Shown here in pieces: positions 1 through 64,000 of a DNA stretch of 64,000 nt (positions are counted from its first letter, which is position 1; every line of letters starts with the position of its first letter). The translations under genes were made by a program, and so were the position numbers. Below the pieces are notes generated by a model, which made no database searches, was not told the DNA's origin, and saw nothing but the letters and a program-made list of their open reading frames with translations. This stretch comes from Allobosea sp. OK403 (GTDB lineage: Bacteria; Pseudomonadota; Alphaproteobacteria; Rhizobiales; Beijerinckiaceae). Where the stretch lies: assembly GCF_900113835.1 (NCBI RefSeq), contig NZ_FOQV01000001.1, forward strand, positions 62,001 through 126,000, read 5' to 3'.

Positions 1-365
1 GTCAGAAATTCTACTTGGGTCAAATATTTACGATAATCGTTCGAGTGTCGTTTTTAGAGGGCTATAGCGTAGACATATTTCTCATCATCACCTGAGAATC
101 TTTGCGAAGCGTTTTGCAGCAATTTGCGGAGACGATGGCCGTGCGAGGCGAGAAAGGCGGATGCATTGGCCGCTCTGCCAAGTCCGTCGGTCGGATGGAA
201 GGTAGTTCAGTGGGGATACCAGCGTGATTGTGTAAGGTTATGGGCTGGAGCTCTACGTCCTCGGCGCTGGTCCCCAGCCTTTACCGTTCAATGGGATTTA
301 TCGACTGCACCTAAAGTGCTGCCCGCTTTCGGCGGATCGAGCCCGTCCGAGGCGCAAATAGCGCC
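1..365. other. Left edge, no gene supported
   Basis: The first 120 bases are clearly more AT-rich than the rest of the window. Two plus-strand frames are open from the left edge and stop near 70 and near 100, so either could be the last few codons of a gene outside the window, but nothing recognisable is encoded. From 120 to 365 the base composition returns to normal; an open frame there runs antisense into the methyltransferase gene and looks like a shadow. No RNA gene or clear repeat is visible. Confidence 0.5.
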
Positions 366-1175
366 TTATTTCCGGACTCCCACCGTTACCCAATATTCGC
401 GCGGCACGCAGATGCCGAGTTCAGTCGGGAAACTGTCGTGGAACGCTATGAAGTCCCGGCGCAGTTCCGCGCGGCGGCCCTCGTCCAGGCTGGCGGCTAG
501 CGACTTGGTCGGGCCGTAGCCGGTCACGAAGGTGTTCCAGGCCGCTTCGCCGCTGGGCTCGCGATAATAGGAGACGCCCTTTTCGAATTTGAGGTCGAAG
601 TCACGGCCGAGCAACTCGGATATCCGCTCGGTGCGGCCCCAGGCGAAGGGCGATGGCGGGGCCGGATCGGGCGGCGGCGGCATATAGGCCTTCATCACCT
701 GGAACATCTTGAACAGATTGCTGTCGGCGAGCCAGGTCGTCAGGGCGATGCGGCCGCCCTTGCGGCAGACCCGCGCAAGTTCGGCGGCGGCGGCCTCCTG
801 CCTGCTGGCGAACATCACCCCGCAGGTCGAGATTACCGCGTCGAAGGCGCCGTCGGCGAAAGGCAGGTGTTCGGCGTCGCCGAGTTGATAGTCGATATCA
901 AGTTTCTCCGCCGCGGCTCGCGCCCTGGCCGCGGCCAGAAGGTCGGCGGCAATATCGGCGCCGGTGACGCGGGCCCCGCGCCGGGTCACGGCGCGGGAGG
1001 TCCAGCCCGTGCCGGTCGCCAGGTCGAGGATGTGCTCGCCCGGCTTCGGGTCGAGGCGCAGCACGCAATGCTCGATCGAATCCGCGATGCCGCGGCTGAT
1101 CGCGTCGTAATCGACGCCGCCCGCGCTCCAGACCATGGCCGGCTTGTGGTTATGCGCTTGGATCGGCTGTTCCAT
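366..1175 (-). CDS. Class I SAM-dependent methyltransferase
   Basis: A 269-residue soluble protein. Motif I of the Rossmann-like SAM fold is visible as ILDLATGTGWTSR, followed by an acidic strand end (GADIAADLL), a motif II/III region (LGDAEHLPFADGAFDAVIS) and the post-motif RVCRKGGRIALTTW. This is the Methyltransf_11/UbiE-like layout, so the substrate is probably a small molecule or lipid, but cannot be named. The start at 1175 is chosen over an upstream in-frame start at 1202 because GAGGAGG lies at the right distance before it. It follows the ADYC gene on the same strand with a 68-base gap and may be its operon partner. Confidence 0.85.
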   Translation of the reverse strand: MEQPIQAHNHKPAMVWSAGGVDYDAISRGIADSIEHCVLRLDPKPGEHILDLATGTGWTSRAVTRRGARVTGADIAADLLAAARARAAAEKLDIDYQLGDAEHLPFADGAFDAVISTCGVMFASRQEAAAAELARVCRKGGRIALTTWLADSNLFKMFQVMKAYMPPPPDPAPPSPFAWGRTERISELLGRDFDLKFEKGVSYYREPSGEAAWNTFVTGYGPTKSLAASLDEGRRAELRRDFIAFHDSFPTELGICVPREYWVTVGVRK

Positions 1176-1243
1176 CACGTCCTCCTCGATTTTCCGCAGC
1201 ATAGGCGATGCGGGCGCAGAATGATGCTGTCACGATGCTCGAA

Positions 1244-2056
1244 CTAGCGGCTTGCAGCAGAGCGGTTGAACAGCACCGCGCCGAGCGCGCGCGCCTTCTC
1301 CTCCGTGCAGGCCTCGGGACCGAGATGGCCGGCGAGGTGCGGATTGGCGCTGGCGATATCGGCGAGCGAACCATTCTCCGGCACGCGTGGGTGAGCGAGG
1401 CAGACCGCGCCCTGTTCCGACCAGCCCGCCTCGAACGGCATCGCTTCGCCGGCGTCCAGCTTCTGGACGTCGAGATCGTCATAGATGTCGATCGTCATGC
1501 CGTTGCGGGTATAGGGATGATCGTTGCCGCCGTAATCGGCGCGCACCATGCGCATGCAGGCGTTGTAGAGCGGCAGCATGGGGCTGCCATCGCGCGCGTT
1601 TTCCCAGGGGTGATAGCCGAAGCGCACGCATTTGCCGCGCGCGCCGCTGGTGCAGACCAGCTCCAGCTCGGTCGATGGCGCGGCGGCGACCGAGCCGTCG
1701 GCTCGCGCTCGTCCAGCCAGCGGAAAGCCCTGCTGGCGCTTATCGGGGCCGGGCATGCAGAGCGGTTGCCAGGCGCCGTCCTTGTCCTGCGCGCTGAAAC
1801 TGTGCAGCCAGACCTTGCCGGTTTTGTCGTCCGGATCGGCTTCGAGCGCGTCGAGCCGCGCCCGCACCGCGCCGCCATCGGCGGTGGCGATCAGCAATGT
1901 CGCGCCGATCAGTTCCGGCGAATGCAGCACGCGGCCATCCGCCAGGGTGACGCGCAACTGTGTGCCCTCGGCCTCGACCAGCGGGGCGGGCTGCGCTGCG
2001 CTGGCGGAAGTGATGCCGAAGAGGAAGATGGCGGCGATCAGGGTTTTGACGGGCAT
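1244..2056 (-). CDS. Secreted ADYC-family protein
   Basis: A 270-residue protein with a signal peptide (MPVKTLIAAIFLFGITSASA, cleavage after ASA). The middle has the family-like stretches GKCVRFGYHPW and YNACMRMVRADYGG, followed by YTRNGMTIDIYDD, which match my memory of the ADYC domain seen in exported proteins of myxobacteria and other Proteobacteria. Six cysteines in the mature part suggest disulfides in the periplasm or outside. The signature here reads ADYG, so the name-giving Cys is replaced. A GAGGAG ribosome site precedes the ATG by 7 bases. It lies 80 bases downstream of the pentapeptide-repeat gene on the same strand. Biochemical function is unknown. Confidence 0.75.
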   Translation of the reverse strand: MPVKTLIAAIFLFGITSASAAQPAPLVEAEGTQLRVTLADGRVLHSPELIGATLLIATADGGAVRARLDALEADPDDKTGKVWLHSFSAQDKDGAWQPLCMPGPDKRQQGFPLAGRARADGSVAAAPSTELELVCTSGARGKCVRFGYHPWENARDGSPMLPLYNACMRMVRADYGGNDHPYTRNGMTIDIYDDLDVQKLDAGEAMPFEAGWSEQGAVCLAHPRVPENGSLADIASANPHLAGHLGPEACTEEKARALGAVLFNRSAASR

Positions 2057-2136
2057 GGCGAACTCCTCGGATCGGAAGAATGATAGCGGGGTCGGCGAAC
2101 GTCCTCGCCGCCCCGCCCAACTGGCGTCCGTCCGGC

Positions 2137-2478
2137 TTAGCGCTGCGAGATCGTCGCCGGCAGTTCGATGCCGAGCACGCGGCCTTCGGAAGGCGCGCTG
2201 GCGGCAATGCCGTTGACCACGAAGCCGTTGAGGCGGACACCCTGGATGCTCCGGCCGTTGAGGGCGAGGGTGTTCGGCCAGATGCCGTTGGCGGCGAGGC
2301 TATTGGTGTAGAGGCCGTTCAGAACGAAGCCATTGAGGACGAAGCCGTTGCTGGCGAGGCTGTTCAGCTTGATGCCATTGGTGGCGAGGCTGTTCATCTT
2401 CACGCCAGCCTGTGCGGGGGCGGCAGCGGCGACCAGGGCGGTGAGGGCGGCGGCGGTGACGAGGGCTTTGGTGAACAT
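2137..2478 (-). CDS. Small secreted protein of 13 tandem N-G pentapeptides
   Basis: A 113-residue protein with a signal peptide (cleavage near APAQA-G25). Residues 26 to 90 divide without a gap into 13 five-residue units with the pattern x-hydrophobic-x-N-[G/S/T], for example IKLNS, LASNG, FVLNG, VRLNG; only the RSIQG unit breaks the Asn. A short tail follows. The period and the Asn spacing suggest a stacked beta-helix like that of pentapeptide-repeat proteins, but the register differs from the canonical A(D/N)LXX. AAGGAG lies 7 bases before the ATG. It heads the leftward unit with the ADYC gene and is divergent from the winged-helix/TPR regulator. Role unknown. Confidence 0.8.
   Translation of the reverse strand: MFTKALVTAAALTALVAAAAPAQAGVKMNSLATNGIKLNSLASNGFVLNGFVLNGLYTNSLAANGIWPNTLALNGRSIQGVRLNGFVVNGIAASAPSEGRVLGIELPATISQR
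2209..2403 (-). repeat. Region coding 13 in-frame pentapeptide units
   Basis: Thirteen 15-base coding units in perfect frame, with no insertions between them. Adjacent units are diverged at the nucleotide level except for the two FVLNG units, so the array is old and kept by selection on the protein rather than a fresh slippage product. Confidence 0.7.
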
Positions 2479-2637
2479 GGTGGTCTCCTTGGGGTCTGGA
2501 CCGGCGTGATTGCCGCGTCCGATGAAAGGACCATGCCGGAGAGGCTGGCGCCTCGCTTGAAGAGCCGCTTGCTTTTCCCTTAAGAATCCCTTGTTTGTTT
2601 CTTAAGACAGATCGGTCTGGCGGGCCGGGGAGCACCA
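2479..2637. promoter_or_regulatory. Divergent promoter region, pentapeptide gene / regulator
   Basis: A 159-base gap between two divergently read genes, one of them a winged-helix regulator. It must hold the promoters for both. The right half is locally AT-rich (2570-2610, with TTAAG and repeated TTTC/CTTG runs), which fits a core promoter, but I cannot assign -35/-10 boxes with confidence. The regulator probably binds here, by analogy with other divergent regulator-target pairs. Confidence 0.4.
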
Positions 2638-4203
2638 ATGCGGTTTGTCTTCGGCGAGCATGTCCTCGACGCCGGTCGGCGCGAGTTGAGCCGGGCCGGA
2701 TCGCCGGTCGCGATCGAGCCGCAGGTTTTCGATCTCCTGCTCTATCTCCTGCGCAATCGGGACCGCATGGTGAGCAAGGACGAGGTGCTCGATAGCGTCT
2801 GGCATGGCCGCATCGTCGCGGAATCGTCCCTGACCACCCGCATGAATGCCGCCCGCAAGGCGGTCGGCGACAGCGGCGAGGCGCAAAGCGTCATCCGCAC
2901 CGTGCCGCGCAAGGGCTTTCGTTTCGTGGCGGAGGTCCAGGAACATGCGCCGCCTGTCGCGCACGATGTCTTGCCCGCTTCTGCGGCGTCCGAGCCTGCC
3001 GTGAAGCCGGCCTTGGCCCTGCCCGAGAAGCCGTCCATCGCCCTGCTGCCCTTCGACAATATGGGCGGCGACCCCGAACAGGATTATTTCGCCGACGGGC
3101 TGGTCGAGGATATCACCACGGCGCTCTCACGCCTGCGCTGGCTCTTCGTCATCGCGCGCAATTCGAGCTTTGCCTATAAGGGCCGGGCCGTGGATATCCG
3201 CGATGTCGGCCGGGAGCTTGGCGTTCGCTACGTGCTGGAGGGCAGCGTCCGCACGTCGGGAACCCGGATGCGCCTCAATGTTCAGCTCATCGAGGCCGAG
3301 AGCGGCCGCCATATCTGGGCCGACCGCTACGACCGCCCGATGGACGATATTTTTGCGCTTCAGGATGAGATCACCGAGCGCGTCGTGGCGGCCATCGAGC
3401 CCAGCATTTATGCCGAGGAGGGCTACCGGGCTCAGATGCGCCACGACCGGCCCGAGGCCTGGGGCCTGGCGATGCGGGCCTGGACCCTGATCAACCGCTT
3501 GCGGCGAGCCGATGCCTACGAGGCCATGGAACTCCTGCGCCAGGCGCTGGAGATCGAGCCGGATTACGCGCGGGCCCACGCGTTCATCTCCTGGGCCATG
3601 ATGATCGGCGTGCAATGCGGCTGGTATCGTGACGCCGATGTTGGGGCTGCCATCATCGAGCACGCCTTTACGGCGAAACGCCTCGATCCGGACGAGCCCT
3701 GGTCCTGCATGACTTATGCCTTCGTGCTTGGCGCCGAGGGGCGCCATGGCGAGGCCATCGCCGAAGCGCGGCGCACCATGGAAGTTGTGCCGAATTTTGC
3801 GCTCGGCCGCGCCATGTTCGCCTGGATGCTGATACGTGCCGGTCATTTCGACGAGGCGGTCAGCGAGGCCGAGCGCGCTCGCAGGCTTAACCCGGTTGGC
3901 ACGTTTTCAGGCTTCTATAGCTTGATTTTCGGCTTCGCCCTGCTGGCCGCGCGGCGCTTCGAGGAGGCGCTTCAGCCGCTCTTGCAAGCCCTGACGGAAT
4001 TCCCCGAATGGTCGAGCACCTATAACTGCGTGGCCAGCGTCTACGGCCATCTCGGCCGGATCGAACTCGCGCAGCCGGTGCTGGAACGCCAGCGCCAGGT
4101 TGCGCCGCATATGTGCCTCGGGCTGCTGCGCCAGCGTCTCGCCAAATTCGCGCATACGCCGACCTTGCTTGAAGGCCTCGCCAAGGCTGGAATGCGGGAG
4201 TGA
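2638..4203 (+). CDS. CadC-like winged-helix regulator with FlgO/TolB-like domain and TPRs
   Basis: A 521-residue protein. Residues 1-100 form an OmpR/PhoB-type DNA-binding winged helix (EPQVFDLLLYLL, VSKDEVLDSVWHGRIVAESSLTTRMNAARKAVGD, RTVPRKGFRFVA). Residues about 125-270 match the periplasmic FlgO/TolB_N-like module often fused to such regulators (SIALLPFDNMGGDPEQDYFADGL). The rest is helical TPR repeats. There is no obvious membrane segment, so unlike CadC it appears to be cytoplasmic. There is no receiver domain, so the input signal probably enters through the TPR part. GGGGAG precedes the ATG. It is divergent from the pentapeptide and ADYC genes, its most likely targets. Confidence 0.85.
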   Translation: MRFVFGEHVLDAGRRELSRAGSPVAIEPQVFDLLLYLLRNRDRMVSKDEVLDSVWHGRIVAESSLTTRMNAARKAVGDSGEAQSVIRTVPRKGFRFVAEVQEHAPPVAHDVLPASAASEPAVKPALALPEKPSIALLPFDNMGGDPEQDYFADGLVEDITTALSRLRWLFVIARNSSFAYKGRAVDIRDVGRELGVRYVLEGSVRTSGTRMRLNVQLIEAESGRHIWADRYDRPMDDIFALQDEITERVVAAIEPSIYAEEGYRAQMRHDRPEAWGLAMRAWTLINRLRRADAYEAMELLRQALEIEPDYARAHAFISWAMMIGVQCGWYRDADVGAAIIEHAFTAKRLDPDEPWSCMTYAFVLGAEGRHGEAIAEARRTMEVVPNFALGRAMFAWMLIRAGHFDEAVSEAERARRLNPVGTFSGFYSLIFGFALLAARRFEEALQPLLQALTEFPEWSSTYNCVASVYGHLGRIELAQPVLERQRQVAPHMCLGLLRQRLAKFAHTPTLLEGLAKAGMRE

Positions 4204-4217
4204 TAGCCCTTCTCCTG

Positions 4218-4287
4218 CTAGAGCATTTTCGAGCGAAGTGGACACCGGTTCGCGTGAAGAAAACGCGATAAAACAAGGAGCTAGAGC
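4218..4287 (+). repeat. 70-base dispersed repeat, copy 1
   Basis: Begins and ends with CTAGAGC and contains AAGTGGACACCGGTTCGCG. A second copy of exactly the same length lies in opposite orientation at 45828-45897, with about 85 percent of positions identical by eye. It sits between the stop of the winged-helix/TPR regulator and the end of the convergent kinase gene. Directly after it, 4283-4323 forms a perfect hairpin with arms AGAGCATTTCCGCG / CGCGGAAATGCTCT, which could act as a terminator for either gene. Confidence 0.75.
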
Positions 4288-4419
4288 ATTTCCGCGATTC
4301 GGAGAAACGCGGAAATGCTCTAGGAGCGAAGGAGGCATACGCAGAGGTTTCATCATATCGAATGGTCTAACCGCTGCGCGAGGTCGAGCGGTGGCACGGT
4401 GCCGAGAGTGGCTGGCGAT

Positions 4420-4461
4420 TCCAAACAGATGGGGCCCTAGTCCAAACAGATGGGGCCCTAG
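4420..4461. repeat. Two tandem copies of a 21-base unit
   Basis: The 21-base unit TCCAAACAGATGGGGCCCTAG occurs twice back to back (4420-4440 and 4441-4461) with no mismatch. The second copy contains the stop codon of the PpkA-type kinase gene at 4458-4460. A perfect tandem duplication like this is usually recent. Confidence 0.85.
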
Positions 4462-7400
4462 AAGCCCAATCCGAGACCTGGCGTGACGCGCCTGGGTGCT
4501 GCTGCCGCGGGCGCCGCTGCGGCGGCCGGCGCGGCCCGAGCCGGCTTGCTTTCGGCGGCGCGCTCGCGCTGGGGTTGCTGGGCGCGCTGCACCGGCTCAG
4601 TGCGCTGCGGGCGACGCACGAGGGCAGGGGCCTGCTTGCCCGGCGCAGGGGCGACATTCGTCGGGGGGCAGGTCGGGGCAGGCCGCTCGCGCAGATCGAG
4701 CAGTTGCTCGGGCGTGATCGCAGCCGGTTCGGGGGCCGCGCCGATGCGCTGGCGGTAGATGCGCAGCGCTTCCCGCGTCGCAACATTGAGATTGCCGCTG
4801 ATCCGGCCGGCATAGCAGCCGATCCGCGTCAATTCCTCCTGCGTTTCGCGCGTCAGCGCTGCAGGGTCGGTCGGGACCGGGCGCGGTGGCCGCGCATCGG
4901 CCAATGGCTTGGGGGCGAGCTGGCTGGGGTCTGCCAGGGCAACCTGCATGCCCTGGTCCTGGGCGGCGGCGTTGCGCTGCTCGACCTCTTCGATGGATTG
5001 GCGCGGCGCGGTCACCCCGGCGCGGCGCATGGCCTCGGCCTCCTCAGTCAGCCAGCGCGCCTGCGCCTGTTCAAGCGCGATGCGCTGGCGCTCGGTGATC
5101 TGCGCATCCTCCGCGGTGGCCCGCGTTTCCGCGGTGGCGCTGTCGATCTTGCGCTTTGCCTCCTCGTCGGCGCGTAAGGCGGCGACACGGTTGGCCTCCG
5201 CGTCGGCAGCCGCCCTGGCGCTTTGCTCCTCGGCGACGCGGTGCGCCTCTGCAGCCTGAAGCTCGGTCTGTTTGCGCGCTTCCTCCGAGGCCTTGGCCTC
5301 CGCGATTTTGCGCGCGTCTTCAGCCGTCTTGGCCTCTGCGGCGAGGCGCTTATCCTCGATCGCCTTCGCCTGGGCCTGCTTGCGGGCCTCTTCGGCGGCC
5401 TTGGCCTCGGCGATTTTGCGGGCTTCCTCGGCCGCCTTGGCTTCAGCCGCCTGCCGGCGCTCCTCGGCGAGCTTGGCGGCCTGGGCCTGCTTGCGCGCGT
5501 CTTCCTCTGCCTTGGCCTCGGCGAGCTTGCGGGCGTTCTCCGCCGCCTTCGCTTCCGCGGCGAGGCGGCGTTCCTCGGCAGCCTTGGCGAGAGCCTGCTT
5601 GCGGGTCTCCTCCTCAGCCTTGGCCTCGGCGAGCTTGCGGGCGTCTTCAGCCGCTTTCGCTTCAGCCGCGAGGCGCTTGTCTTCGGCCGCCTTGACGAGA
5701 GCCTGCTTGCGGGCCTCCTCCGCGGCCTTGCTCTCGGCGAGCTTGCGGGCATCCTCTGCCGCTTTCGCTTCCGCTGCGAGGCGCTTGTCCTCGGCTGCCT
5801 TGGCGAGGACCTGCTTGCGCGCCTCCTCTGCGGCCATGGCCTCGGCGAGCTTGCGGGCGTCCTCGGCCGCTTTCGCTTCCGCTGCGATACGACGGTCCTC
5901 GGCGGCCTTGGCGTCGGCCGCGCGGCGCGCTTCCTCGGTGGCCTTGGCTTCCGCGACCTTTGCCTCGGCTGCGAGCCTGCGATCCTCGGCGACCTTCGCC
6001 TCGGTCAGGCGGCGCACGTCGTCGGCGGTCTTGGCTTCAGCGAGCTTGCGTGCATCCTCAGCCGCTCTCACCTCGGCGGCGACCCGGCGTTCCTCCGCAG
6101 CTTTGGCCTCCGCCAGCTTGCGGGCTTCCTCGGCGGCTTTCGCCTCTGCGACGCGGCGCTCTTCTGCGGCCTTCGCTTCTGCCGCACGGCGCGCGTCCTC
6201 GACCGCCTTCGCCTCTGCGACTTTGCGTGCATCGTCTGCGGCCTTGGCCTCCGCCGCACGGCGCGCATCTTCTGCGGCCTTCGCCTCTGCGAGCTTGCGC
6301 GCATCCTCTGCGGCCTTGGCTTCGGCTGCGCGGCGGGCATCCTCAGTGGCTTTCGCCTCCGCGACACGGCGCTCTTCGGCGGCTTTGGCCTCAGCGACCC
6401 GGCGTGCCTCCTCGGCCGCCCTGGCTTCCGCCAGTCTGCGGGCGTCGTCGGCAGCCTTTGCCTCTGCCTGGCGACGCGTCTCTTCGAGCTCGCGCTCGCG
6501 CGCCAGCTTCTCGCTCGCGGCCTTCTCCTGCAGGGCGCGCTCCTGCTCGGCGCGCTCCTGGGTCTGCCGGGCTCGTGCATCTTCGGCGGTGCGGCGCGCA
6601 GCCTGGGCGGCAAGCGCCTCCTCATCGGCCAGGCGCGCCGGGCCGGTACTGGCGATCTGGGCAGGGCTACTGCCGCCCTTCAGCAGGTCGGTGCCGAAAT
6701 AAAGCCCGCCGCCGAGCAGAGCGACGGCACTGAGCCCGGCTGCGATCGCCATGCCCGTCTTGCTGCTGCCGCCGCCCGTCGTCGCTTTGGCCGGCTTGCC
6801 CACGGCAGGCTGCCAGGCCGCGACCTCCGCCATCGTCGCCGGGCGGTTCTCCGGCAGGGGCTGCAGCATCTTTTCGAGCAGCGGCCGGAAGCGCGGATCG
6901 ATCTTCGACAGGTCGGGCACGACACGGCGTTTGTCGATGACCTCGACCTGCGAGCCGTTCATGTCGATGGGGCGGCCCTGAAGGCACTCCGCCAGGACCA
7001 GGCCGAAGCTGTAGATGTCCGATTTCGGGGTGACGTCGCCGCCGAACAGGCCGAGCTGCTCCGGCGAGACATAGTTGTACTTGCCGGCGAAGCCGCTGCC
7101 GATGATCGTCTGCTCGCCGGCCCGCGTCGAGCGCGCGATGCCGAAATCGAGGATCTTGGCCAAGGCCACGTCGGCGCCGGGCAGGATGACGTTGTCGGGG
7201 GCGACGTCGCGATGGATGATGCCGAGCTTGTGCGCCGAATGCAGCCCCGAGGCGATCCGTTGCTGCAGGATGCAGGTATCCTCGAAGGACAATGGTCCGC
7301 GGACGAGATGGTCCTTCAGCGAGGTCCCGTCGACGAACTCCATCGCGAGATAGGCGCGGCCGAGCTGCGGGTCGATCGAGAACAGGTAATAGCGCACGAT

Positions 7401-7652
7401 CGCCTCGTGCTGCAGGTTGTGCAGCGAGGAGGCTTCCTTGCGGAACAGGGCGAGGGCGCTCTCGTTCTCGGCGAGATCGGAGCGGATCATCTTGATCGCC
7501 ACCGCATCGCCGGTCTGGATGGCGTAGCCCTTATAGATCTCGCCCATGCCGCCGGCGGCGATGGGGTGGTCGATCCGATAGATCCCGTTCAGCGTCGTAC
7601 CGACGGCGACGCGGGCGCGGGGGATGATGACGGTGGCGCCGTTGTCGCTCAT
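4458..7652 (-). CDS. ppkA: PpkA-type membrane Ser/Thr kinase of the type VI secretion cluster
   Basis: A 1064-residue protein. Residues about 25-280 are a Hanks-type kinase with the glycine loop AAGGMGEIYKG, AIKM lysine, catalytic HRDVAPDN near 148 and DFG near 169. A Pro/Gly linker leads to one membrane helix at about 298-322. About 500 residues of Ala/Lys/Glu/Arg-rich coiled coil (AEAKAAEDARK-type repeats) follow, then a C-terminal piece resembling a peptidoglycan-binding fold (LTRIGCYAGRISGNLN..TREALRIYRQ). PpkA kinases control T6SS firing by threonine phosphorylation, opposed by the PP2C phosphatase encoded just upstream. The start at 7652 is preferred to one 19 codons upstream because GAAGG precedes it. 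No Fha partner is in the window. Confidence 0.85.
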   Translation of the reverse strand: MSDNGATVIIPRARVAVGTTLNGIYRIDHPIAAGGMGEIYKGYAIQTGDAVAIKMIRSDLAENESALALFRKEASSLHNLQHEAIVRYYLFSIDPQLGRAYLAMEFVDGTSLKDHLVRGPLSFEDTCILQQRIASGLHSAHKLGIIHRDVAPDNVILPGADVALAKILDFGIARSTRAGEQTIIGSGFAGKYNYVSPEQLGLFGGDVTPKSDIYSFGLVLAECLQGRPIDMNGSQVEVIDKRRVVPDLSKIDPRFRPLLEKMLQPLPENRPATMAEVAAWQPAVGKPAKATTGGGSSKTGMAIAAGLSAVALLGGGLYFGTDLLKGGSSPAQIASTGPARLADEEALAAQAARRTAEDARARQTQERAEQERALQEKAASEKLARERELEETRRQAEAKAADDARRLAEARAAEEARRVAEAKAAEERRVAEAKATEDARRAAEAKAAEDARKLAEAKAAEDARRAAEAKAADDARKVAEAKAVEDARRAAEAKAAEERRVAEAKAAEEARKLAEAKAAEERRVAAEVRAAEDARKLAEAKTADDVRRLTEAKVAEDRRLAAEAKVAEAKATEEARRAADAKAAEDRRIAAEAKAAEDARKLAEAMAAEEARKQVLAKAAEDKRLAAEAKAAEDARKLAESKAAEEARKQALVKAAEDKRLAAEAKAAEDARKLAEAKAEEETRKQALAKAAEERRLAAEAKAAENARKLAEAKAEEDARKQAQAAKLAEERRQAAEAKAAEEARKIAEAKAAEEARKQAQAKAIEDKRLAAEAKTAEDARKIAEAKASEEARKQTELQAAEAHRVAEEQSARAAADAEANRVAALRADEEAKRKIDSATAETRATAEDAQITERQRIALEQAQARWLTEEAEAMRRAGVTAPRQSIEEVEQRNAAAQDQGMQVALADPSQLAPKPLADARPPRPVPTDPAALTRETQEELTRIGCYAGRISGNLNVATREALRIYRQRIGAAPEPAAITPEQLLDLRERPAPTCPPTNVAPAPGKQAPALVRRPQRTEPVQRAQQPQRERAAESKPARAAPAAAAAPAAAAPRRVTPGLGLGF

Positions 7653-7754
7653 GGCGCACGGCCTTCGCCGGAGCTGGCGGCCGACAGGGCGCGGACAAGG
7701 CGGCGGCAACGCCGCCGTATCTCCGTCATCCCTGTTTCATTCCGCCGCATCGCT

Positions 7755-8618
7755 TCAGGCCTCGCGCCCGTCGGCGTCGCTTCTGGCCGGCGAGGGGGGG
7801 ACTGGCGCTTCCGCGTCCTTCGGCTCGCAGGCCACGACGATCACCGTGACGTTGTCGCTCGCGCCGCGCGCAAGAGTGAGCTCGACCAGATGGTCGCAGG
7901 CCGCCTGCGGCGCGCGCCCGGCCACGCCGGCCAGGATCTCGGTATCCGAGACATGACCGGTCAGGCCGTCGCTGCATAGCACGAAAACGTCCCCCTCTTC
8001 CACCACGCCTTGAATGAGGTCGAGATCGGGAAGGTCGTTCACGCCGATGGCGCGCGTGATGATGTTGCGCCCCGGCCAGCGCTTGGCCTCCTCCGGGGTC
8101 AATTGCCCCTGGTCGACGAGATCCTGCACCTCAGTATGGTCGCGCGAGATCTGCGACAGCCGGCCTTGCCTGACGCAGTAGGTCCGGCTGTCGCCGGCCC
8201 AGCAGCAGGCGAAGAAGCGCTCATAGATCAGGAGCGCGACGACGGTGGTGCCGAAGGTGGCAAGACCACGTTCCTCGCCCGCCTTGCGCAGGCCGATATT
8301 GGCCTGCAGCACCCGGTCCTGGAACCGCGCGAGAAGATCCGCCGCGGAGGCCGCCTGGCCGATCGTGCGCAGCGCCTCGACGACGGTGGAGGAGGCGAGC
8401 TTGCCGGCCTCATAGCCGCCCATGCCGTCGGCGACGCACCAGAGGCCGGCGTCAGTGTGAACGATGTAGCTGTCCTCGTTCTCGCTGCGCACCTTGCCGA
8501 CATGGGTGGTCGCTCCGGTTTCGAAGCGGAAGCTGGCCTGCTGGTTGAGCGCGCCGGCAAGCATGGCGAGCGGATCGTTGCTCGCGCGCATGGACGGGGG
8601 CGGAAGGGTGCTGTCCAT
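7755..8618 (-). CDS. pppA: PP2C-family Ser/Thr phosphatase, T6SS regulator
   Basis: A 287-residue soluble phosphatase with the metal-binding PP2C motifs in order: RSENEDS, DGMGGYEAG, GDSRTY, SDGLTGHV and ASDNVTV. It should reverse phosphorylation by the adjacent PpkA-type kinase and so reset type VI activity. Its ATG overlaps the stop of tagF by one base (ATGA arrangement), implying translational coupling. A 102-base gap separates it from the kinase gene. The Pro-rich C-terminal tail is probably disordered. Confidence 0.9.
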   Translation of the reverse strand: MDSTLPPPSMRASNDPLAMLAGALNQQASFRFETGATTHVGKVRSENEDSYIVHTDAGLWCVADGMGGYEAGKLASSTVVEALRTIGQAASAADLLARFQDRVLQANIGLRKAGEERGLATFGTTVVALLIYERFFACCWAGDSRTYCVRQGRLSQISRDHTEVQDLVDQGQLTPEEAKRWPGRNIITRAIGVNDLPDLDLIQGVVEEGDVFVLCSDGLTGHVSDTEILAGVAGRAPQAACDHLVELTLARGASDNVTVIVVACEPKDAEAPVPPSPARSDADGREA

Positions 8619-9364
8619 CAGGGCTCGACTCCGATCCTGGCCGGTTGTGCGCTCTCGCCGCTCTCGTCATTGCCGCCGCTTTCCGGACTGGCGGCCGGGC
8701 CCGTCAGCAGCAGCGTGAAATGCTGTGCCTCCGGCAGCCGCTCGGCACAAAGCGCAAGCGCCGGAAACCTATCGCCTCCGATGCTCCACCACCAGGAGCC
8801 GGCCGCCTGGCGGGCGGCCTTGTCCGATCGTTCGAGCCGCGCCAGCAAGGCCGGGATCTCGGTCGCGGCGTCGTCGCTCACGCCGAGCAGCCCCCGATTG
8901 GCGGCGACGATCGCAGGCTGCGTGTCGCGCGCGACGCTCTCGGGCAAGGGCAGGCTTTCGAGCGCGGCCAGCGTCGCCTCATAGGCAGCGTCTGGCTCCA
9001 GCGTATCGAGCAGGAAGGCTTCCGCGCTCTCGAACCAGGCAGCCTGCGCGTTCTCGGTCGGCGCTGCGAAGGCCTGGCCTTCGGGCGCCATCGCCAGGAC
9101 AGCGAGCGGGAAATAGCGGCCGACGCCGTCGAGCGAGGGCATGAAGGCGCCGAGCACCTCGCTGCCGAGATGCGAGCGGCCGAGCCAGAAGCGCCAGATC
9201 GGCGCGCTGAGATAGGCCTCCTTCCAGCCTGGCCCGAGGGCCTGGATGCTGGCCGCCATGCCGCCCTGCAGCCAGATCTCCCAGAAGCGCAGGAGTTCGC
9301 GCGGCATGTTCACCGCGATGAAATCGCGCTTGGCCGGTAGCTTGCCGAAAAGGGCGCAGTGCAT
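8618..9364 (-). CDS. tagF: Type VI secretion-associated protein TagF
   Basis: A 248-residue TagF (DUF2094) protein: the N-terminal GKLPAKRDFIAVNMPRELLRFWEIWLQ and the APIWRFWL..GAFMPSLDGVGRYFPL stretch are typical of the family. In Pseudomonas and Agrobacterium TagF domains repress assembly post-translationally, in Agrobacterium as a fusion with PppA. Here the two functions are separate genes with a one-base overlap, which fits a joint role. The gene starts six bases after the end of tssM. Confidence 0.9.
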   Translation of the reverse strand: MHCALFGKLPAKRDFIAVNMPRELLRFWEIWLQGGMAASIQALGPGWKEAYLSAPIWRFWLGRSHLGSEVLGAFMPSLDGVGRYFPLAVLAMAPEGQAFAAPTENAQAAWFESAEAFLLDTLEPDAAYEATLAALESLPLPESVARDTQPAIVAANRGLLGVSDDAATEIPALLARLERSDKAARQAAGSWWWSIGGDRFPALALCAERLPEAQHFTLLLTGPAASPESGGNDESGESAQPARIGVEP

Positions 9365-9370
9365 CCTGCC

Positions 9371-12300
9371 TCAGCCTCCCGGACATTTGAATTCCCGCAG
9401 AGCCGGCAATGTCAGCGGGTTCTTCAGGGACGATACATTGATCTGGTAGGAAATCGACTGGCCGCCGACGGAGTAGCTGGCGACCAAGGCCTCGCCGCGC
9501 TTCGTCACCGAGCCGAGATCGAGGAAGCGGAAGAAGGCCCAGGGGCCGCGCTTCTCCGGTCCGAAGACGGGTGGGCTGCTGGTCACGCCGCCAAACAGCC
9601 CCGTGCTCGTGGTCTGGCTCGAAATCACCGTGCGGTCGAGCCCGGCGGGCCCCGGCCAGACCACCGGCGTCGGTCCGCCGCCAGCCTGCGCCACCACGGC
9701 GACGCCGCTGATGTCGAGCTTGATCGTCGGCGCGGAGCCTGAGCTCGCCGCCGGCTGCGGCGTGATCGCCATGGTGAAGGAGGGCATGTTGCCGCCGGTG
9801 CCGAAGAACGCGTCCTTGATGTCGGCGGCGCGCTGGAACTCCTTGAGCGCGGCGGGCGGCAGTGAGCGCGCCACGCTGATGTTCTGCTTGAAGGCCCATT
9901 CGGGCTTGGACGTGTCGACCAGCGGCGCGAGATTGGTGGTGTAGAATTTGTCCATGATGCCGCCCGTGCCGAAGAGCCGGCCGAAATCGGCCAGCGGCAC
10001 GTCGCGGTCGCTGCCGCGCGCAAAGGGGTAGCGGTTGGTGACGATCAGGTTGCAGGTCGCGGTGACCTGCGAGCGCAGGTCCTGCAGGAGCTGCGAGACC
10101 GAACTGCCGGTCAGTTCATTCTCGAAGCTCGTGGCGGCGGTCTGGATCAGGCCGGAAAAGGGCTGCGGGATCAGGTTGGCGCTGTTGCGCAAGGTCTGGA
10201 TCTGCCCGGGCAAGGTAGCGTTGACCTGCGGCGCCAGCGCCGGGTTGGTCGCGAGCAGACGCAGATTCTGGTTCACCTCGGAGAAGGCGAGCAGCACCTG
10301 GTCGATCGGCCGGCGGCCCTGCTCGCCTTCGAATAATTGGTGGAACGGCCTGAAGGCCGCCTCGATGGTCGCGCCCGGAGCCTGTTCGCCGCTGGCGGTG
10401 TTGGGCTTTTCCATCGCCTTGAGCGCGATATCCATGCGCGAGAGCGTTGTCGAGGCGCTGCCCGTATTGACGCCGAGCCGCTGCGCCAGGTTCTGCGCCT
10501 GCTGGGCCTGGCTCAAAGAGCCGCCTGCCGATTGCGTCGCGGTCTGCCCGGCCGGCGCCGGGCGCTCGCGGGTGAGCTTGGTCTCGTCGCGGATCGATTC
10601 CAGCACCTGCTTCAGCGGCGAGGTGACGGCCGACGCCGCGCTCAGCGCCGGATATTGCGGCTTGTTGGCGAGCAGTGGCCGGAAGCGCAGTGCTGCCATG
10701 GTGCTCTGCCAGGAGGCGATGAAATCCTTGGCGTAGAGCTCCAGCAAGGCGCGCGGCAGCGCCTCGTACTGATCCGAGACGGCGGTCTGGTCGCCGGCCG
10801 TGCCCAGCACCCAGCGCTCCTCCTCGATCTGCTTGGCGACGTCGCGCAGGCGGCCGATGAAGCCCTCATGGAAGCCGGCATAGGTATAGAAGAACGGGAC
10901 GCGGACATTCTCGAGCTCGCCGCCGCGGGGCCCTTCGAAGACGAGCTTGGCGTCGGCGCCGCCCTTGGCGGCGGCCGTCCAGTCGGGCTTGCCCGGTGAG
11001 GCGCGCGCCTGGACGCGCAGCAATTGATAGGCGCGCTCGGCCAGGCTCAACCGCGCCAGCGTCTTCTGCGCCTCCTCGATCAATGGCTCGTTGAGCGTCA
11101 ACGTGCCGGCACCGCCGGAATCGGGCAGGCGCAGCATCGCCGTCAGGTGTTGGCTGAGCTCCTCGCGCAGGCGCGCATTGGCGGCACCCTGATAGAGATT
11201 GTCGACCCAGTCGCGCCGCATCCACAGCAGGATCAGATCCTCGTCCATCTTCTGGCGGCCGCCGAGGATGAGATAGACCTTGAGCGCCTCGTAGATGAAA
11301 TCGGGCCGCGAGCGATTGGCCTCGATCAGCTCTTCCATGCGGAAGATCAGGCGCGAGCGCAGCAGGCGCTCCAGCCCGGTCTTGTAGACAGCCTCCGAGG
11401 ACGAGCCGATCCGGTCCCACTGGCTCAGGCCGAAAGTCGCCTGCACCGGCGGCGAGACGCCCTCCTGCGCATAGCCGGCGGGCAGGGCGCGCAGCGCATC
11501 GAGCAGCGGCACGATCTTCTCCAGATCGCGATCGGCGACGGTCGGCTCCTGGATGATCGGGGCCGCGGTCGCCACGAAGGTCTTGGTTTGGTCGTTGGTC
11601 TCGGCAATCAGATTGACGTTGCGATTGTAGCTCGTCCACCACGCCGCCGCCCCGCCCAGCGTCACCAAAGCGAGTAGGCTATAGGCGGCCGCCTTCAAGG
11701 CGAAGGCGCGGCGCACCGCCCTGCGGTCGGTCGAGACCCAGGCGGATTCGCCGATCACCACCTTGGTGATCAGATCGGTGAGGAAGAAGCTCTTGCCAGA
11801 GCCCGACATTGCGGCGGCGGCGACCTGGTTCGCGCCGAAATTGCGCGCCATCGCACCGATCAGCTGGTCGATCGGTGTGCCCTGCTGTGTGCCCGAGGTG
11901 AAATAGAAGCCGCGCAGGGTCGCGCGCGAATGATAGCGCGTCGGCTCGAAGATGCGGTTGAGGAACTCGATGATCGGGGTCTTCACCGCCGCCATCTGGG
12001 TCGGGAAGCCGAAGATCTGCACGCGCGCATTGGGCGTTGGCTCCTCCTGGAGCCGGTCAGGCAATTCGGAATTGAGGCGCTCCACCAGCGCGTCGAACTC
12101 GTCGGGCACCTCGCTGATCATGTTCAGCGTCTTGTCGTCGGTCTGGAAGGTATGACCCCAGACCACGCGCCGCGAGGCCTCGTTCAGATGCTGGAAATAC
12201 TCCATGAACCCGGAGACGAGGTCCATCTTGGTGAACAGCGCATAGACCGGGAAATCGACCTTGAGATTGTCGTGCAACTCGGTCAATCGCGCCCGGATCG

Positions 12301-12994
12301 CATCGGAATGGGCGTTGAGTTCGGCGGGCGACGCGGTCAGCACATCCTCGATGCTGATCGCCAGCATGACGCCGTTGATCGGCTGGTTCGGCCGGTTTTT
12401 CTTGAGCAGGTCGAGGAACGAGAGCCAGCTCTTGCGGTCGGCCGAGGCGTCGGAATCCTGCGTGGTGTAGCGGCCGGCCGTGTCGATCAGCACGGCGTCG
12501 TCGGTGAACCACCAGTCGCAATAGCGCGTGCCGCCGACGCCGGCGACGGCAGAGGGCGCGCCGCCCTTGGCGAGCGGGAATTTCAGCCCCGAATTGACCA
12601 GAGCCGTGGTCTTGCCGGAGCCCGGCGGGCCGATCAGCACATACCAGGGCAGCTCGTAGAGATAGTTGGCGCTCGAGCCGGCGGATTTCTTCAGCGTCAG
12701 CAGCGCGTCCGCCATGCGCTCGCCGAGCACGTCGCCATCGCCTTCGTCGACGGCGGCATCGGCCAGGCCCTGCTCCAGCGCCGCCGCCTCGCGCCTGCGC
12801 CGGATGATACCCCAGACCAGCAGGCCGAGCACGATGAGCGACACCACCGCGATGATGGCGAAGCGCACCCATTCGGAATCGAACGGATAGATCCCGGCAA
12901 TCGAGATCAACGGGCTGGCGAACCAGACCAGCGCGCCGAAGGCGGCAAGCCCGATCAGGCTGATGATGATGCGCAACCAGATGGCCAGGGTCAT
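9371..12994 (-). CDS. tssM: T6SS membrane-complex protein TssM (IcmF)
   Basis: A 1207-residue inner-membrane protein with two N-terminal helices (residues about 5-30 and 42-65), a cytoplasmic NTPase-like domain with Walker A GPPGSGKTTA near 128, a third membrane helix near 430-450 and a long periplasmic part ending in the TssM C-terminal domain. It forms the trans-envelope core with TssL and the lipoprotein TssJ; no tssJ is present here. The Walker A motif is intact, unlike some TssM proteins. It lies 18 bases after tssL and six before tagF, within the operon. Confidence 0.93.
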   Translation of the reverse strand: MTLAIWLRIIISLIGLAAFGALVWFASPLISIAGIYPFDSEWVRFAIIAVVSLIVLGLLVWGIIRRRREAAALEQGLADAAVDEGDGDVLGERMADALLTLKKSAGSSANYLYELPWYVLIGPPGSGKTTALVNSGLKFPLAKGGAPSAVAGVGGTRYCDWWFTDDAVLIDTAGRYTTQDSDASADRKSWLSFLDLLKKNRPNQPINGVMLAISIEDVLTASPAELNAHSDAIRARLTELHDNLKVDFPVYALFTKMDLVSGFMEYFQHLNEASRRVVWGHTFQTDDKTLNMISEVPDEFDALVERLNSELPDRLQEEPTPNARVQIFGFPTQMAAVKTPIIEFLNRIFEPTRYHSRATLRGFYFTSGTQQGTPIDQLIGAMARNFGANQVAAAAMSGSGKSFFLTDLITKVVIGESAWVSTDRRAVRRAFALKAAAYSLLALVTLGGAAAWWTSYNRNVNLIAETNDQTKTFVATAAPIIQEPTVADRDLEKIVPLLDALRALPAGYAQEGVSPPVQATFGLSQWDRIGSSSEAVYKTGLERLLRSRLIFRMEELIEANRSRPDFIYEALKVYLILGGRQKMDEDLILLWMRRDWVDNLYQGAANARLREELSQHLTAMLRLPDSGGAGTLTLNEPLIEEAQKTLARLSLAERAYQLLRVQARASPGKPDWTAAAKGGADAKLVFEGPRGGELENVRVPFFYTYAGFHEGFIGRLRDVAKQIEEERWVLGTAGDQTAVSDQYEALPRALLELYAKDFIASWQSTMAALRFRPLLANKPQYPALSAASAVTSPLKQVLESIRDETKLTRERPAPAGQTATQSAGGSLSQAQQAQNLAQRLGVNTGSASTTLSRMDIALKAMEKPNTASGEQAPGATIEAAFRPFHQLFEGEQGRRPIDQVLLAFSEVNQNLRLLATNPALAPQVNATLPGQIQTLRNSANLIPQPFSGLIQTAATSFENELTGSSVSQLLQDLRSQVTATCNLIVTNRYPFARGSDRDVPLADFGRLFGTGGIMDKFYTTNLAPLVDTSKPEWAFKQNISVARSLPPAALKEFQRAADIKDAFFGTGGNMPSFTMAITPQPAASSGSAPTIKLDISGVAVVAQAGGGPTPVVWPGPAGLDRTVISSQTTSTGLFGGVTSSPPVFGPEKRGPWAFFRFLDLGSVTKRGEALVASYSVGGQSISYQINVSSLKNPLTLPALREFKCPGG

Positions 12995-13012
12995 GAGCGC
13001 CTCCGCCTCAGC

Positions 13013-14596
13013 TCAGCGTTCATGCGGGATCTGCACGTCGACGCGCCGGTTGCGCGCGCGACCTTCGATCGTATCGTTCGAGGCGATGGGGGCGGTGTCG
13101 CCCTTGCCGTCGGCGAGGATGCGCTTCTTGTCGCTGAGATCCTCCGTGAGGAGGGCTCCGACGGCCTTGGCACGCTCGACCGACAATTCGTAGTTGTTGG
13201 CGAAGCGCACGGTCTTGATCGGCGTGTTGTCGGAATGGCCGGTGACCTTGATCTGGCCGGGCTCCTTCTCCAGCGTCTGCGCGATGCGCTTGGCGAGCGG
13301 CCGGAAGGCGTCGATCACCGTCGCCTTGCCGGGCTCGAAGGAGGCGAAGCTGTTGACGCGCACGATGATGCCGGTCGAGACGGAATCCACCGCCAGCTTC
13401 TGCTCGCCGATCTCGGTCGCCAGCGCCGCGCGGATGCGTTCGAGCTGCGTCGTCTTGATCGGCGGCGGAGGCGTGGGCTTCACCGGCTGCACGACGCGCC
13501 GCTCGATCGAGACGTCGGTCGTCGGGAAGATGCGCCCGACATCGTCGATCACCGCGTCGCTGCCGGAGCTCAGGAGCGAGCGCAGGGTCAGGTACATGGC
13601 AAGCAGCAGGACGCCCGCAAGCGACGCCATCGCCCAGAACGGGATGCGCACGGTCGTGCCGCGTGCCGCCATGTCCTGGCCCTGCCAGCGCGGCGAAAGC
13701 TCCTGATTGACGCGCTGCTTCACGCGCCGCAGCGTCTCGTAGAGATTGCGCTGGATCGTCTGCAAGGTCGCCTGGCCGCCGGCCGAGGTCCGGTGCACAC
13801 CCTGGAAGCCCAGCGCCAGGCAGGCATGCTGCAGCTCCAGCACGTTGTAGTTCAGGATCGGGTCCTGCTTGGCCCGGTCTAGCTCCTCGAAGAAGCGGAT
13901 GCCGCCGGTGCGCTCGCCGAAGAAGCGGCTCAGCATGCTGTACTGCGTCCAGAGCTGGCGATCCTGCGCGGGGATGTTCTGGACGATGTCGTCGGCGGTG
14001 GCGCAGAGCGTGTACTTCGCCTGCTTGGCCTGGTCCTGGCCGATGCCGGCGCCGGTGACGTCGGCCTCGAAGCGCTGGATCGCGCCCGCGACCTGGTCCA
14101 TCAACTGGCTGAACGAGGCATAGGCCAGGGCCACGCGCAGGCGCCCGAGGATCGAGAGGATCGGCGCGGCCGCGCTCATGATCGGATTTGCATTGGGCGC
14201 CACCGGCATCTCGCGCGGCGCGACCTGTGGCACGGAGCCTGGTGGTTGCGGCTGCGGCGCGGATTGGGGCGGGGGAGCGTAGCTCTGCGCCGGCGGCGGC
14301 TGGTAGGGCGGCGGGGCTGGCTGCGGATAGCTCTGGCCCGGCGCATCGGCCCAGGCGTCCTGCGCGGCGGCGTTGGGGTCTGCCTGCGGGTAGCTCGGCG
14401 GCGGCTGGTAGCCCGAGGCCGGGTGGTAGGAGGCGGGCGGGGGCGGGTAGGCCGAAGGCGTGAACGGGCCCGGCTGCTCGGGCTGCGAGCTGGGCGGGCT
14501 CGGGGCGACCGGGCGCCTGCCACCGGGATTGGGCCGCACGACCGTGCGCTCATTGGGGTTGTAGGCAGGTTCGAACGGGTCTTTGGGCTCGGTCAT
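13013..14596 (-). CDS. tssL: T6SS membrane-complex protein TssL with OmpA-like domain
   Basis: A 527-residue evolved TssL. Residues 1-135 are an unusually long Pro/Gln/Tyr-rich cytoplasmic extension, residues about 140-310 the DotU-type domain, about 317-342 the single membrane helix, and the C-terminal 140 residues an OmpA-like peptidoglycan-binding domain (VTGHSDNTP, NYELSVERAKAV, GRARNRRVDV). The OmpA part anchors the complex to the wall. The first four bases overlap the end of tssK (ATGA), indicating coupled translation. Confidence 0.93.
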   Translation of the reverse strand: MTEPKDPFEPAYNPNERTVVRPNPGGRRPVAPSPPSSQPEQPGPFTPSAYPPPPASYHPASGYQPPPSYPQADPNAAAQDAWADAPGQSYPQPAPPPYQPPPAQSYAPPPQSAPQPQPPGSVPQVAPREMPVAPNANPIMSAAAPILSILGRLRVALAYASFSQLMDQVAGAIQRFEADVTGAGIGQDQAKQAKYTLCATADDIVQNIPAQDRQLWTQYSMLSRFFGERTGGIRFFEELDRAKQDPILNYNVLELQHACLALGFQGVHRTSAGGQATLQTIQRNLYETLRRVKQRVNQELSPRWQGQDMAARGTTVRIPFWAMASLAGVLLLAMYLTLRSLLSSGSDAVIDDVGRIFPTTDVSIERRVVQPVKPTPPPPIKTTQLERIRAALATEIGEQKLAVDSVSTGIIVRVNSFASFEPGKATVIDAFRPLAKRIAQTLEKEPGQIKVTGHSDNTPIKTVRFANNYELSVERAKAVGALLTEDLSDKKRILADGKGDTAPIASNDTIEGRARNRRVDVQIPHER

Positions 14597-15930
14597 CGCC
14601 TGTCTCCGAGGATCGCCCAGAGATCGAGCTGCAGTTCCGGCCAGTCGCCCGAGAAATGCAGGCCGATCGCGTTTGCCGTGCTGAATTCAGGCCAGAGTGG
14701 CGAGTTCTTGTCCAGCAGGAAGTAGACATGGTCGGCGACCGCGCGGATCTGCGGTGGCGGGGTCGGAATGTGATTGAGGCCGACGCCCGGCAGATGAGCG
14801 TTAACGATGTCGTTCATCTTCGTGTTCGGGCCGATCTTGAAGAGCTGCGGGAATTGCAGCTGGATCTCGATCAGGGGGCGGCGCGCCGCGACTTCCAGCA
14901 CGAAATTGGCGTTGCGGAACAGGCTGCGGTCGCGGATCGTCGAGACGAAGGCGTTGGGCGCGCGCTCGATCAGTTCGAGCCGGATGGCGCGGCGGCCGAG
15001 CCTGGCGCTGAGGAAATCCTGCAGGTCGCGCAGGATCGGCTCGAAGACGAGTTCGAGATTGTCGTGGTCGTAGCGTGGATAGGTCCGCGCCCGGCGCTCC
15101 GGCGTGGCGAAGGTCGCGAGTTCGCCGACCATCCGCACGAACTCCTCATAGAGCCGCTCGGGATGGATATAGCGCGAATGCCGGAAATGCTGCAGCACCG
15201 GCAGGTGCCGGTTGAGCAATTGCAGCACGAAGAAATCGGCGCTCTGCAGGCCGCCGCCGGCGGTCGGATCCGCCGCATAGCGCGCCAACTCCTCTAGCTT
15301 GGCCTCGATCCAGCCGATGGCGCGGTCGATCCAGCCGTCGATCGCAGGATAGGCCGAAGCGATCAGCACCGGCGGGATGAATTTGTCGTCGAAGACGATG
15401 GTCTTGTCGCGCACCTCGACGATGCGGGCGACGGGCATGCTGACATAGCCGGGTTTGGCGGTCTTGCGCAGATCGAAGCCGAGCCGGGGATAGGCGACGT
15501 CGATCTCCTCCTCGACGCGCATGGCGGCAGTCGAGTCGATCAGTGTCTCACTGGCGGTGACATAGCGGCTGGCGGTGGCGCTCGTCGGCTCGTCGACCTC
15601 GCGCGTATTGGCCGCCGCGACCGGCATGGTCAGCCAGAGCAGCTGCTTGGCGGCGGCGTCCGGCACATCGATGGGAGCGGGCAGGGGGCTGTGGGCGGGA
15701 ATATCGAAGGGCGTGCCGTCGGGCAGGATGCCGGCCGCGCGGCGCAGGCCGAAGCGGCTCTGCTGGGCGAGGTCGCGGTCGATCTCGAGAGTCGAGAAGC
15801 CCCAGGGATAAGGCGTGATGAAGCGCGTGCGCGCATCGACGAGGTTTTCGAGATAGCGATCCGCCTGCTGCAGATGATGCGGCCGCAGAAAAAGTCCTTC
15901 GCCCCAGACGACCTTACTGTTCCAAGACAT
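14593..15930 (-). CDS. tssK: T6SS baseplate-membrane adaptor TssK
   Basis: A 445-residue TssK: the invariant opening VVWGEGLFLRPHHLQQADRY is present, and the length matches the family. TssK trimers link the baseplate (TssEFG) to the TssL-TssM membrane complex. The baseplate and sheath genes themselves are missing from the window, so they must be encoded elsewhere if the system is functional. It is the first canonical tss gene of the leftward operon; a 182-base stretch without a gene (15931-16112) lies upstream and may hold a promoter. Confidence 0.93.
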   Translation of the reverse strand: MSWNSKVVWGEGLFLRPHHLQQADRYLENLVDARTRFITPYPWGFSTLEIDRDLAQQSRFGLRRAAGILPDGTPFDIPAHSPLPAPIDVPDAAAKQLLWLTMPVAAANTREVDEPTSATASRYVTASETLIDSTAAMRVEEEIDVAYPRLGFDLRKTAKPGYVSMPVARIVEVRDKTIVFDDKFIPPVLIASAYPAIDGWIDRAIGWIEAKLEELARYAADPTAGGGLQSADFFVLQLLNRHLPVLQHFRHSRYIHPERLYEEFVRMVGELATFATPERRARTYPRYDHDNLELVFEPILRDLQDFLSARLGRRAIRLELIERAPNAFVSTIRDRSLFRNANFVLEVAARRPLIEIQLQFPQLFKIGPNTKMNDIVNAHLPGVGLNHIPTPPPQIRAVADHVYFLLDKNSPLWPEFSTANAIGLHFSGDWPELQLDLWAILGDRR

Positions 15931-16112
15931 CGCCGAGCCTTCGAGCCATCGTCATGATTCCAGATCAAGGCGTGAGCGGCGCATCCCGCTTCGTCACGCC
16001 GCCGGCAAACTGTGTTTCGGCCACGCTCACGCATCGTAACGTGGCGCAATGGGGCGGAACAAGCACGAAAGCACCGCGTGCCTAATCTTGACCACGGCCG
16101 GTCCCAGTGCGC

Positions 16113-16457
16113 TCATCCGGCCGGCGCCGTGGGGGGCGGCAGCGGTGCGGTGATCTTGACGCGCCAGGTGCCGGCCTCGTCGGCGAAGGCGGCATAGGTC
16201 AGGCGCTCCCAGCTGCGCTTTTCGCGGGCGAAGAAGGCCGCAAGCTTGGCGATGCAGACGCGGATCGCCTCTGTCGCCGGGATTTCCGCCCCGGCGATGT
16301 CCGGGTTGACGATGGTGACGATCTGCCCATCGCCGTCGAGTTTGCGCGGCTCGACCGAAAGCAGGAAAGCGTCCCACTCGTCTGGCACGATCTCGAACAA
16401 TTCGTCGAGAATCTCGCGGTCGAGGGCGGATTGTTCGGGAGGCAGGGTCGCGGTCAT
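16113..16457 (-). CDS. Small acidic protein upstream of tssK, possibly YezG/immunity-like
   Basis: A 114-residue protein without signal peptide. The start at 16457 is set by AAGGAGC just before the ATG; the open frame extends upstream but the extra 72 codons look like noise. The pattern ILDELFEIVPDEWDAFLLSVE, then ILxxxNPDI, a helix with AFFAREKRSWERLTYAAF and a last strand GTWRVKI recalls the YezG/DUF600 immunity fold, but the match is weak and by eye. Being 182 bases upstream of tssK on the same strand, it may be part of the T6SS operon. Confidence 0.6.
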   Translation of the reverse strand: MTATLPPEQSALDREILDELFEIVPDEWDAFLLSVEPRKLDGDGQIVTIVNPDIAGAEIPATEAIRVCIAKLAAFFAREKRSWERLTYAAFADEAGTWRVKITAPLPPPTAPAG

Positions 16458-16993
16458 GGCAGGGCTCCTTGCGGCGGAAGGCGATGAGAGGCCAAGGCTG
16501 TTCAGAGAATCAAGTCCATTCAGGGGGCATCTCCTGTAACGCTCTGAATTCATTCGTATATCTGACGCGCCTCTCGGTTTTGCGCGTGGCCCGGTCCTTA
16601 TGCCTGGTGTCGGAGCGCCTGATCTCGCCGCTCCGGGATGCCTCGCATGCTGGGAAACACGGTGATGTCGCAAGGTGATGACACGGGCGGACCTAGAGAA
16701 ACATTGCTGGCTTGGAGTGTTTCAACGGGACGCGTGTCATGTCAATTACGCAATCGATTGACAATTCGTGCTCCGAATCGACAATCGTCGGTATCTTGGC
16801 GAGGCTATTGCGGCAAAATGCCTTTGCGTTGTGTAAAGTCAAAGATTCTCCCGCGTAAGGAAATGGACTCCACCTCCCTTTCGGCAGGTGGTGGGGCTGC
16901 CGATCTGAAGTGTCGTTGCGGCGTTGACTTTCGTCAGGCTCGGCAGAGAATCGCGCGCGCCGTTTTCCAGGACATGCTTGGAGGAGCCCGGCC
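16458..16993. other. 536-base intergenic region with divergent promoters
   Basis: No gene seen. The right half (about 16690-16870) is AT-rich for this genome. It contains the perfect palindrome CAATCGATTG near 16751-16760 and, just after, TTGACA followed by another CAATCG, which could be a promoter or operator. TTGACT near 16925 with AGAATC 17 bases later is a plausible sigma-70-type promoter for the M23 gene. The left half probably carries the promoter of the leftward T6SS operon. Confidence 0.4.
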
Positions 16994-18385
16994 TTGAGTT
17001 CCGCCCCAGCCAAACCGCAGACAGCGGCCGAGCGCGTTGCTGCCCGGATGAAGGCGGCAAAGGCCGCGGAGGCAAGGGCTGCCGCCGAGGCAAAGGTTGC
17101 TGCCGCCGAGGCGAAGGCCCAGGCGCAGCTGCGCAAGGCCGAACCCGCGACCGAGGGCGACGGCAAATCGGACAAGGCCGGCAAGCGCGACAAGGCGGTA
17201 AAGCTTTCGCGGCCGGGCCGCCCGCGCTGGACCATGACAGTCGGGCCGGCGACGATCGCGCTTGTGCTCGTCGCCTTTGCGCTGCTGGCCGGCTGGGCCG
17301 CGATCGCGACCAGCGCCCTGATCTTCGGCGACAAGCTTTCGGCGCGCCTCGTCGCGCAGCAGAGCGACATGCAATTCGCCTATGAGCAGAAGCTCGTGGT
17401 CTTCCGTACCCAGCTCGACCGGTTCGCCCGGCAGACCCGATTGGAGCGTGACGGCGTCGAGGGGCGTATCGCCGATCTGATGCTGCGCCAGGCGGCGCTT
17501 GAGGCGCGCCAGGCGATGCTGACCGCGCTGGCCGACCAGACCCGCCTGCCCGACGGCGCGAGTCCGGTGAAGTTCGGCGAGGCTGGCGGGGCGCCGATCA
17601 AGGCGGCTTCGGTGCAGCGCGCGGCGCCTCAATCGACCTTCACCATCCTCGATCCGAGCTATCCCGCGCCCGAGCGCGTGACCTATCTCGAACATGCGAT
17701 CGACCGTTTCGAGAAGGTGCAGCTGGGTTCGCTCAACGGCCTGACGCAGCGCTCGCAATCGACCCTGCTGCAATTGCGTTCGGCTTTCTCCGAGGTCGGG
17801 CTCGACGCCGAGAAATTCGTGCCCACCGCTGCGCTCGTGCGTGGCCAGGTCGCCGATCTGCTGCCGGAGACCAAGGATTTCGGCGGCGGCCCGTTCGAGA
17901 GCAATGTCGCGCAGATCAGGCGCACGCTTTCGGTCCTGGGCCGGCTCAGGACGGCGGCGAACGCCGTGCCGTTCTTCCGGCCGATCCCGGGCAGCGCCGG
18001 GTTGATGACGAGTTCCTACGGCACGCGCTCCGATCCGTTCACCGGCGAGGCACGCTTCCATGCCGGCACGGATTTCCGCTCGCCGATCGGCGTTCCCGTC
18101 CATGCCGGAGGATCAGGCGTGGTGCAGACGGCAGGTGTCGGCGGCGGCTACGGCAATCTCGTCATCATCGATCATGGCAACGGCATCACCACGCGCTACG
18201 GCCATTTGTCGGCGATCAACGTCACGGTGGGCCAGCCCGTCGCGCTCGGCACGGTGGTCGGGCTGGTCGGCAGCACCGGGCGCTCGACGGGCCCGCATCT
18301 GCATTACGAGACGCGCATCAATGGCGAGCCCAACGACCCCACCCATTTCATCCGGGTGGGCGAGCGGATCTACGCGACCCAATAG
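16994..18385 (+). CDS. Membrane-anchored M23 (LytM) peptidoglycan endopeptidase
   Basis: A 463-residue protein: an Ala/Lys-rich cytoplasmic N-terminus (1-75), one membrane helix (about 80-105), a periplasmic helical/coiled-coil segment and a C-terminal M23 domain. Both zinc-site motifs are present (FHAGTDF and GPHLHYE) along with TSSYGTRSDPFTG, so it should be an active cross-link cleaving enzyme, probably in cell elongation or division. The start is TTG at 16994 with GGAGGAG eight bases upstream; no in-frame ATG competes. Confidence 0.9.
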   Translation: MSSAPAKPQTAAERVAARMKAAKAAEARAAAEAKVAAAEAKAQAQLRKAEPATEGDGKSDKAGKRDKAVKLSRPGRPRWTMTVGPATIALVLVAFALLAGWAAIATSALIFGDKLSARLVAQQSDMQFAYEQKLVVFRTQLDRFARQTRLERDGVEGRIADLMLRQAALEARQAMLTALADQTRLPDGASPVKFGEAGGAPIKAASVQRAAPQSTFTILDPSYPAPERVTYLEHAIDRFEKVQLGSLNGLTQRSQSTLLQLRSAFSEVGLDAEKFVPTAALVRGQVADLLPETKDFGGGPFESNVAQIRRTLSVLGRLRTAANAVPFFRPIPGSAGLMTSSYGTRSDPFTGEARFHAGTDFRSPIGVPVHAGGSGVVQTAGVGGGYGNLVIIDHGNGITTRYGHLSAINVTVGQPVALGTVVGLVGSTGRSTGPHLHYETRINGEPNDPTHFIRVGERIYATQ

Positions 18386-18452
18386 CCGCGTTTTTGCGTG
18401 TAGGCAGGTAGATTCCTGAGCGCGGGGCTCTCCGCGTGCCGCCGTAAAGCTT

Positions 18453-18477
18453 CAGCCCCGGATATGATCCGGGGCTG
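18453..18477. terminator. Perfect hairpin between convergent genes
   Basis: Arms CAGCCCCGGAT / ATCCGGGGCTG (11 base pairs) with an ATG loop. It lies 67 bases after the M23 stop and 24 bases beyond the stop of the leftward gene, so it can terminate transcription from both sides. It lacks a strong T run on either strand. Confidence 0.6.
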
Positions 18478-18501
18478 CGATGTTTCGTGCAGTGACTGAA
18501 C

Positions 18502-18981
18502 TCAGCTCTTGAGCTTGGTGTTGCACTGGCTCCAGTAGCCGCCGCCCTTCTCGATCCATTTCAGCTCGCCATTGGCATTGGCGACCTTGTTGGCGTTGTA
18601 CTGGTCGACGCAGGTCTTGAGCCGGGCCTTGCCGGGCGATTCCTCGGAGTATTTCGGCGCGACGACCTTGGGGAAGACCGCAGCCTTGGCGCGTGCGGGC
18701 GCTGCCGCCGGCTTTTGCCCGGGTGCCGTCGCGGCGGGCGTAGCCGCTGGCGCCGGTGCGGGGTCAGTGACTGCTGCTGCGGCATCGTTGTCGGAGGCGT
18801 CGTCGTCGCCGCATTGAGCCTTGCGGAAATCGTTCCACTTCTGGCCCTTCAGCGTATTGGCCTTCTTGGCATCCTGATACTTCGCGCTGCATTCCTTCAT
18901 CGTCAGCGCCGAGGCCGGCGTGGCGAAGACGGATGCGACAGCGATGGCGGAAGCGGATGCGACGATCAAAGTCCTCAGCAT
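18502..18981 (-). CDS. Small secreted protein with two Cys-flanked repeats (PsiF-like)
   Basis: A 159-residue exported protein with signal peptide ending near ATPASA. After it come two similar blocks separated by a 75-residue Ala/Pro linker: the first has MKECSAKYQDAKKANTLKG..WNDFRKAQC, the second LKTCVDQYNANKVANANG then YWSQC. Each block carries a Cys pair and a Lys/Asn-rich helix, recalling PsiF repeats. Function unknown; exported proteins of this layout are common in Rhizobiales. Convergent with the M23 gene. Confidence 0.75.
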   Translation of the reverse strand: MLRTLIVASASAIAVASVFATPASALTMKECSAKYQDAKKANTLKGQKWNDFRKAQCGDDDASDNDAAAAVTDPAPAPAATPAATAPGQKPAAAPARAKAAVFPKVVAPKYSEESPGKARLKTCVDQYNANKVANANGELKWIEKGGGYWSQCNTKLKS

Positions 18982-19159
18982 TGCGTTCTCCCTGACATTG
19001 CCCTTAGCGGGTGCTTGATTAAAATCCTAATTGCTCTTCGTTTCAAGCCCGTTGTCGGATGAGCAGCCATGGCTTAGCGGTTGGAATATCGGCGTTTCCC
19101 AGCCGGGCACCATGCGGGCATGATGCAAGCGGACATGATAATTGCGGAGCGCGTTTCCA

Positions 19160-20545
19160 ATGAGCGACCAGCCACTCTGGGCCCTGAGCGCCGGGCAACT
19201 CGCGCAGGCTTTCGCAGCGGATAGCGCCACGCCGGTCCAGGCGCTGGAAGCGGTTCTGGCGCGCCATGACGCCGTCAATCCGCGTCTCAACGCCGTCGTC
19301 ACGCTCGACCGGGCGGGCGCGCAGGCGGCGGCGCGGGCCAGCGCCGGCCGCTGGGCCCGTGGCGAAGCGCTCGGGCTCCTCGACGGCGTCCCGCTGACGA
19401 TCAAGGACAACATCCTGACCGCTGGCCTGCGCAGCACCTGGGGTAGCGCTTGCTACGCCGATTTCGTGCCGGAGCGCGACGAGACGCCGGTCGCCCGTCT
19501 GCGCGCGGCAGGGGCCGTCATCCTCGGCAAGACCAATGTGCCGGAATTCACCGTGCAGGGCGTCACCGACAACGCGCTCTTCGGCCCGACGCGCAATCCG
19601 TGGAACCCGGGCCTCACGCCTGGCGGGTCGAGCGGCGGGGCGGTTGCGGCCGTGGCATCGGGTATCGGGCCGCTAGCGCTGTGCACCGATGGCGGCGGCT
19701 CGATCCGCCGGCCGGCGGCGCATGCGGGGCTGGTCGGCCTCAAGCCCTCGCGCGGGCTGGTGCCGCGCCGGCATGGCTTTCCCGCGATCCTCGACGCTTT
19801 CGAGGTGGTAGGGCCGGTCGGGCGCTGTGTCGGCGACGTCCGCGCGATGCTGCGCATCATCGCCGGCACAGGGGAGGTGTCCACGCCACCCGTTGCTCAG
19901 CGGATCGCCTTCATCCCTCGCTTTGGCGAGGCACCGGTCGATCCGGCGATCGCTGCCAGCGTCGCCGGGGCGGCCGAGCGCTTCGCCGGGCTCGGCCATG
20001 CCGTCGAGCGCCTGGGTGATTTCACCCTGGCCGAGCCGGTCAACGCGATCTGGTCGATCGTCAGCGAAGCCGGTGTGGCCTGGCTGCTCGACGCGCATCT
20101 CAAGCTCGGGCGGGACGCACCCGTACAGCCCGGGATCGCCGCCATGGCCGAACGCGGCCGCAACCACTCGGCCAGCGACTATCTCGGCATGCTGCGGACG
20201 CTCGAGGCAGCCGGTGAGGCGTTCGAGGCGCTCTTCTCCCGCTTCGACCTGCTGCTGATGCCGGCGACGGCGGCGCAGCCCTGGCCGGTCGGGCAGACGC
20301 ACCCCGATGTGATCGACGGCCAATCGGTCGGCCCGCGCGGCCACGCGGTCTTCACCGCCTTCGCCAATGCGCTGGGATTGCCGGGGCTGACCTTGCCGGC
20401 GAGGCCGGACCGGGACGGTATGCCGATCGGCTTCCAGCTGATCGGGCCGCAAGGCGCCGATGATCGCCTGCTGGCGCTGGGGGCGGCCTATGAGCAGGCG
20501 TTCGGCGGGTTTCCGATGCCGGTGCTTGCCGGAGATCTGGGCTGA
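19160..20545 (+). CDS. Amidase-signature family hydrolase
   Basis: A 461-residue cytoplasmic enzyme of the AS/GatA family. The Ser-cisSer-Lys triad is visible: Lys in LTIKDNI, the Ser-rich motif TPGGSSGGAVAAVASG and CTDGGGSIRRPAAHAGLVGLKPSRG. It should hydrolyse an amide or act on an aryl/alkyl amide; it is not evidently GatA since gatB/gatC are absent and it stands alone. The ATG at 19160 (start of MSDQPLW) is preferred over a TTG six codons upstream. Confidence 0.88.
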   Translation: MSDQPLWALSAGQLAQAFAADSATPVQALEAVLARHDAVNPRLNAVVTLDRAGAQAAARASAGRWARGEALGLLDGVPLTIKDNILTAGLRSTWGSACYADFVPERDETPVARLRAAGAVILGKTNVPEFTVQGVTDNALFGPTRNPWNPGLTPGGSSGGAVAAVASGIGPLALCTDGGGSIRRPAAHAGLVGLKPSRGLVPRRHGFPAILDAFEVVGPVGRCVGDVRAMLRIIAGTGEVSTPPVAQRIAFIPRFGEAPVDPAIAASVAGAAERFAGLGHAVERLGDFTLAEPVNAIWSIVSEAGVAWLLDAHLKLGRDAPVQPGIAAMAERGRNHSASDYLGMLRTLEAAGEAFEALFSRFDLLLMPATAAQPWPVGQTHPDVIDGQSVGPRGHAVFTAFANALGLPGLTLPARPDRDGMPIGFQLIGPQGADDRLLALGAAYEQAFGGFPMPVLAGDLG

Positions 20546-20573
20546 CTTAGCCTGTCTGTTCTCGGAACTACCG

Positions 20574-20680
20574 CGTCATCCTGGACAAGCGGCGAAGCCG
20601 CGCAGCTCCGGGATTCATCGGAGGGCTCCGGAGTCCTCCGATGGATCCCGGGACGAGCTTTGCTCGCCCAGGATGACGGG
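20574..20680. repeat. Imperfect palindromic repeat, GTCATCC family
   Basis: Outer arms CGTCATCCTGG / CCAGGATGACG enclose a nested pair (CGGAGGGCTCCGGAGTCCTCCG and flanking GGATTCATC / GATGGATCC). It lies between the convergent amidase and carboxypeptidase genes. It belongs to the same family as 22255-22375 and 46532-46587. Confidence 0.7.
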
Positions 20681-20698
20681 GCGTTGCTTGAGCGCGAG

Positions 20699-22195
20699 CT
20701 ACGCAGCCGCCGTGCCATAGCGCCGGCGCAGATGCGCCTTGAACACGCCGGCGTCGAGCGGGCGGCCGGTGGCGCGCGTCAGCAGTTCGTCGGTCTCGTA
20801 GAGGCTGCCCTGGCTATGGATATGGCTGCGCAGCCAGCCGACCAGAGGCGAGAAGTCGCCGCGCCCGATCGAAGGCAGGATCTCGGGCTCGGCCTTGCAG
20901 GCGGCCTCGAAAATCTGCGCCGCCGTCATCGCGCCCAGCGTATAGGTCGGGAAATAGCCCCAGCCGCCGCTCGGCCAATGCACGTCCTGCAGGCAGCCAC
21001 GGCGGTCGTCGGGCGGGGTTACGCCAAGCAGCGCCTTCATGCCGGCGTTCCAGGCGAAGGGCAGTTCCGAGAGCGGCATCTCGTCGGCGATCAGCGCCTT
21101 CTCCAGCCGGTAGCGCAGGATGACATGGGCCGGATAGGTCACCTCGTCGGCGTCGACGCGGATGAAGCCGGCCTCGACCTTGGTGTAGCGCGCCAGCAGG
21201 GCCTCCTGCTCCCAGGCCGGGCCCGAGCCGCCAAAAGCCTCGCGCATCAAGGGCGCGGCGAAGCGGATGAACGGGGCGGAGCGGCAGGCCTGCATCTCGA
21301 CCAGGAGTGACTGGCTTTCATGCAGGCTCATGCCGCGCGCCTGACCGACAGGCTGGCTCATATAGGCTTGCGGCCGGCCCTGCTCGTAAAGCGCATGGCC
21401 GGTCTCGTGCAGCACGCCCATCAAGGCCTTGGCGAAATCGCTCTCGTCATAGCGCGTGGTGATGCGGACATCATTGTCGGCCCCGCCGCAGAACGGGTGC
21501 GTCGACACGTCAAGCCGGCCGCGCTCGAAATCATAGCCCAGCGCCGCCATCATCTTGAGGCCGAGCGCCCGCTGCTTCTCGATCGCGAACGGGCCCTGCG
21601 GCTCCGGCGTTTTGGGCCGGCGTGCCTGGAGCGCCAGGACCTCCTGCGTGAAGCCAGGCAGGAAGCTGGCGAGATCGTCGAACAAGGCGTCGATCTTCTC
21701 CGAGCGCCCGCCGGGCTCGTAGTCGTTCAAGAGCGCGTCATAGGGGGAAAGGCCGAGCTTTTCGCCCTTCGCCTGGCCGATCTGGCGCTGCAGGTTCAAG
21801 ACCTCGCTCAGGAACGGCAGGAGCCCGGCGAAATCAGAGTCCGTGCGTGCCTGCCGCCAGCGCATCTCGCAGACCGAGATCGCCTTGCTCGACGCCTCCA
21901 CCAGATCGGCCGGCAGCGCAGTCTGAACCGTCCAGAGCCGCCTGATCTCGCGCAGATTGGCGCGCTCCCAGGGACCGAGCCCGTCATCGGCCTCGGCCGC
22001 GCCCAGCCAGTCGCCGATGCGCGGCTCGACCACCATGCCATGGCGCAGCACGTCGAGCAGGGCCATGCTCTCGGCCCGCGTAGCGGCGGCGCCGGTCGGC
22101 ATCATCGCGGCATTGTCCCAGCTCAGGATGCCGATGGCGTTGGACAGCGCGGCGATGCGGCCGAAATGATTGGCAAGCTCGGAATAGGCGGTCAT
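20699..22195 (-). CDS. M32-family metallocarboxypeptidase
   Basis: A 498-residue enzyme with the M32 zinc motif HETGH in GVLHETGHALYEQGRP, and the family stretches ILSWDNAAMMP, DVSTHPFCGG, DVRITTRYDE and MSLHESQSLL. M32 enzymes trim C-terminal residues from peptides in the cytoplasm. The start at 22195 (MTAYSEL) matches the usual N-terminus; an extension of 26 codons upstream looks non-coding and overlaps no good ribosome site. Confidence 0.9.
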   Translation of the reverse strand: MTAYSELANHFGRIAALSNAIGILSWDNAAMMPTGAAATRAESMALLDVLRHGMVVEPRIGDWLGAAEADDGLGPWERANLREIRRLWTVQTALPADLVEASSKAISVCEMRWRQARTDSDFAGLLPFLSEVLNLQRQIGQAKGEKLGLSPYDALLNDYEPGGRSEKIDALFDDLASFLPGFTQEVLALQARRPKTPEPQGPFAIEKQRALGLKMMAALGYDFERGRLDVSTHPFCGGADNDVRITTRYDESDFAKALMGVLHETGHALYEQGRPQAYMSQPVGQARGMSLHESQSLLVEMQACRSAPFIRFAAPLMREAFGGSGPAWEQEALLARYTKVEAGFIRVDADEVTYPAHVILRYRLEKALIADEMPLSELPFAWNAGMKALLGVTPPDDRRGCLQDVHWPSGGWGYFPTYTLGAMTAAQIFEAACKAEPEILPSIGRGDFSPLVGWLRSHIHSQGSLYETDELLTRATGRPLDAGVFKAHLRRRYGTAAA

Positions 22196-22254
22196 GTGTG
22201 TCCGTTGTCTTTGAGCTGGGAGCGATCGGATGCTCTTGGGAACTGAATAACGAT

Positions 22255-22375
22255 ACGCCGTCATCCCGGACAAGCCGCGTAAGCGGCGCAGATCCGGGAT
22301 CCATTCCTGAGCCTTCTTTGAGTAGGTTCAGGAATGGATCCCGGGTCTCCCTGCGGTCGCCCGGGATGACGGCGT
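22255..22375. repeat. Nested palindromic repeat, GTCATCCC family
   Basis: Outer perfect 15-base arms ACGCCGTCATCCCGG (22255-22269) and CCGGGATGACGGCGT (22361-22375), with a second inner pair GGGATCCATTCCTGA / TTCAGGAATGGATCCC. It lies between the ene-reductase stop and the carboxypeptidase start, so it would form a large structure in the carboxypeptidase leader or between transcripts. Confidence 0.8.
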
Positions 22376-22398
22376 GTTTGGTTTCAGGTCGTCGTGAC

Positions 22399-23490
22399 TT
22401 ACCCGAACAGGCTTTTGTATTGGCGCGGCTGGGAGCGCAGATATTGCGAGGGCGGCTTCACGGTTGCGCCGAGCTGGGCGGCGGCGTGCCAGGGCCAGCG
22501 TGGGTCATAGAGCATGCCACGCGCCAGCGCGACGAAGTCGGCGTCGCCCGTGCCGATGATCGCCTCGGCCTGGTCGGCTTCCGTGATCAGCCCGACCGCG
22601 ATGGTCGGCAGGCCTGTCGCCTGCTTCACGGCACGCGCCAACGGAACCTGGTAGCTCGGGCCGAGCGGGATTTTCTGCGCGGCTGAAAGGCCGCCGCCCG
22701 AGACGTCGATGAAGCTGCAGCCGCGCGCCTGCAAGGCGGTGGCGAAGGTGATCGTCTGCTCGATATTCCAGCCGCCCTCGACCCAATCCGTGCCGGAGAC
22801 GCGGATGCCGACGGGAAGGGAAGACGGCACCGCCGCCTTGACCGCCTCGAACACCGCGAGCGGGAAGCGCATGCGGTTCTCCAGCGAGCCGCCATAGGCG
22901 TCCTCGCGCCGGTTGGAGAGCGGCGAGAGGAACTGGTGCAGCAGATAGCCATGGGCCCCGTGGAGCTCGATCGCATCGAGGCCGAGCCTGACCGAGCGCT
23001 TGGCGGCAAGCGCGAAGCTCTCGACGAGCCGGGCGATCTCATCGGCCGTCAGGGCGTGGGGAGCCCGGGCGTGGCCTTCGAAGGCGACAGTCGACGGGGC
23101 GACCGTCTGCCAGCCGCCCTGGTCGAGGCCGAGTTGGCCGCCGCCCGCCCAGGGCTGTGCCACCGAGGCCTTGCGGCCGGCATGGCCGAGCTGGATGCCG
23201 ATCGGCATCTGCGAATGCGCACGCACGGCGGCGAGCACCTTGGCCAGCGCGGCTTCGGTCTCATCCGACCAGAGGCCGAGATCGAACGGGCTGATCCGGC
23301 CTTCCGGCTCGACTGCCGTCGCTTCCAGAAAGAGCAGCCCGGCTCCCGACAAGGCGAGATGACCGAGATGGATGATGTGCCAGTCGGTCGCGCGGCCGTC
23401 CTCGGCCGAATACTGGCACATCGGGGCAATGACGATGCGATTGGCGAGGGTGAGTTCGCCGAGCGTGTAGGGGCTGAAGAGCTGGCTCAT
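22399..23490 (-). CDS. Old yellow enzyme family ene-reductase (YqjM/NamA type)
   Basis: A 363-residue FMN TIM-barrel oxidoreductase. Features: NRIVIAPMCQYSA with the YqjM-specific Cys, QLGHAGRKAS, ELHGAHGYLLHQFLSPLSNRREDAYGG, DVSGGG, and ALARGMLYDPRWP near the end. The family reduces activated C=C bonds with NADPH and often serves in electrophile detoxification. The start at 23490 fits the family N-terminus. A 16-base tandem repeat lies in its leader. Confidence 0.92.
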   Translation of the reverse strand: MSQLFSPYTLGELTLANRIVIAPMCQYSAEDGRATDWHIIHLGHLALSGAGLLFLEATAVEPEGRISPFDLGLWSDETEAALAKVLAAVRAHSQMPIGIQLGHAGRKASVAQPWAGGGQLGLDQGGWQTVAPSTVAFEGHARAPHALTADEIARLVESFALAAKRSVRLGLDAIELHGAHGYLLHQFLSPLSNRREDAYGGSLENRMRFPLAVFEAVKAAVPSSLPVGIRVSGTDWVEGGWNIEQTITFATALQARGCSFIDVSGGGLSAAQKIPLGPSYQVPLARAVKQATGLPTIAVGLITEADQAEAIIGTGDADFVALARGMLYDPRWPWHAAAQLGATVKPPSQYLRSQPRQYKSLFG

Positions 23491-23507
23491 CGTGGTCGGT
23501 TCGCCTT

Positions 23508-23550
23508 GAATGGGCAGGGTTTGGAATGGGCAGGGTTTGGAATGGGCAAG
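23508..23550. repeat. 16-base tandem repeat in the ene-reductase leader
   Basis: GAATGGGCAGGGTTTG occurs at 23508-23523 and 23524-23539 with a partial third copy to 23550. The array starts 17 bases upstream of the start codon of the leftward ene-reductase gene, where a change in copy number could alter leader length or promoter spacing. Confidence 0.85.
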
Positions 23551-23673
23551 TTCGTCTGTGTCTCCGCCAAGTCTAGCCGCAGCGCAGCATGCCTGGCCAT
23601 GCGCAAGCCTGCACGCGGCGGGCGCTGCAAACGCAAGTGACAGCCCGGTCCGGAAGGCGGCGGGAGGCGCTTC

Positions 23674-26600
23674 TCAATCCAGGATCGAGCCGAGGATCTT
23701 CTCCAGCGCGTGCAGCCGATAGGGCTTTCTCAGCAGCGCGGTGCGGGCCGCGCCTTCGAAACCCTCGACCTGGTCGCGGCCCGTGGCGAAGATGATGGCG
23801 AGCTCGGGCTTCAATGCGCGTAAGCGGTGCGCCAGTTCGCTGCCCGAAATATCGGGCAGGCCGATATCCGTCAGCAGGATGTCGACATTGCGACCCGTCG
23901 CGATCTCGAGCGCTTTCAGCCCGTTCTCCGCCTCGAGGGCGACATGGCCGAGATCCTGGACCATGTCGGCGGTGTCCATGCGGATGATGGCGTCGTCCTC
24001 GCAGACGAGCACGGTCAGGTTGCTCCGGCGCGCCGGCTCCGGCACCGGGGCGGCCGCAGCCTGCAACGCCGCCTTCTGCGCTGCGCTTTTCGGCTGGGGC
24101 CGGACGGTCTCATAGGACGGCGTCTTGCCGTCCTGCACCAGAACCTGGCGGATCTTCCGCGCCAACGCCTCGCGCCCATAGGGCTTCGAGAGCAGGTTGA
24201 CGCCCTCGTCGAGTCGCCCGCCATGGACGATCGAGTTCTCGGTATAGCCGGAGGTGAACAGCACGCTGAGCTGGGGCAGCCGCTCCTTGGCCTTGCGCGC
24301 CAGATCCGGGCTCTTCAGCGGGCCCGGCATGACGACATCGGTGAAGAGCAGGTCGATCGCGACCCCGCTCTCGACGACCGCGAGCGCGCTCTGGGCGTCG
24401 GGCGCCTTCAGCACGCGATAGCCGAGCTCGCCCAATAGCGCGATCACGGTCTCGCGCACCGCCTCGTCATCCTCGACGACGAGGATGGTCTCGCTGCCGC
24501 CGGTGACCGGGCCTGCGTCCTTCTCGACCAGCATGTCCTCAGTCTGGAGCGAGCGCGGCAGATAGAGCTTGATCGTCGTGCCCCGCCCGGGCTCGCTATA
24601 GACCTTCACATGGCCGCCGGACTGCTTGACGAAGCCATAGACCATGGACAAGCCGAGACCGGTGCCCTTGCCCTGCGGCTTGGTCGAGAAGAACGGCTCG
24701 AAGATCTGGTCCATCACCTCGCGGCTCATGCCCGAGCCGGTGTCGGTGACCGAGATCTGGACATATTGCCCCGCAGCGACGTCGCGATGGGCGCCGCTAT
24801 AGGCGTCGTCGAGGAAGGCGTTGCCGGCCTCGATCGTCAATCGGCCCTGGCCATCCATGGCGTCGCGCGAGTTGATCGCGAGGTTGAGGATGGCATTCTC
24901 GACATTGGCCGGGTCGACCAGCGTGTGCCACAGCCCGCCGACGATGATGCTCTCGATCTCGATCGCGTCGCCCAAAGTGCGCCGCAGCAGGTCGTCCATA
25001 TCGCGGATCAGGCGGCCGACATTGACGACCTTGGGCTCCAGCGGCTGGCGGCGGCCGAAGGCGAGCAGTTGGGCTGCGAGCTTGGAGCCGCGCGCGACGC
25101 CCGCCATGGCGTTGTCGACGCGCTTTTCGGCTTTCTCGTCGCCAGCGATTTCCCGCGACAGCAATTGCAGGTTGCCGCTGATCACCTGCAGCAGATTGTT
25201 GAAGTCATGGGCGATGCCGCCGGTCAGATTGCCGATGGCTTCCATCTTCTGGCTGTGGCGCAGCGCCTCCTCGGCCTTGGCGAGTTCGGCGGTGCGGGCG
25301 GCGACGCGCTCCTCCAGCGTATCGGCGAGGTCCGCGAGCGCGGCTTCCGCCGTCTTCTGCGCGTCGATGTCGGTGTTGGTGCCGACCCAGCGCGTGATCG
25401 CGCCGCGCTCGTCATGGGCGGGCACCGCACGGGCGATGTGCCAGCGAAACGTGCCGTCCTGGCGGCGAAGCCTGAATTCGGTCTCGTAGGGTATCCCGTC
25501 GCGCCGGGCATTCTCCCAGGAGGCGGCAGCGCTCGCCACATCCTCGGGATGGACCATCGCCATCCAGGCCTCGCCGTCGAGCGTGCCAGGGGCTGCTCCG
25601 GTGAAGGCGTAGATGCGCTCGTTGAACCAGTCGAGCTGGCCGTCGGGCCTGGCGGTCCAGACATGGTTCGGCATGGATTGCGAAAGCGTGCGGAAGCGCG
25701 CCTCGCTTTCCCTGAGCGCGGCTTCCGCCCGCTTGCGGCCGGTGATGTCGAGGAACAGCACCGAGAAGCGGTCCGGCCCGATGCGCCTTGCCCGCGCCTC
25801 GAACCAGCGATGCTTCATCGATGGGACATTGATCTCGTAGCGCGCCGGCTTGCCGGTCTCGAGCACGATGGCATAGGTCGTGATCAGCTCCGGCGGCAGG
25901 TTCGGGATGATCTCACTGACATTGCGGCCGATCGCATCGGCCATCCTGACATCGGTGCGCGCCTCAAAGGCGGGGTTCATCTCGACGAAGCGGAAATCGA
26001 CCATCGTCCCGGCGGCGTCGCGCACCGCCTCGGCGATGAAGAACCCCTCCTGCATCTGCTCGAACAGATTGCGCCAGCGCGCCTCGCTGGCGCGCAGCGC
26101 GTCCTCGGCCGCCTTGCGCGGCGTGATGTCGAAGCAGACGCCGACGAAACGGCGCTGCCCGCTCTCGGGCGTCGAGACCGCCTCGCCCTGTCGCGCGATC
26201 CAGCGGATCTCTCCAGTGGCGGGGTCGAAGCGGCGATATTCCACATAGGCGAGGGGATTGGCCCCGGTCAGGCGCGGCGACCCCGAGAGGGCGCGGTCAT
26301 CGGGATGCAGCAGGCTGACGAGCAGATCATCGGTGACCTGCACGTCCGGCGGCATGCCCCAAATGCGACGATATTCGTCGGAGACGTCGAGCAGGCCGCT
26401 TTCGGGATACCATTCGAAGACGCCGACGCCGCTGGCCTCCTGCGCGATCTTGAGCCGCTGTTCGGTGCGGACACGCTCGGTGGTCTCGATGACCAGGGCG
26501 AAGACGCCGGCCGGGCGACCGTCCTCGCCGAGGATCGGCATATAGTCGAGGTCGAGCCAGCAATCCTCCGGCACGCCGCGGCGGTTCAAAGCGAGGCGCT

Positions 26601-26946
26601 GTTCGCGCAGCGAGAGCGTGTTGCCGGCGAGCACGGTGTCGAGGACCCGGGCGTTGAGTTCGGCCGCTTCCGGCCAGCCCTCCAGCACCTTGGCGCCGAG
26701 CAGGGCAGGGTGGCGCTTGCCGGCAAAGGCGGCATAGCCGTCATTGTAGATCAGCGTGCCGTCGCGCCCCCACAGCAGCATCACCGGCAGCGGCGAGCTG
26801 AGCGCCAGCGCCGTCGTGGTGCGCAGGCTCTGCGGCCAGGTTTCGATCGGCCCCAATGGCGTCCGCGACCAGTCGAATTGCGCGATGAGCGCGCCGATTT
26901 CGCCGCCATTCTCCAGGAAACCATATGGGTCGTGCGGGGCCAGCAT
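23674..26946 (-). CDS. Hybrid sensor histidine kinase with PAS domains and two receivers
   Basis: A 1090-residue soluble sensor with no membrane segment. The N-terminal 550 residues hold about four PAS modules, the later ones with PAC tails (RDGIPYETEFRLRRQDGTFRWH). The phospho-acceptor His lies in GGIAHDFNNLLQ near 580, followed by an ATPase domain (DTGSGM, GTGLGLSMVYGFVKQSGG). Two receiver domains follow, with phospho-Asp in LLFTDVVMPG near 868 and in ILLTDIGLPD near 1021. No partner regulator is adjacent, so output must occur through a receiver or phosphorelay elsewhere. The signal is unknown. Confidence 0.9.
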   Translation of the reverse strand: MLAPHDPYGFLENGGEIGALIAQFDWSRTPLGPIETWPQSLRTTTALALSSPLPVMLLWGRDGTLIYNDGYAAFAGKRHPALLGAKVLEGWPEAAELNARVLDTVLAGNTLSLREQRLALNRRGVPEDCWLDLDYMPILGEDGRPAGVFALVIETTERVRTEQRLKIAQEASGVGVFEWYPESGLLDVSDEYRRIWGMPPDVQVTDDLLVSLLHPDDRALSGSPRLTGANPLAYVEYRRFDPATGEIRWIARQGEAVSTPESGQRRFVGVCFDITPRKAAEDALRASEARWRNLFEQMQEGFFIAEAVRDAAGTMVDFRFVEMNPAFEARTDVRMADAIGRNVSEIIPNLPPELITTYAIVLETGKPARYEINVPSMKHRWFEARARRIGPDRFSVLFLDITGRKRAEAALRESEARFRTLSQSMPNHVWTARPDGQLDWFNERIYAFTGAAPGTLDGEAWMAMVHPEDVASAAASWENARRDGIPYETEFRLRRQDGTFRWHIARAVPAHDERGAITRWVGTNTDIDAQKTAEAALADLADTLEERVAARTAELAKAEEALRHSQKMEAIGNLTGGIAHDFNNLLQVISGNLQLLSREIAGDEKAEKRVDNAMAGVARGSKLAAQLLAFGRRQPLEPKVVNVGRLIRDMDDLLRRTLGDAIEIESIIVGGLWHTLVDPANVENAILNLAINSRDAMDGQGRLTIEAGNAFLDDAYSGAHRDVAAGQYVQISVTDTGSGMSREVMDQIFEPFFSTKPQGKGTGLGLSMVYGFVKQSGGHVKVYSEPGRGTTIKLYLPRSLQTEDMLVEKDAGPVTGGSETILVVEDDEAVRETVIALLGELGYRVLKAPDAQSALAVVESGVAIDLLFTDVVMPGPLKSPDLARKAKERLPQLSVLFTSGYTENSIVHGGRLDEGVNLLSKPYGREALARKIRQVLVQDGKTPSYETVRPQPKSAAQKAALQAAAAPVPEPARRSNLTVLVCEDDAIIRMDTADMVQDLGHVALEAENGLKALEIATGRNVDILLTDIGLPDISGSELAHRLRALKPELAIIFATGRDQVEGFEGAARTALLRKPYRLHALEKILGSILD

Positions 26947-26969
26947 GAGGCGCTCTGGTGGAATTCTAG

Positions 26970-27088
26970 AGCCGGATGATTACAGCTGGGATCACAGAGT
27001 GATCCAGCTGTAATCTGAATCCGTCTCTCATCAAAAAGTGAGAGCAGGATGCGAAAAACCGGTTTCCACTTTTTCGCATCCTGCTCTT
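26970..27088. repeat. Two-hairpin dispersed repeat, copy A
   Basis: Two hairpins in series. The first has arms GATTACAGCTGG-ATCA / TGAT-CCAGCTGTAATC (26978-27015), then the linker TGAATCCGTCTCTCATC, then a second with arms AGAGCAGGATGCGAAAAA / TTTTTCGCATCCTGCTCT around CCGGTTTCCAC. A second copy in opposite orientation lies at 39886-40012. It sits in the 247-base gap upstream of the histidine kinase gene. Confidence 0.85.
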
Positions 27089-27193
27089 GGAAGCCTCTGA
27101 CATGTGGCCGGGATCGCAGAATACGGCAAGCGCAAAGGCGCGATCGGCCGTGCGCCGCCTGTCCGGACGTCGAAAAGGACTACGGAGCCAGGA

Positions 27194-28498
27194 TTACGGC
27201 GCCTGGAACGCGCCGATCATGTAGCTTTCATTGCCGATTTCGGTGACACGGCCCTTCACCTCATAGCTGGCGAGATCGACGATCCAGACGATGCTGGAGT
27301 TCGGCTTGCCCTTGGGTGCGCCGGTGATGGCGGCGTATTTGCCGTCGGGCGTGATCGCGATGCCGCGCGGGCGCGAGGGCTCGCCGCCCGGCGTCTTCAA
27401 TTCGACCCGCCGGATCGTCGCGGGCCCACCCGCGATCGCCTTGGCGACATCGATGATGTCGATGTTGTTGGCGCGGAAATGCGTGGACAGGATGCGCTTG
27501 CAGTCCGGCAGGAAGGCGGCCACGAAAGGCCGGGTCGGCGTGGCCTTGTCGTCGGTGCCGACCAGGACGCGCGCGACCTCGGCCTTGGCGGGATCGGCCA
27601 AGGCCTTCTCGACATCGATGATCGAGACCGTGTTGCCGGGGATGTCGGTCTGTGCGCTTTCGCGGGAGGCATGCGCCACCAGCTTGCCGTCGGGGCTCAC
27701 CGAGATGCCGAAGCCGCCGGCTTGCACCGGGATGCGCGCGAGCTCCGCGCCGGCCTCGCCGGCGATCGCCTTCTGCAGGCTCATCACCGTGATGTCGTCG
27801 GTGCCGCCATTGGCCCCGAAGATCGTGCCGCCGCCGAGCGGGCTGATCGTCACGCCATTGGTGTCGGGGAAGCAGCCGAATTTCGGGTCCGGCGCGCGAT
27901 GCGGCACCGGATCGGGCGGGCAGGGGAAGCCCGGCTTGCCATAGGCCAGTTCGACCCTACGGATCACTCTGTTGGTGGCGAGATCGACGATGCTGAGATG
28001 CCGGCCGCCATCCTCGTCGCCTTCGCGCTCGGCATGGGCGAGCACCGCATGCTTGCCGTCCGCCGCTATGGCAAAGCCGGTCGGCCCAAAGCCTTCCGTC
28101 TCGATATAGCCCGCGACGGCGGCGAGCGTGTCGTTGCTTGCGGGATCGAGCGCCTTCACCAGGTCGATGACCGTGACGGTGCCGGCGTGGCCGTGCTGGA
28201 AGGCGGCCGCCAGCTCCGGCTTCGTCCGGCCGGAATGGTTGACGACATAGGCGCGCTTGTTGTCGGGAGCGATCGCGATACTGATCGGCTGACCGCTCGA
28301 AATTACCGTCTTGCCGTCGACCACGATATCGGGCGTGACGCGCAGGCGGTTCACCACCGCCTTCGGCGTGCCGTCATTGGCAGGGTCGAGCGCAGTGTCG
28401 AGATCGATCACCAGCACGACATTGTCCCAGCGGCCGCTCGCTAAAAAATAATCCTTCGCCATGCCCCTATCCGCATTTGCCGTGAAACCGCGCGCCAT
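27194..28498 (-). CDS. YVTN-type beta-propeller protein
   Basis: A 434-residue (or shorter) protein made of beta-propeller blades: repeated units such as ISIAIAPDNKRAYVVNHSG, FAIAADGKHAVLAHAE, GISVSPDGKLVAHASRE and GIAITPDGKYAAITGAP alternate with IDL/VIDV strands. The fold is clear, the function is not; lactonase and quinoprotein-associated propellers look similar. It follows the FAD/Fe-S dehydrogenase on the same strand with about 70 bases between. The start is uncertain: no good ribosome site precedes 28498, while a strong one (GGGAGG) precedes an ATG at 28527 that is out of frame. No signal peptide is visible with either in-frame start (28498 or 28462). Confidence 0.75.
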   Translation of the reverse strand: MARGFTANADRGMAKDYFLASGRWDNVVLVIDLDTALDPANDGTPKAVVNRLRVTPDIVVDGKTVISSGQPISIAIAPDNKRAYVVNHSGRTKPELAAAFQHGHAGTVTVIDLVKALDPASNDTLAAVAGYIETEGFGPTGFAIAADGKHAVLAHAEREGDEDGGRHLSIVDLATNRVIRRVELAYGKPGFPCPPDPVPHRAPDPKFGCFPDTNGVTISPLGGGTIFGANGGTDDITVMSLQKAIAGEAGAELARIPVQAGGFGISVSPDGKLVAHASRESAQTDIPGNTVSIIDVEKALADPAKAEVARVLVGTDDKATPTRPFVAAFLPDCKRILSTHFRANNIDIIDVAKAIAGGPATIRRVELKTPGGEPSRPRGIAITPDGKYAAITGAPKGKPNSSIVWIVDLASYEVKGRVTEIGNESYMIGAFQAP

Positions 28499-28569
28499 CG
28501 CGCTGCCCAGAAATATCGTCCCAGCATGGTCGTTCCTCCCGTTGGATCGCCCGTTTGCCGGGTCGTTGA

Positions 28570-31506
28570 TCAGCCGGTCTTGTCGGCTTTGTCCTCCAGC
28601 GCCTCGGCCAGCACGCGCACGACATGCATCGCTTCGCGGCGCGCGCCATCATGAATCTGGTGGCGGCAGCTCGTGCCGTCGGCGACGATGAGATCGCCCG
28701 CGCCGGCCTTGCGCACGGCCGGCAGCAAGGCGAGCTCGCCCATGGCGAAGGAGACGTCGATCGTCGCCGCGCCATAGCCGAAGGCGCCCGACATGCCGCA
28801 GCAGCTCGATTCGATCGGGCGGACATCGAGGCCGGGAATGGCGCGCAAGGTCGCCTCGACCGCACCCATTGCCGCGAAAGCCTTCTGATGGCAGTGGCCG
28901 TGCAGATGCGCGATGCGGCCGGCCTGGTCCTTGAGGGGCAGGGTGGTTGTCCCCGCCTTGAGGTCGGCGGCGAGCAGCTCTTCGAGCAGGAAGGCGGCGC
29001 TCGCCACCGGCTCGACTTCGGCCCTGGGCAGAATTGCGCCGAATTCGTCGCGGAAAGTCAGCAGGCAGGAGGGTTCAAGCCCGACGATGCGCGCGCCCTT
29101 GGCGACGAAAGGCGCGAGCGCTTCGAGGGTGCGTTTCGCCTCGATGCGCGCCTCGTCGACGAGCCCGGCCGATAGGAAAGTGCGCCCGCAGCAGAGCGGC
29201 CTGCCGCCATCCCTGGGCTCGACCTTGTGCAGGCGATAGCCGCCGGCCGCCAGCACGCGCTCGGCGGCTTCGAGATTCTCGCGCTCGAAATAGCGGTTGA
29301 AGCTGTCGCCGAAGAGCACGATGTCGCGGCCGTCGCCTTTCACGTCGCCCGGCGTCGCAATTCGGCCGGTTTGCGCCCAGGGCCTGCGCCAGACCGGCAG
29401 CGAGCGCCGCGCGCTGAAGCCGAGCCAGCGCTCGCTCAGCCGCGCCAGCAGCGGAATGCGGTCGCGCAGGTTCATCAGCGGGGCGAGCTTTGCCGCATAG
29501 GGCGCATAGCGCGGCAGAAAGGCGATCAGGCGCTCCTTCAGCGGCAGGCCATGGTGCTGGTGATAATGGTGCAGGAACTCGATCTTCATCCGCGCCATGT
29601 CGACGCCTGTCGGGCAGTCGCGCTTGCAGCCCTTGCAGGAGACGCAGAGATCGAGCGTCTCCTTCATCTCCGGCGAGGTGAAGGCGTCCGGCCCGAGCTG
29701 GCCGGAGATGGCGAGCCTTAAGCTGTTCGCCCGCCCGCGCGTCAGATGCGTCTCGTCCTGCGTGGCGCGCCAGGAGGGGCACATCGTGCCACCCGTCATC
29801 TTCCGGCAGGTGCCGTTATTGTTGCACATCTCGACGGCGCCGCCGAGCCCGCCCCAGTCGGACCAGTCGAGCGCTGTCTCGGCCGGAATCGGCGTGGCGT
29901 AGCCGGGCGCGAAGCGCATCAGGCTGCGGTTGTCCATCCTGAGCGGGCGTACGATCTTGCCGGGGTTCAAGCGGTTATCGGGATCGAAGCCGTCCTTGAC
30001 CTGCTCGAAGGCGCGGGTGAGGGGGCCGCCGAACATCGGCTCGACGAATTCCGAGCGCGAGATGCCGTCGCCATGTTCGCCGGAATAGGAGCCCTTGAAC
30101 CGGCGCACCAATTCGCAGGCCTCCTCGGCGATGCCGCGCATCGCCTTGACCCCGGCCTCGTCCTTCATGTTCAGGATCGGGCGGACATGCAGGCAGCCGA
30201 CCGAGGCATGGGCATACCAGGTGCCGCGCGTGCCGTGGCGCTCGAACAGCGCGGTGATGGCGTCGGTATAATCGGCGAGATGTTCGAGCGGGACGGCGCA
30301 ATCCTCGATGAAGGAGACCGGCTTTCCGTCGCCCTTCATCGACATCATGATGTTGAGGCAGGCCTCGCGCACCTCCCAGACCGGCTTCTGTCTGGCGGGC
30401 TCGACCACCTCCACCACCGCATCGGGGAAGCCGAAATCGGCCATGCACTGGTCGAGCCGCTTCAGGTCGTGCTTTAGCGCGGCGAGATCGTCGCCGGCGA
30501 ATTCGACCAGCAGCAGGCAGTTGGGCTGGCCCCTGGTGATGTCGGCGAGCGTGCGCACGAAAAGCGGAATGTCGGCGCCCAGCACGAGCACATTATTGTC
30601 GACGAGCTCGACCGCGACCGGGCCGAGCGCCACGATATGGCGCGTCGTCTCCATCGCCGAGCGGAAGCTCGGGAAATGGCAGACGCCCATGACGCGATGG
30701 GCTGGCAGCGGAGAGAGCTTCAGCGTCGCCTCGGTGGTGATGGCGAGCGTGCCCTCCGAGCCGACCAGCAGATGCGAGAGGTTCGGCCGGGCAGGCAGAA
30801 GCTCGTCGAGATTATAGCCACCGACCCGGCGCTGCACCTTGGGGAAGATCGCCTCGATCTCAGCCCGGTGCCCGTCGGCCAGCGCCAGCATCCGCGTCAT
30901 CAGATCGCGCGCCCTGATCGACTGGTTGTCTCCGGCAAAACCGTCGCCCAGTGCGAAGGGTTCCCCGTCATGGAACAGCGCCTTCATGGCGATGACATTG
31001 TCGACCGTCTTGCCATAGCGCAGCGAGCGCGCACCCGAGGAGTTGTTGCCGGTCATCCCGCCGATGGTGCAGCGGCTGGCGGTCGAGGGCTCCACGGGGA
31101 AGAACAGCCCGTCCTTCCTGACATGCGCGTTGAGCGCCTCCAGCACGAGGCCGGGCGCGACCGAGATCGTGCGGGCGGCCGGATCATAATCGCGGATGGC
31201 GTTGAAATGCCGGCTCATGTCGAGGATCAGCGCATCGCCGATCGGCTGGCCGTTCTGCGAGGTGCCGCCACCACGCGCGATCACCGGCACGCCGTGCTCG
31301 GCGGCGATCGTCAGCGCTGCCGCGATATCGGCTTCCGATTTCGGGAAGACCACGCCCTGCGGAATGATCTGGTAGATCGAGGCGTCGGTGGCATAGCGGC
31401 CGCGCGTGAAGGCGTCGAAGCGCACCTCGCCTTCCAGCGTCTGCGTGAGACGGCGCTCGAGGCCGAGATTGCGGGAATGGGCTGCGGTCGTGGCGGTCTG
31501 GTTCAT
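28570..31506 (-). CDS. FAD-linked 2-hydroxyacid dehydrogenase fused to Fe-S/CCG domain
   Basis: A 978-residue fusion. The N-terminal half is an FAD_binding_4/FAD-oxidase_C unit of the GlcD/D-lactate dehydrogenase type (ARGGGTSQNGQPIGDALILDMS, IGGMTGNNSSGARSLRYGKT). The C-terminal half has a 4Fe-4S cluster motif (CVSCKGCKRDCP) and CCG motifs (LCCGRTFLS, SSCCGMSGAFGYG) as in GlcF. Such one-chain enzymes oxidise D-2-hydroxyacids (lactate, 2-hydroxyglutarate, glycolate) into the quinone pool. The neighbouring serine-glyoxylate aminotransferase and GntR gene favour a glycolate/hydroxyacid substrate, but this is inference. Confidence 0.9.
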   Translation of the reverse strand: MNQTATTAAHSRNLGLERRLTQTLEGEVRFDAFTRGRYATDASIYQIIPQGVVFPKSEADIAAALTIAAEHGVPVIARGGGTSQNGQPIGDALILDMSRHFNAIRDYDPAARTISVAPGLVLEALNAHVRKDGLFFPVEPSTASRCTIGGMTGNNSSGARSLRYGKTVDNVIAMKALFHDGEPFALGDGFAGDNQSIRARDLMTRMLALADGHRAEIEAIFPKVQRRVGGYNLDELLPARPNLSHLLVGSEGTLAITTEATLKLSPLPAHRVMGVCHFPSFRSAMETTRHIVALGPVAVELVDNNVLVLGADIPLFVRTLADITRGQPNCLLLVEFAGDDLAALKHDLKRLDQCMADFGFPDAVVEVVEPARQKPVWEVREACLNIMMSMKGDGKPVSFIEDCAVPLEHLADYTDAITALFERHGTRGTWYAHASVGCLHVRPILNMKDEAGVKAMRGIAEEACELVRRFKGSYSGEHGDGISRSEFVEPMFGGPLTRAFEQVKDGFDPDNRLNPGKIVRPLRMDNRSLMRFAPGYATPIPAETALDWSDWGGLGGAVEMCNNNGTCRKMTGGTMCPSWRATQDETHLTRGRANSLRLAISGQLGPDAFTSPEMKETLDLCVSCKGCKRDCPTGVDMARMKIEFLHHYHQHHGLPLKERLIAFLPRYAPYAAKLAPLMNLRDRIPLLARLSERWLGFSARRSLPVWRRPWAQTGRIATPGDVKGDGRDIVLFGDSFNRYFERENLEAAERVLAAGGYRLHKVEPRDGGRPLCCGRTFLSAGLVDEARIEAKRTLEALAPFVAKGARIVGLEPSCLLTFRDEFGAILPRAEVEPVASAAFLLEELLAADLKAGTTTLPLKDQAGRIAHLHGHCHQKAFAAMGAVEATLRAIPGLDVRPIESSCCGMSGAFGYGAATIDVSFAMGELALLPAVRKAGAGDLIVADGTSCRHQIHDGARREAMHVVRVLAEALEDKADKTG

Positions 31507-31513
31507 GGTCGCG

Positions 31514-31735
31514 TCATTCCGCCGCCTCGGCGGGTTTGGCTGGCTGGCCGCGTCGCCGCAGGGCGCCGATCCCGTCCATGACCGGCCCCCAGAGCAGCAG
31601 GAGCAGCGCCAGCCCGACCAGCGTCGTCACGAGCCCGTTGGCGGCGAAGACCTTGAGGCTGCCGCCCGAGCCGAGCAGCGCCTGGCGAAACGAGTCCTCG
31701 GCCCTGTCGCCGAGCACCAGCGCCAGCTGCTTCAT
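31514..31735 (-). CDS. Free-standing TctA C-terminal fragment, small membrane protein
   Basis: A 73-residue protein that resembles only the last part of TctA, the large permease of tripartite tricarboxylate transporters: LVLGDRAEDSFRQALLGSGG followed by one hydrophobic helix (LVTTLVGLALLLLLWGPV) and a charged tail. Full TctA is about 500 residues. It has its own ATG at 31735 with GGGAGG nine bases upstream (a TTG three codons earlier overlaps that site), and its stop lies only seven bases before the dehydrogenase start, so the two are probably coupled. It may be a decayed permease kept as a leader, or a recruited small protein. Confidence 0.65.
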   Translation of the reverse strand: MKQLALVLGDRAEDSFRQALLGSGGSLKVFAANGLVTTLVGLALLLLLWGPVMDGIGALRRRGQPAKPAEAAE

Positions 31736-31797
31736 GATCCTCAACCTCCCTTAGTCGCGCTCTGACGGCGTCGTAAGGGGAGCCTAGAACCAAAAAA

Positions 31798-31830
31798 ATC
31801 TGCATTCAATATTAAATCGATATTGGAAGG
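31798..31830. promoter_or_regulatory. AT-rich upstream region of the tctA'-dehydrogenase unit, possible GntR site
   Basis: An AT-rich stretch 60-95 bases upstream of the mini-protein start. It contains TGCATTC (31801-31807), the same heptamer as in the palindrome in front of sgaA, immediately followed by the inverted repeat CAATAT (31807-31812) / ATATTG (31820-31825). It is a plausible promoter with operator for the dehydrogenase operon. Confidence 0.45.
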
Positions 31831-31928
31831 TATGCGCGCGATACTGGGCGCCGTGGCCTTCGTTGTCATCCCGGACAAGCTGCAGGGCGGCGCCGCTTTG
31901 CGGTGTCCAGAACGCCGATGCGGTTGGC

Positions 31929-32678
31929 TCAGGCGTCCGCCGGATCGGGGGCGGTTTGCGATTGCGCCGCCTTGCGCTTGTTGCGCAGGTGCTGGAACAG
32001 GATGTCGCTGAGTTCGCCGCCGGCGCGCCGGCGCAGTGCGTCCAGAATCGCTTCATGCTCCCGCATCGCCTCGCCCCAGCGATCGCGCTCCTTGGCGAGA
32101 TTGGCTGAATAGCGCACGCGGCGGATGCGTCCGGCGAAGCTGGCATAGGTCGCGCTCAGCGTCGCATTGCCGGCCGCCTCGACGATCATGCGATGGATCG
32201 CCTGGTTGCACTGGAAGTAGCCATGCATCTCGCGGCGCAGGTAGAAACGGTACATTTCATGGTGTGTTTGCTCGATTTCAGCCACGTCCGCATCCGAAAT
32301 CCGCTCGCAGGCCAGGCGTCCGGCCAGTGCCTCCAGCCCGCCCATCACGTCGAAGAGCTCGCGCAGATCCTCAGCACTCAACGCGCGCACGCGCGCGCCA
32401 CGGTTCGGCAGCAGGTCGATCAGCCCTTCGGCGGCGAGCACTTTCAGCGCCTCGCGCAAGGGCGTGCGCGAGATGCCGAAACGGTCGCAGAGCAGGCGCT
32501 CGGGAATGCGCGCGCCATCGGCGAGATTGCCCTCGACGATGTAGTCGCGCAGCGCCGCCACCAGCCCGTCATGCAGCGAGACCGCCGCCCGGGGTGCCTC
32601 GATGGCGGGCGTGTCGCGCAGCTTGGTTGCCGGAATCTCCATGATTTTCAGGTCCGGAATTGTACTCGCCATGGCCAT
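31929..32678 (-). CDS. GntR/FCD-family transcriptional regulator
   Basis: A roughly 249-residue regulator. The N-terminal winged helix shows LVAALRDYIVEGNLADGARIPERLLCDRFGISRTPLREALKVLAAEGLIDLLPNRGARV, cut here only by its length; the C-terminal FCD all-helical ligand domain includes the metal-site His residues (HHEMYRF, CNQAIHRMIVEAAGN, REHEAILDAL). FadR-subgroup regulators of this kind respond to carboxylic acids. It is divergent from sgaA and upstream of the dehydrogenase unit, its likely targets. The start is uncertain (32678, 32672 or 32642); none has a good ribosome site. Confidence 0.88.
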   Translation of the reverse strand: MAMASTIPDLKIMEIPATKLRDTPAIEAPRAAVSLHDGLVAALRDYIVEGNLADGARIPERLLCDRFGISRTPLREALKVLAAEGLIDLLPNRGARVRALSAEDLRELFDVMGGLEALAGRLACERISDADVAEIEQTHHEMYRFYLRREMHGYFQCNQAIHRMIVEAAGNATLSATYASFAGRIRRVRYSANLAKERDRWGEAMREHEAILDALRRRAGGELSDILFQHLRNKRKAAQSQTAPDPADA

Positions 32679-32742
32679 TGGGTACGCCAAGCGTGGCTGG
32701 CTGTCGAGGTGATGAGCGTCTAGTTTGAGTTCCGATTGACGA

Positions 32743-32767
32743 TTGCATTCTCAAAAAATGAATGCAA
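32743..32767. promoter_or_regulatory. Perfect palindrome, putative GntR operator
   Basis: TTGCATTC (32743-32750) and GAATGCAA (32760-32767) form a perfect inverted repeat with a nine-base AT-rich spacer. It lies between the divergent GntR and sgaA genes, 66 bases from the sgaA start, and is the best operator candidate for the regulator. The half-site TGCATTC recurs upstream of the dehydrogenase unit. Confidence 0.6.
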
Positions 32768-32833
32768 AAAATCGGCTACGGAGAACGCGCAGTCGAAATG
32801 CGCACCAAGAACACGCGCTAAGGAGGACACGCC

Positions 32834-34036
32834 ATGGCAACGCAGCAGGGTCGACATTTCCTGCATATTCCGGGGCCGAGCCCGATCCCCGATCGCGTCT
32901 TGCGCGCCATGGACATGCCGATCATCGACCATCGCAGCGCCGAATTCGCCAGGCTCGGCAAGACGGTGCTGGAGGGCTGCAAGGCCGTCTTCAAGACTGG
33001 GCAGCCGGTGGTGATCTATCCATCCTCGGGCACCGGCGCCTGGGAGGCGGCGATCGTCAACACGCTTTCATCAGGCGATACGGTGCTGATGGCGGAGACC
33101 GGCCATTTCGCCACGCTTTGGCGCCAGATCGCGGCGCGCTTCGGCGTCAATGTCGATTTCATCCCGGGCGATTGGCGGCGCGGGGCCGATCCGGCGGCGA
33201 TCGAGGCCAGGCTCGTCGCGGACAAGGCGCACACCATCAAGGCCGTGATGGTGGTCCATAACGAGACTTCGACCGGCTCGACGAGCCGCATTGCCGAGAT
33301 ACGCAAGGCGATCGACACTGCCGGCCATCCGGCCCTGTTCATGGTCGACACCATCTCCTCGCTCGCCTCGGTCGATTACCGCCATGACGAATGGCAGGTC
33401 GACGTCACCGTCTCCGGCTCGCAGAAGGGGCTGATGCTGCCGCCGGGCTTGAGCTTCAACGCGGTCTCCGAGAAGGCGATGGCGGCCTCGAAAACCAACA
33501 CGCTGCCGCGCTCCTATTGGGACTGGCAGGAGATGGTGAAGATCAACGCCAACGGCTTCTTCCCCTACACCCCGGCGACGAACCTGCTCTATGGCCTGCG
33601 CGAGGCGCTCGCGATGCTGCAGGAGGAGGGGCTGGACACTGTCTTCGCCCGGCATCAGCGCCTCGCCGCCGCGACGCGCGCCGCCGTCAAGGCCTGGGGG
33701 CTGGAGGTGCTCTGCGAAAACCCGGCCGAGCAGTCGCCGGTGCTGACCGCCGTGATGATGCCGCCGAGCCACAGCGCCGACCGCTACCGCAAGATCACGC
33801 TGGAGAAATACAACATCTCGCTCGGCTCCGGGCTCGGCAAGGTCGCGGACAAGGTCTTCCGCATCGGCCATCTCGGCGAATGCAACGAGCTCATGCTGCT
33901 GGGCGCGCTGTCGGGCGTCGAGATGGGGTTGGCGGCGGCCGGCGTGCCGCATCGCAGCGGCGGCGTCATGGCGGCGATGGCCGCGCTCGAGGCGCGCGAC
34001 GACGGCAATCAAGCGCCGGCCGCGGCGGTGGCCTGA
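32834..34036 (+). CDS. sgaA: Serine-glyoxylate aminotransferase
   Basis: A 400-residue class V PLP aminotransferase. The PLP lysine is in VSGSQKGLMLPPG; other family marks are HIPGPSPIPDRVLRAM, YPSSGTGAWEAA, MVVHNETSTG and FRIGHLGE. It moves the amino group of serine to glyoxylate, giving hydroxypyruvate and glycine, the step used in the serine cycle and photorespiration-like glycolate salvage. AAGGAGG sits just before the ATG. Its neighbours (hydroxyacid dehydrogenase, GntR regulator) fit a glyoxylate-related role; alanine or purine-derived donors cannot be excluded. Confidence 0.88.
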   Translation: MATQQGRHFLHIPGPSPIPDRVLRAMDMPIIDHRSAEFARLGKTVLEGCKAVFKTGQPVVIYPSSGTGAWEAAIVNTLSSGDTVLMAETGHFATLWRQIAARFGVNVDFIPGDWRRGADPAAIEARLVADKAHTIKAVMVVHNETSTGSTSRIAEIRKAIDTAGHPALFMVDTISSLASVDYRHDEWQVDVTVSGSQKGLMLPPGLSFNAVSEKAMAASKTNTLPRSYWDWQEMVKINANGFFPYTPATNLLYGLREALAMLQEEGLDTVFARHQRLAAATRAAVKAWGLEVLCENPAEQSPVLTAVMMPPSHSADRYRKITLEKYNISLGSGLGKVADKVFRIGHLGECNELMLLGALSGVEMGLAAAGVPHRSGGVMAAMAALEARDDGNQAPAAAVA

Positions 34037-34121
34037 AGGCTGTGTAGAGGTTCGCACCACGCTGCCGTCGCGGGGCGGCCACTGTAGTGCTAGGCTTCGC
34101 GCGTCACCTCGAGCGCGGGGC

Positions 34122-34799
34122 ATGAAAGCGATGCAGGACAGCCACCGCGTGCTCTTCACGAGCCCGGCCGAATTCATCGACAGCGATCACCCAGATGTGA
34201 TCGCGCAGGCGCAGCGGCTGACAGTGAGCGTTGCCGAGCCGGCAGCCCAGGCGCGGCTGCTCTATGCTGCGGTGCGGGACGAAATCCGCTACGATCCCTA
34301 TCGCGACTATCTCGACCCCGACAGCTATCGTGCGAGCGCCGTGCTCGCGGCCGGCACGGGCTATTGCGTCGGCAAGGCGGCGCTCTACGCCGCGCTTTGC
34401 CGCGCGCTCGGCATCCCGGCGCGAATCGGCCTCGCCGACGTCATGAACCATCTCGCGACGCCGCGCCTGCTGGAGGCCGTCGGCACCAATATCTTCGCCT
34501 ATCACGGCTATACCGAGGTTTTTCTCGGCGGCCGCTGGCTGAAAGTCTCGCCGACCTTCAATGCGAGCCTGTGTGCGAAGCTCGGCGTCGCGCCGCTGTT
34601 TTTCGACGGCCGACATGACGCGCTCCTCCAGAGTTTCGACGGGCAGGGCCGCGAATTCATGGCTTATATCGCCGATCACGGCGCCTTCTTCGACGTGCCG
34701 GTGAAATTCCTGATCATCGAAATGACCCGGCTCTACCCAAAACTCTGCGTTCCCGGCGGCCTGCGCGGCGCCTCGATGGAGCAGGAAGCGAAGGTCTGA
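34122..34799 (+). CDS. Transglutaminase-like cysteine protease-fold protein
   Basis: A 225-residue soluble protein of the transglutaminase-like superfamily: the catalytic Cys is in GTGYCVGKAALYAALCRALGIPAR and the His in YHGYTEVFLGGRWLKVSPTF, where the third residue is expected in the SPTFN strand. Bacterial members are usually peptidases or of unknown function, and the absence of a signal peptide suggests a cytoplasmic role. It stands alone between sgaA and the MarR-RND operon. An alternative ATG lies three codons in. Confidence 0.8.
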   Translation: MKAMQDSHRVLFTSPAEFIDSDHPDVIAQAQRLTVSVAEPAAQARLLYAAVRDEIRYDPYRDYLDPDSYRASAVLAAGTGYCVGKAALYAALCRALGIPARIGLADVMNHLATPRLLEAVGTNIFAYHGYTEVFLGGRWLKVSPTFNASLCAKLGVAPLFFDGRHDALLQSFDGQGREFMAYIADHGAFFDVPVKFLIIEMTRLYPKLCVPGGLRGASMEQEAKV

Positions 34800-34894
34800 G
34801 CGCGCAAAAGCGCGGTCCGGCGGCCAACGCCAGATTGCGCTCAGGAAATTGTGCAACTGCGAAGGCGATCCAGAAATTGCCGCAATCGCCGCCC

Positions 34895-34918
34895 ATATCA
34901 TAAGCAGGCTTATGATAT
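34895..34918. promoter_or_regulatory. Perfect palindrome upstream of the MarR gene
   Basis: ATATCATAAG (34895-34904) and CTTATGATAT (34909-34918) form a perfect 10-base inverted repeat with a CAGG spacer. It lies 14 bases before the chosen MarR start and is the natural autoregulatory operator for the marR-efflux operon. It also supports a start at 34933, because the upstream ATG at 34912 falls inside it. Confidence 0.75.
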
Positions 34919-34932
34919 CCGAGGCACGGCAG

Positions 34933-35415
34933 ATGAAGCGCCCCCTGAAGCGTGAATTGACGTTCCAACTGGTCGAGACCGCGCGGCTGCTGCGGGCCTA
35001 TGTCGATCAGCGCGCGCGTCTGCACGGCACGACCCGCGCGCAATGGGGCGTACTCGGGCGCCTGCGCCGGCAGGAAGGCCTCAACCAGGCCGCTTTGGCC
35101 GAGCAGCTCGACGTCCAGCCGATCTCGGTGGGGCGGCTGCTCGACCGGCTGGAGCAACAGAAATTGGTCGAACGCCGGCCAGATCCGAACGATCGACGCG
35201 CCTACCTCCTGCATCTGACGCCCGATGGACGCGCGCTGGTCGATGATCTCGACACGGTGCGCGGCGAAATCGCTGGCGAAGTGCTGGATGGCGTCGATGA
35301 GGCGGCGATCATGACGACGCTGGAGACGCTTGCCGCAGTGAGCGAACGCATCCGCCTGCAGAAACAAGAACGCCTGACACAGCTTGCGGCGGACCTCGCC
35401 GACAACGCCGCTTGA
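34933..35415 (+). CDS. MarR-family repressor of the efflux operon
   Basis: A 160-residue regulator with the MarR winged helix: TTRAQWGVLGRLRRQEGLNQAALAEQLDVQPISVGRLLDRLEQ, cut here for length, then the wing VERRPDPNDRRAYLLHLTPDG. MarR proteins bind palindromes as dimers and release on ligand binding. It precedes the periplasmic adaptor and RND pump genes by about 20 bases, so it is first in their operon. The start at 34933 has GAGG nine bases upstream; the open frame extends 28 codons further but across the operator. Confidence 0.88.
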   Translation: MKRPLKRELTFQLVETARLLRAYVDQRARLHGTTRAQWGVLGRLRRQEGLNQAALAEQLDVQPISVGRLLDRLEQQKLVERRPDPNDRRAYLLHLTPDGRALVDDLDTVRGEIAGEVLDGVDEAAIMTTLETLAAVSERIRLQKQERLTQLAADLADNAA

Positions 35416-35435
35416 TCCCCCGGAGCCACTCACCG

Positions 35436-36653
35436 ATGCAGCGTAAGACCCTTCTCTCGATTGCTTTCCTGGCCGCGGTCGCGGTTTCGACCGGCGCCTG
35501 GTTCACGACGTCTCGCGGCGCCGTCGATCCTGGTGAGGGCGCGCGTGCGGCCCGTGCCGGGCGCAGCGGCGAGGGCGCTCCTGTCGCCGTGGTGACGGCG
35601 CAGGCCGAGCGGGCCAACATGCCCGTGCGCAAGCGCGCCATCGGCTTCGTCGAGACACCGGCCAGCGTCGTGGTGAAGTCGCGGCTCGACAGCCAGCTCA
35701 TGGAACAGCACGTCGTCGACGGCCAGTTCGTCAAGGCCGGCGACCTGCTCTTCACCCTCGACGACCGCGACCTCAAAGCGCAGATCGAGAAGGACGAGGC
35801 GGCGATCGCCCGCGATCAGGCGGTCCACAAGCGCACCGAGGCCGATCTCGCACGCTATCAGCAACTGCTCCTCAAGAATGCCGGCACGCAGCAATCGGTC
35901 GATCAGGCGACGGCCGACGAGCGCTCAGCCGCCGCGACCATCCTCTCCGACAAGGCGACGCTCGACGCCGACAAGCTCAAGCTCGGCTACACCCGCATCC
36001 TGGCGCCGATCGACGGCCGCGCCGGCGCGGTCCAGGTCACCCCGGGTAATCTCGTCGGCGCCAACAGCACCGGTCTCGGCCTCGTCACCTTGACCCAGAT
36101 GAAGCCGCTGCGGGTCACCTTCACCTTGCCCGAGCGCGACCTGTCGGTGCTGCAGCGGGCTCTCGGTTCCGGCCGCGCCATTCCCGTGACGGCCAGCGTG
36201 CCCGATTCCGGCAAGCCGCCGGCCCAGGGAATCCTGAACTTCGTCGATTCCACTGTCGACATGACTTCGGGCACGATCACGGCCAAGGCCTCCTTCAGCA
36301 ATGACGACCTCGCGCTCTGGCCCGGCCAGTATGTCGATGTCGAGATCGCCGCCGACACCCTGATAGGTACGACGGTCGTTCCCACCGTCGCCGTCCAGAC
36401 TGGCCAGAAGGGCGCCTATGTCTATGTCGCCAAGGCCGACCAGACGGCCGAGTTGCGCCAGATCAAGGTCGCACTGAGCGATGGCGACCGAACGGCGCTG
36501 AGCGAGGGCCTCGAGCCCGGCGAGCGCGTCGTCACAGACGGCCAGATGCGGCTCAAGACCGGTGTGCGCATTCGTGAGCGCGCCGCCAAGGACGGCGCGC
36601 CGGCCGATCCGGCTTCGCAGGGCACGCCGATCGCGCAGGGAGCCAAGTCGTGA
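35436..36653 (+). CDS. RND efflux periplasmic adaptor (membrane fusion protein)
   Basis: A 405-residue HlyD/AcrA-type adaptor. It has an N-terminal signal/anchor (TLLSIAFLAAVAVSTGAW), a lipoyl half (VKSRLDSQLMEQHVVDGQFVKAG), a coiled-coil hairpin (about residues 100-165), the second lipoyl half (YTRILAPIDGRAG) and beta-barrel segments. No Cys lipobox is seen. It joins the RND pump to an outer-membrane channel, which is not encoded here. It overlaps the pump gene by four bases (GTGA). Confidence 0.92.
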   Translation: MQRKTLLSIAFLAAVAVSTGAWFTTSRGAVDPGEGARAARAGRSGEGAPVAVVTAQAERANMPVRKRAIGFVETPASVVVKSRLDSQLMEQHVVDGQFVKAGDLLFTLDDRDLKAQIEKDEAAIARDQAVHKRTEADLARYQQLLLKNAGTQQSVDQATADERSAAATILSDKATLDADKLKLGYTRILAPIDGRAGAVQVTPGNLVGANSTGLGLVTLTQMKPLRVTFTLPERDLSVLQRALGSGRAIPVTASVPDSGKPPAQGILNFVDSTVDMTSGTITAKASFSNDDLALWPGQYVDVEIAADTLIGTTVVPTVAVQTGQKGAYVYVAKADQTAELRQIKVALSDGDRTALSEGLEPGERVVTDGQMRLKTGVRIRERAAKDGAPADPASQGTPIAQGAKS

Positions 36654-39600
36654 ACATCTCCGGCTTCTGCATCCGCCACCCGGTGGCGACGATCCTGATG
36701 TCGGTCTCGCTCGTGCTGGCGGGGCTGTTCGCCTATCGCTTCCTGCCGGTGGCGGCCCTGCCCCGGGCGGAATTCCCGGTCGTGAACGTCTCGGCGCAAT
36801 TGCCCGGCGCCTCGCCCGACACCATGGCGACCTCGGTTGCGACACCACTCGTCAAGCAGTTCGCCACCATCGCCGGCATCGATTCGATTGCCACGACGAA
36901 CGCCCAGGGGTCGACCTCGATCGCGATCCAGTTCGTGCTGAACCGCAATATCGACGCGGCCGCCGCCGACGTGCAGGCCGCCATCACGCGCGCCCAGAAG
37001 CAGCTCCCGCTCGAGATGACGACGCCGCCGAGCTATCGCAAGGTGAACCCGGCTGACGCGCCGATCATCCTGCTGGCGCTGAAGAGCGATGTCGTGCCGC
37101 TCTCGCAGCTCGACGCCTTTGCCCAGCAGGTCATCTCGCCGGCGCTCTCGACGGTCGACGGCGTCGCGCAGGTTCTGATCTTCGGCAGCCAGAAATACGC
37201 AGTCCGCATCCAGATCGACCCGATCGCGCTGGCTGCGCGCGGCATCGGCGTCGACGATCTGCAGGCGGCGATCACCGCGACCAACGCCAACACGCCGGTC
37301 GGTACGCTGCAGAACAGCAGCCAGCAGCTCACCATCCAGGCTCGCACGCAGCTCGCCGACGCTGCGCAGTTCGCCAACGTCATCATCGCCACGCGCAACG
37401 GCAAGCCGGTGCGCCTGGGCGATGTCGCCAAGGTCATCGACTCCGTCGAGAATTCGCTGACAGCGAGTGCCTATGACGGCGTGCCCGCGGTGGTTCTCGC
37501 CGTGCAGCGCCAGCCTGACGCCAACACCGTCGAGGTCGTCGACAAGGTCAAGGCGATGCTACCGGCCTTTTCGGAGCAACTGCCGGCTGCGGCTTCGCTG
37601 TCCCTGCTGAACGACCGCTCCGTCTCGATCCGCATGGCGGTGGACGATGTCCAGTTCACCTTGCTGCTGACGATCGGCCTCGTGGTGATGGTGATCTTCG
37701 CCTTCCTGCGCCGCGTCGCCGCGACCTTCATCCCCGCCGTGGCGGTGCCGATCTCGATCATCGCGACGCTTGCGGCGATGTATGCCTTCGGCTTCTCGAT
37801 CGACAACATCTCGCTGCTCGGCCTGACGCTCTCCGTCGGCCTCGTCGTCGACGACGCTATCGTGATGCTGGAGAACATCGTCCGCCATATGGAGGAGGAC
37901 GGGATCCCGGCCTATGAGGCGGCGCTCAAGGGTGCGGGCGAGATCGGCTTCACCATCATCTCGATCTCGCTCTCGCTGGTCGCGGTCTTCATCCCCGTGC
38001 TGCTGATGGGCGGCGTCATCGGGCGCATCTTCAACGAATTCGCCGTGGTCGTGACGGTCTCGATCCTGGCCTCGGCCTTCGTCTCGCTGACGCTGACGCC
38101 GATGCTGTGCTCGCGCCTGCTGAGCGGCTATTCGGAACACCATAAGGAGAATGCTTTCGGGCGTGTGCTCGAGGCCGGGTTCGACGGCATCCTGCGCGGC
38201 TACGACCGGGCGCTGACGGTGTGCCTGCGTTTCCAGCCGGTGATGCTGCTCGCCTTCTTCGGCACGCTTGCTCTCAGTGTCTGGCTGCTCCAGACCGCGC
38301 CCAAGGGCTTCTTCCCGCAGGAGGATATCGGCCAGCTCCAGGTCGCGACCGAGGCGCGCCAGGACGTCTCCTTCCCGGCCATGAGGGAGTTGCAGGCGCA
38401 GGTGGCGGATGTGTTCAGCCGCTCGCCTTTCGTCGCCCATGTCGCTTCTACGGTCGGCGGCAGCAACGGCAGCGCCGGCGCCCTCAATGCCGGCCGTCTC
38501 TTCGTCGAGCTCAAGCCGCAAAATGAGCGGCCTCCGCTGCAGACGGTGCTTGCCGGCCTGCGCCGCGATCTCGCGCCGATTGCCGGCATCACCGCCTATA
38601 TGACGCCGGTCCAGAACCTCAACATCGGCGCGCGCGCCTCAAAGAGCCAGTACCAGCTCGTCGTGCAGGGGCTCGACCAGGGCCTGATGAACGAGTGGTC
38701 GGTGAAGCTCGCCGATGCGATGGGGCGTGATCCTTCGACTTTCATCGACGTCACCACCGATCTGCAGAACAGTGCCGCGGAAGCGACGCTGGTGATCGAC
38801 CGCGACAAGGCCAACCAGCTCAAGATCGGCTCCGACATCCTGCGCTCAACGCTCTATTCAGGCTTCGGCGTGCGTCAGGTTTCGACCATCTACACCACCG
38901 GCGACAGCTATCAGGTCATCGTCGAGTTCGATCCCAAGGGCGGCTGGTCGGCCGACAAGCTCGACCAGATCCGCATCCGCGCCAGCAATGGCAATCTGGT
39001 GCCGCTCAGCGCCTTCGCGCGCGTCGAGCGCACGACGGGCCTGCTCACCGTCAACCAACTCGGCCAGCTTCCGGCCGTGACGATCTCCTACAACCTGCCG
39101 GCAGGCGTCGCGCTCGGCGACAGCGTCACCAAGATCGAGGCGCTGAAGACCGAGATCAACCTGCCGAAATCGCTCTCGACGACATTGGCCGGCACGGCCA
39201 AGACCTTCCAGGATTCGCTCGCCAATCAGGGCCTGCTGATCGCGGGCGCGATCCTGACGATCTATATCGTGCTCGGCATCCTCTATGAGAGCTTCATCCA
39301 CCCGCTGACGATCCTGACCGGGCTACCCTCGGCCGCGATCGGCGCGCTGGGCGCGCTCCGGCTCTTCGGGCTCGATCTCTCGGTCATCGCCATCATCGGC
39401 CTTCTGATGCTGATCGGCATCGTCAAGAAGAACGCGATCATGATGATCGACGTCGCGCTCGTGCTGAAGCGCGAGGGCAAGACGCCGCAGGAATCGATCC
39501 ACCAGGCCTGCGTGATGCGGTTCCGGCCGATCCTGATGACGACGCTCGCGGCACTGATGGGCACGCTGCCGATCGCGCTCGGCGCCGGCGCCAGCGCCGA

Positions 39601-39787
39601 ATTGCGCCAGCCGCTCGGCATCGCCGTGGTCGGCGGGTTGATGATCTCGCAGGTGCTGACGCTGTTCATCACCCCGGTGCTGTTTCTCTACATGGAGCGG
39701 CTCTCGAACGGGCTCGACTGGCTGTTCTCGCGGAAGAAGAAGCTGGGAGAGGCCGCAGCGCACGCCCATCCGGCTCCGGCGGAGTGA
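36650..39787 (+). CDS. RND-family multidrug efflux transporter
   Basis: A 1045-residue HAE1/MdtB-like RND pump with 12 membrane helices in the usual 1+5, 1+5 layout. It starts ISGFCIRHPVATILMSV and has the proton-relay helix LGLTLSVGLVVDDAIVMLENI with the paired aspartates, and IIGLLMLIGIVKKNAIMMIDVAL in the second half. It exports drugs, bile acids or solvents using proton force. GTG at 36650 overlaps the adaptor's stop codon. Controlled by the MarR repressor at the head of the operon. Confidence 0.93.
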   Translation: MNISGFCIRHPVATILMSVSLVLAGLFAYRFLPVAALPRAEFPVVNVSAQLPGASPDTMATSVATPLVKQFATIAGIDSIATTNAQGSTSIAIQFVLNRNIDAAAADVQAAITRAQKQLPLEMTTPPSYRKVNPADAPIILLALKSDVVPLSQLDAFAQQVISPALSTVDGVAQVLIFGSQKYAVRIQIDPIALAARGIGVDDLQAAITATNANTPVGTLQNSSQQLTIQARTQLADAAQFANVIIATRNGKPVRLGDVAKVIDSVENSLTASAYDGVPAVVLAVQRQPDANTVEVVDKVKAMLPAFSEQLPAAASLSLLNDRSVSIRMAVDDVQFTLLLTIGLVVMVIFAFLRRVAATFIPAVAVPISIIATLAAMYAFGFSIDNISLLGLTLSVGLVVDDAIVMLENIVRHMEEDGIPAYEAALKGAGEIGFTIISISLSLVAVFIPVLLMGGVIGRIFNEFAVVVTVSILASAFVSLTLTPMLCSRLLSGYSEHHKENAFGRVLEAGFDGILRGYDRALTVCLRFQPVMLLAFFGTLALSVWLLQTAPKGFFPQEDIGQLQVATEARQDVSFPAMRELQAQVADVFSRSPFVAHVASTVGGSNGSAGALNAGRLFVELKPQNERPPLQTVLAGLRRDLAPIAGITAYMTPVQNLNIGARASKSQYQLVVQGLDQGLMNEWSVKLADAMGRDPSTFIDVTTDLQNSAAEATLVIDRDKANQLKIGSDILRSTLYSGFGVRQVSTIYTTGDSYQVIVEFDPKGGWSADKLDQIRIRASNGNLVPLSAFARVERTTGLLTVNQLGQLPAVTISYNLPAGVALGDSVTKIEALKTEINLPKSLSTTLAGTAKTFQDSLANQGLLIAGAILTIYIVLGILYESFIHPLTILTGLPSAAIGALGALRLFGLDLSVIAIIGLLMLIGIVKKNAIMMIDVALVLKREGKTPQESIHQACVMRFRPILMTTLAALMGTLPIALGAGASAELRQPLGIAVVGGLMISQVLTLFITPVLFLYMERLSNGLDWLFSRKKKLGEAAAHAHPAPAE

Positions 39788-39885
39788 GATCCGACGGGGA
39801 GGGGCGTAAGCCGGACGCTGGCCGAGGATCCGATGGGCCGGGATCCTGGCTGGCGGAATAAGGTGGTTTCGATATTGCCGTCGGC

Positions 39886-40012
39886 GAGAGCAGGATGCGG
39901 AAAAGTGGGTACCGGTTTTTCGCAATCGATCCTGCTCTCACTTTGAGATGAGAGACGGATTCAGATTTCAGCTGGGCTCATTTCGTGAGCCCAGCTGAAA
40001 TCATCCGGCTCT
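39886..40012. repeat. Two-hairpin dispersed repeat, copy B
   Basis: Reverse-oriented copy of the element at 26970-27088. Its lipless stem reads GATTTCAGCTGGGCTCA / TGAGCCCAGCTGAAATC, the linker GATGAGAGACGGATTCA is conserved, and the second stem AGAGCAGGATGCGG / ATCCTGCTCT carries a small insertion. It fills the gap between the RND pump and the Sel1 gene. Confidence 0.85.
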
Positions 40013-40048
40013 TGTATCGAGACCGCCTGGAATGGCGCGGGAGCGGAG

Positions 40049-40519
40049 ATGCGGCTGCCTGGTGTTGGTTTGGCGATTGGGCTGCTCATCTGCTCGGCGG
40101 CTGTGTCTCATGCCGATGACGCCTGGGATGCCTATCAGCGCGACGACTATGCGACCGCGCTGAGATTATGGCGCGCCCAGTCCGACAAGGGCGACAATGC
40201 CGCCCCGGCCCATATCGGCGATCTCTATCTGCAAGGATCTGGGGTTACGCCAAACCGAGCCGAGGCGTTCAAATGGTATCGCCTGTCCGCGGAGCGCGGA
40301 TATGCCCGGGCCCAATCCTATATTGGCGATATGTATCGAAGCGGAAACGGTACCCGCCAGGACAAGGCCCAGGCGCTTCTCTGGTACCGCAAGGCGGCGG
40401 AGCAGGGCTTCCCGACCGCAATGAACGCGCTCGGCGACATGTACAATGTCGGAGAGGGCGTCGCCAAGGATGAGGCCGAGGCGCAGCGTTGGTACCAGAA
40501 GTTCAACGACGCGAATTGA
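40049..40519 (+). CDS. Secreted Sel1-repeat (TPR-like) protein
   Basis: A 156-residue exported protein with a signal peptide (LAIGLLICSAAVSHA) and three Sel1-type repeats: APAHIGDLYLQGSGVTPNRAEAFKWYRLSA, ARAQSYIGDMYRSGNGTRQDKAQALLWYRKAA and the last one ending EAQRWYQK, shown here only in part. Sel1 repeats are protein-binding scaffolds, often in envelope signalling. GGAGCGGAG precedes the ATG directly. Probably monocistronic; it follows a dispersed repeat. Confidence 0.85.
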   Translation: MRLPGVGLAIGLLICSAAVSHADDAWDAYQRDDYATALRLWRAQSDKGDNAAPAHIGDLYLQGSGVTPNRAEAFKWYRLSAERGYARAQSYIGDMYRSGNGTRQDKAQALLWYRKAAEQGFPTAMNALGDMYNVGEGVAKDEAEAQRWYQKFNDAN

Positions 40520-40637
40520 CGATGAGGTCACGGCCTTAGCCCGTGGAAACTGCAGCCCCATCCTGAACTCCTGGAGCATCCTTCGAGACGCCGCTTCGCG
40601 GATCCTCAGGATGCGCACGCGTCTTCGACGCGATCGA

Positions 40638-41543
40638 TCACTCCGGCTTGAGCGCGAGAGACCGGAAAATCGTATTCAGCTGCGGGCTCATCGGTAGATC
40701 GATGCTGTCACCGCCTGGAAGCCGTTGCAGGAACCAACGTTTGTAGAGGCGGTCGAGATCGCCATCCTCCGCCAACTGGTGAAAGGCTTCGGCAACGACT
40801 TTGGCCAGCGGCGCATCGCCCTTGCGGAACATGATGCCATAAGGGTCGTAAGACAGGAAGTCGCCCAGCACAGTGAAAGCGTTCTTCGCCTTGTTCTGGG
40901 CAATCAGGCCATAAAGCAGCACATCATCGAGGGCGAACGCCTCTGCCTTGCCGCCGACGATCTCGGCGAATGATTGGCCGTGCTCCGGCGCGACGAGCAG
41001 TTTTATGTCGAGTTTGAACTTTTCGGACAGGTCGTGCATCGCCTTTTCGTTGGTGGTTCCAGCCGTCACCACCACGGTCTTGTCCTTCAGATCGCGGAAC
41101 GAGCGCACCGGCGAATTGACCTTCACCATCAGCTTGGTGCCGGAGACGAACATGGTGGGCGAGAAGCTCACCACCTTTTGCCGCTCGATATTGCTTGTCG
41201 TCGATCCGCATTCGAGGTCGATTTTGCCTGTGACGACAGCCTCGATCCGGGTCTCGGACGTCACGGGCACAAATTTCAGGCTGAGATCGCGATCGACCTC
41301 ACGACCGATCGCTTCCACCAGCGCCCGGCATATCTCGATGGAGTAGCCCACCGGCTCCTTGCCAGCCGACAGATAGGAAAACGGAATCGAGCTCTCGCGG
41401 TAGCCGATCGTCACAAAACCTGAATCGCGCGCCGATTTGAGAACACCCGTCAGGGCCGTCGCCGGATCACTCTGGGCCAGGACCTGGCCCGGTGCGAGCG
41501 CAAGCCAAACCAATGCGAGAGCCGCGAGAGATCTCGTGATCAT
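40638..41543 (-). CDS. Periplasmic amino-acid-binding protein (GltI-like)
   Basis: A 301-residue family 3 solute-binding protein with a signal peptide (SLAALALVWLALAPGQVLAQ). Family marks: GYRESSIPFSY, GYSIEICRALVEAI, CGSTTSNIERQKVVSFSPTMF and DLKDKTVVVTAGTTNEKA. It most resembles glutamate/aspartate binding proteins of ABC importers, but no ABC permease or ATPase is nearby. It lies 56 bases downstream of a DAACS symporter gene on the same strand. The open frame extends far upstream antisense to codons of the symporter; the true start is the ATG at 41543. Confidence 0.88.
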   Translation of the reverse strand: MITRSLAALALVWLALAPGQVLAQSDPATALTGVLKSARDSGFVTIGYRESSIPFSYLSAGKEPVGYSIEICRALVEAIGREVDRDLSLKFVPVTSETRIEAVVTGKIDLECGSTTSNIERQKVVSFSPTMFVSGTKLMVKVNSPVRSFRDLKDKTVVVTAGTTNEKAMHDLSEKFKLDIKLLVAPEHGQSFAEIVGGKAEAFALDDVLLYGLIAQNKAKNAFTVLGDFLSYDPYGIMFRKGDAPLAKVVAEAFHQLAEDGDLDRLYKRWFLQRLPGGDSIDLPMSPQLNTIFRSLALKPE

Positions 41544-41599
41544 GGCAATCGCAGCGGCCCAAATCTCGGCAGCCCATGCGGAAACGTGATCACGGGGTC

Positions 41600-42895
41600 T
41601 CACGCGGGCACCGCAGCGGGTAGCGCCGCGTCGAGCGAGTGGGCAAATGCCTCGGCCTCGTTCTCCGGCAGCAACTCTCCTTCCCATTTGGCGACGACCG
41701 CGGTCGCGATCGAATTTCCGACCGCGTTGGTCGCTGAACGACCCATATCGAGGAAGGTATCGACGCCAAGGATCAGCAACAATCCGGCTTCGGGGATGTT
41801 GAACTGATTGAGCGTCGCTGCGATCACCACGAGTGATGCGCGCGGCACCCCGGCCATGCCCTTCGAGGTCATCATCAAGATCAGCAACATCGTGATCTGC
41901 GTGCCCAATGTCAGCGGGATATTGTAGGCCTGCGCGATGAACAGGGTAGCAAAGGTGCAGTACATCATCGAGCCGTCGAGATTGAACGAGTATCCCATCG
42001 GCATGACAAAGCTCGAGATCTTCCGTTTCACGCCGAAACGGTCGAGGGCGTCGAGGATCTTGGGATAGGCAGCCTCGGAGCTGGCTGTCGCAAAGGACAG
42101 CATGAAGGCTTCCTTGATCAATACCAGCAGCTTGAGCACTCTTGGGCCAAGGAACATGTAACCAGCCAGGACCAATAGACCCCACAGGATAAACAGTCCC
42201 AGATAGAAATCACCCATGAACACCGCAAACTTCAGCAGGATCTCGAGGCCGTTGACGGCAACCGTCGCGGCCATGGCAGCGAATACAGCAAGCGGTGCCA
42301 GCTTCATCACGTAGCCCGTGATCTTGAGCATGACATGCGCAAGCTGGTCGATGCCCTCGACGATCAGCTTGCCCTTCTCACCCAGAGCGGCAAGCGCGAC
42401 GCCAAAGAACATCGAGAACACAACGATTTGCAGGATCTCGTTGTTCGCCATCGCCTCCGCGAACGACTTCGGCACGAGGTGCGCCACGAAATCCTTCAAG
42501 GTAAACTTCGAAGTGGCGAGATTGGCCGATGCGCCAATGTCCGGCAGCGGCAGACCCAGGTTATGTCCGGGCTGCAGCAGATTGGCCAGAATAAGGCCCA
42601 GCACCAGGGAAACCAGCGATGCCGTGACGAACCAGCCCAGCGCCTTGCCGAACACCCGTCCGACAGATGCCGCGTCGCCCATATGCGCGATGCCGACGAC
42701 CAAGGTCGAAAACACCAGTGGTGCGATCAGCATCTTGATCAGTCGCAGGAATATGTCCGACATGATCGAGATATAGCCAGCGATATCCGATGCGCTCTTC
42801 CTGTCGGGGAAATTAGAGAAGATCATATACCCAACAATAATGCCCAGCACCATCGCGATAATGATGTAAGCCGCAGGGGGTAATTTCTTTGTCAT
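41600..42895 (-). CDS. Dicarboxylate/amino acid:cation symporter (DctA/GltP family)
   Basis: A 431-residue DAACS transporter with eight membrane helices and two re-entrant loops. The serine-rich hairpin is SFATASSEAAYPK, the NMDGT-like motif is SFNLDGSMMY, and the second hairpin and last helix include GVPRASLVVIAATL and DTFLDMGRSATNAVGN. It imports C4-dicarboxylates or acidic amino acids with protons or sodium. It is transcribed with the glutamate/aspartate-type binding protein gene that follows. Confidence 0.92.
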   Translation of the reverse strand: MTKKLPPAAYIIIAMVLGIIVGYMIFSNFPDRKSASDIAGYISIMSDIFLRLIKMLIAPLVFSTLVVGIAHMGDAASVGRVFGKALGWFVTASLVSLVLGLILANLLQPGHNLGLPLPDIGASANLATSKFTLKDFVAHLVPKSFAEAMANNEILQIVVFSMFFGVALAALGEKGKLIVEGIDQLAHVMLKITGYVMKLAPLAVFAAMAATVAVNGLEILLKFAVFMGDFYLGLFILWGLLVLAGYMFLGPRVLKLLVLIKEAFMLSFATASSEAAYPKILDALDRFGVKRKISSFVMPMGYSFNLDGSMMYCTFATLFIAQAYNIPLTLGTQITMLLILMMTSKGMAGVPRASLVVIAATLNQFNIPEAGLLLILGVDTFLDMGRSATNAVGNSIATAVVAKWEGELLPENEAEAFAHSLDAALPAAVPA

Positions 42896-43010
42896 GTCGC
42901 GGCTCCTCGGCGGGAAGCTGAAGGTTTTAACAATTGGCGCGGGTGATTACTCTTAGAAACAAATCTTAATATCTGACGCTGGCTAAGCATGCGGGCTGTG
43001 TCCAGCTTCG

Positions 43011-44729
43011 TCAAGCGCCATCAAGACGCTCAATCCGTCCCTCGTCAGAGTCTAAATGGCCTCTGGCGGGCAGCAGCCAGCCCTTGTAGTGCGTCAGCAG
43101 GCCGATGAAGGGCAGCGTCAGCTTCACGTCGAAGTGGAAGCGCCCCTCAGCGTCGGCATATTCCCGCGCTTCCGATTTCGGCTGCAGGAATGAGGGCAGG
43201 GGCAGGCCCAGGCAACGCATCGTCGCGACCGGAAGCTCGATCCCGCCGCCGCGCGCGGCAAGGCCTAGCCTGAAGGAGAGAGGCCCGAACGTTTCCCAAA
43301 GTTCGCCCTTGGCATCCGTCGAGAGCCGCGATGAGAACCGCGCCCCGCCGAAGTTTCGCGTCCAGATCTCGGCAGGGCCGGAGGGGGAGGCGATGCGCTC
43401 GATGGAGAAGGTAAGCGGGATGTCGCGGCCGGCCGGTGGCTGGCCGACGACCTTGCGCAGCAGCCGGGCGATGAAGCCGCTGCCGGTCTCGATCTCGGAA
43501 CGGCCACGCCAGACCGCCGGGCCGTTCCGGCCATGTAAGGCCTGGAGCGGCGCGGCCAGCGCCGCAAAGGTGGCCTTGCCGAGAGCGGCTTCGAAGACCG
43601 CCTCGTCATGGCTTGTCGTCTCGCTATGCGTGCTGATCGCGTAGGGCGTCATTTCGGCCTCGATGGCGGCGAGCGTCAATGCACCGGCTGCCGGCCGCGC
43701 TCCGGGCGCGATCTGCCCTGCGAGCAAGGCGCGCAATGCGGCTGCAGTCGGCAGCGTCGGGACTTGCGGCCCTTGGCCTTGTTCGGCCAGCAGGGACCAG
43801 CGCGCCGTCCGCAATTGGCCGTTCGCATCGAGCCCCGTCGCCTCGACCAGCATGCCGCCACGATCGGAGGTCGGTAGCCGCGTCAGCTTGCGCCCGGCCA
43901 GCAAGGCGGGGATCAATGGCTTCAGTTCTCCGAGCCAGCCGACCCGGCGCAATCGTGCCAGCATGCCGATGCCGAACTGCTCGATCGGCGATTCGAGGCC
44001 GGCCTGGAAGGCGATGCGCGAGCGCACATCGAGCCTCAGGCCCAGCCATTGCGCATCGACCGTCTCGACGGCTGCGACCCGGCGCGAACCGAGCCTAGGC
44101 ATCGTCACCCGCCGCCCGTCGACCCAGCCATACGTCTCCTGAAGTTCGCCTTCGCGCCAGATCGGGATCGACCTGCCGGCATAGCTCAGGATCGCGGCGA
44201 TGACCGCCTCGCCGACCTCGCTGCGCCCGCCGGGCGTGATCGTGATGTCGAGCGTGTCGATGCGCCGCCAGCCTTCGGTCAGCGCCGTCACGGCAGCGCA
44301 GGACAAGGCCGGCGTCGAGCTCGCGCCGGCGAGCGCGACGAGCCCGCGCTCGTGGGCGAGGCTGTCCAGCGCCGGGCCGAAACCGAGGATGTAGTCGCGC
44401 GCATCGGCGAGATCGACGACATGGGCGCCGGCGGTTAGCGCAGCGCGCGGAACATCATAACTCGCTCCCTGGAACGGCCCGGAAGCATCGATGACGAGCC
44501 AGGGCGAGAGTTTAGCCAAAGCGGCGTCGAGATCGCGCCGATGGTCGAGGCCGATGCCTTGGACCGTCGTTGTCGCGACAGTCGCGATGCTGTCGGCGAG
44601 CACACGCGCCTTGGCCTCGTTGCGCGAGGTGATGGTGAGGTCGAGCCCATCCATGCCGGCGAGATGCCGGGCGAGCCTTTGCCCGAAGACGCCGGTTCCG
44701 CCGATCAGGAGCACGCGCTTGGTCGTCAT
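43011..44729 (-). CDS. Saccharopine-dehydrogenase-like Rossmann protein fused to DUF4166
   Basis: A 572-residue two-part protein. Residues 1-150 form an NAD(P)-binding domain (VLLIGGTGVFGQRLARHLAG, LDLTITSRNEAKA, VIDASGPFQGA); the middle continues as the Sacchrp_dh-like catalytic part (GASSTPALSCAAV). Residues about 385-560 form a DUF4166 domain (WTRNFGGARFSSRL, WETFGPLSFRLGL, HYKGWLLP). The reaction is unknown. It overlaps the DCC gene by four bases, the last of a tight operon with another DUF4166 protein. Confidence 0.85.
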   Translation of the reverse strand: MTTKRVLLIGGTGVFGQRLARHLAGMDGLDLTITSRNEAKARVLADSIATVATTTVQGIGLDHRRDLDAALAKLSPWLVIDASGPFQGASYDVPRAALTAGAHVVDLADARDYILGFGPALDSLAHERGLVALAGASSTPALSCAAVTALTEGWRRIDTLDITITPGGRSEVGEAVIAAILSYAGRSIPIWREGELQETYGWVDGRRVTMPRLGSRRVAAVETVDAQWLGLRLDVRSRIAFQAGLESPIEQFGIGMLARLRRVGWLGELKPLIPALLAGRKLTRLPTSDRGGMLVEATGLDANGQLRTARWSLLAEQGQGPQVPTLPTAAALRALLAGQIAPGARPAAGALTLAAIEAEMTPYAISTHSETTSHDEAVFEAALGKATFAALAAPLQALHGRNGPAVWRGRSEIETGSGFIARLLRKVVGQPPAGRDIPLTFSIERIASPSGPAEIWTRNFGGARFSSRLSTDAKGELWETFGPLSFRLGLAARGGGIELPVATMRCLGLPLPSFLQPKSEAREYADAEGRFHFDVKLTLPFIGLLTHYKGWLLPARGHLDSDEGRIERLDGA

Positions 44730-45154
44730 GATGCCTCGGGCAGGCTGAAGCGGTGGCGTTGGGCCGGATCGGGCATCTCACAGGAGGCTTTCCGGCCGAA
44801 CAGGCGGTAGCGGTTGCGCGCGACGCGGTCATAAAGCCAGTCGCGCAGGGCGCGTGGCAGAATCCGCCCAGCAAGGAGCAGCCGCGCCGGCCCGTCGAGA
44901 TGCCTGATCAAAGCGAGCACGCCGTCGGATTTCGGCAAGGCGATGCCGTTCTCGACGAACAGGAAGCTTTCGGGATCGTCCGCGTCGATGCCATGCGCGC
45001 GCGCCAGTTCACGCCCTTCCCGCGACTGGATCGCGACGAAGCGCATCGCGTCGTTGCGCTCGTGCTTCAGCGTATAGCGCACGCCGCCCGAGCAGAGCAC
45101 GCAGACGCCGTCATAGAGCCAGATCGGCGGGGTGTTTCCGGGAGGCCTGCTCAT
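44726..45154 (-). CDS. DCC-family (DUF393) thiol-disulfide oxidoreductase-like protein
   Basis: A 142-residue protein with the family motif YDGVCVLCSGGVRY at the N-terminus (DxxCxxC) and FVAIQSREGRELA and SDGVLALIRHL further on, typical of YuxK/DUF393. A redox role is assumed from the motif but not proven for the family. The start at 45154 overlaps the previous gene's stop by one base (TGATGA), and its own stop overlaps the next start, so all three genes are likely coupled. Confidence 0.85.
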   Translation of the reverse strand: MSRPPGNTPPIWLYDGVCVLCSGGVRYTLKHERNDAMRFVAIQSREGRELARAHGIDADDPESFLFVENGIALPKSDGVLALIRHLDGPARLLLAGRILPRALRDWLYDRVARNRYRLFGRKASCEMPDPAQRHRFSLPEAS

Positions 45155-45819
45155 CAATGCTGGTCCCGGTAATGGCCGGTCTGATCAAGCAATTCGCCAA
45201 AGAGCGGGTGGGCAAGATGCAGCGTGAAGGCGAAGGCGCCGGGGCCGGTCTCGGCATGGCTGACGGTCAGCGCGCCGGGCGAGAGCCAGGCAGGCAAGGG
45301 CAGTCGGAAGCGGCCAAGCTGGAGGTTGTAGCCGGCGCTGCGGAACAGCAGCGTCCCGCCTTCGACATGGAGAGTCAGCGCCATCGCGATGCCGAAGCCG
45401 ATATACTCCTCCAGCCCGGTCGGGCCGGAGAAGCGCTTGGCGGAATGGATGACCTGCGGAAAGCCGGCCTGCTTGGCGTAGAGCCGGGTCCAGACCTGGC
45501 CGCCGGTCCTGGCATCCTCGGTTACGGTGACAACGCTGGCGACGTCCGTATCCAAGCAGATCGGCAAGGGCGCGCCGATCAGGCGCAGCACTTGGGACAG
45601 GATGCGCCCGGCCCGGTTCATGCGCAGCTCGGTGATGCGCCCGACATAGGTCGCAGCCGCATTGCCGCTCAAGCGCTTGGAGAAGCGGTGCTGGACGTCG
45701 GCTGGAAGTTCGCTCCATGACCGGGTGCCCAGCAGGGCGCGGAAGCGCAGATCGGTGAGGGCGGGCGTCGTGGCAGGCCCGGCGGGCTCTTCCATCTGCC
45801 TATGTGCTTGAGCCGACAT
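45154..45819 (-). CDS. Free-standing DUF4166 protein
   Basis: A 221-residue cytoplasmic protein that is one DUF4166 domain: FRALLGTRSWSELPADVQHRFSKR, GGQVWTRLYAKQAGFPQVIHSAKRF, LPLPAWLSPGALTVSHAE and HPLFGELLDQTGHYRD, the ends shown being typical. It parallels the C-terminal domain of the saccharopine-like protein two genes downstream. The start at 45819 uses GGAG at nine bases, and this lies within a dispersed 70-base repeat. An extended open frame upstream overlaps the GbsR gene and is not real. Confidence 0.85.
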   Translation of the reverse strand: MSAQAHRQMEEPAGPATTPALTDLRFRALLGTRSWSELPADVQHRFSKRLSGNAAATYVGRITELRMNRAGRILSQVLRLIGAPLPICLDTDVASVVTVTEDARTGGQVWTRLYAKQAGFPQVIHSAKRFSGPTGLEEYIGFGIAMALTLHVEGGTLLFRSAGYNLQLGRFRLPLPAWLSPGALTVSHAETGPGAFAFTLHLAHPLFGELLDQTGHYRDQH

Positions 45820-45827
45820 CGTGGCTT

Positions 45828-45897
45828 GCTCCAGCTCCTTGTTGCAACGCGTTGTCTTCACGCGAACCGGTGACCGCTTCGCTCGAAAACGCTCCAG
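45828..45897 (-). repeat. 70-base dispersed repeat, copy 2
   Basis: Reverse-strand copy of 4218-4287, the same length, starting CTGGAGCGTTTTCGAGCGAAG and ending AACAAGGAGCTGGAGC in its own sense, each cut short here. The GGAG in its last seven bases is the best ribosome-binding site for the DUF4166 gene starting at 45819. Confidence 0.8.
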
Positions 45898-45908
45898 GGC
45901 TGCTCGTT

Positions 45909-46466
45909 TCAGCTCTTTCCCCCGGGGAGGAAGGAGGCGATCTTCGATCCCAGCCGGATCAGCATGTCGCGCTTGCCCTGCGGGATCGACAGCATCTGGC
46001 CGTACCAGCGGTCGAGCGCAGCGGTGAACTCCAGCATGTCGTGCAGGCGCTGGCGCGCGACCGGAGTGACCTTCGGGTCGTGTTCCGCCTTCTCGACGCA
46101 ATTGCGTAGCGCCGTCAGCGCCGGGTCGATCTCGCGCTGCTTGCGGCCAGCCGCGATGCGCGCCGCGATCTCCCAGACATTGGTCTCGGCCTCGAAATGG
46201 TCGCGCCGGTCCTGCCGCATCGGCACGCGCCGGATCAGGTTCCAGCCGAGTAATTCCTTGATCGAGTTGGAGACGTTGGAACGGGCCATGTCGAGGCTCT
46301 CGGCGATGTCCTCGGCGGTGAGCGGCCGCTCGGCCAGATAGAGGAAGGCATGGATCTGGCTGATCGAGCGGTTGACGCCCCATTGTCCGCCGAGATCGCC
46401 CCATTGCAGGATGAAGGCCTCGAGCGGTTCAGGGAGTTCTTCTCTCGTGTCTGTAATTTCTGTCAT
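45909..46466 (-). CDS. GbsR/MarR-family transcriptional regulator
   Basis: A 185-residue regulator of the GbsR branch: FILQWGDLGGQWGVNRSISQIHAFLYL, LTAEDIAESLDMARSNVSNSIKELLGWNLIRRV and a wing with RRDHFEAETNVWEI, followed by a long helical tail. GbsR-type proteins act as dimers on palindromes. The ATG at 46466 lies in the centre of a perfect palindrome, which points to strong autorepression; no Shine-Dalgarno is seen, so the mRNA may be leaderless. It heads the DUF4166 operon. Confidence 0.88.
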   Translation of the reverse strand: MTEITDTREELPEPLEAFILQWGDLGGQWGVNRSISQIHAFLYLAERPLTAEDIAESLDMARSNVSNSIKELLGWNLIRRVPMRQDRRDHFEAETNVWEIAARIAAGRKQREIDPALTALRNCVEKAEHDPKVTPVARQRLHDMLEFTAALDRWYGQMLSIPQGKRDMLIRLGSKIASFLPGGKS

Positions 46467-46475
46467 AACAGAAAT
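46456..46475. promoter_or_regulatory. Perfect palindrome over the GbsR start codon
   Basis: ATTTCTGT (46456-46463) and ACAGAAAT (46468-46475) with a four-base spacer CATA that contains the start codon on the minus strand. An AT-rich TATATTT lies just upstream on the minus strand and could be the -10 box. It is the likely operator for the regulator. Confidence 0.75.
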
Positions 46476-46531
46476 ATAAAGCAAGGTGCTGGCCGGCGCA
46501 AGCCTCGTTCTAAGTGCTGTTTATTCTCGGA

Positions 46532-46587
46532 AACGCCGCGTCATCCCGGATCGGCGCCGCTACGCGGCTTGTCCGGGATGACGGCGT
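46532..46587. repeat. Palindromic repeat, GTCATCCCGG family, plus core fragment
   Basis: Arms ACGCCGCGTCATCCCGGA and TCCGGGATGACGGCGT around CGGCGCCGC. It is the short form of the repeat at 22255-22375. About 60 bases further (46641-46667) there is a fragment with CGGTGCCCACTTTTCCGCG, the reverse of the AAGTGG..ACCG core seen in other repeats. Both lie between the GbsR start and the acyl-CoA dehydrogenase stop. Confidence 0.75.
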
Positions 46588-46682
46588 GGTTCAACGCCAA
46601 GACAGCATGCTTAGCTCTCTGTTCTGACGTATTTTCTTGATGCGAAGATCGGTGCCCACTTTTCCGCGCAGGGCTCCAGCGC

Positions 46683-47957
46683 CTATTCGGCGGCAGGCTT
46701 CTGATAGGGCGCCTTGACGCCCTGCTCGGCGAAGGTCGAGCGGTTGGCGCCCTGGCGCTTCCTAATCTCGGCGCGGGCGATGGTGCGCAGATGCACCTCG
46801 TCGGGGCCGTCGATGAAGCGCAGCGCCCGGCCCCAAGAATAGATGAAGGCGAGCGGCGTGTCGTTGGAGAGCCCGCCGGCGCCGAAGACCTGCATGGCGC
46901 GGTCGGCGATCCGAGTCTGGAGCCGGGTCGCGGCGACCTTGATGGCCGAAACCTCGACACGCGCGGCCTTGTTGCCATGGCTGTCCATCATCCAGGCTGC
47001 ACGCAGGCAGAGCAGCCGGGCCTGGTCGATCTCCATGCGCCCTTCCGCGATCCAGTCCTGCACATTGGCATAGTCGGCGAGCTGGCGGCTGAAGGCTTTT
47101 CGCTGCAGCGCGCGCTCGATCATCAGCTCGAGCGCGACCTCGCACTGGCCGATCGAGCGCATGCAATGGTGGATGCGCCCCGGGCCTAGCCGCGCCTGCG
47201 CCAGCGCGAAGCCCGCGCCTTCCTCGCCCAGGATATTGGCGGCGGGCACGCGGACTTGGGTAAAATCGGTCTCGGTATGTCCTTCCGGAGAGAAATGGTT
47301 CAGCAGCGGCAGGTTGCGCATCACGGTGAGGCCGGGCGCATCCATCGGCACGATCACCATCGAGTGGCGCTTATGTGGATCGGCCTCGGGGCGCGTATCC
47401 GAGAGCCCCATCACGATGCAGAATTTGACGTTGGGATGCAGCGCCCCGGTCGTCCACCATTTCCGGCCGGTGATGACATAGTCGTCGCCGTCGCGGATGA
47501 TCGTGGTCTGCAAATTGGTCGGGTCCGATGAGGCGACGCCGGGCTCGGTGATGCCGACGCAGGAGCGGATCTCGCCATTCATCAGTGGCACGAGCCAGCG
47601 CTGTCGCTGCTCCGCCGTTGCGAACATGTGCAGGATTTCCATGTTCCCGGTGTCGGGTGCGTTGCAGTTGAACACCTCCGAGGACCAGTAGATCCGCCCC
47701 ATGATCTCGGCGAGCGGCGCATATTCGAGATTGCTCAGCCTTGTGCCGGGCTCATCCGGCTTTAAGGCGGGCAGGAACAGGTTCCACAGGCCGGCGGCCT
47801 TCGCCTTGGCCTTCAAGCCGTCGATCAGCGCGATGGGATAGCGCCCGGCCTCAACCTCATGCTTCCAGGCGGCATCGGCCGGCTGGACATGGGCATCCAT
47901 GAAATCCTGGAGCTTTGCCCGCAGGGCCTCGACCTTGTCGGAATAGGCGAAATCCAT
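46683..47957 (-). CDS. Acyl-CoA dehydrogenase, ACAD10/11-like
   Basis: A 424-residue flavoprotein of the acyl-CoA dehydrogenase family. The FAD/substrate motif CVGITEPGVASSDPTNL, YVITGRKWWTTG, the RKAFSRQLADYANVQ helix and the C-terminal FIDGPDEVHLRTIAR are as in the ACAD10/11 branch. That branch acts with an APH-fold kinase on 4-hydroxyacyl-CoA in known systems. Such a kinase is encoded upstream on the same strand, across a repeat-filled 329-base gap. Confidence 0.9.
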   Translation of the reverse strand: MDFAYSDKVEALRAKLQDFMDAHVQPADAAWKHEVEAGRYPIALIDGLKAKAKAAGLWNLFLPALKPDEPGTRLSNLEYAPLAEIMGRIYWSSEVFNCNAPDTGNMEILHMFATAEQRQRWLVPLMNGEIRSCVGITEPGVASSDPTNLQTTIIRDGDDYVITGRKWWTTGALHPNVKFCIVMGLSDTRPEADPHKRHSMVIVPMDAPGLTVMRNLPLLNHFSPEGHTETDFTQVRVPAANILGEEGAGFALAQARLGPGRIHHCMRSIGQCEVALELMIERALQRKAFSRQLADYANVQDWIAEGRMEIDQARLLCLRAAWMMDSHGNKAARVEVSAIKVAATRLQTRIADRAMQVFGAGGLSNDTPLAFIYSWGRALRFIDGPDEVHLRTIARAEIRKRQGANRSTFAEQGVKAPYQKPAAE

Positions 47958-48286
47958 GGTGCTTCCTCGTTTGCCTGTACTTGCTCGACCGAAAGAAGGC
48001 GAGGCGCGGGGACCCTCTTCAACCCAAGTCGGATGTTTCCGACTTGGGCCACTCTAGCTGCCAATTTCGGGCAAGCCCGAGATTGGTGGGAGAGGGCAGG
48101 GTGAGGCGTCGGCCATTGGACGCTTAGGCCGTGCCCTGACGGCTGCTCCCTCGTCATTGCGAGCGTAGCGAAGCAATCCAGAGGACGTAGAGCGAGCCCT
48201 CCTGGATTGCTTCGCTACGCTCGCAATGACGGCAAGGTCGTCATGCAACTGGTCGAACGGCCTACACCTCACCCCTGCCCCTCTCC
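47958..48286. repeat. Cluster of four hairpin/palindromic repeats
   Basis: No gene. In order: CCCAAGTCGGA / TCCGACTTGGG (48023-48048); CCAATTTCGGGC / GCCCGAGATTGG (48061-48086); a perfect 29-base inverted repeat starting CGTCATTGCGAGCGTAGCG (48152-48180 and 48203-48231); and CCCCTCTCCT / AGGAGAGGGG (48278-48300), which overlaps the end of the APH-kinase gene and could serve as its terminator. All belong to types of intergenic repeat seen widely in Proteobacteria. Confidence 0.85.
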
Positions 48287-49384
48287 TTACAGGAGAGGGG
48301 TTCCCCGCGCTTTCTCCTGTACTGTCTCACTGTTCTTGTCGTTGATCACGGCGTCGGCCCGCAGTGCGAAACTCTCCGCCATCGCGCCGACTGCGACCGC
48401 ATTCTCCGCCGCCGCATTGCCCGATTTCGCGCGCGCCGCGATGCCGTCGAGAATGACGGCGAAACGGAACAGCGAGAAGGCGAGGTGGAAGCGCCCGGGC
48501 CCGCTGGCGCGCCCTGCGGCGGCGCAATAGCGCTCAAGATATTCGGCCTGCGTCGGGATGCCGAGCGCCGCGCGATCGAGCCCGACGATGCCGGCATACA
48601 TCGCCGGCGTCGAATGCCAGGGCAGGCAAGAGAAAGCGACGTCCGAGAGCGGGTGCCCGAGCGTCGCGAGTTCCCAGTCCAGCACGGCGACGATGCTCGG
48701 CCGGTCGGGCGCGAACATCAGATTGCCGAGCCGGAAATCGCCATGGACGATCGTCGTCTCCGCACTCTCGTCGAGATGCTCGCTCAGCCATTCGATGGCG
48801 CGGTCGATCGCCGGGATGCTGCGCGTCTTGGTCTCGCGCCATTGTCCGCCCCAGCGCCTGAGCTGGCGGGCATAATAGTTCCCGGGCTTGCCGAAATCGG
48901 TGAGCCCGGCCGCCTGCCAATCGAAAGCATGCAGTGCGGCCAGCGTCTCGGCCATGGCGAAATACATGGCGCGGCGATCATCGGTGGAAACGCCGGGCAG
49001 CGCGGTGTCGTGGAAGACGCGGCCCTCCAGCCGCTCCATCAGATAGAAGGGCGTGCCGACGACATCATCCTGCTCATGCAGCAGCAGCACCGGCGGCACG
49101 GGCACGGCTGAGCCCGCCAGCGCCTTGAGGATGCGGTATTCGCGGTCGACCGCATGCGCCGAAGGCAGCAATGGCCCCGGCGGCTTCTTGCGCAGCACCA
49201 GCCGCGTGCCGGCCTCCGGATAGGACAGGAAGAATGTCGGGTTCGATTGGCCGCCGCTGATCCGCTCCAGGTTCATCTGCCCGCCGACGCGGCCGGGCAG
49301 GGCGGAGCGCAGGAAGGCGTCAAGCCGGGCGGGGTCGAATTCCAGGGTGGCGGAGGTTGGGCCGGTCGTCATGGCCGGCATCAT
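48287..49384 (-). CDS. APH-fold phosphotransferase (ACAD10/11-N / LvaA-like)
   Basis: A roughly 365-residue aminoglycoside-phosphotransferase-fold kinase: the ATP-site strand SGGQSNPTFFL, RKKPPGPLLPSAHAVDREYRIL, catalytic loop IVHGDFRLGNLMF and metal-site VLDWELATLGHPLSD. This subgroup is fused to acyl-CoA dehydrogenase in animal ACAD10/11 and is represented by LvaA in Pseudomonas levulinate catabolism, where it phosphorylates 4-hydroxyacyl-CoA. Drug resistance is unlikely. The start is uncertain (49384, 49381 or 49372). Same strand as the GMC and dehydrogenase genes. Confidence 0.85.
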   Translation of the reverse strand: MMPAMTTGPTSATLEFDPARLDAFLRSALPGRVGGQMNLERISGGQSNPTFFLSYPEAGTRLVLRKKPPGPLLPSAHAVDREYRILKALAGSAVPVPPVLLLHEQDDVVGTPFYLMERLEGRVFHDTALPGVSTDDRRAMYFAMAETLAALHAFDWQAAGLTDFGKPGNYYARQLRRWGGQWRETKTRSIPAIDRAIEWLSEHLDESAETTIVHGDFRLGNLMFAPDRPSIVAVLDWELATLGHPLSDVAFSCLPWHSTPAMYAGIVGLDRAALGIPTQAEYLERYCAAAGRASGPGRFHLAFSLFRFAVILDGIAARAKSGNAAAENAVAVGAMAESFALRADAVINDKNSETVQEKARGTPLL

Positions 49385-49433
49385 CGTGAGGCCGGAGGGG
49401 GAGGTCAACGCGACGATCGGCGCAAGCCGGATT

Positions 49434-50999
49434 TCAGCGTCCGGCGCCGCCGATCTCTGCCGCCATCTTCTCGGCGATCATCACCGTGCTCAGATGCGTA
49501 TTGGCGCGCACCACCTCCGGCATGATCGAGGCGTCGATCACCCGCAGGCCCGTGCAGCCGATCACGCGGCAATGCGGGTCGACGACACTGCGGGAATCGC
49601 CTGCCGCGCCCATCCGGCAGGTGCCGCTGGCGTGCTGCGCGTCCGAGCATTCCTCGAACAGCCAGGCGTCGAGCTCTGCCGCATCGAACGGCTCATCGAT
49701 CGAGCGTCCAGACAGCCCGTATTCGACGCGTGAGGCGATGGCCTTCACCGCCTCCGTCGCGGCCAGCGCTTCGGCTCGGCGCATGCCGTCGCGCATGCGG
49801 ATCAGGTCGCGTTCGTCGGACAGCATGCGCTCATCCACTTGCGGGTCGATGCCCGGATCCGCCGTGGTGATGCGGACGCGGCCCTGGCTGAAGGCCTGGT
49901 AGACGGAGACGGCGAGCCGCCCGAGCGTGAGGTCGCCGCCGCCGAAGGAGGCGAGGTTGCCGGCGATCACGATCATGTCGTTGTCGCCCGCGCCGCCGAG
50001 GCCAGAGCCGTAGCGCAGGCAGCAATTGGTGTGGCGGTGCATCGGCGTGTCGACCATCGCGGTCTCCCTGAGGCGCAGGAACAGCGGCATGATCGGGTGG
50101 TCGAGCAGGTTCTCGCCGACAGGCAGATCGGCGATGACGGGGATGCCGAGCGAAGCCGATAGCGTGGCCGGGCCGATGCCTGAGCGCTGCAGGATGGCGG
50201 GCGAATGGATCGCCCCCGCACAGAGAATGACCTCGCGGGTGGCGCGCGGCGAGAGGCTCTCGCCGTTGATGCGCACCTCGACACCGCCGATATGCGGCCG
50301 GTTGCCCTCGACCTTGAGCCGGGAGACCAGGGCATTGCCGATGATGGTCAGGTTGGCGCGCCCGCGCGCCGGCTCCAGATAGCCGTCATTGGTCGAGACG
50401 CGGATGCCATTGCTGCTGTTGATCGCGTAGGGCGAGGCGCCCGTGCCTTCCGGCGCGTTGTGGTCCTCGCACCAGCCATAGCCGAGAGCCAGCGAAGCGT
50501 CCTTCAGCGCGCGGTCGACCCGCCCCCATTGCGCCTCGGGCGCGCGATAGACCGGGATTGGCCCGCTATCGCCATGCCAGGGCGCAGCGCCGAAATTCAC
50601 ATCGGTTTCGAGCCGGTTGAAAGAGGGCAGGACATCGGCCCAGCCCCAACCGGTGCAGCCTTGCGCCGCCCAGCGCTCGAAATCATCCGGCACGCCGCGA
50701 ATGGCGATCTGCCCGTTGATGGTCGATGAGCCGCCGACAGCCCGCCCGCGCCAGAGCAGCTTGGGCTCCTGCCGCTCGGTCCGCCGTGCCATCAGCTGTG
50801 GCCAGCGATAATCGTCGTCGGCGATTGCACGCATCGGATTGGGGATGCGGATATGCTGCGGCGTCTCCGCCGTGCGGAAATCGCGCCCCGCTTCGAGCAG
50901 CAGCACGCGGACCGCCGGATTCTCGCTCAACCGCGCGGCCAGCACCGCGCCGGCCGAGCCCGCACCGATGATGATGTAGTCGTAGTCGCTCTCGATCAT
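49434..50999 (-). CDS. GMC-family FAD alcohol dehydrogenase/oxidase
   Basis: A 521-residue GMC oxidoreductase. The dinucleotide fold is YDYIIIGAGSAGAVLAARLSE; signature 1 is GRAVGGSSTINGQIAIRG and signature 2 region is GAIHSPAILQRSGIGP; the catalytic His lies in SDAQHASGTCRMG with the second His/Asn in VRANTHLSTVMIAEKMA. Members oxidise choline, aliphatic or polyethylene-glycol alcohols. The start at 50999 matches the family; 30 further codons upstream are open but not conserved in kind. It leads the kinase and dehydrogenase genes by 49 bases. Confidence 0.9.
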   Translation of the reverse strand: MIESDYDYIIIGAGSAGAVLAARLSENPAVRVLLLEAGRDFRTAETPQHIRIPNPMRAIADDDYRWPQLMARRTERQEPKLLWRGRAVGGSSTINGQIAIRGVPDDFERWAAQGCTGWGWADVLPSFNRLETDVNFGAAPWHGDSGPIPVYRAPEAQWGRVDRALKDASLALGYGWCEDHNAPEGTGASPYAINSSNGIRVSTNDGYLEPARGRANLTIIGNALVSRLKVEGNRPHIGGVEVRINGESLSPRATREVILCAGAIHSPAILQRSGIGPATLSASLGIPVIADLPVGENLLDHPIMPLFLRLRETAMVDTPMHRHTNCCLRYGSGLGGAGDNDMIVIAGNLASFGGGDLTLGRLAVSVYQAFSQGRVRITTADPGIDPQVDERMLSDERDLIRMRDGMRRAEALAATEAVKAIASRVEYGLSGRSIDEPFDAAELDAWLFEECSDAQHASGTCRMGAAGDSRSVVDPHCRVIGCTGLRVIDASIMPEVVRANTHLSTVMIAEKMAAEIGGAGR

Positions 51000-51125
51000 G
51001 GGGGGCTTGAAACCTATGCTCAGGACGTCTTCGCCGTGCAGGGCGAGAATCGCCCTGGTCGATCCGACAGAGACCGCCCGCGATGCCAATGAAGCCTGGA
51101 GAGAACAGCACGTAAAGGTCTGGAG

Positions 51126-51545
51126 ATGACGTCGGGATCCAATGAGAATGAGACATTGCTGGGCGGAGCCAAGCGCTGGGCGAGAAGCATCAAGCGGGAC
51201 GTTGTCGCGCTCTGGATCGCGGCACGCGACCCTCGCGTCCCCTGGTATGCGAAGGCGCTCTGCGCAACCGTCGCCGCCTACGCGCTATCGCCCATCGACC
51301 TCGTCCCCGACTTCATTCCGGTTATCGGTTATCTGGACGATCTGATTCTGGTGCCACTCGGCATCCTGCTTGCCGTGCGCCTGGTTCCGGCCGACCTCAT
51401 GGCCGAGTTTAGAGCTGCGGCGGACGCGCGTGCCGAGCGGCCCGCCAGTCGCATGGCGGCCGCTGTCATCGTCGCGCTTTGGGTAGGGTGTGCCGCCTTG
51501 GCGCTGTGGGCATTGTGGCCGGCCGGCCGAGCCGGAGCGTTTTAG
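51126..51545 (+). CDS. DUF1232 (YkvA-like) membrane protein
   Basis: A 139-residue protein with the DUF1232 core: DPRVPWYAKALCATVAAYALSPIDLVPDFIPVIGYLDDLILVPLGI, abbreviated here; it forms a membrane-associated hairpin with the conserved SPIDLVPDFIP turn. An additional C-terminal membrane helix (AAAVIVALWVGCAALALWALW) follows a charged linker. Function unknown. Divergent from the GMC gene. Confidence 0.85.
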   Translation: MTSGSNENETLLGGAKRWARSIKRDVVALWIAARDPRVPWYAKALCATVAAYALSPIDLVPDFIPVIGYLDDLILVPLGILLAVRLVPADLMAEFRAAADARAERPASRMAAAVIVALWVGCAALALWALWPAGRAGAF

Positions 51546-51565
51546 TACAGCTTGGGAGGATAGCC

Positions 51566-52948
51566 TCAGGCTGCACGCAGGTTCGACAGGAAATGCGTGA
51601 CGAGGTCGCTGATCATCCCGGCCGAGGCCTCGACCTGGACGGCGGCGCTGTCGAGCTCGATCGACATCTTGGTGACGTCGCCGATCGACATCCGCGCGGC
51701 CTGGGCCGAGAGCAGGCCTTCCTGCGTCCGGGTGGCGGCTTCCTGCGTGTTGACGGCCATCTCGTTCGTGGCGGCCGATTGCTGCTGGACCGTCTGGGCG
51801 ATCGAGGCAGACGATTCCTCCAGCCGAGCGATGGTCAGGCTGATCGAGTTCACATGGGTGACGCAGGATTCGGTCGCCGACTGCACCTGCGCGATCTGCG
51901 TCGAAATCTCGGCGGTGGCGCTGGCGGTTTGGTGCGCCAGCGATTTGACCTCGCCGGCGACGACCGCGAAACCCTTGCCGGCCTCGCCGGCGCGCGCCGC
52001 CTCGATGGTGGCGTTCAAGGCAAGCAGATTGGTCTTGGTCGCGATCTGCTGGATCAGGGTCACGATCGAGCCGATGCGGCTGGCAGCCTCCGCCAGTACG
52101 GCGATCGACGAGGTGACCTCGCGCGTATCGGCGACGGCCTGGCCGGTGATCGAGAAGCTTTGCTGCGCCTCGCTGCTGACATGGTCGAGCGCCTGCACCA
52201 GATCATTCGTCGCCGTCACCGTGCTGGTGATGCGCTGGGTGCAGTCGCGCGCGGCATCCTCCGCAAGCGTGGCTTCCCGGTCCGCCTGGCCGCTGCGGTA
52301 ATGGCTGGTCGCGGCGTAGTTTCTCAAGGTGGTCGCGGCCGTCTTCAGGCTCTCCGAGAGCTGGACGATGTTGTTCTGGAAGGACGAGGCGGCCAGATGG
52401 AGTTGGTTCTCGCGCTGCGTCAGGTTGATGCGGCTCGCCCGCTGATGGCAGGAGGTCGCGGCGATGGCGTCACAGAGGATCAGCCGGGTCAGGGCTGCGC
52501 ATTCCTCGATCGCCTTGCGGCTGCCGAAGCGCCGGCGGCGGCCGATTTCCTTGAAAAGCGGATCGATCAGGCGCAGCGTCGTGCCGAGCCGCGTGCGGAT
52601 GCCCAGGGCGTCGCCGAACTCGGTCAGGGCCGCCTTGTTCAGGGACGCGACGTAGTCCTCGCCGAACTCGCCGCCGAACAAGGTCTGGAGATGCTGTTCC
52701 TCGGCCTGGACGACCGCCTGCCGGTGCTGGGCGACATGGGGCTTCATGTCGGCGACAGAGCGTTCGAGATGGTCGCAATAGGCGTGGCAGGCAGCGCCGG
52801 CCTTGGCGGTGAGCGCCGGCAGCAGGGAGCGGGCGATGGCGCGGGCCTGGTCGTCGACGCCGGATGCAAGCAGGAGACGCTCGACAGCAGTGCCGGTGAT
52901 GGCGACAGGCTTCACTCCCGATGAATCGGTCTTCGGATTGCGGTCCAA
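51566..52948 (-). CDS. Soluble globin-coupled-type chemoreceptor
   Basis: A 460-residue methyl-accepting chemotaxis protein with no membrane segment. Residues about 20-180 resemble the HemAT-type protoglobin sensor ([21 protein letters not shown]); residues about 200-460 are the MCP signalling domain with the hairpin tip [34 protein letters not shown], shown cut at the ends. The proximal heme histidine expected four residues before the G-I of ALGI is Gly here. Cytoplasmic signalling through CheA/CheW is expected; no che genes are nearby. Confidence 0.85.
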
Positions 52949-53080
52949 GGAATGCTGCAGCCTGAACGTTTGCCCCCTTAAGACAATCCCATCAAAATCT
53001 TAATGAATCTCGGAGCTTGCCTGCACGTATTTTAAGCTGCGTCGTGCCTATGAATGAACCTGGAGCCCCCAGCGGAAATC

Positions 53081-54007
53081 CTAGGGCCGCGGCGCTTCGA
53101 TCCCCGGAATGCCGCTGATCTGCTGGGCGAGGAAATCGACCAGTAGCCGGACCCGGGCAATGCCTGAGCGCTCGGGCACGATCAGCAGGCTCAGCGGCAC
53201 GAAAGGCAGCGCGTAGTCGGGCAGGATCGCCTCGAGCCGTCCGTCCGCCAGGAGATCGCCGACCAGCCATTGATGGGTCGGGCCGATGCCGCGCCCGGCT
53301 GCCAGAGCCTCGCGCGCGGCAAGCCCATGGTCGACCCGGAAGCGCCCATTGAGGGGCACGACATGGCGCGCGCCGTCCGGCCCTTGCAGGGTCAGCGTGT
53401 CGCTGCCCGCCACATTCGACATCCGGATGCCTTCATGGCCGGAGAGATCCTGCGGGATCGTCGGCCTCCCGCGCGCGGCCAAATAATCCGGCGCCGCCAC
53501 CAGCAGGCGGCGGCACTGGCCGAGAGCCCTGAGCTTCATGGAGCTGTCGCTGAGCGGACCCAGGCGCAGCGCGATGTCGACGCCTTCCCGGACAAGGTCG
53601 ACGCGTTCGTCGGTGAGGCTGAGATCGACCCCGATCTCGGGATAACGATCCTGAAAGGCGAAGATCAACCGGCTGGTGTGCAAGACCCCGAAAGCGGCGG
53701 TGCAGGAGATCCGGATCGTGCCGGCTGGTGCGCCGCGCGTGCCGCGTGCCTCGTCGCCGGCCTGCTCGACCAGGCGCAGGATCTGGACGCAGTCGGCATA
53801 GTAGCGGCCGCCTTCGTCGGTCATCGTGACGCGCCGGGTGGTCCTGCTGAGAAGCGGCACGCCGACGGCGTCCTCGAGCTCGCGCAGATGCCGGGTGATC
53901 GTCGACTGCCCGACCCCGAGCTCGCGCGCGACCGCCGACAGGCTGCCGCGCTCGGCGACGCGGACGAAGCTGCGCATGCGTTCGAGCGTGACGTCAGATC
54001 TATCCAT
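53081..54007 (-). CDS. LysR-family transcriptional regulator
   Basis: A 308-residue LTTR: N-terminal winged helix (MRSFVRVAERGSLSAVARELGVGQSTITRHLRELEDAVGVPLLSRTTRR, ends cut) and a two-lobed effector domain (IRISCTAAFGVLH, DIALRLGPLSDSSMKLRALG). It is divergent from the NQO1-like quinone reductase gene with 95 bases between, the typical layout for an LTTR and its target. The start at 54007 (MDRSDVT) is preferred over one four codons upstream. Confidence 0.88.
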   Translation of the reverse strand: MDRSDVTLERMRSFVRVAERGSLSAVARELGVGQSTITRHLRELEDAVGVPLLSRTTRRVTMTDEGGRYYADCVQILRLVEQAGDEARGTRGAPAGTIRISCTAAFGVLHTSRLIFAFQDRYPEIGVDLSLTDERVDLVREGVDIALRLGPLSDSSMKLRALGQCRRLLVAAPDYLAARGRPTIPQDLSGHEGIRMSNVAGSDTLTLQGPDGARHVVPLNGRFRVDHGLAAREALAAGRGIGPTHQWLVGDLLADGRLEAILPDYALPFVPLSLLIVPERSGIARVRLLVDFLAQQISGIPGIEAPRP

Positions 54008-54102
54008 TATATGGCACAATCTTATGCATTGCCGACATCTAACGGATCGTATGGGCTCTGGCTACTTGAATACCAATCAACCCATCACCGGATCGTCGAC
54101 CC

Positions 54103-54900
54103 ATGAAAATCCTGCTTGTCTCCGCTCATCCCGAGCCACGTTCGCTCAACGGCGTGCTGCGCGACGTCGCCATCAAGGAGCTCGAGGCCCAGGGCCATGA
54201 GGTGCGGGTGTCGGATCTCTATGCCGATGGCTGGAAATCCGAGATCGACCGCGCCGATTTCCCCGCCCTGGCGCCCGACGCGCGGCTCAAGCCGGCGGCC
54301 GCCTCCGGAGAGGCTTTCGCCGACGATTCTCTCACCGCCGACGTCAAGGCCGAGCAGGAGAAGCTGCTCTGGGCCGACACGCTGATCCTGCAGTTCCCGC
54401 TCTGGTGGTTCACCATGCCGGCGATCCTGAAGGGCTGGGTCGACCGGGTCTATGCCTATGGCTTCGCCTATGGCGTCGGCGAGCACAGCGACACGCGCTG
54501 GGGCGACCGCTATGGCGAGGGCACCCTCGCGGGAAAGCGCGCCATGCTGCTGGTGACCGCCGGCGGCTGGGAGGAGCATTATTCGGATCGCGGCATCAAC
54601 GGCCCGATCGACGACCTGCTGTTCCCGATCAATCACGGCATCCTGTACTACCCGGGCTATGACGTGCTGCCGCCCTTCGTGGCCTACAGGGTCGATCGTC
54701 TCGACGAGGCTGGGGTCGCGGCAGTGGCCGAGCGCCTGCGCGAGCGGATGCGCACGCTTGGCTCCATCCCGCCGATCCCGTTTCGGCGGCAGAACGGCGG
54801 CGATTACCTGATCCCGAGCATGCGGCTGCGCCCTGAGCTGGGTGAGCCGGATGCAAACGGCTTCGCGCTGCATCAGAACGACGCAGACGCAGCCGGTTAG
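54103..54900 (+). CDS. NAD(P)H:quinone oxidoreductase (NQO1/KefF-like flavodoxin fold)
   Basis: A 265-residue flavodoxin-fold protein: FMN/FAD phosphate loop SAHPEPRSLNGVL, LILQFPLWWFTMPAILKGWVDRV and TAGGWEEHYSDRGINGP. The family reduces quinones and other electrophiles by two electrons. The divergent LysR regulator probably controls it in response to such a compound. Runs to within 40 bases of the convergent lysC. Confidence 0.9.
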   Translation: MKILLVSAHPEPRSLNGVLRDVAIKELEAQGHEVRVSDLYADGWKSEIDRADFPALAPDARLKPAAASGEAFADDSLTADVKAEQEKLLWADTLILQFPLWWFTMPAILKGWVDRVYAYGFAYGVGEHSDTRWGDRYGEGTLAGKRAMLLVTAGGWEEHYSDRGINGPIDDLLFPINHGILYYPGYDVLPPFVAYRVDRLDEAGVAAVAERLRERMRTLGSIPPIPFRRQNGGDYLIPSMRLRPELGEPDANGFALHQNDADAAG

Positions 54901-54937
54901 AACCAGCTCGCCCCGGCGCCGTAAAGGCCCTAGCGCC

Positions 54938-56176
54938 TTACGCGGCGTCGAGCCCGTAGAGCGAGTGCAGCGTGCGCACCGCAAGCTCGGTATAGGCGGC
55001 GTCGATCAGCACCGAGAACTTGATCTCGGATGTCGTGATCGCGCGGATGTTGATGCCCTTCTCGGCCAGCGCCCGGAAGGCGCGCGCGGCGACGCCGGCA
55101 TGGCTGCGCATGCCCACGCCGATCGCCGAGATCTTCACCACATCGGTCGCGCCCTGCAGCGACTGATAGGCGATCTGGTCGTGCCGGCTCTCCAGCAGCG
55201 TGCGCGCCCGCTCGAAATCGGCGGTCGGCACGGTGAAGGTGATGTCGGTCGTCGCCTGGTCGTCGGAGACGACCTGGATGATCATGTCGACATTGATGTT
55301 GGCATCGGCGAGCGGGCCGAAGATCGCCGCCGCCACGCCGGGCTTGTCGGCGACGCGCCGGAGCGTGATCTGGGCTTCGTCGCGCGAAAACGCGATGCCG
55401 GTGACGATCTGCTGTTCCACGATGTCGTCCTCGTCGCAGATAAGAGTACCAGATTTCGGATTGTCGGGGTCGTCGAAGGAGGAGCGCACATAGGTCGGCA
55501 CGCGCTGGACCATGGCGATCTCGACCGAGCGGACCTGCAGCACCTTGGAGCCGAGCGAGGCCATCTCCAGCATCTCCTCGAAGGAGACCTTGTCCATGCG
55601 CCGGGCCTTGGGCACGACGCGCGGGTCGGTAGTGTAGACGCCGTCGACATCGGTGTAGATGTCGCAGCGATCGGCCTTCAACCCGGCTGCGAGCGCGACC
55701 GCGCTGGTGTCCGAGCCGCCGCGCCCGAGCGTGACGATACGGTTGCTCTGGGCGTGCACGCCCTGGAAGCCGGAGCAGACGGCGATCTCGCGATTGCGGT
55801 CGAAGCCAGCGACGATGCCGGCGGGCTCGACTGCCTCGATGCGCGAGGAGCCATGCGCATCCGAGCCGTAGATCGGGATCTGCCAGCCCTGCCAGGAGCG
55901 CGCGGGCAGGCCGAGCTGCTGCAGCACGATCGCCATCAGGCCCGAGGTCACCTGCTCGCCCGAGGCGACGACGACATCGTATTCGGCCTGGTCATGGAGC
56001 GCCGAGGCTTCTTTGCACCAGCCGACCAATTCATTGGTCTTGCCGGACATCGCCGAGACCACGACCGCGACCTCATGGCCGGCGTCGAACTCGCGTTTCA
56101 CATGGCGTGCGGCGTTCTTGATGCGCTCGACAGTGGCGACGGAGGTTCCGCCGAATTTCATCACCAGACGGGCCAT
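54938..56176 (-). CDS. lysC: Aspartate kinase
   Basis: A 412-residue aspartokinase with the full set: N-terminal [15 protein letters not shown], phosphate/aspartate site [15 protein letters not shown] and [15 protein letters not shown], followed by two C-terminal ACT domains (about residues 265-410) for lysine/threonine feedback. It makes aspartyl phosphate, the first step to lysine, threonine, methionine and diaminopimelate. Divergent from ubiG, an arrangement common in Rhizobiales. Confidence 0.95.
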
Positions 56177-56326
56177 GGCGGTCCAGAGGCTCTCAGATCA
56201 ACAGTCCCGAACGAGCCGGGACGAAAGGTCACCCTCGCGCCCTACGCGAGGCCGGTGTAGATGACGGGCGGCGGCCGGACTGTCAATGCGATGCGGACCA
56301 GCTTTTGATCAGGAAGGAATAAGGCC

Positions 56327-57082
56327 ATGGCGGCGACGGCTCAGCGCGACGGCTCGACGATCGATCCTGCCGAGGTCGCGCGTTTCGAGGCCATCGCCAA
56401 GACCTGGTGGGACCCGAAGGGGCCCATGGCGGTGCTGCACAAGTTCAATCCGGTGCGATTGGGCTTCGTTCGCGACCTGGCCTGTGCGCGGTTCTCGCGC
56501 GATTCCAGGACGCTGACGGCGCTGGACGGCCTGACCCTGGTCGACATAGGCTGCGGCGGCGGCGTGCTTTCCGAGCCCCTGGCGCGGCTGGGCGCGAAGG
56601 TGACCGGGCTCGATCCGGCGCCGACCAATGTCACCGTCGCCCGCGCCCATGCCGGGAAGAGCGGGCTTGCGATCGATTATCGCCAGGAGACGATCGAGGC
56701 GCTGGTAGCGGAGGGTAGGACCTTCGACATCGTGCTGGCGATGGAGGTCGTCGAGCATGTCGCCGATGTCGAGGCCTTCGTCACCGCTTGCTGCCAGGCG
56801 GTGAAGCCCGGTGGTCTTCTGGTGATGGCGACGCTGAACCGCACATTGAAATCCTATGCGCTCGCCATCGTCGGTGCGGAATATGTGCTGCGCTGGCTGC
56901 CGCGCGGCACGCATGACTGGAACAAATTCGTGACGCCCGACGAGCTTGGCGCGGCGATCGAGGCCGGCGGGCTCGATCTCGGCGAGAGCACCGGCGTGGT
57001 CTACAACCCGCTTGCCGACCGCTGGTCGGCCGCGCGCGACACCAATGTCAACTATATGCTGGCGGCTTACAAGCCGGCCTGA
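56327..57082 (+). CDS. ubiG: Ubiquinone biosynthesis O-methyltransferase
   Basis: A 251-residue SAM methyltransferase matching UbiG: EVARFEAIAKTWWDPKGPMAVLHKFNPVRL at the N-terminus (cut at its ends), motif I LVDIGCGGGVLSEPLARLGA, AMEVVEHVADV and the C-terminal RGTHDWNKFVTPDEL. It carries out both O-methylations in ubiquinone synthesis at the membrane face. GGAAGGAATAAGG precedes the ATG. Divergent from lysC, with a 150-base promoter region between. Confidence 0.95.
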   Translation: MAATAQRDGSTIDPAEVARFEAIAKTWWDPKGPMAVLHKFNPVRLGFVRDLACARFSRDSRTLTALDGLTLVDIGCGGGVLSEPLARLGAKVTGLDPAPTNVTVARAHAGKSGLAIDYRQETIEALVAEGRTFDIVLAMEVVEHVADVEAFVTACCQAVKPGGLLVMATLNRTLKSYALAIVGAEYVLRWLPRGTHDWNKFVTPDELGAAIEAGGLDLGESTGVVYNPLADRWSAARDTNVNYMLAAYKPA

Positions 57083-57100
57083 GCGGCGCGGGGCAGGATC

Positions 57101-57409
57101 TCAGATCCAGCGTCGCAGCACACCGCCTATCAGCAGCAACACCATGCCCGCGCCGGCGGAGACGATGGCGGCCGTCGCCTGCGGGCTGGTGCCGATCGCA
57201 TAGCCCAGCCGCTTCCAGATCAGCGCGCCGATGGTCGCGCCGATGAGCAGGATCACGGCGTTGAAGAAAACGCCGAAACAACCATCGCCGAGAATGGCGT
57301 CAGCGATCCAGGCCAGCGCGAAGGCCGCGGCGACGATGACGGCGATCAGGACGGCCATTTGCGGCGTCGCCATATCGGGCAGGCCGAGCATCAGAAAATA
57401 AGCGCGCAT
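57101..57409 (-). CDS. Small three-helix membrane protein
   Basis: A 102-residue very hydrophobic protein with three predicted membrane helices (MAVLIAVIVAAAFALAWIAD, FFNAVILLIGATIGALIW and AIVSAGAGMVLLLIGGVL). The ILGDGCFG..IGATIGALIWKRLG part faintly recalls GlsB/YeaQ-like proteins, but I do not assign it. The start may be 57409 or, at MATPQM, 57373. The open frame upstream runs through a dispersed repeat and is not coding. Convergent with ubiG. Confidence 0.65.
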   Translation of the reverse strand: MRAYFLMLGLPDMATPQMAVLIAVIVAAAFALAWIADAILGDGCFGVFFNAVILLIGATIGALIWKRLGYAIGTSPQATAAIVSAGAGMVLLLIGGVLRRWI

Positions 57410-57440
57410 CGCGGCGAATCCTGTTGGCGGACGGCCGATG

Positions 57441-57491
57441 CTAGAGCATCGGCCCGAAAAGTGGGAACCGGTTTTCGGGACAAGCCGATGC
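57441..57491. repeat. Palindromic repeat with AAGTGGGAACCGGTT core
   Basis: Arms GCATCGGC / GCCGATGC and CCCGAAAA / TTTTCGGG enclose GTGGGAACCGG. The same core occurs in the repeats at 4218, 26970, 39886, 45828 and 46641. It lies in the 288-base gap between the small membrane protein and ccr; the rest of that gap holds a second GCATCGG palindrome half (57509) and presumably the ccr promoter. Confidence 0.8.
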
Positions 57492-57697
57492 CAAATCAAA
57501 GATCTGCAGCATCGGTCCGATGCCAGCATGCGGCAAGCGGCGGACGCCGGTGAATATGCGGGCTGTTTTTGCGCTGCGGTATAATTCCTTAGGGGGATGG
57601 CGCAGCGCAGCATGACGCGGCATCATCGCCTGCCTAGCCAAGGGAGCAGTCGAGCGCGCGCGATAAGCCGCCGGCGAACAAGAACAGGGAGACGACG

Positions 57698-58960
57698 ATG
57701 TCCAAGCCGCAGGCCGCGCTCAAGGATCTCTACGAACTGAACGAACTGCCGCCGCTCGGCCATGTGCCGGCCAGCATGTACGCCTGGACGATCCGGCGCG
57801 AGCGCCACGGCCCGCCGATCGAGAGTTTCCAGATCGAGGTGATCCCGACCTGGACGATCGGCGAGGAGGAGGTGCTGCTGCTCGTGATGGCCGGCGGCGT
57901 CAACTATAACGGCATCTGGGCCGGGCTAGGCCAGCCGATCTCCCCTTTCGACGTCCACAAGGGCTCGCTGCATGTCGCGGGTTCGGACTGCTCCGGCATC
58001 GTCTGGGCTGTCGGCACCAAGGTGAAGCGCTGGAAGGTCGGCGACGAGGTCATCGTCCATTGCAACCAGGATGACGGCGACGACGAGGAGTGCAATGGCG
58101 GCGACCCGATGTTCTCCTCATCCCAGCGCATCTGGGGTTACGAGACGCCGGACGGCTCCTTCGCCCAGTTCTGCCGGGTGCAGTCGCGCCAACTGATGCA
58201 GAAGCCGAAGCATTTGGCCTGGGAGGAGGCCGCCTGCTACACGCTGACGCTGGCGACGGCCTATCGCATGCTCTTCGGCCATGCGCCCCACACCATCAAG
58301 CCCGGCGACAATGTGCTGATCTGGGGCGCGTCGGGCGGCCTTGGCGTCTTCGGCGTTCAGCTTTGTGCGGCGTCCGGCGCCAACCCGATCGGCGTGATCT
58401 CCGACGAGAGCAAGCGCGACTACGTGCTTGGCCTTGGCGCCAAGGGCGTGATCAACCGCAAGGATTTCAATTGCTGGGGCCAGATGCCCAAGGTCAACAG
58501 CCCCGAATACAACGACTGGACCAAGGAGGCGCGCAAGTTCGGCAAGGCGATCTGGGACATCACGGGCAAGAAGGATGTCGACATCGTCTTCGAGCATCCC
58601 GGCGAGGCGACTTTCCCGGTCTCCTGTCTCGTCGCCAAGCGCGGCGGCATGATCGTGTTCTGCGCCGGCACCTCGGGCTTCAACATAACCTTCGACGCCC
58701 GCTATGTCTGGATGCGGCAGAAGCGCGTGCAGGGCTCGCATTTCGCCCATCTCAAACAGGCGAGCGCGGCGAACCAGTTCGTGCTCGACCGCCGCGTCGA
58801 CCCTTGCATGTCCGAGGTCTTCCCCTGGGACAAGATTCCGCTCGCCCATCAGAAGATGTGGAAGAACGAGCATGCGCCGGGCAATATGGCGGTGCTGGTG
58901 ACAGCGCCGCGCACGGGCCTGCGGACCTATGAGGATGTGGCCGAGGCGCTGGCGGGGTGA
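57698..58960 (+). CDS. ccr: Crotonyl-CoA carboxylase/reductase
   Basis: A 420-residue medium-chain dehydrogenase of the Ccr type. Evidence: the N-terminal KDLYELNELPPLGHVPASMYAWTIR, VAGSDCSGIVWAVG, the Ccr-specific HCNQDDGDDEECNGGDPMFSSSQRIWGYET (cut for display), cofactor site IWGASGGLGVFGVQL and FEHPGEATFP, which includes CO2-binding residues of the family. It carboxylates crotonyl-CoA to ethylmalonyl-CoA with NADPH, the key step of the ethylmalonyl-CoA pathway for acetate and C1 growth. GGGAGACGACG precedes the ATG. Confidence 0.95.
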   Translation: MSKPQAALKDLYELNELPPLGHVPASMYAWTIRRERHGPPIESFQIEVIPTWTIGEEEVLLLVMAGGVNYNGIWAGLGQPISPFDVHKGSLHVAGSDCSGIVWAVGTKVKRWKVGDEVIVHCNQDDGDDEECNGGDPMFSSSQRIWGYETPDGSFAQFCRVQSRQLMQKPKHLAWEEAACYTLTLATAYRMLFGHAPHTIKPGDNVLIWGASGGLGVFGVQLCAASGANPIGVISDESKRDYVLGLGAKGVINRKDFNCWGQMPKVNSPEYNDWTKEARKFGKAIWDITGKKDVDIVFEHPGEATFPVSCLVAKRGGMIVFCAGTSGFNITFDARYVWMRQKRVQGSHFAHLKQASAANQFVLDRRVDPCMSEVFPWDKIPLAHQKMWKNEHAPGNMAVLVTAPRTGLRTYEDVAEALAG

Positions 58961-58962
58961 GG

Positions 58963-59373
58963 CTATCTCTCCGCGTTCTTGCGAAAGACGACGCGGTCAT
59001 AGAGCACGAAATTGATCATCAGGCCGGCGCCAACGCCGGCTGCGAGCGCGAGATAGGGAATTGGCCTGGCTGAGCCGAGAGTCAGGACGATGGCCGTGTA
59101 GGCCGTCAGATTGACGGCGCCGGCTGCGAGGCTCGAGAGCGTGTAGCGGCCAAGCTCGGCGGCGGGCCGGCTGGAGGCGCGGTCGGCGAAGGTGAACCGG
59201 CGGTTCAGCGCCCAGGTGAACGCCGCGGCGGCTAGAAACGACAGAACCCGCGCCGTGACCGGGCCGAGCATCAGCCTCTCGATGGCGATGGCGAAGACCC
59301 CGCCATCGACGAGGAAGCCGAGGGCTCCGACGCCGAGGAAGCGCGGGAAGCGTCCGGGCAGCTTGGACGGCAT
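58963..59373 (-). CDS. GtrA-family membrane protein
   Basis: A 136-residue protein with four membrane helices and the GtrA pattern: RFLGVGALGFLVDGGVF near the start, ARVLSFLAAAAFTWALNRRFTF and the last helix GLMINFVLYDRVVFRK. GtrA proteins are thought to flip polyprenyl-linked sugars for O-antigen or wall modification. It starts four bases after the end of the glycosyltransferase gene, so the two form an operon. Confidence 0.9.
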   Translation of the reverse strand: MPSKLPGRFPRFLGVGALGFLVDGGVFAIAIERLMLGPVTARVLSFLAAAAFTWALNRRFTFADRASSRPAAELGRYTLSSLAAGAVNLTAYTAIVLTLGSARPIPYLALAAGVGAGLMINFVLYDRVVFRKNAER

Positions 59374-59377
59374 CGCC

Positions 59378-60439
59378 TCAGCCGCCGGCTGCCGGATGGC
59401 CGAGATAGGCGATGAGCTTTTTCTCGCGCCGTCCCCGCGCGACGCTGTCGAGAATCAATCCGGTCACGAAGGCGAGCAGGCCCGCGATCATCAATCCGAC
59501 GGAGAGAACGGCGGTCGGCAGGCGCATGACCCAGCCCGTCTCGATGAAGGCGAGGATCACGGGAACGCCGAGCCCGATCGAGGATAGTACGAAGAGCGTG
59601 CCGATGAGAGTGAAGAACTGGAGCGGCAGCAGATCGCGCACCAGATGCAGGATCAAGCCGAAGATCCGGAAACCGTCCTTGAAGGTCGAGAGCTTGCTCT
59701 CCGAGCCGGCGGGCCGTTCCTTGTAGAGCGTTTCGATCTCGGACATCGGCACGTCGAGATCGAGCGCATGGACCAGCAATTCGGTCTCGATTTCGAAGCC
59801 GTTGCTGGTGGCGGGGAAGGATTTCACGAAGCGGCGCGAGAGCACCTTGTAGCCTGACAGCATGTCGCGGCTATGGGCGCCGAATATCCGCGAGACGAGG
59901 CCGGTCAAAACCCTGTTGCCGAGCACATGGCCGCGGCGATAGGCGTCGTGCCGGTGATGGACCCGCGCGCCGTTGACCTTGTCGTAGGGGCCGGCGAGGA
60001 GTTCCGCCACGAGCCTTGGCGCGGCTTCCGCCTCATAGGTCGCATCGCCATCGACCAGCAGATAGATATCGGCCTCGACGTCGCTGAACATGCGCCGCAC
60101 GACATAACCCTTGCCCTGCCGGCGTTCGCCGCGGACGATTGCTCCCGCTTGTCGCGCGGCTTCGGCCGTACCGTCGCTGGAATTGTTGTCGTAGACATAG
60201 ATCGCGGCCCCCGGCAGGCTCTCCCGGAAGCTCCGCACCACGGCAGCGATCGTCAGCGCCTCGTTGTGGCAAGGGATCAGTACTGCGATCGCAAGCGACG
60301 CCGGACATCTCTGGATGGCATGGCCGGTCGCCGGCAGAAACATTTCGATTCCATTTTGGACGTCACGCGCAGGGCTGGCGTGTTGTATCGGGCTGCCATC
60401 GCTGCGAAGGGTCGGGGGAGTTGCAGTCCTGGTGAGCAT
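59378..60439 (-). CDS. GT2 glycosyltransferase, polyprenyl-phosphate type
   Basis: About 353 residues. A GT-A fold domain shows VLIPCHNEALTIAAVV, YVYDNNSSDGTAEAAR, the metal-site VDGDATYEAEAAPRL and DMLSGYKVLSRRFVKSF; two C-terminal membrane helices follow (about residues 270-340). The layout fits GtrB/DPM1-like enzymes that charge a polyprenyl phosphate with a sugar. The start is unsure: 60439 or 60343 (MFLPATG), the latter with a better GGAATCG site. Coupled to gtrA downstream. Confidence 0.85.
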   Translation of the reverse strand: MLTRTATPPTLRSDGSPIQHASPARDVQNGIEMFLPATGHAIQRCPASLAIAVLIPCHNEALTIAAVVRSFRESLPGAAIYVYDNNSSDGTAEAARQAGAIVRGERRQGKGYVVRRMFSDVEADIYLLVDGDATYEAEAAPRLVAELLAGPYDKVNGARVHHRHDAYRRGHVLGNRVLTGLVSRIFGAHSRDMLSGYKVLSRRFVKSFPATSNGFEIETELLVHALDLDVPMSEIETLYKERPAGSESKLSTFKDGFRIFGLILHLVRDLLPLQFFTLIGTLFVLSSIGLGVPVILAFIETGWVMRLPTAVLSVGLMIAGLLAFVTGLILDSVARGRREKKLIAYLGHPAAGG

Positions 60440-60697
60440 GATGAGCGCTGGTTGGTGGGGGCGAGAGTTCGCCGACAGCATCGAGGCCGACGGACCAACT
60501 CCTCGTTTCCGCACGGGGCATGTTCCTGCGCCGGGTCACGAGAACCATGATGAGCTGATCGCGTTTTGCCCTTGCACATGGCGCTGAATGGCGTCGAAAC
60601 GGCGCATTTTCGGGGCTGTCATGTTGCGTGTTGTTATCTGGTTTCAGGGTCCGGAAGCAGAACGGTCGGGAGTTGAGCGGCCGGGAGTTGAACGACA

Positions 60698-62227
60698 TTG
60701 AGTGGCGACCTTGGAACCGGCTTGTCCGGGCGGCTTCCTGCCGTCTCGGCACAGGGGCGTAATGGCGCGCGATCGGAGCCGGGCAGGGCGATCGATCCGA
60801 AGCGAGCGCCTGCGCTGGCATTGGCCTTGCGCATCCTGCTCGTCGTCATCGCGACCCTGCTGACATTCTACGCAGCGAGCCTTGCAAGCGCGTTGGTTGA
60901 TCAGCCGCATTATCGCGGCCGTGTCGCAGAGGCGGTCGCCTCCGGTGCATTGGCGCGCGACGTCGCCTTGCCATTCGCGCGGGCCAAGCCTGTCTCCATC
61001 CATAATTTCAACGATTGCCTGATCCTGTCGATGCTCGTGCTGCCGCAGGAGGGAGGCCTCTTTCGCCGGGCGCTGTCGCCGCGCGTGCCGAGCCTGGATG
61101 CACCCTGGTCCGGAGAAGCACCGCCGGGCTATCCGCCTTATGTGCAGTGCCGCGATCTCGCTTTGGCGATGGAGCCGGCCGCTGATGTGCCAATGGGCTA
61201 TTATCATCGCTATCTGCATGGCGACTGGGTTCTGGCCAAGCTCCTCCTGGCGGTTCTGCCCTTCGCCGATGCGACGAATCTGCTGCTGATCCTGCTCGTG
61301 GCGGGCCTCGTCGCGCTGGTGCTTCTGGCGCTGCGCAATGCCATGCGCCGGCCGGGAGCGGCTGGACGGGACCGCGCCTATGCCGCCCTGGCGCTGACAT
61401 TGCTGCTATTGTATGCGCTGCCGGTTTTCGGCTGGTCGCTCTCCTTCGCGCCCGCTGACATCGTCATGGTCGGCTTCCTGCTGTTCTTCTATCTGCGCCC
61501 GCCATCGGCATTGGCGGAACCCGGCTTCGCGACCGCTGCCGCCCTGTTCGGTGCATTGACCGCGATGTTTGAGTTCCTGACCGGCGGAAGTCCCAGCGGC
61601 CTCATCTTGATCTTTGCGGTAGTGATCTTCGACGATGCCGCCGATCTGCGCGTGATGTGGCGCAGGCTGTGTGTCGGAGCCGTCTCCTTCACGGCGGCGA
61701 TCATCCTCTGCTTCGTCGTCAAGATGGCGGTCGTGGCGGCGATCTGGGGGCTGCCGGAGTTGGACCTCTTCAGCCGCCAGATCGGCGCCCATATGAGCAG
61801 CGGAGGCTGGGCGGTGGCGCCCGATAATGCCGCGAGGCTGGCTCGTTTCGGGATCGGCCCGGAGGCGATCAGGTCGAGCTTTCTGTTCAGCTACCTTTAT
61901 GCCCTGTCGAAGGTCTTCTATTTCTCGCAGTTTCTGGCCTTTGGCTCGCTCGAGCTGGGGCTTCTGCTGGTGGCGATCATCCCCTTGCTGCTCGCCCTGC
62001 GTCAGGGGCTGCTGCTCCGGCGCTGTTCAGAAGCGGTGGAGCGCATGAGGGCAGGGGCGCTGCTGGCCGCCTGCGCGATCATGCCGGGCTGGTATCTGGC
62101 CTTCGTGCACCACACCATCGTCCACGCCCATTTCATGTTCCGCCCGATGGTCTGGCCGCTGGCTCTGCTGCTGGCGATGGAGGCCTGGAGACGAACCGGC
62201 CAAAAGCAGAGCGCGAAGACAGGCTGA
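60698..62227 (+). CDS. Polytopic membrane protein, possible GT-C glycosyltransferase
   Basis: A 509-residue protein with about ten membrane helices. After a short cytoplasmic N-terminus and a first helix (LRILLVVIATLLTFYAASLASAL), a large loop (residues about 65-165) carries NDCLILSML and GYYHRYLHGDW, followed by a helix-rich remainder. The size and topology fit GT-C enzymes such as GtrC-like proteins, but no diagnostic motif is certain. The start is TTG at 60698 with GGGAG upstream. Divergent from the GT2-gtrA pair. Confidence 0.7.
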   Translation: MSGDLGTGLSGRLPAVSAQGRNGARSEPGRAIDPKRAPALALALRILLVVIATLLTFYAASLASALVDQPHYRGRVAEAVASGALARDVALPFARAKPVSIHNFNDCLILSMLVLPQEGGLFRRALSPRVPSLDAPWSGEAPPGYPPYVQCRDLALAMEPAADVPMGYYHRYLHGDWVLAKLLLAVLPFADATNLLLILLVAGLVALVLLALRNAMRRPGAAGRDRAYAALALTLLLLYALPVFGWSLSFAPADIVMVGFLLFFYLRPPSALAEPGFATAAALFGALTAMFEFLTGGSPSGLILIFAVVIFDDAADLRVMWRRLCVGAVSFTAAIILCFVVKMAVVAAIWGLPELDLFSRQIGAHMSSGGWAVAPDNAARLARFGIGPEAIRSSFLFSYLYALSKVFYFSQFLAFGSLELGLLLVAIIPLLLALRQGLLLRRCSEAVERMRAGALLAACAIMPGWYLAFVHHTIVHAHFMFRPMVWPLALLLAMEAWRRTGQKQSAKTG

Positions 62228-62306
62228 GGCCAGGTTCTGCTTCTCCAAGCCCTGCAGCTGCGCTGTATGGGACGGTCCGGTGTGTGTCTCGGGCCGCCCC
62301 GCGGTC

Positions 62307-63596
62307 TTACCGCACGCCCAGGCGCCGGCAGCCCCAAAGGCTCACCAGGCTGATGAAGATGATCGCGGTCAGGTAGAGGCCGGCATCGGTCGGATTGCCG
62401 GTGCGGCCGACGATGAAGCCGACGACGAGCGGCGTGACCCCACCGAACAGGAGCTGGCCGAGCACATAGCTGATCGAGATGCCGGTGACGCGGCGACGGG
62501 TCTGGTAGAGTTCCGAGAGCAGCGCCGGAGCAGTGGCGTAGTAGCCGCAATAGAGCACCAGCGCGAGCATGGCCTGGATGGCGATGAGCGTGCCGACGCT
62601 GGGGCTGGCGACGAGCCACTGGAACATCGGATAGGTCATCACCAGGCCAAGCACGGCAAACGTACCCATCAGCGGGATGCGGCCGACGCGGTCCGAGAGA
62701 TGGCCAAAGAAGAACGGCATGGTCGAGTTGATCAGGCCGGCGAAGATCGTGCCGATCAGCGCGACGGACGGATCGAGGCCGAGCTTGGTCGTGGCGAAGG
62801 TCGGCATATAGGTGTTCATGAAGCTGCCCGCCGCGCCGGCCGCGACGATGCCCGCGCCCGCCAGGACGCGCAGCTTGTCATGCGTCATGACTTCGGCCAG
62901 CGGCACGGGGCTTTGTTCGGCCTTCTCGAACTCGGCCGATTCATCGACGCGTTGGCGGATGTACCAGGCGACGGGGCCGATCAGCAGGCCAAACAGGAAG
63001 GGCACGCGCCAGCCCCAGGACATGACCTGCTCGGGCGTGAGGGAGGCGTTGATGAGGTAGGCGAACATCGAGGCGATGAACACGGCAAAGCCCGAGCTCG
63101 CCCATTGCGTCGCGCCATAGAAACCACGGCGGCTCGGGTCCTGCTCGATCAGCATGGCGGTGGCGCTGCCGAATTCCCCGCCGGCCGAGAAGCCCTGGAT
63201 CATGCGGGCGAGCAGCAGCAGGATGGGGGCCGCAAGCCCGATCGTCGCGTAGCCGGGCAATATGGCCGTGATCAGGGTACCGAGCATCATCAGCCCGGCT
63301 GAGAGGATGAGCGCCGGCTTGCGTCCCGCGCGGTCGGCATAGGCGCCGATGACGATCGCGCCGAGTGGCCGCACCAGCCAGGCGCTGGCAAAGGTGCCCA
63401 GACTGAGCAGCACGCTGACGGCGGGGTCGCCGGTCGGGAAGAACAGCTTCGACAGCGTCACCACGAACATCGCGTAGAGCACGAGGTCGTACCACTCGAA
63501 CACCGCGCCGATATTGGTGGCGATGATGGTGCGCAGAAGCGAGGAGCGGCGGGCGGGGACAGGCACGATGAGGGGCGCGGCTAGAGACTCTGTCAT
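62307..63596 (-). CDS. MFS transporter of the metabolite:H+ symporter (MHS) family
   Basis: A 429-residue 12-helix transporter: opening TIIATNIGAVFEWYDLVLYAMF, the loop 2-3 motif GAYADRAGRKPAL and MIQGFSAGGEFGSATAMLIEQ, all typical of the MHS branch (citrate, 2-oxoglutarate, proline/betaine permeases). The substrate cannot be told. The start at 63596 (MTESLAAP) is preferred to one ten codons upstream. Confidence 0.9.
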   Translation of the reverse strand: MTESLAAPLIVPVPARRSSLLRTIIATNIGAVFEWYDLVLYAMFVVTLSKLFFPTGDPAVSVLLSLGTFASAWLVRPLGAIVIGAYADRAGRKPALILSAGLMMLGTLITAILPGYATIGLAAPILLLLARMIQGFSAGGEFGSATAMLIEQDPSRRGFYGATQWASSGFAVFIASMFAYLINASLTPEQVMSWGWRVPFLFGLLIGPVAWYIRQRVDESAEFEKAEQSPVPLAEVMTHDKLRVLAGAGIVAAGAAGSFMNTYMPTFATTKLGLDPSVALIGTIFAGLINSTMPFFFGHLSDRVGRIPLMGTFAVLGLVMTYPMFQWLVASPSVGTLIAIQAMLALVLYCGYYATAPALLSELYQTRRRVTGISISYVLGQLLFGGVTPLVVGFIVGRTGNPTDAGLYLTAIIFISLVSLWGCRRLGVR

Positions 63597-63827
63597 CGGG
63601 TCGTTTATCCCTCGCGCCTGGAGCAATCCACACTGTTCGGCTGGATTTTGGCGGAGTCAATCAAGTTAATGAATTGCAAAGGATTTGCCCCCGGTTGAGA
63701 CCGTGCCGGCTTCATCGTCGGGTCCGATAGCGAGGTGCATCAGCCCGCACATGGCTTATGCGCGTCCGCATGGGGCGACAGGCCGGGCGGTCCGCTTTAT
63801 CAGGCTGGCATCCGAAAGCCGGTTCCG

Positions 63828-64000
63828 ATGCTCTCTTCCCCCCTGTTCCTGCGGTTTACGCCCGTCATCTTCACCTTCCTCTGGTCGTCAGGCTGGATCG
63901 TCGCCGGCTATTCGGCGCTCTATGCGGATCCGCTGACTTTCCTGGCCGTGCGCTTTGCCTGTGCCGGCGTGCTGCTTGCGGGGCTTTCCCTCCTGCTGCG
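63828..64000 (+). CDS. EamA-type transporter, 5' end only
   Basis: Reading from the ATG at 63828 gives 57 codons open to the window edge: MLSSPLFLRFTPVIFTFLWS followed by SGWIVAGYSALYADPLTFLA and VRFACAGVLLAGLSLLLL-type sequence. This is the start of a 10-helix DMT/EamA (RhaT-like) permease, with the typical Trp-Ser-Ser-Gly turn in helix 1. It is truncated by the window, not by mutation. Confidence 0.75.
   Translation, partial: MLSSPLFLRFTPVIFTFLWSSGWIVAGYSALYADPLTFLAVRFACAGVLLAGLSLLL

Follow-up and report, generated by a model that had tools for sequence, protein, structure and literature searches.

The 64-kb window (the whole stretch of DNA that was analysed) contains, side by side on one strand, the genes for two putatively exported proteins, one carrying a gap-free array of asparagine-containing pentapeptides and the other an ADYC domain (PF20032). 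This exported pair is previously undescribed and occurs in several phyla; in the literature searched, we found neither a description of the ADYC domain, the word ADYC appearing only in unrelated contexts, nor a function of the pair. What were two orphan annotations, one for a hypothetical repeat protein and one for a domain of unknown function, can now be treated as a single module that is open to testing, has an operator-like site and exists in naturally fused forms.

Organization of the locus and a proposed explanation

The ADYC protein, the 113-residue array protein and the divergent winged-helix/TPR regulator that had been noted in a sequence-only reading of this DNA are all located where that reading placed them, according to the coordinates of the open reading frames:

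1244..2056, minus strand: ADYC gene (270 aa, putatively exported, PF20032, six Cys)
2137..2478, minus strand: array gene (113 aa, putatively exported, Asn-pentapeptide array)
2209..2403, minus strand: the 13 pentads, coding for residues 26-90 of the array protein
2556..2604, minus strand: operator-like comb (five YAAG words, spacing 11, 11, 11 and 12 bp)
2638..4203, plus strand: divergent regulator gene (521 aa, winged-helix (Trans_reg_C) and TPR)

The array and ADYC genes are separated by 80 bp, and the divergent starts of the array and regulator genes lie 159 bp apart. Both exported proteins have signal-peptide-like N-termini (MFTKALVTAAALTALVAAAAPAQA; MPVKTLIAAIFLFGITSASA), as judged by eye; simple rules for signal peptides were applied to the related loci, and a lipobox pattern to the myxobacterial frames. 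A sigma-70 promoter scan, a terminator scan and an Rfam search gave no match. A T6SS-like cluster, in which some gene names are our presumption, starts directly after the regulator; a link between this cluster and the unit was considered and rejected, given that two congeners differ in their neighbours at this position.

We interpret the locus as a regulated, exported two-protein module, a four-step explanation that, taken as a whole, appears somewhat probable. The array and ADYC genes would constitute one operon, with products that leave the cytoplasm and act together. The wHTH-TPR regulator would bind the 11-bp-phased YAAG comb, switching the operon and its own gene. The C-terminal IELP-type strand of the array protein could dock on the ADYC domain and so rebuild the single chain of Nannocystis, a step to which we give an even chance. 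Finally, the repeat might be an envelope or surface element that is held by ADYC and produced in response to local sensors. It could be a rod built on an Asn ladder or a flexible spacer of elastomer-like character, any one form of such an element being a tentative and rather doubtful assignment. In the broadest interpretation, which is conceivable but does not appear probable, array and ADYC could make up an extracytoplasmic module not described before, in which a disulfide-locked cap anchors an Asn-amide-ladder fibre or spacer; bacteria of several phyla would have wired it, independently, to four or more signalling systems that are unrelated to one another, as a shared environmental-response output or as a portable periplasmic sensor.

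Conservation of the array-ADYC pair

For locus comparison, 80 of 140 relatives were kept, with L028 left out of the counts (its ADYC is identical to that of L025). Under strict pairing, 53 of the 79 related ADYC loci have a same-strand array of at least five units within 2 kb; a further 17 have short or variant arrays identified by reading, several with only two or three units; four stop at contig edges; and five are without an array. Because these five loci (L016, L021, L022, L059 and L080) have sequence on both sides, ADYC may be functional alone; in L059, the ADYC frame is just 199 aa long. Same-strand arrays lie within 2 kb of ADYC in 55 cases and farther away in 3, and none appeared in one residue shuffle per near frame. 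Gene order is variable, with the array located 3' of ADYC in nine loci.

The two genes also share genomes. Within the genus, the three genomes that have strong arrays are also the three that have ADYC, and among 289 genomes of the class, ADYC is found in two and an exported array in those same two. Pair loci occur in what we take to be Alpha-, Beta- and Gammaproteobacteria, Myxococcota and Fibrobacteria, as well as in Nostoc. Fused forms, for which the sequence-only reading had suggested looking in other phyla, were found in Myxococcota: among 31 myxobacterial ADYC frames, 10 include an in-frame N array of at least five units in a single chain, and these 10 belong to one Nannocystis genome. 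The locus counts and the same-genome co-occurrence bear out the initial view of the two exported genes as a unit, and as far as can be judged from sequence, array and ADYC almost certainly form a functional pair. It is extremely improbable that the two genes are neighbours by accident and that the array is a chance low-complexity gene: the arrays do vary in sequence and in length (5 to 20 units), as this explanation would have it, but the pairing recurs across several phyla and no arrays emerge in shuffles, and we discarded this explanation on the strength of the locus counts, the fusions and the co-occurrence. In both annotated plasmid records examined, the array gene beside ADYC is labelled only as a hypothetical protein.

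The ADYC-domain protein

The ADYC protein of the window is a full-length match to PF20032 (E 5.7e-50; 170.3 bits, with a cut-off of 27; profile positions 3-175 of 176) and has six Cys, at positions 100, 135, 143, 167, 219 and 250, presumably forming three disulfides. Its original description as an exported, six-Cys ADYC-type protein holds with regard to the domain and the Cys count but not to the motif itself, which reads ADYG. Since this column holds Cys in 40 of the 78 sequences aligned, the motif Cys is not obligatory in the PF20032 family as aligned. Columns 176 and 238 both hold Cys in 40 rows, neither does in 38, and no row is mixed; L028, L045 and L059, where ADYC is broken or short, were dropped from alignment A3. 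In contrast to the domain as named, the window protein lacks both members of this facultative pair, with Gly in place of the motif Cys and the covarying Cys 238 missing.

The structure model of ADYC is confident. Foldseek returned no match to it at E up to 0.001, and a profile search of solved-structure sequences with ADYC gave a best E of only 0.44. The best VIA-align match had Z 4.1 and rmsd 2.4 over 54 residues, to small Tudor/SH3-type barrels; the VIA-align rows cover ADYC residues 24-133 and barely extend into the C-terminal half, and therefore we make no claim of a new fold.

The pentapeptide array and the structure that it might form

The array protein comprises a signal-like N-terminus, 13 pentads (VKMNS LATNG IKLNS LASNG FVLNG FVLNG LYTNS LAANG IWPNT LALNG RSIQG VRLNG FVVNG) and the C-terminal motif VLGIELP. 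The pentads are gap-free, as previously noticed, with N at position 4 in 12 of the 13 and Q in one; the longest unbroken N run, of 10, was never reached when the part of the sequence beyond residue 24 was shuffled 100,000 times. In the related arrays, hydrophobic residues occupy positions 1 and 3 in a median of 0.88 and 0.64 of the units, respectively, and these hydrophobic positions are missing in 2 of 54 arrays; the array of L018 has a period of six. The N is retained while the remaining positions drift, including in the Gly/Ser-rich arrays of L025 and L049, and Q takes the place of many N in L071, L078 and L085.

The sequence-only reading had taken the repeat for a small beta-helix scaffold or a surface layer; comparison with known repeats and structure prediction did not support the beta-helix scaffold. 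Pentapeptide-repeat proteins are defined, in PMC8145042, by at least eight contiguous pentapeptides, and a secreted member of this group with an envelope role, YjbI of Caulobacter, is described in PMC12864828. The window array, putatively exported and with 13 contiguous tandem units, resembles the PF00805 proteins so described, as do its period of exactly five and its hydrophobic positions 1 and 3; furthermore, PF00805 is matched by 5 of 30 array relatives (E up to 0.01; best E 8.4e-7). Nevertheless, a short classical beta-helix rod comparable to YjbI, with ADYC as its cap, is rather unlikely. The N of the window array follows the central hydrophobic residue instead of preceding it, and none of the 13 pentads fits, in any of five registers, either the published pattern [S,T,A,V][D,N][L,F][S,T,R][G] or the form to which it was extended in 2019; no array of 52 loci has half of its units fitting either. 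A Pfam profile search with the window array protein (E up to 1) did not detect PF00805, the only match being GLTT (19.2 bits against a cut-off of 21). AlphaFold2 yields a mean pLDDT of 55.7 for this protein and about 45 for the array, mostly below 50, without strands and from an imperfect repeat alignment. A predicted disordered structure is what the sequence-only reading had named as evidence against its beta-helix, and by that standard the low pLDDT weighs against it; for a short, hard-to-align repeat, such values are not proof of disorder. We rejected the assignment to classical pentapeptide-repeat proteins on the consensus and profile failures.

The same low-confidence model is compatible with a chain that is intrinsically flexible and either elastomer-like or self-assembling, in which evolution would have conserved the Asn-Gly turn and not a hydrophobic core. 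The persistence of N amid drift at the other positions, the Q-substituted arrays and the weak similarity of some array relatives to the Pfam families GLTT, lamprin and chorion all point in this direction, but two hydrophobic positions are maintained in most arrays and low pLDDT on an imperfectly aligned repeat is a weak sign of disorder, so that such a chain is possible without being likely.

Signalling genes next to the pair: output or input

Elsewhere, the pair adjoins regulators of other types (phosphorelay, ECF sigma with Ser/Thr kinase, LuxR) and, being often found beside unrelated regulators, looks like a regulated output. Alternatively, it could be an input, namely, a periplasmic sensor or ligand module for the adjoining transducers (phosphorelay kinases, membrane Ser/Thr kinases, CadC-like regulators). 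Compatible with this possibility, signalling genes are over-represented next to the pair: of the genes scanned, 15 of 32 downstream of it have a receiver domain and 8 of 30 upstream of it a HisKA domain, compared to 3 of 66 control genes 4-7.8 kb away in each case, in a comparison where related loci are not independent, genes were called with a simple codon score, the near sets were hand-picked (30 of 66 upstream genes, 29 divergent and one codirectional; 32 of 72 downstream genes, 31 codirectional and one opposite) and the control set includes 66 of 67 proposed genes (one omitted). This comparison is fairer than a test of signalling-gene density (54 matches in 362 kb near and 23 in 631 kb far), which is biased, the profiles having been seeded from near genes. 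Moreover, a kinase gene abuts ADYC in some gammaproteobacteria, and a crude hydropathy scan predicts membrane segments in 4 of 5 alphaproteobacterial kinases, about 90-115 residues apart, and in all three Ser/Thr kinases checked. However, the crude scan detects no membrane segment in the four gammaproteobacterial kinases checked, and the window regulator has only a weak stretch (residues 420-438, inside the TPR part), so that contact of these proteins with an exported partner is hardly possible; the regulator classes are, in addition, mutually unrelated. An input role seems quite unlikely. With the pair attached to unrelated sensors across lineages, the inducing signal in any one of them should reveal its purpose.

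The regulator and the operator-like comb

The window regulator contains Trans_reg_C at residues 22-96 (E 6.5e-13) and matches TPR families; no receiver domain was detected in the profile search. With the CadC/HilA-type regulators it shares an OmpR-type DNA-binding domain at the N-terminus and, behind it, a long C-terminal part with TPRs, but the scores against NCBIfam NF007540 and NF009037 are far under the cut-offs (77.7 against 400 and 48.4 against 589, respectively) and no clear membrane segment emerges from the hydropathy scan. Orthologues (69% identity) are present, among 61 genomes of the genus, only in two pair-bearing congeners.

The promoter region common to the array and regulator genes includes five YAAG words at approximately 11-bp spacing. 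This comb arose in 0 of 5000 shuffles and has no second copy in the window; YAAG was chosen after the alignment had been seen, and a chain of five of any trimer arose in 7 of 5000 shuffles. A search of the 6.6-Mb genome for the exact four-word pattern gave this one site, and the pattern likewise precedes the arrays of the two pair-bearing congeners (one site in G000, one in G019 and three places in G032, with none for the reversed control); the extra G032 place lies immediately before a further regulator, whose DNA-binding domain is closely similar. PhoB/OmpR-type operators contain 11-bp direct repeats. The window comb is likewise a set of helically phased direct repeats adjoining a Trans_reg_C regulator, but differs in its five YAAG words and in a regulator on which no receiver domain was found. 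Judging from these sequence patterns, the regulator probably binds the YAAG comb and switches both the operon and itself, and the 49-bp comb offers a direct handle on the inducing signal in this genome. The earlier notion of a dedicated regulator is supported here by the comb before the array, but does not extend to the relatives, most of which are without this regulator, and the regulator class varies.

In L038, which has a homologous regulator, two YAAG words are 11 bp apart and the region passes the period-11 scan; the intergenic region tested in L019, beside a partial regulator homologue, contains no YAAG word. When the sequences before 41 other array starts were scanned for periodicity, most gave no signal, with 6 of 41 positive for period 11 at p up to 0.05 (three of these, L025, L036 and L037, being identical sequence) and 2, 2, 0 and 0 positive for periods 9, 10, 12 and 13, respectively. 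The region upstream of the L024 array shows a strong period-10 repeat of a word other than YAAG.

Organization of the locus and structure of its products

The locus comprises two genes for exported proteins, one cysteine-rich (ADYC) and one made of Asn-containing pentapeptides (the array), and a divergent winged-helix/TPR regulator:

1244-2056, minus strand: ORF, ADYC-domain gene
2137-2478, minus strand: ORF, array gene
2638-4203, plus strand: ORF, divergent regulator gene

The array product consists of 13 gap-free pentads with Asn as the fourth residue, once replaced by Gln; its run of 10 Asn at period five was reached in 0 of 100,000 shuffles. The ADYC protein matches PF20032 strongly and contains six Cys, and its structural model is confident (mean pLDDT 93.8, pTM 0.88); no relatives stood out among solved structures. 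Across 78 ADYC sequences, four Cys columns never vary; 72 sequences have Cys at both 219 and 250, 4 have neither and 2 are mixed, and columns 176/238 are both Cys in 40, neither in 38 and mixed in none, these counts being non-independent events because the aligned sequences are related. The latter columns follow the pattern of a putatively dispensable disulfide, which would account for the ADYG motif of the window protein. The model of the array is poor and therefore establishes neither a beta-helix nor disorder.

Adjoining the regulator is a type VI secretion-like cluster (4458-15930, minus strand) that opens with a Ser/Thr kinase whose long linker is rich in Ala, Glu and Lys, followed by a PP2C phosphatase and by ORFs that we take to be TagF-, TssM-, DotU/OmpA- and TssK-like.

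Pairing of the array with ADYC

Four ADYC proteins, used as queries against the named genome collection, yielded 140 relatives, from which 80 loci were kept, or 79 after removal of one duplicate. The proposal of the sequence-only reading that array and ADYC form one unit was supported: 53/79 loci have, no more than 2 kb from ADYC and on its strand, an array with Asn at period five and five or more units. In total, 55 arrays were near and on the same strand, three were farther away and one was a near antisense artefact; residue-shuffled near frames (one shuffle per frame) gave none. The remaining 26 loci, read by hand, comprise 17 with variant arrays (shorter ones, in some cases with just two or three units, and Q-type, irregular, period-six, fused or more distant ones), four at contig edges and five in which no array was found beside ADYC. 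Gene order is reversed in nine loci, including those of Rhizobium and Neorhizobium.

Loci assigned by reading, and loci with reversed gene order
Variant array: L018, L023, L030, L033, L035, L039, L044, L053, L054, L057, L071, L076, L078, L084, L085, L086, L088
Contig edge (contig stops 66 to 656 bases upstream): L015, L029, L042, L045
No array found beside ADYC (5/79): L016, L021, L022, L059, L080
Array after ADYC: L051, L061, L063, L064, L065, L066, L074, L077, L082

Among the variants, the array adjoining ADYC in L018 (1015-1683) has period six (SNGLSM-type), and in L039 (2234-2713) the array, which is exported, has 18 HNA-type pentads and lies upstream of ADYC at a distance of about 2.1 kb.

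The two genes also co-occur by genome. ADYC was found in 3/37 genomes of the genus, including the window genome, and the array search, which covered 61 genomes (24 of them in this search alone), gave strong matches (E 2e-32 or better) in the identical three. Weak matches (E 1.6e-4 to 3.6e-7) occur in five other genomes of the 61; the three loci read (G367, G008 and G350) encode Asp/Leu-type pentapeptide proteins without Asn arrays. Across the class, ADYC is present in 2/289 genomes and array matches (E up to 1e-8) in 3/289, namely both ADYC genomes and G254, whose repeat has no evident signal peptide. In the genome G182, the array match stops 286 bases short of a contig end and ADYC lies near the start of another contig, so that the two are likely adjacent. 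The array/ADYC pair is real.

Fused forms in another phylum, which the sequence-only reading had raised, were found in Nannocystis. This genome has 26 ADYC matches, and in 10 ADYC frames, among 31 myxobacterial frames examined with overlapping loci counted twice, an array of at least five Asn units precedes ADYC within one frame; a lipobox-like pattern is present in seven of these 10. In three other myxobacterial genomes the in-frame repeats are stubs of two units, and no in-frame units were found in ADYC frames of G421. ADYC occurs in 5/77 sampled genomes of Myxococcota. Nannocystis also has ADYC genes in tandem (L126, L154, L155, L156); in some of them the N-terminal segment is not of the NG type (CGFNSAEVNGRSIRELNLDG) and could represent a degenerate array.

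Regulators beside the pair

The 159-bp array/regulator intergenic region, conserved in both congeners that carry the pair (G019 and G032), contains five YAAG words at spacings of 11, 11, 11 and 12 bp. This operator-like comb appeared in 0/5000 dinucleotide shuffles, YAAG having been picked after inspection, and a five-word chain of any trimer in 7/5000; no YAAG chain of four or more was found elsewhere in the 64-kb window. The exact four-word pattern has one site in the window genome, one in G019, ahead of the array, and three in G032, where two precede arrays and the third precedes another regulator whose DNA-binding domain is closely similar; a reversed control pattern gave zero matches. This further comb of G032 lies in L145 (4957-5934), ahead of a winged-helix regulator followed by a presumably GMC-oxidoreductase-like gene. 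Relatives of the window regulator (E up to 1e-60) occur in 27/61 genus genomes; only the two pair-bearing congeners reach 69% identity, the next best being 52% or lower. G032 also has a tandem duplication (L006, 6676-10997) with two arrays, a full and a truncated ADYC, and a 5' fragment of the regulator.

Homologs of the window regulator (E up to 1e-8) lie about 2 kb or less from ADYC in L012, L017, L019, L024 and L038, with the match confined to the C-terminal part in L012, L017 and L024; in L079 it is limited to the DNA-binding domain. Elsewhere, the neighbors are a multi-PAS hybrid kinase and an OmpR-type response regulator, an ECF sigma factor together with a Ser/Thr kinase (in Lysobacterales and Tahibacter), or a LuxR-type regulator (in Rhizobium, two annotated plasmids among the cases). 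A signaling gene lies within 2.5 kb of ADYC in 36/79 loci, and in 28/53 where 2.5 kb is present on each side. In hand-picked, non-independent near gene sets, receiver domains were detected in 15/32 downstream genes vs 3/66 control genes, and HisKA in 8/30 upstream genes vs 3/66.

The parsimonious view is that of an exported output module, in which array and ADYC, separate or as one fused chain, would be made under local sensory control. Alternatively, the pair could act directly as a sensor, in keeping with the membrane segments predicted in 4/5 checked alphaproteobacterial kinases and in three Ser/Thr kinases; however, the attached regulators are varied, four checked kinases have no membrane segment and the window regulator has no clear one, all of which argues against such a role. 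The conserved C-terminal motif of the array (FAIDGIELP-like) resembles, by eye, the segment linking array and ADYC in some fusions, which suggests that the array may dock on ADYC via this motif.
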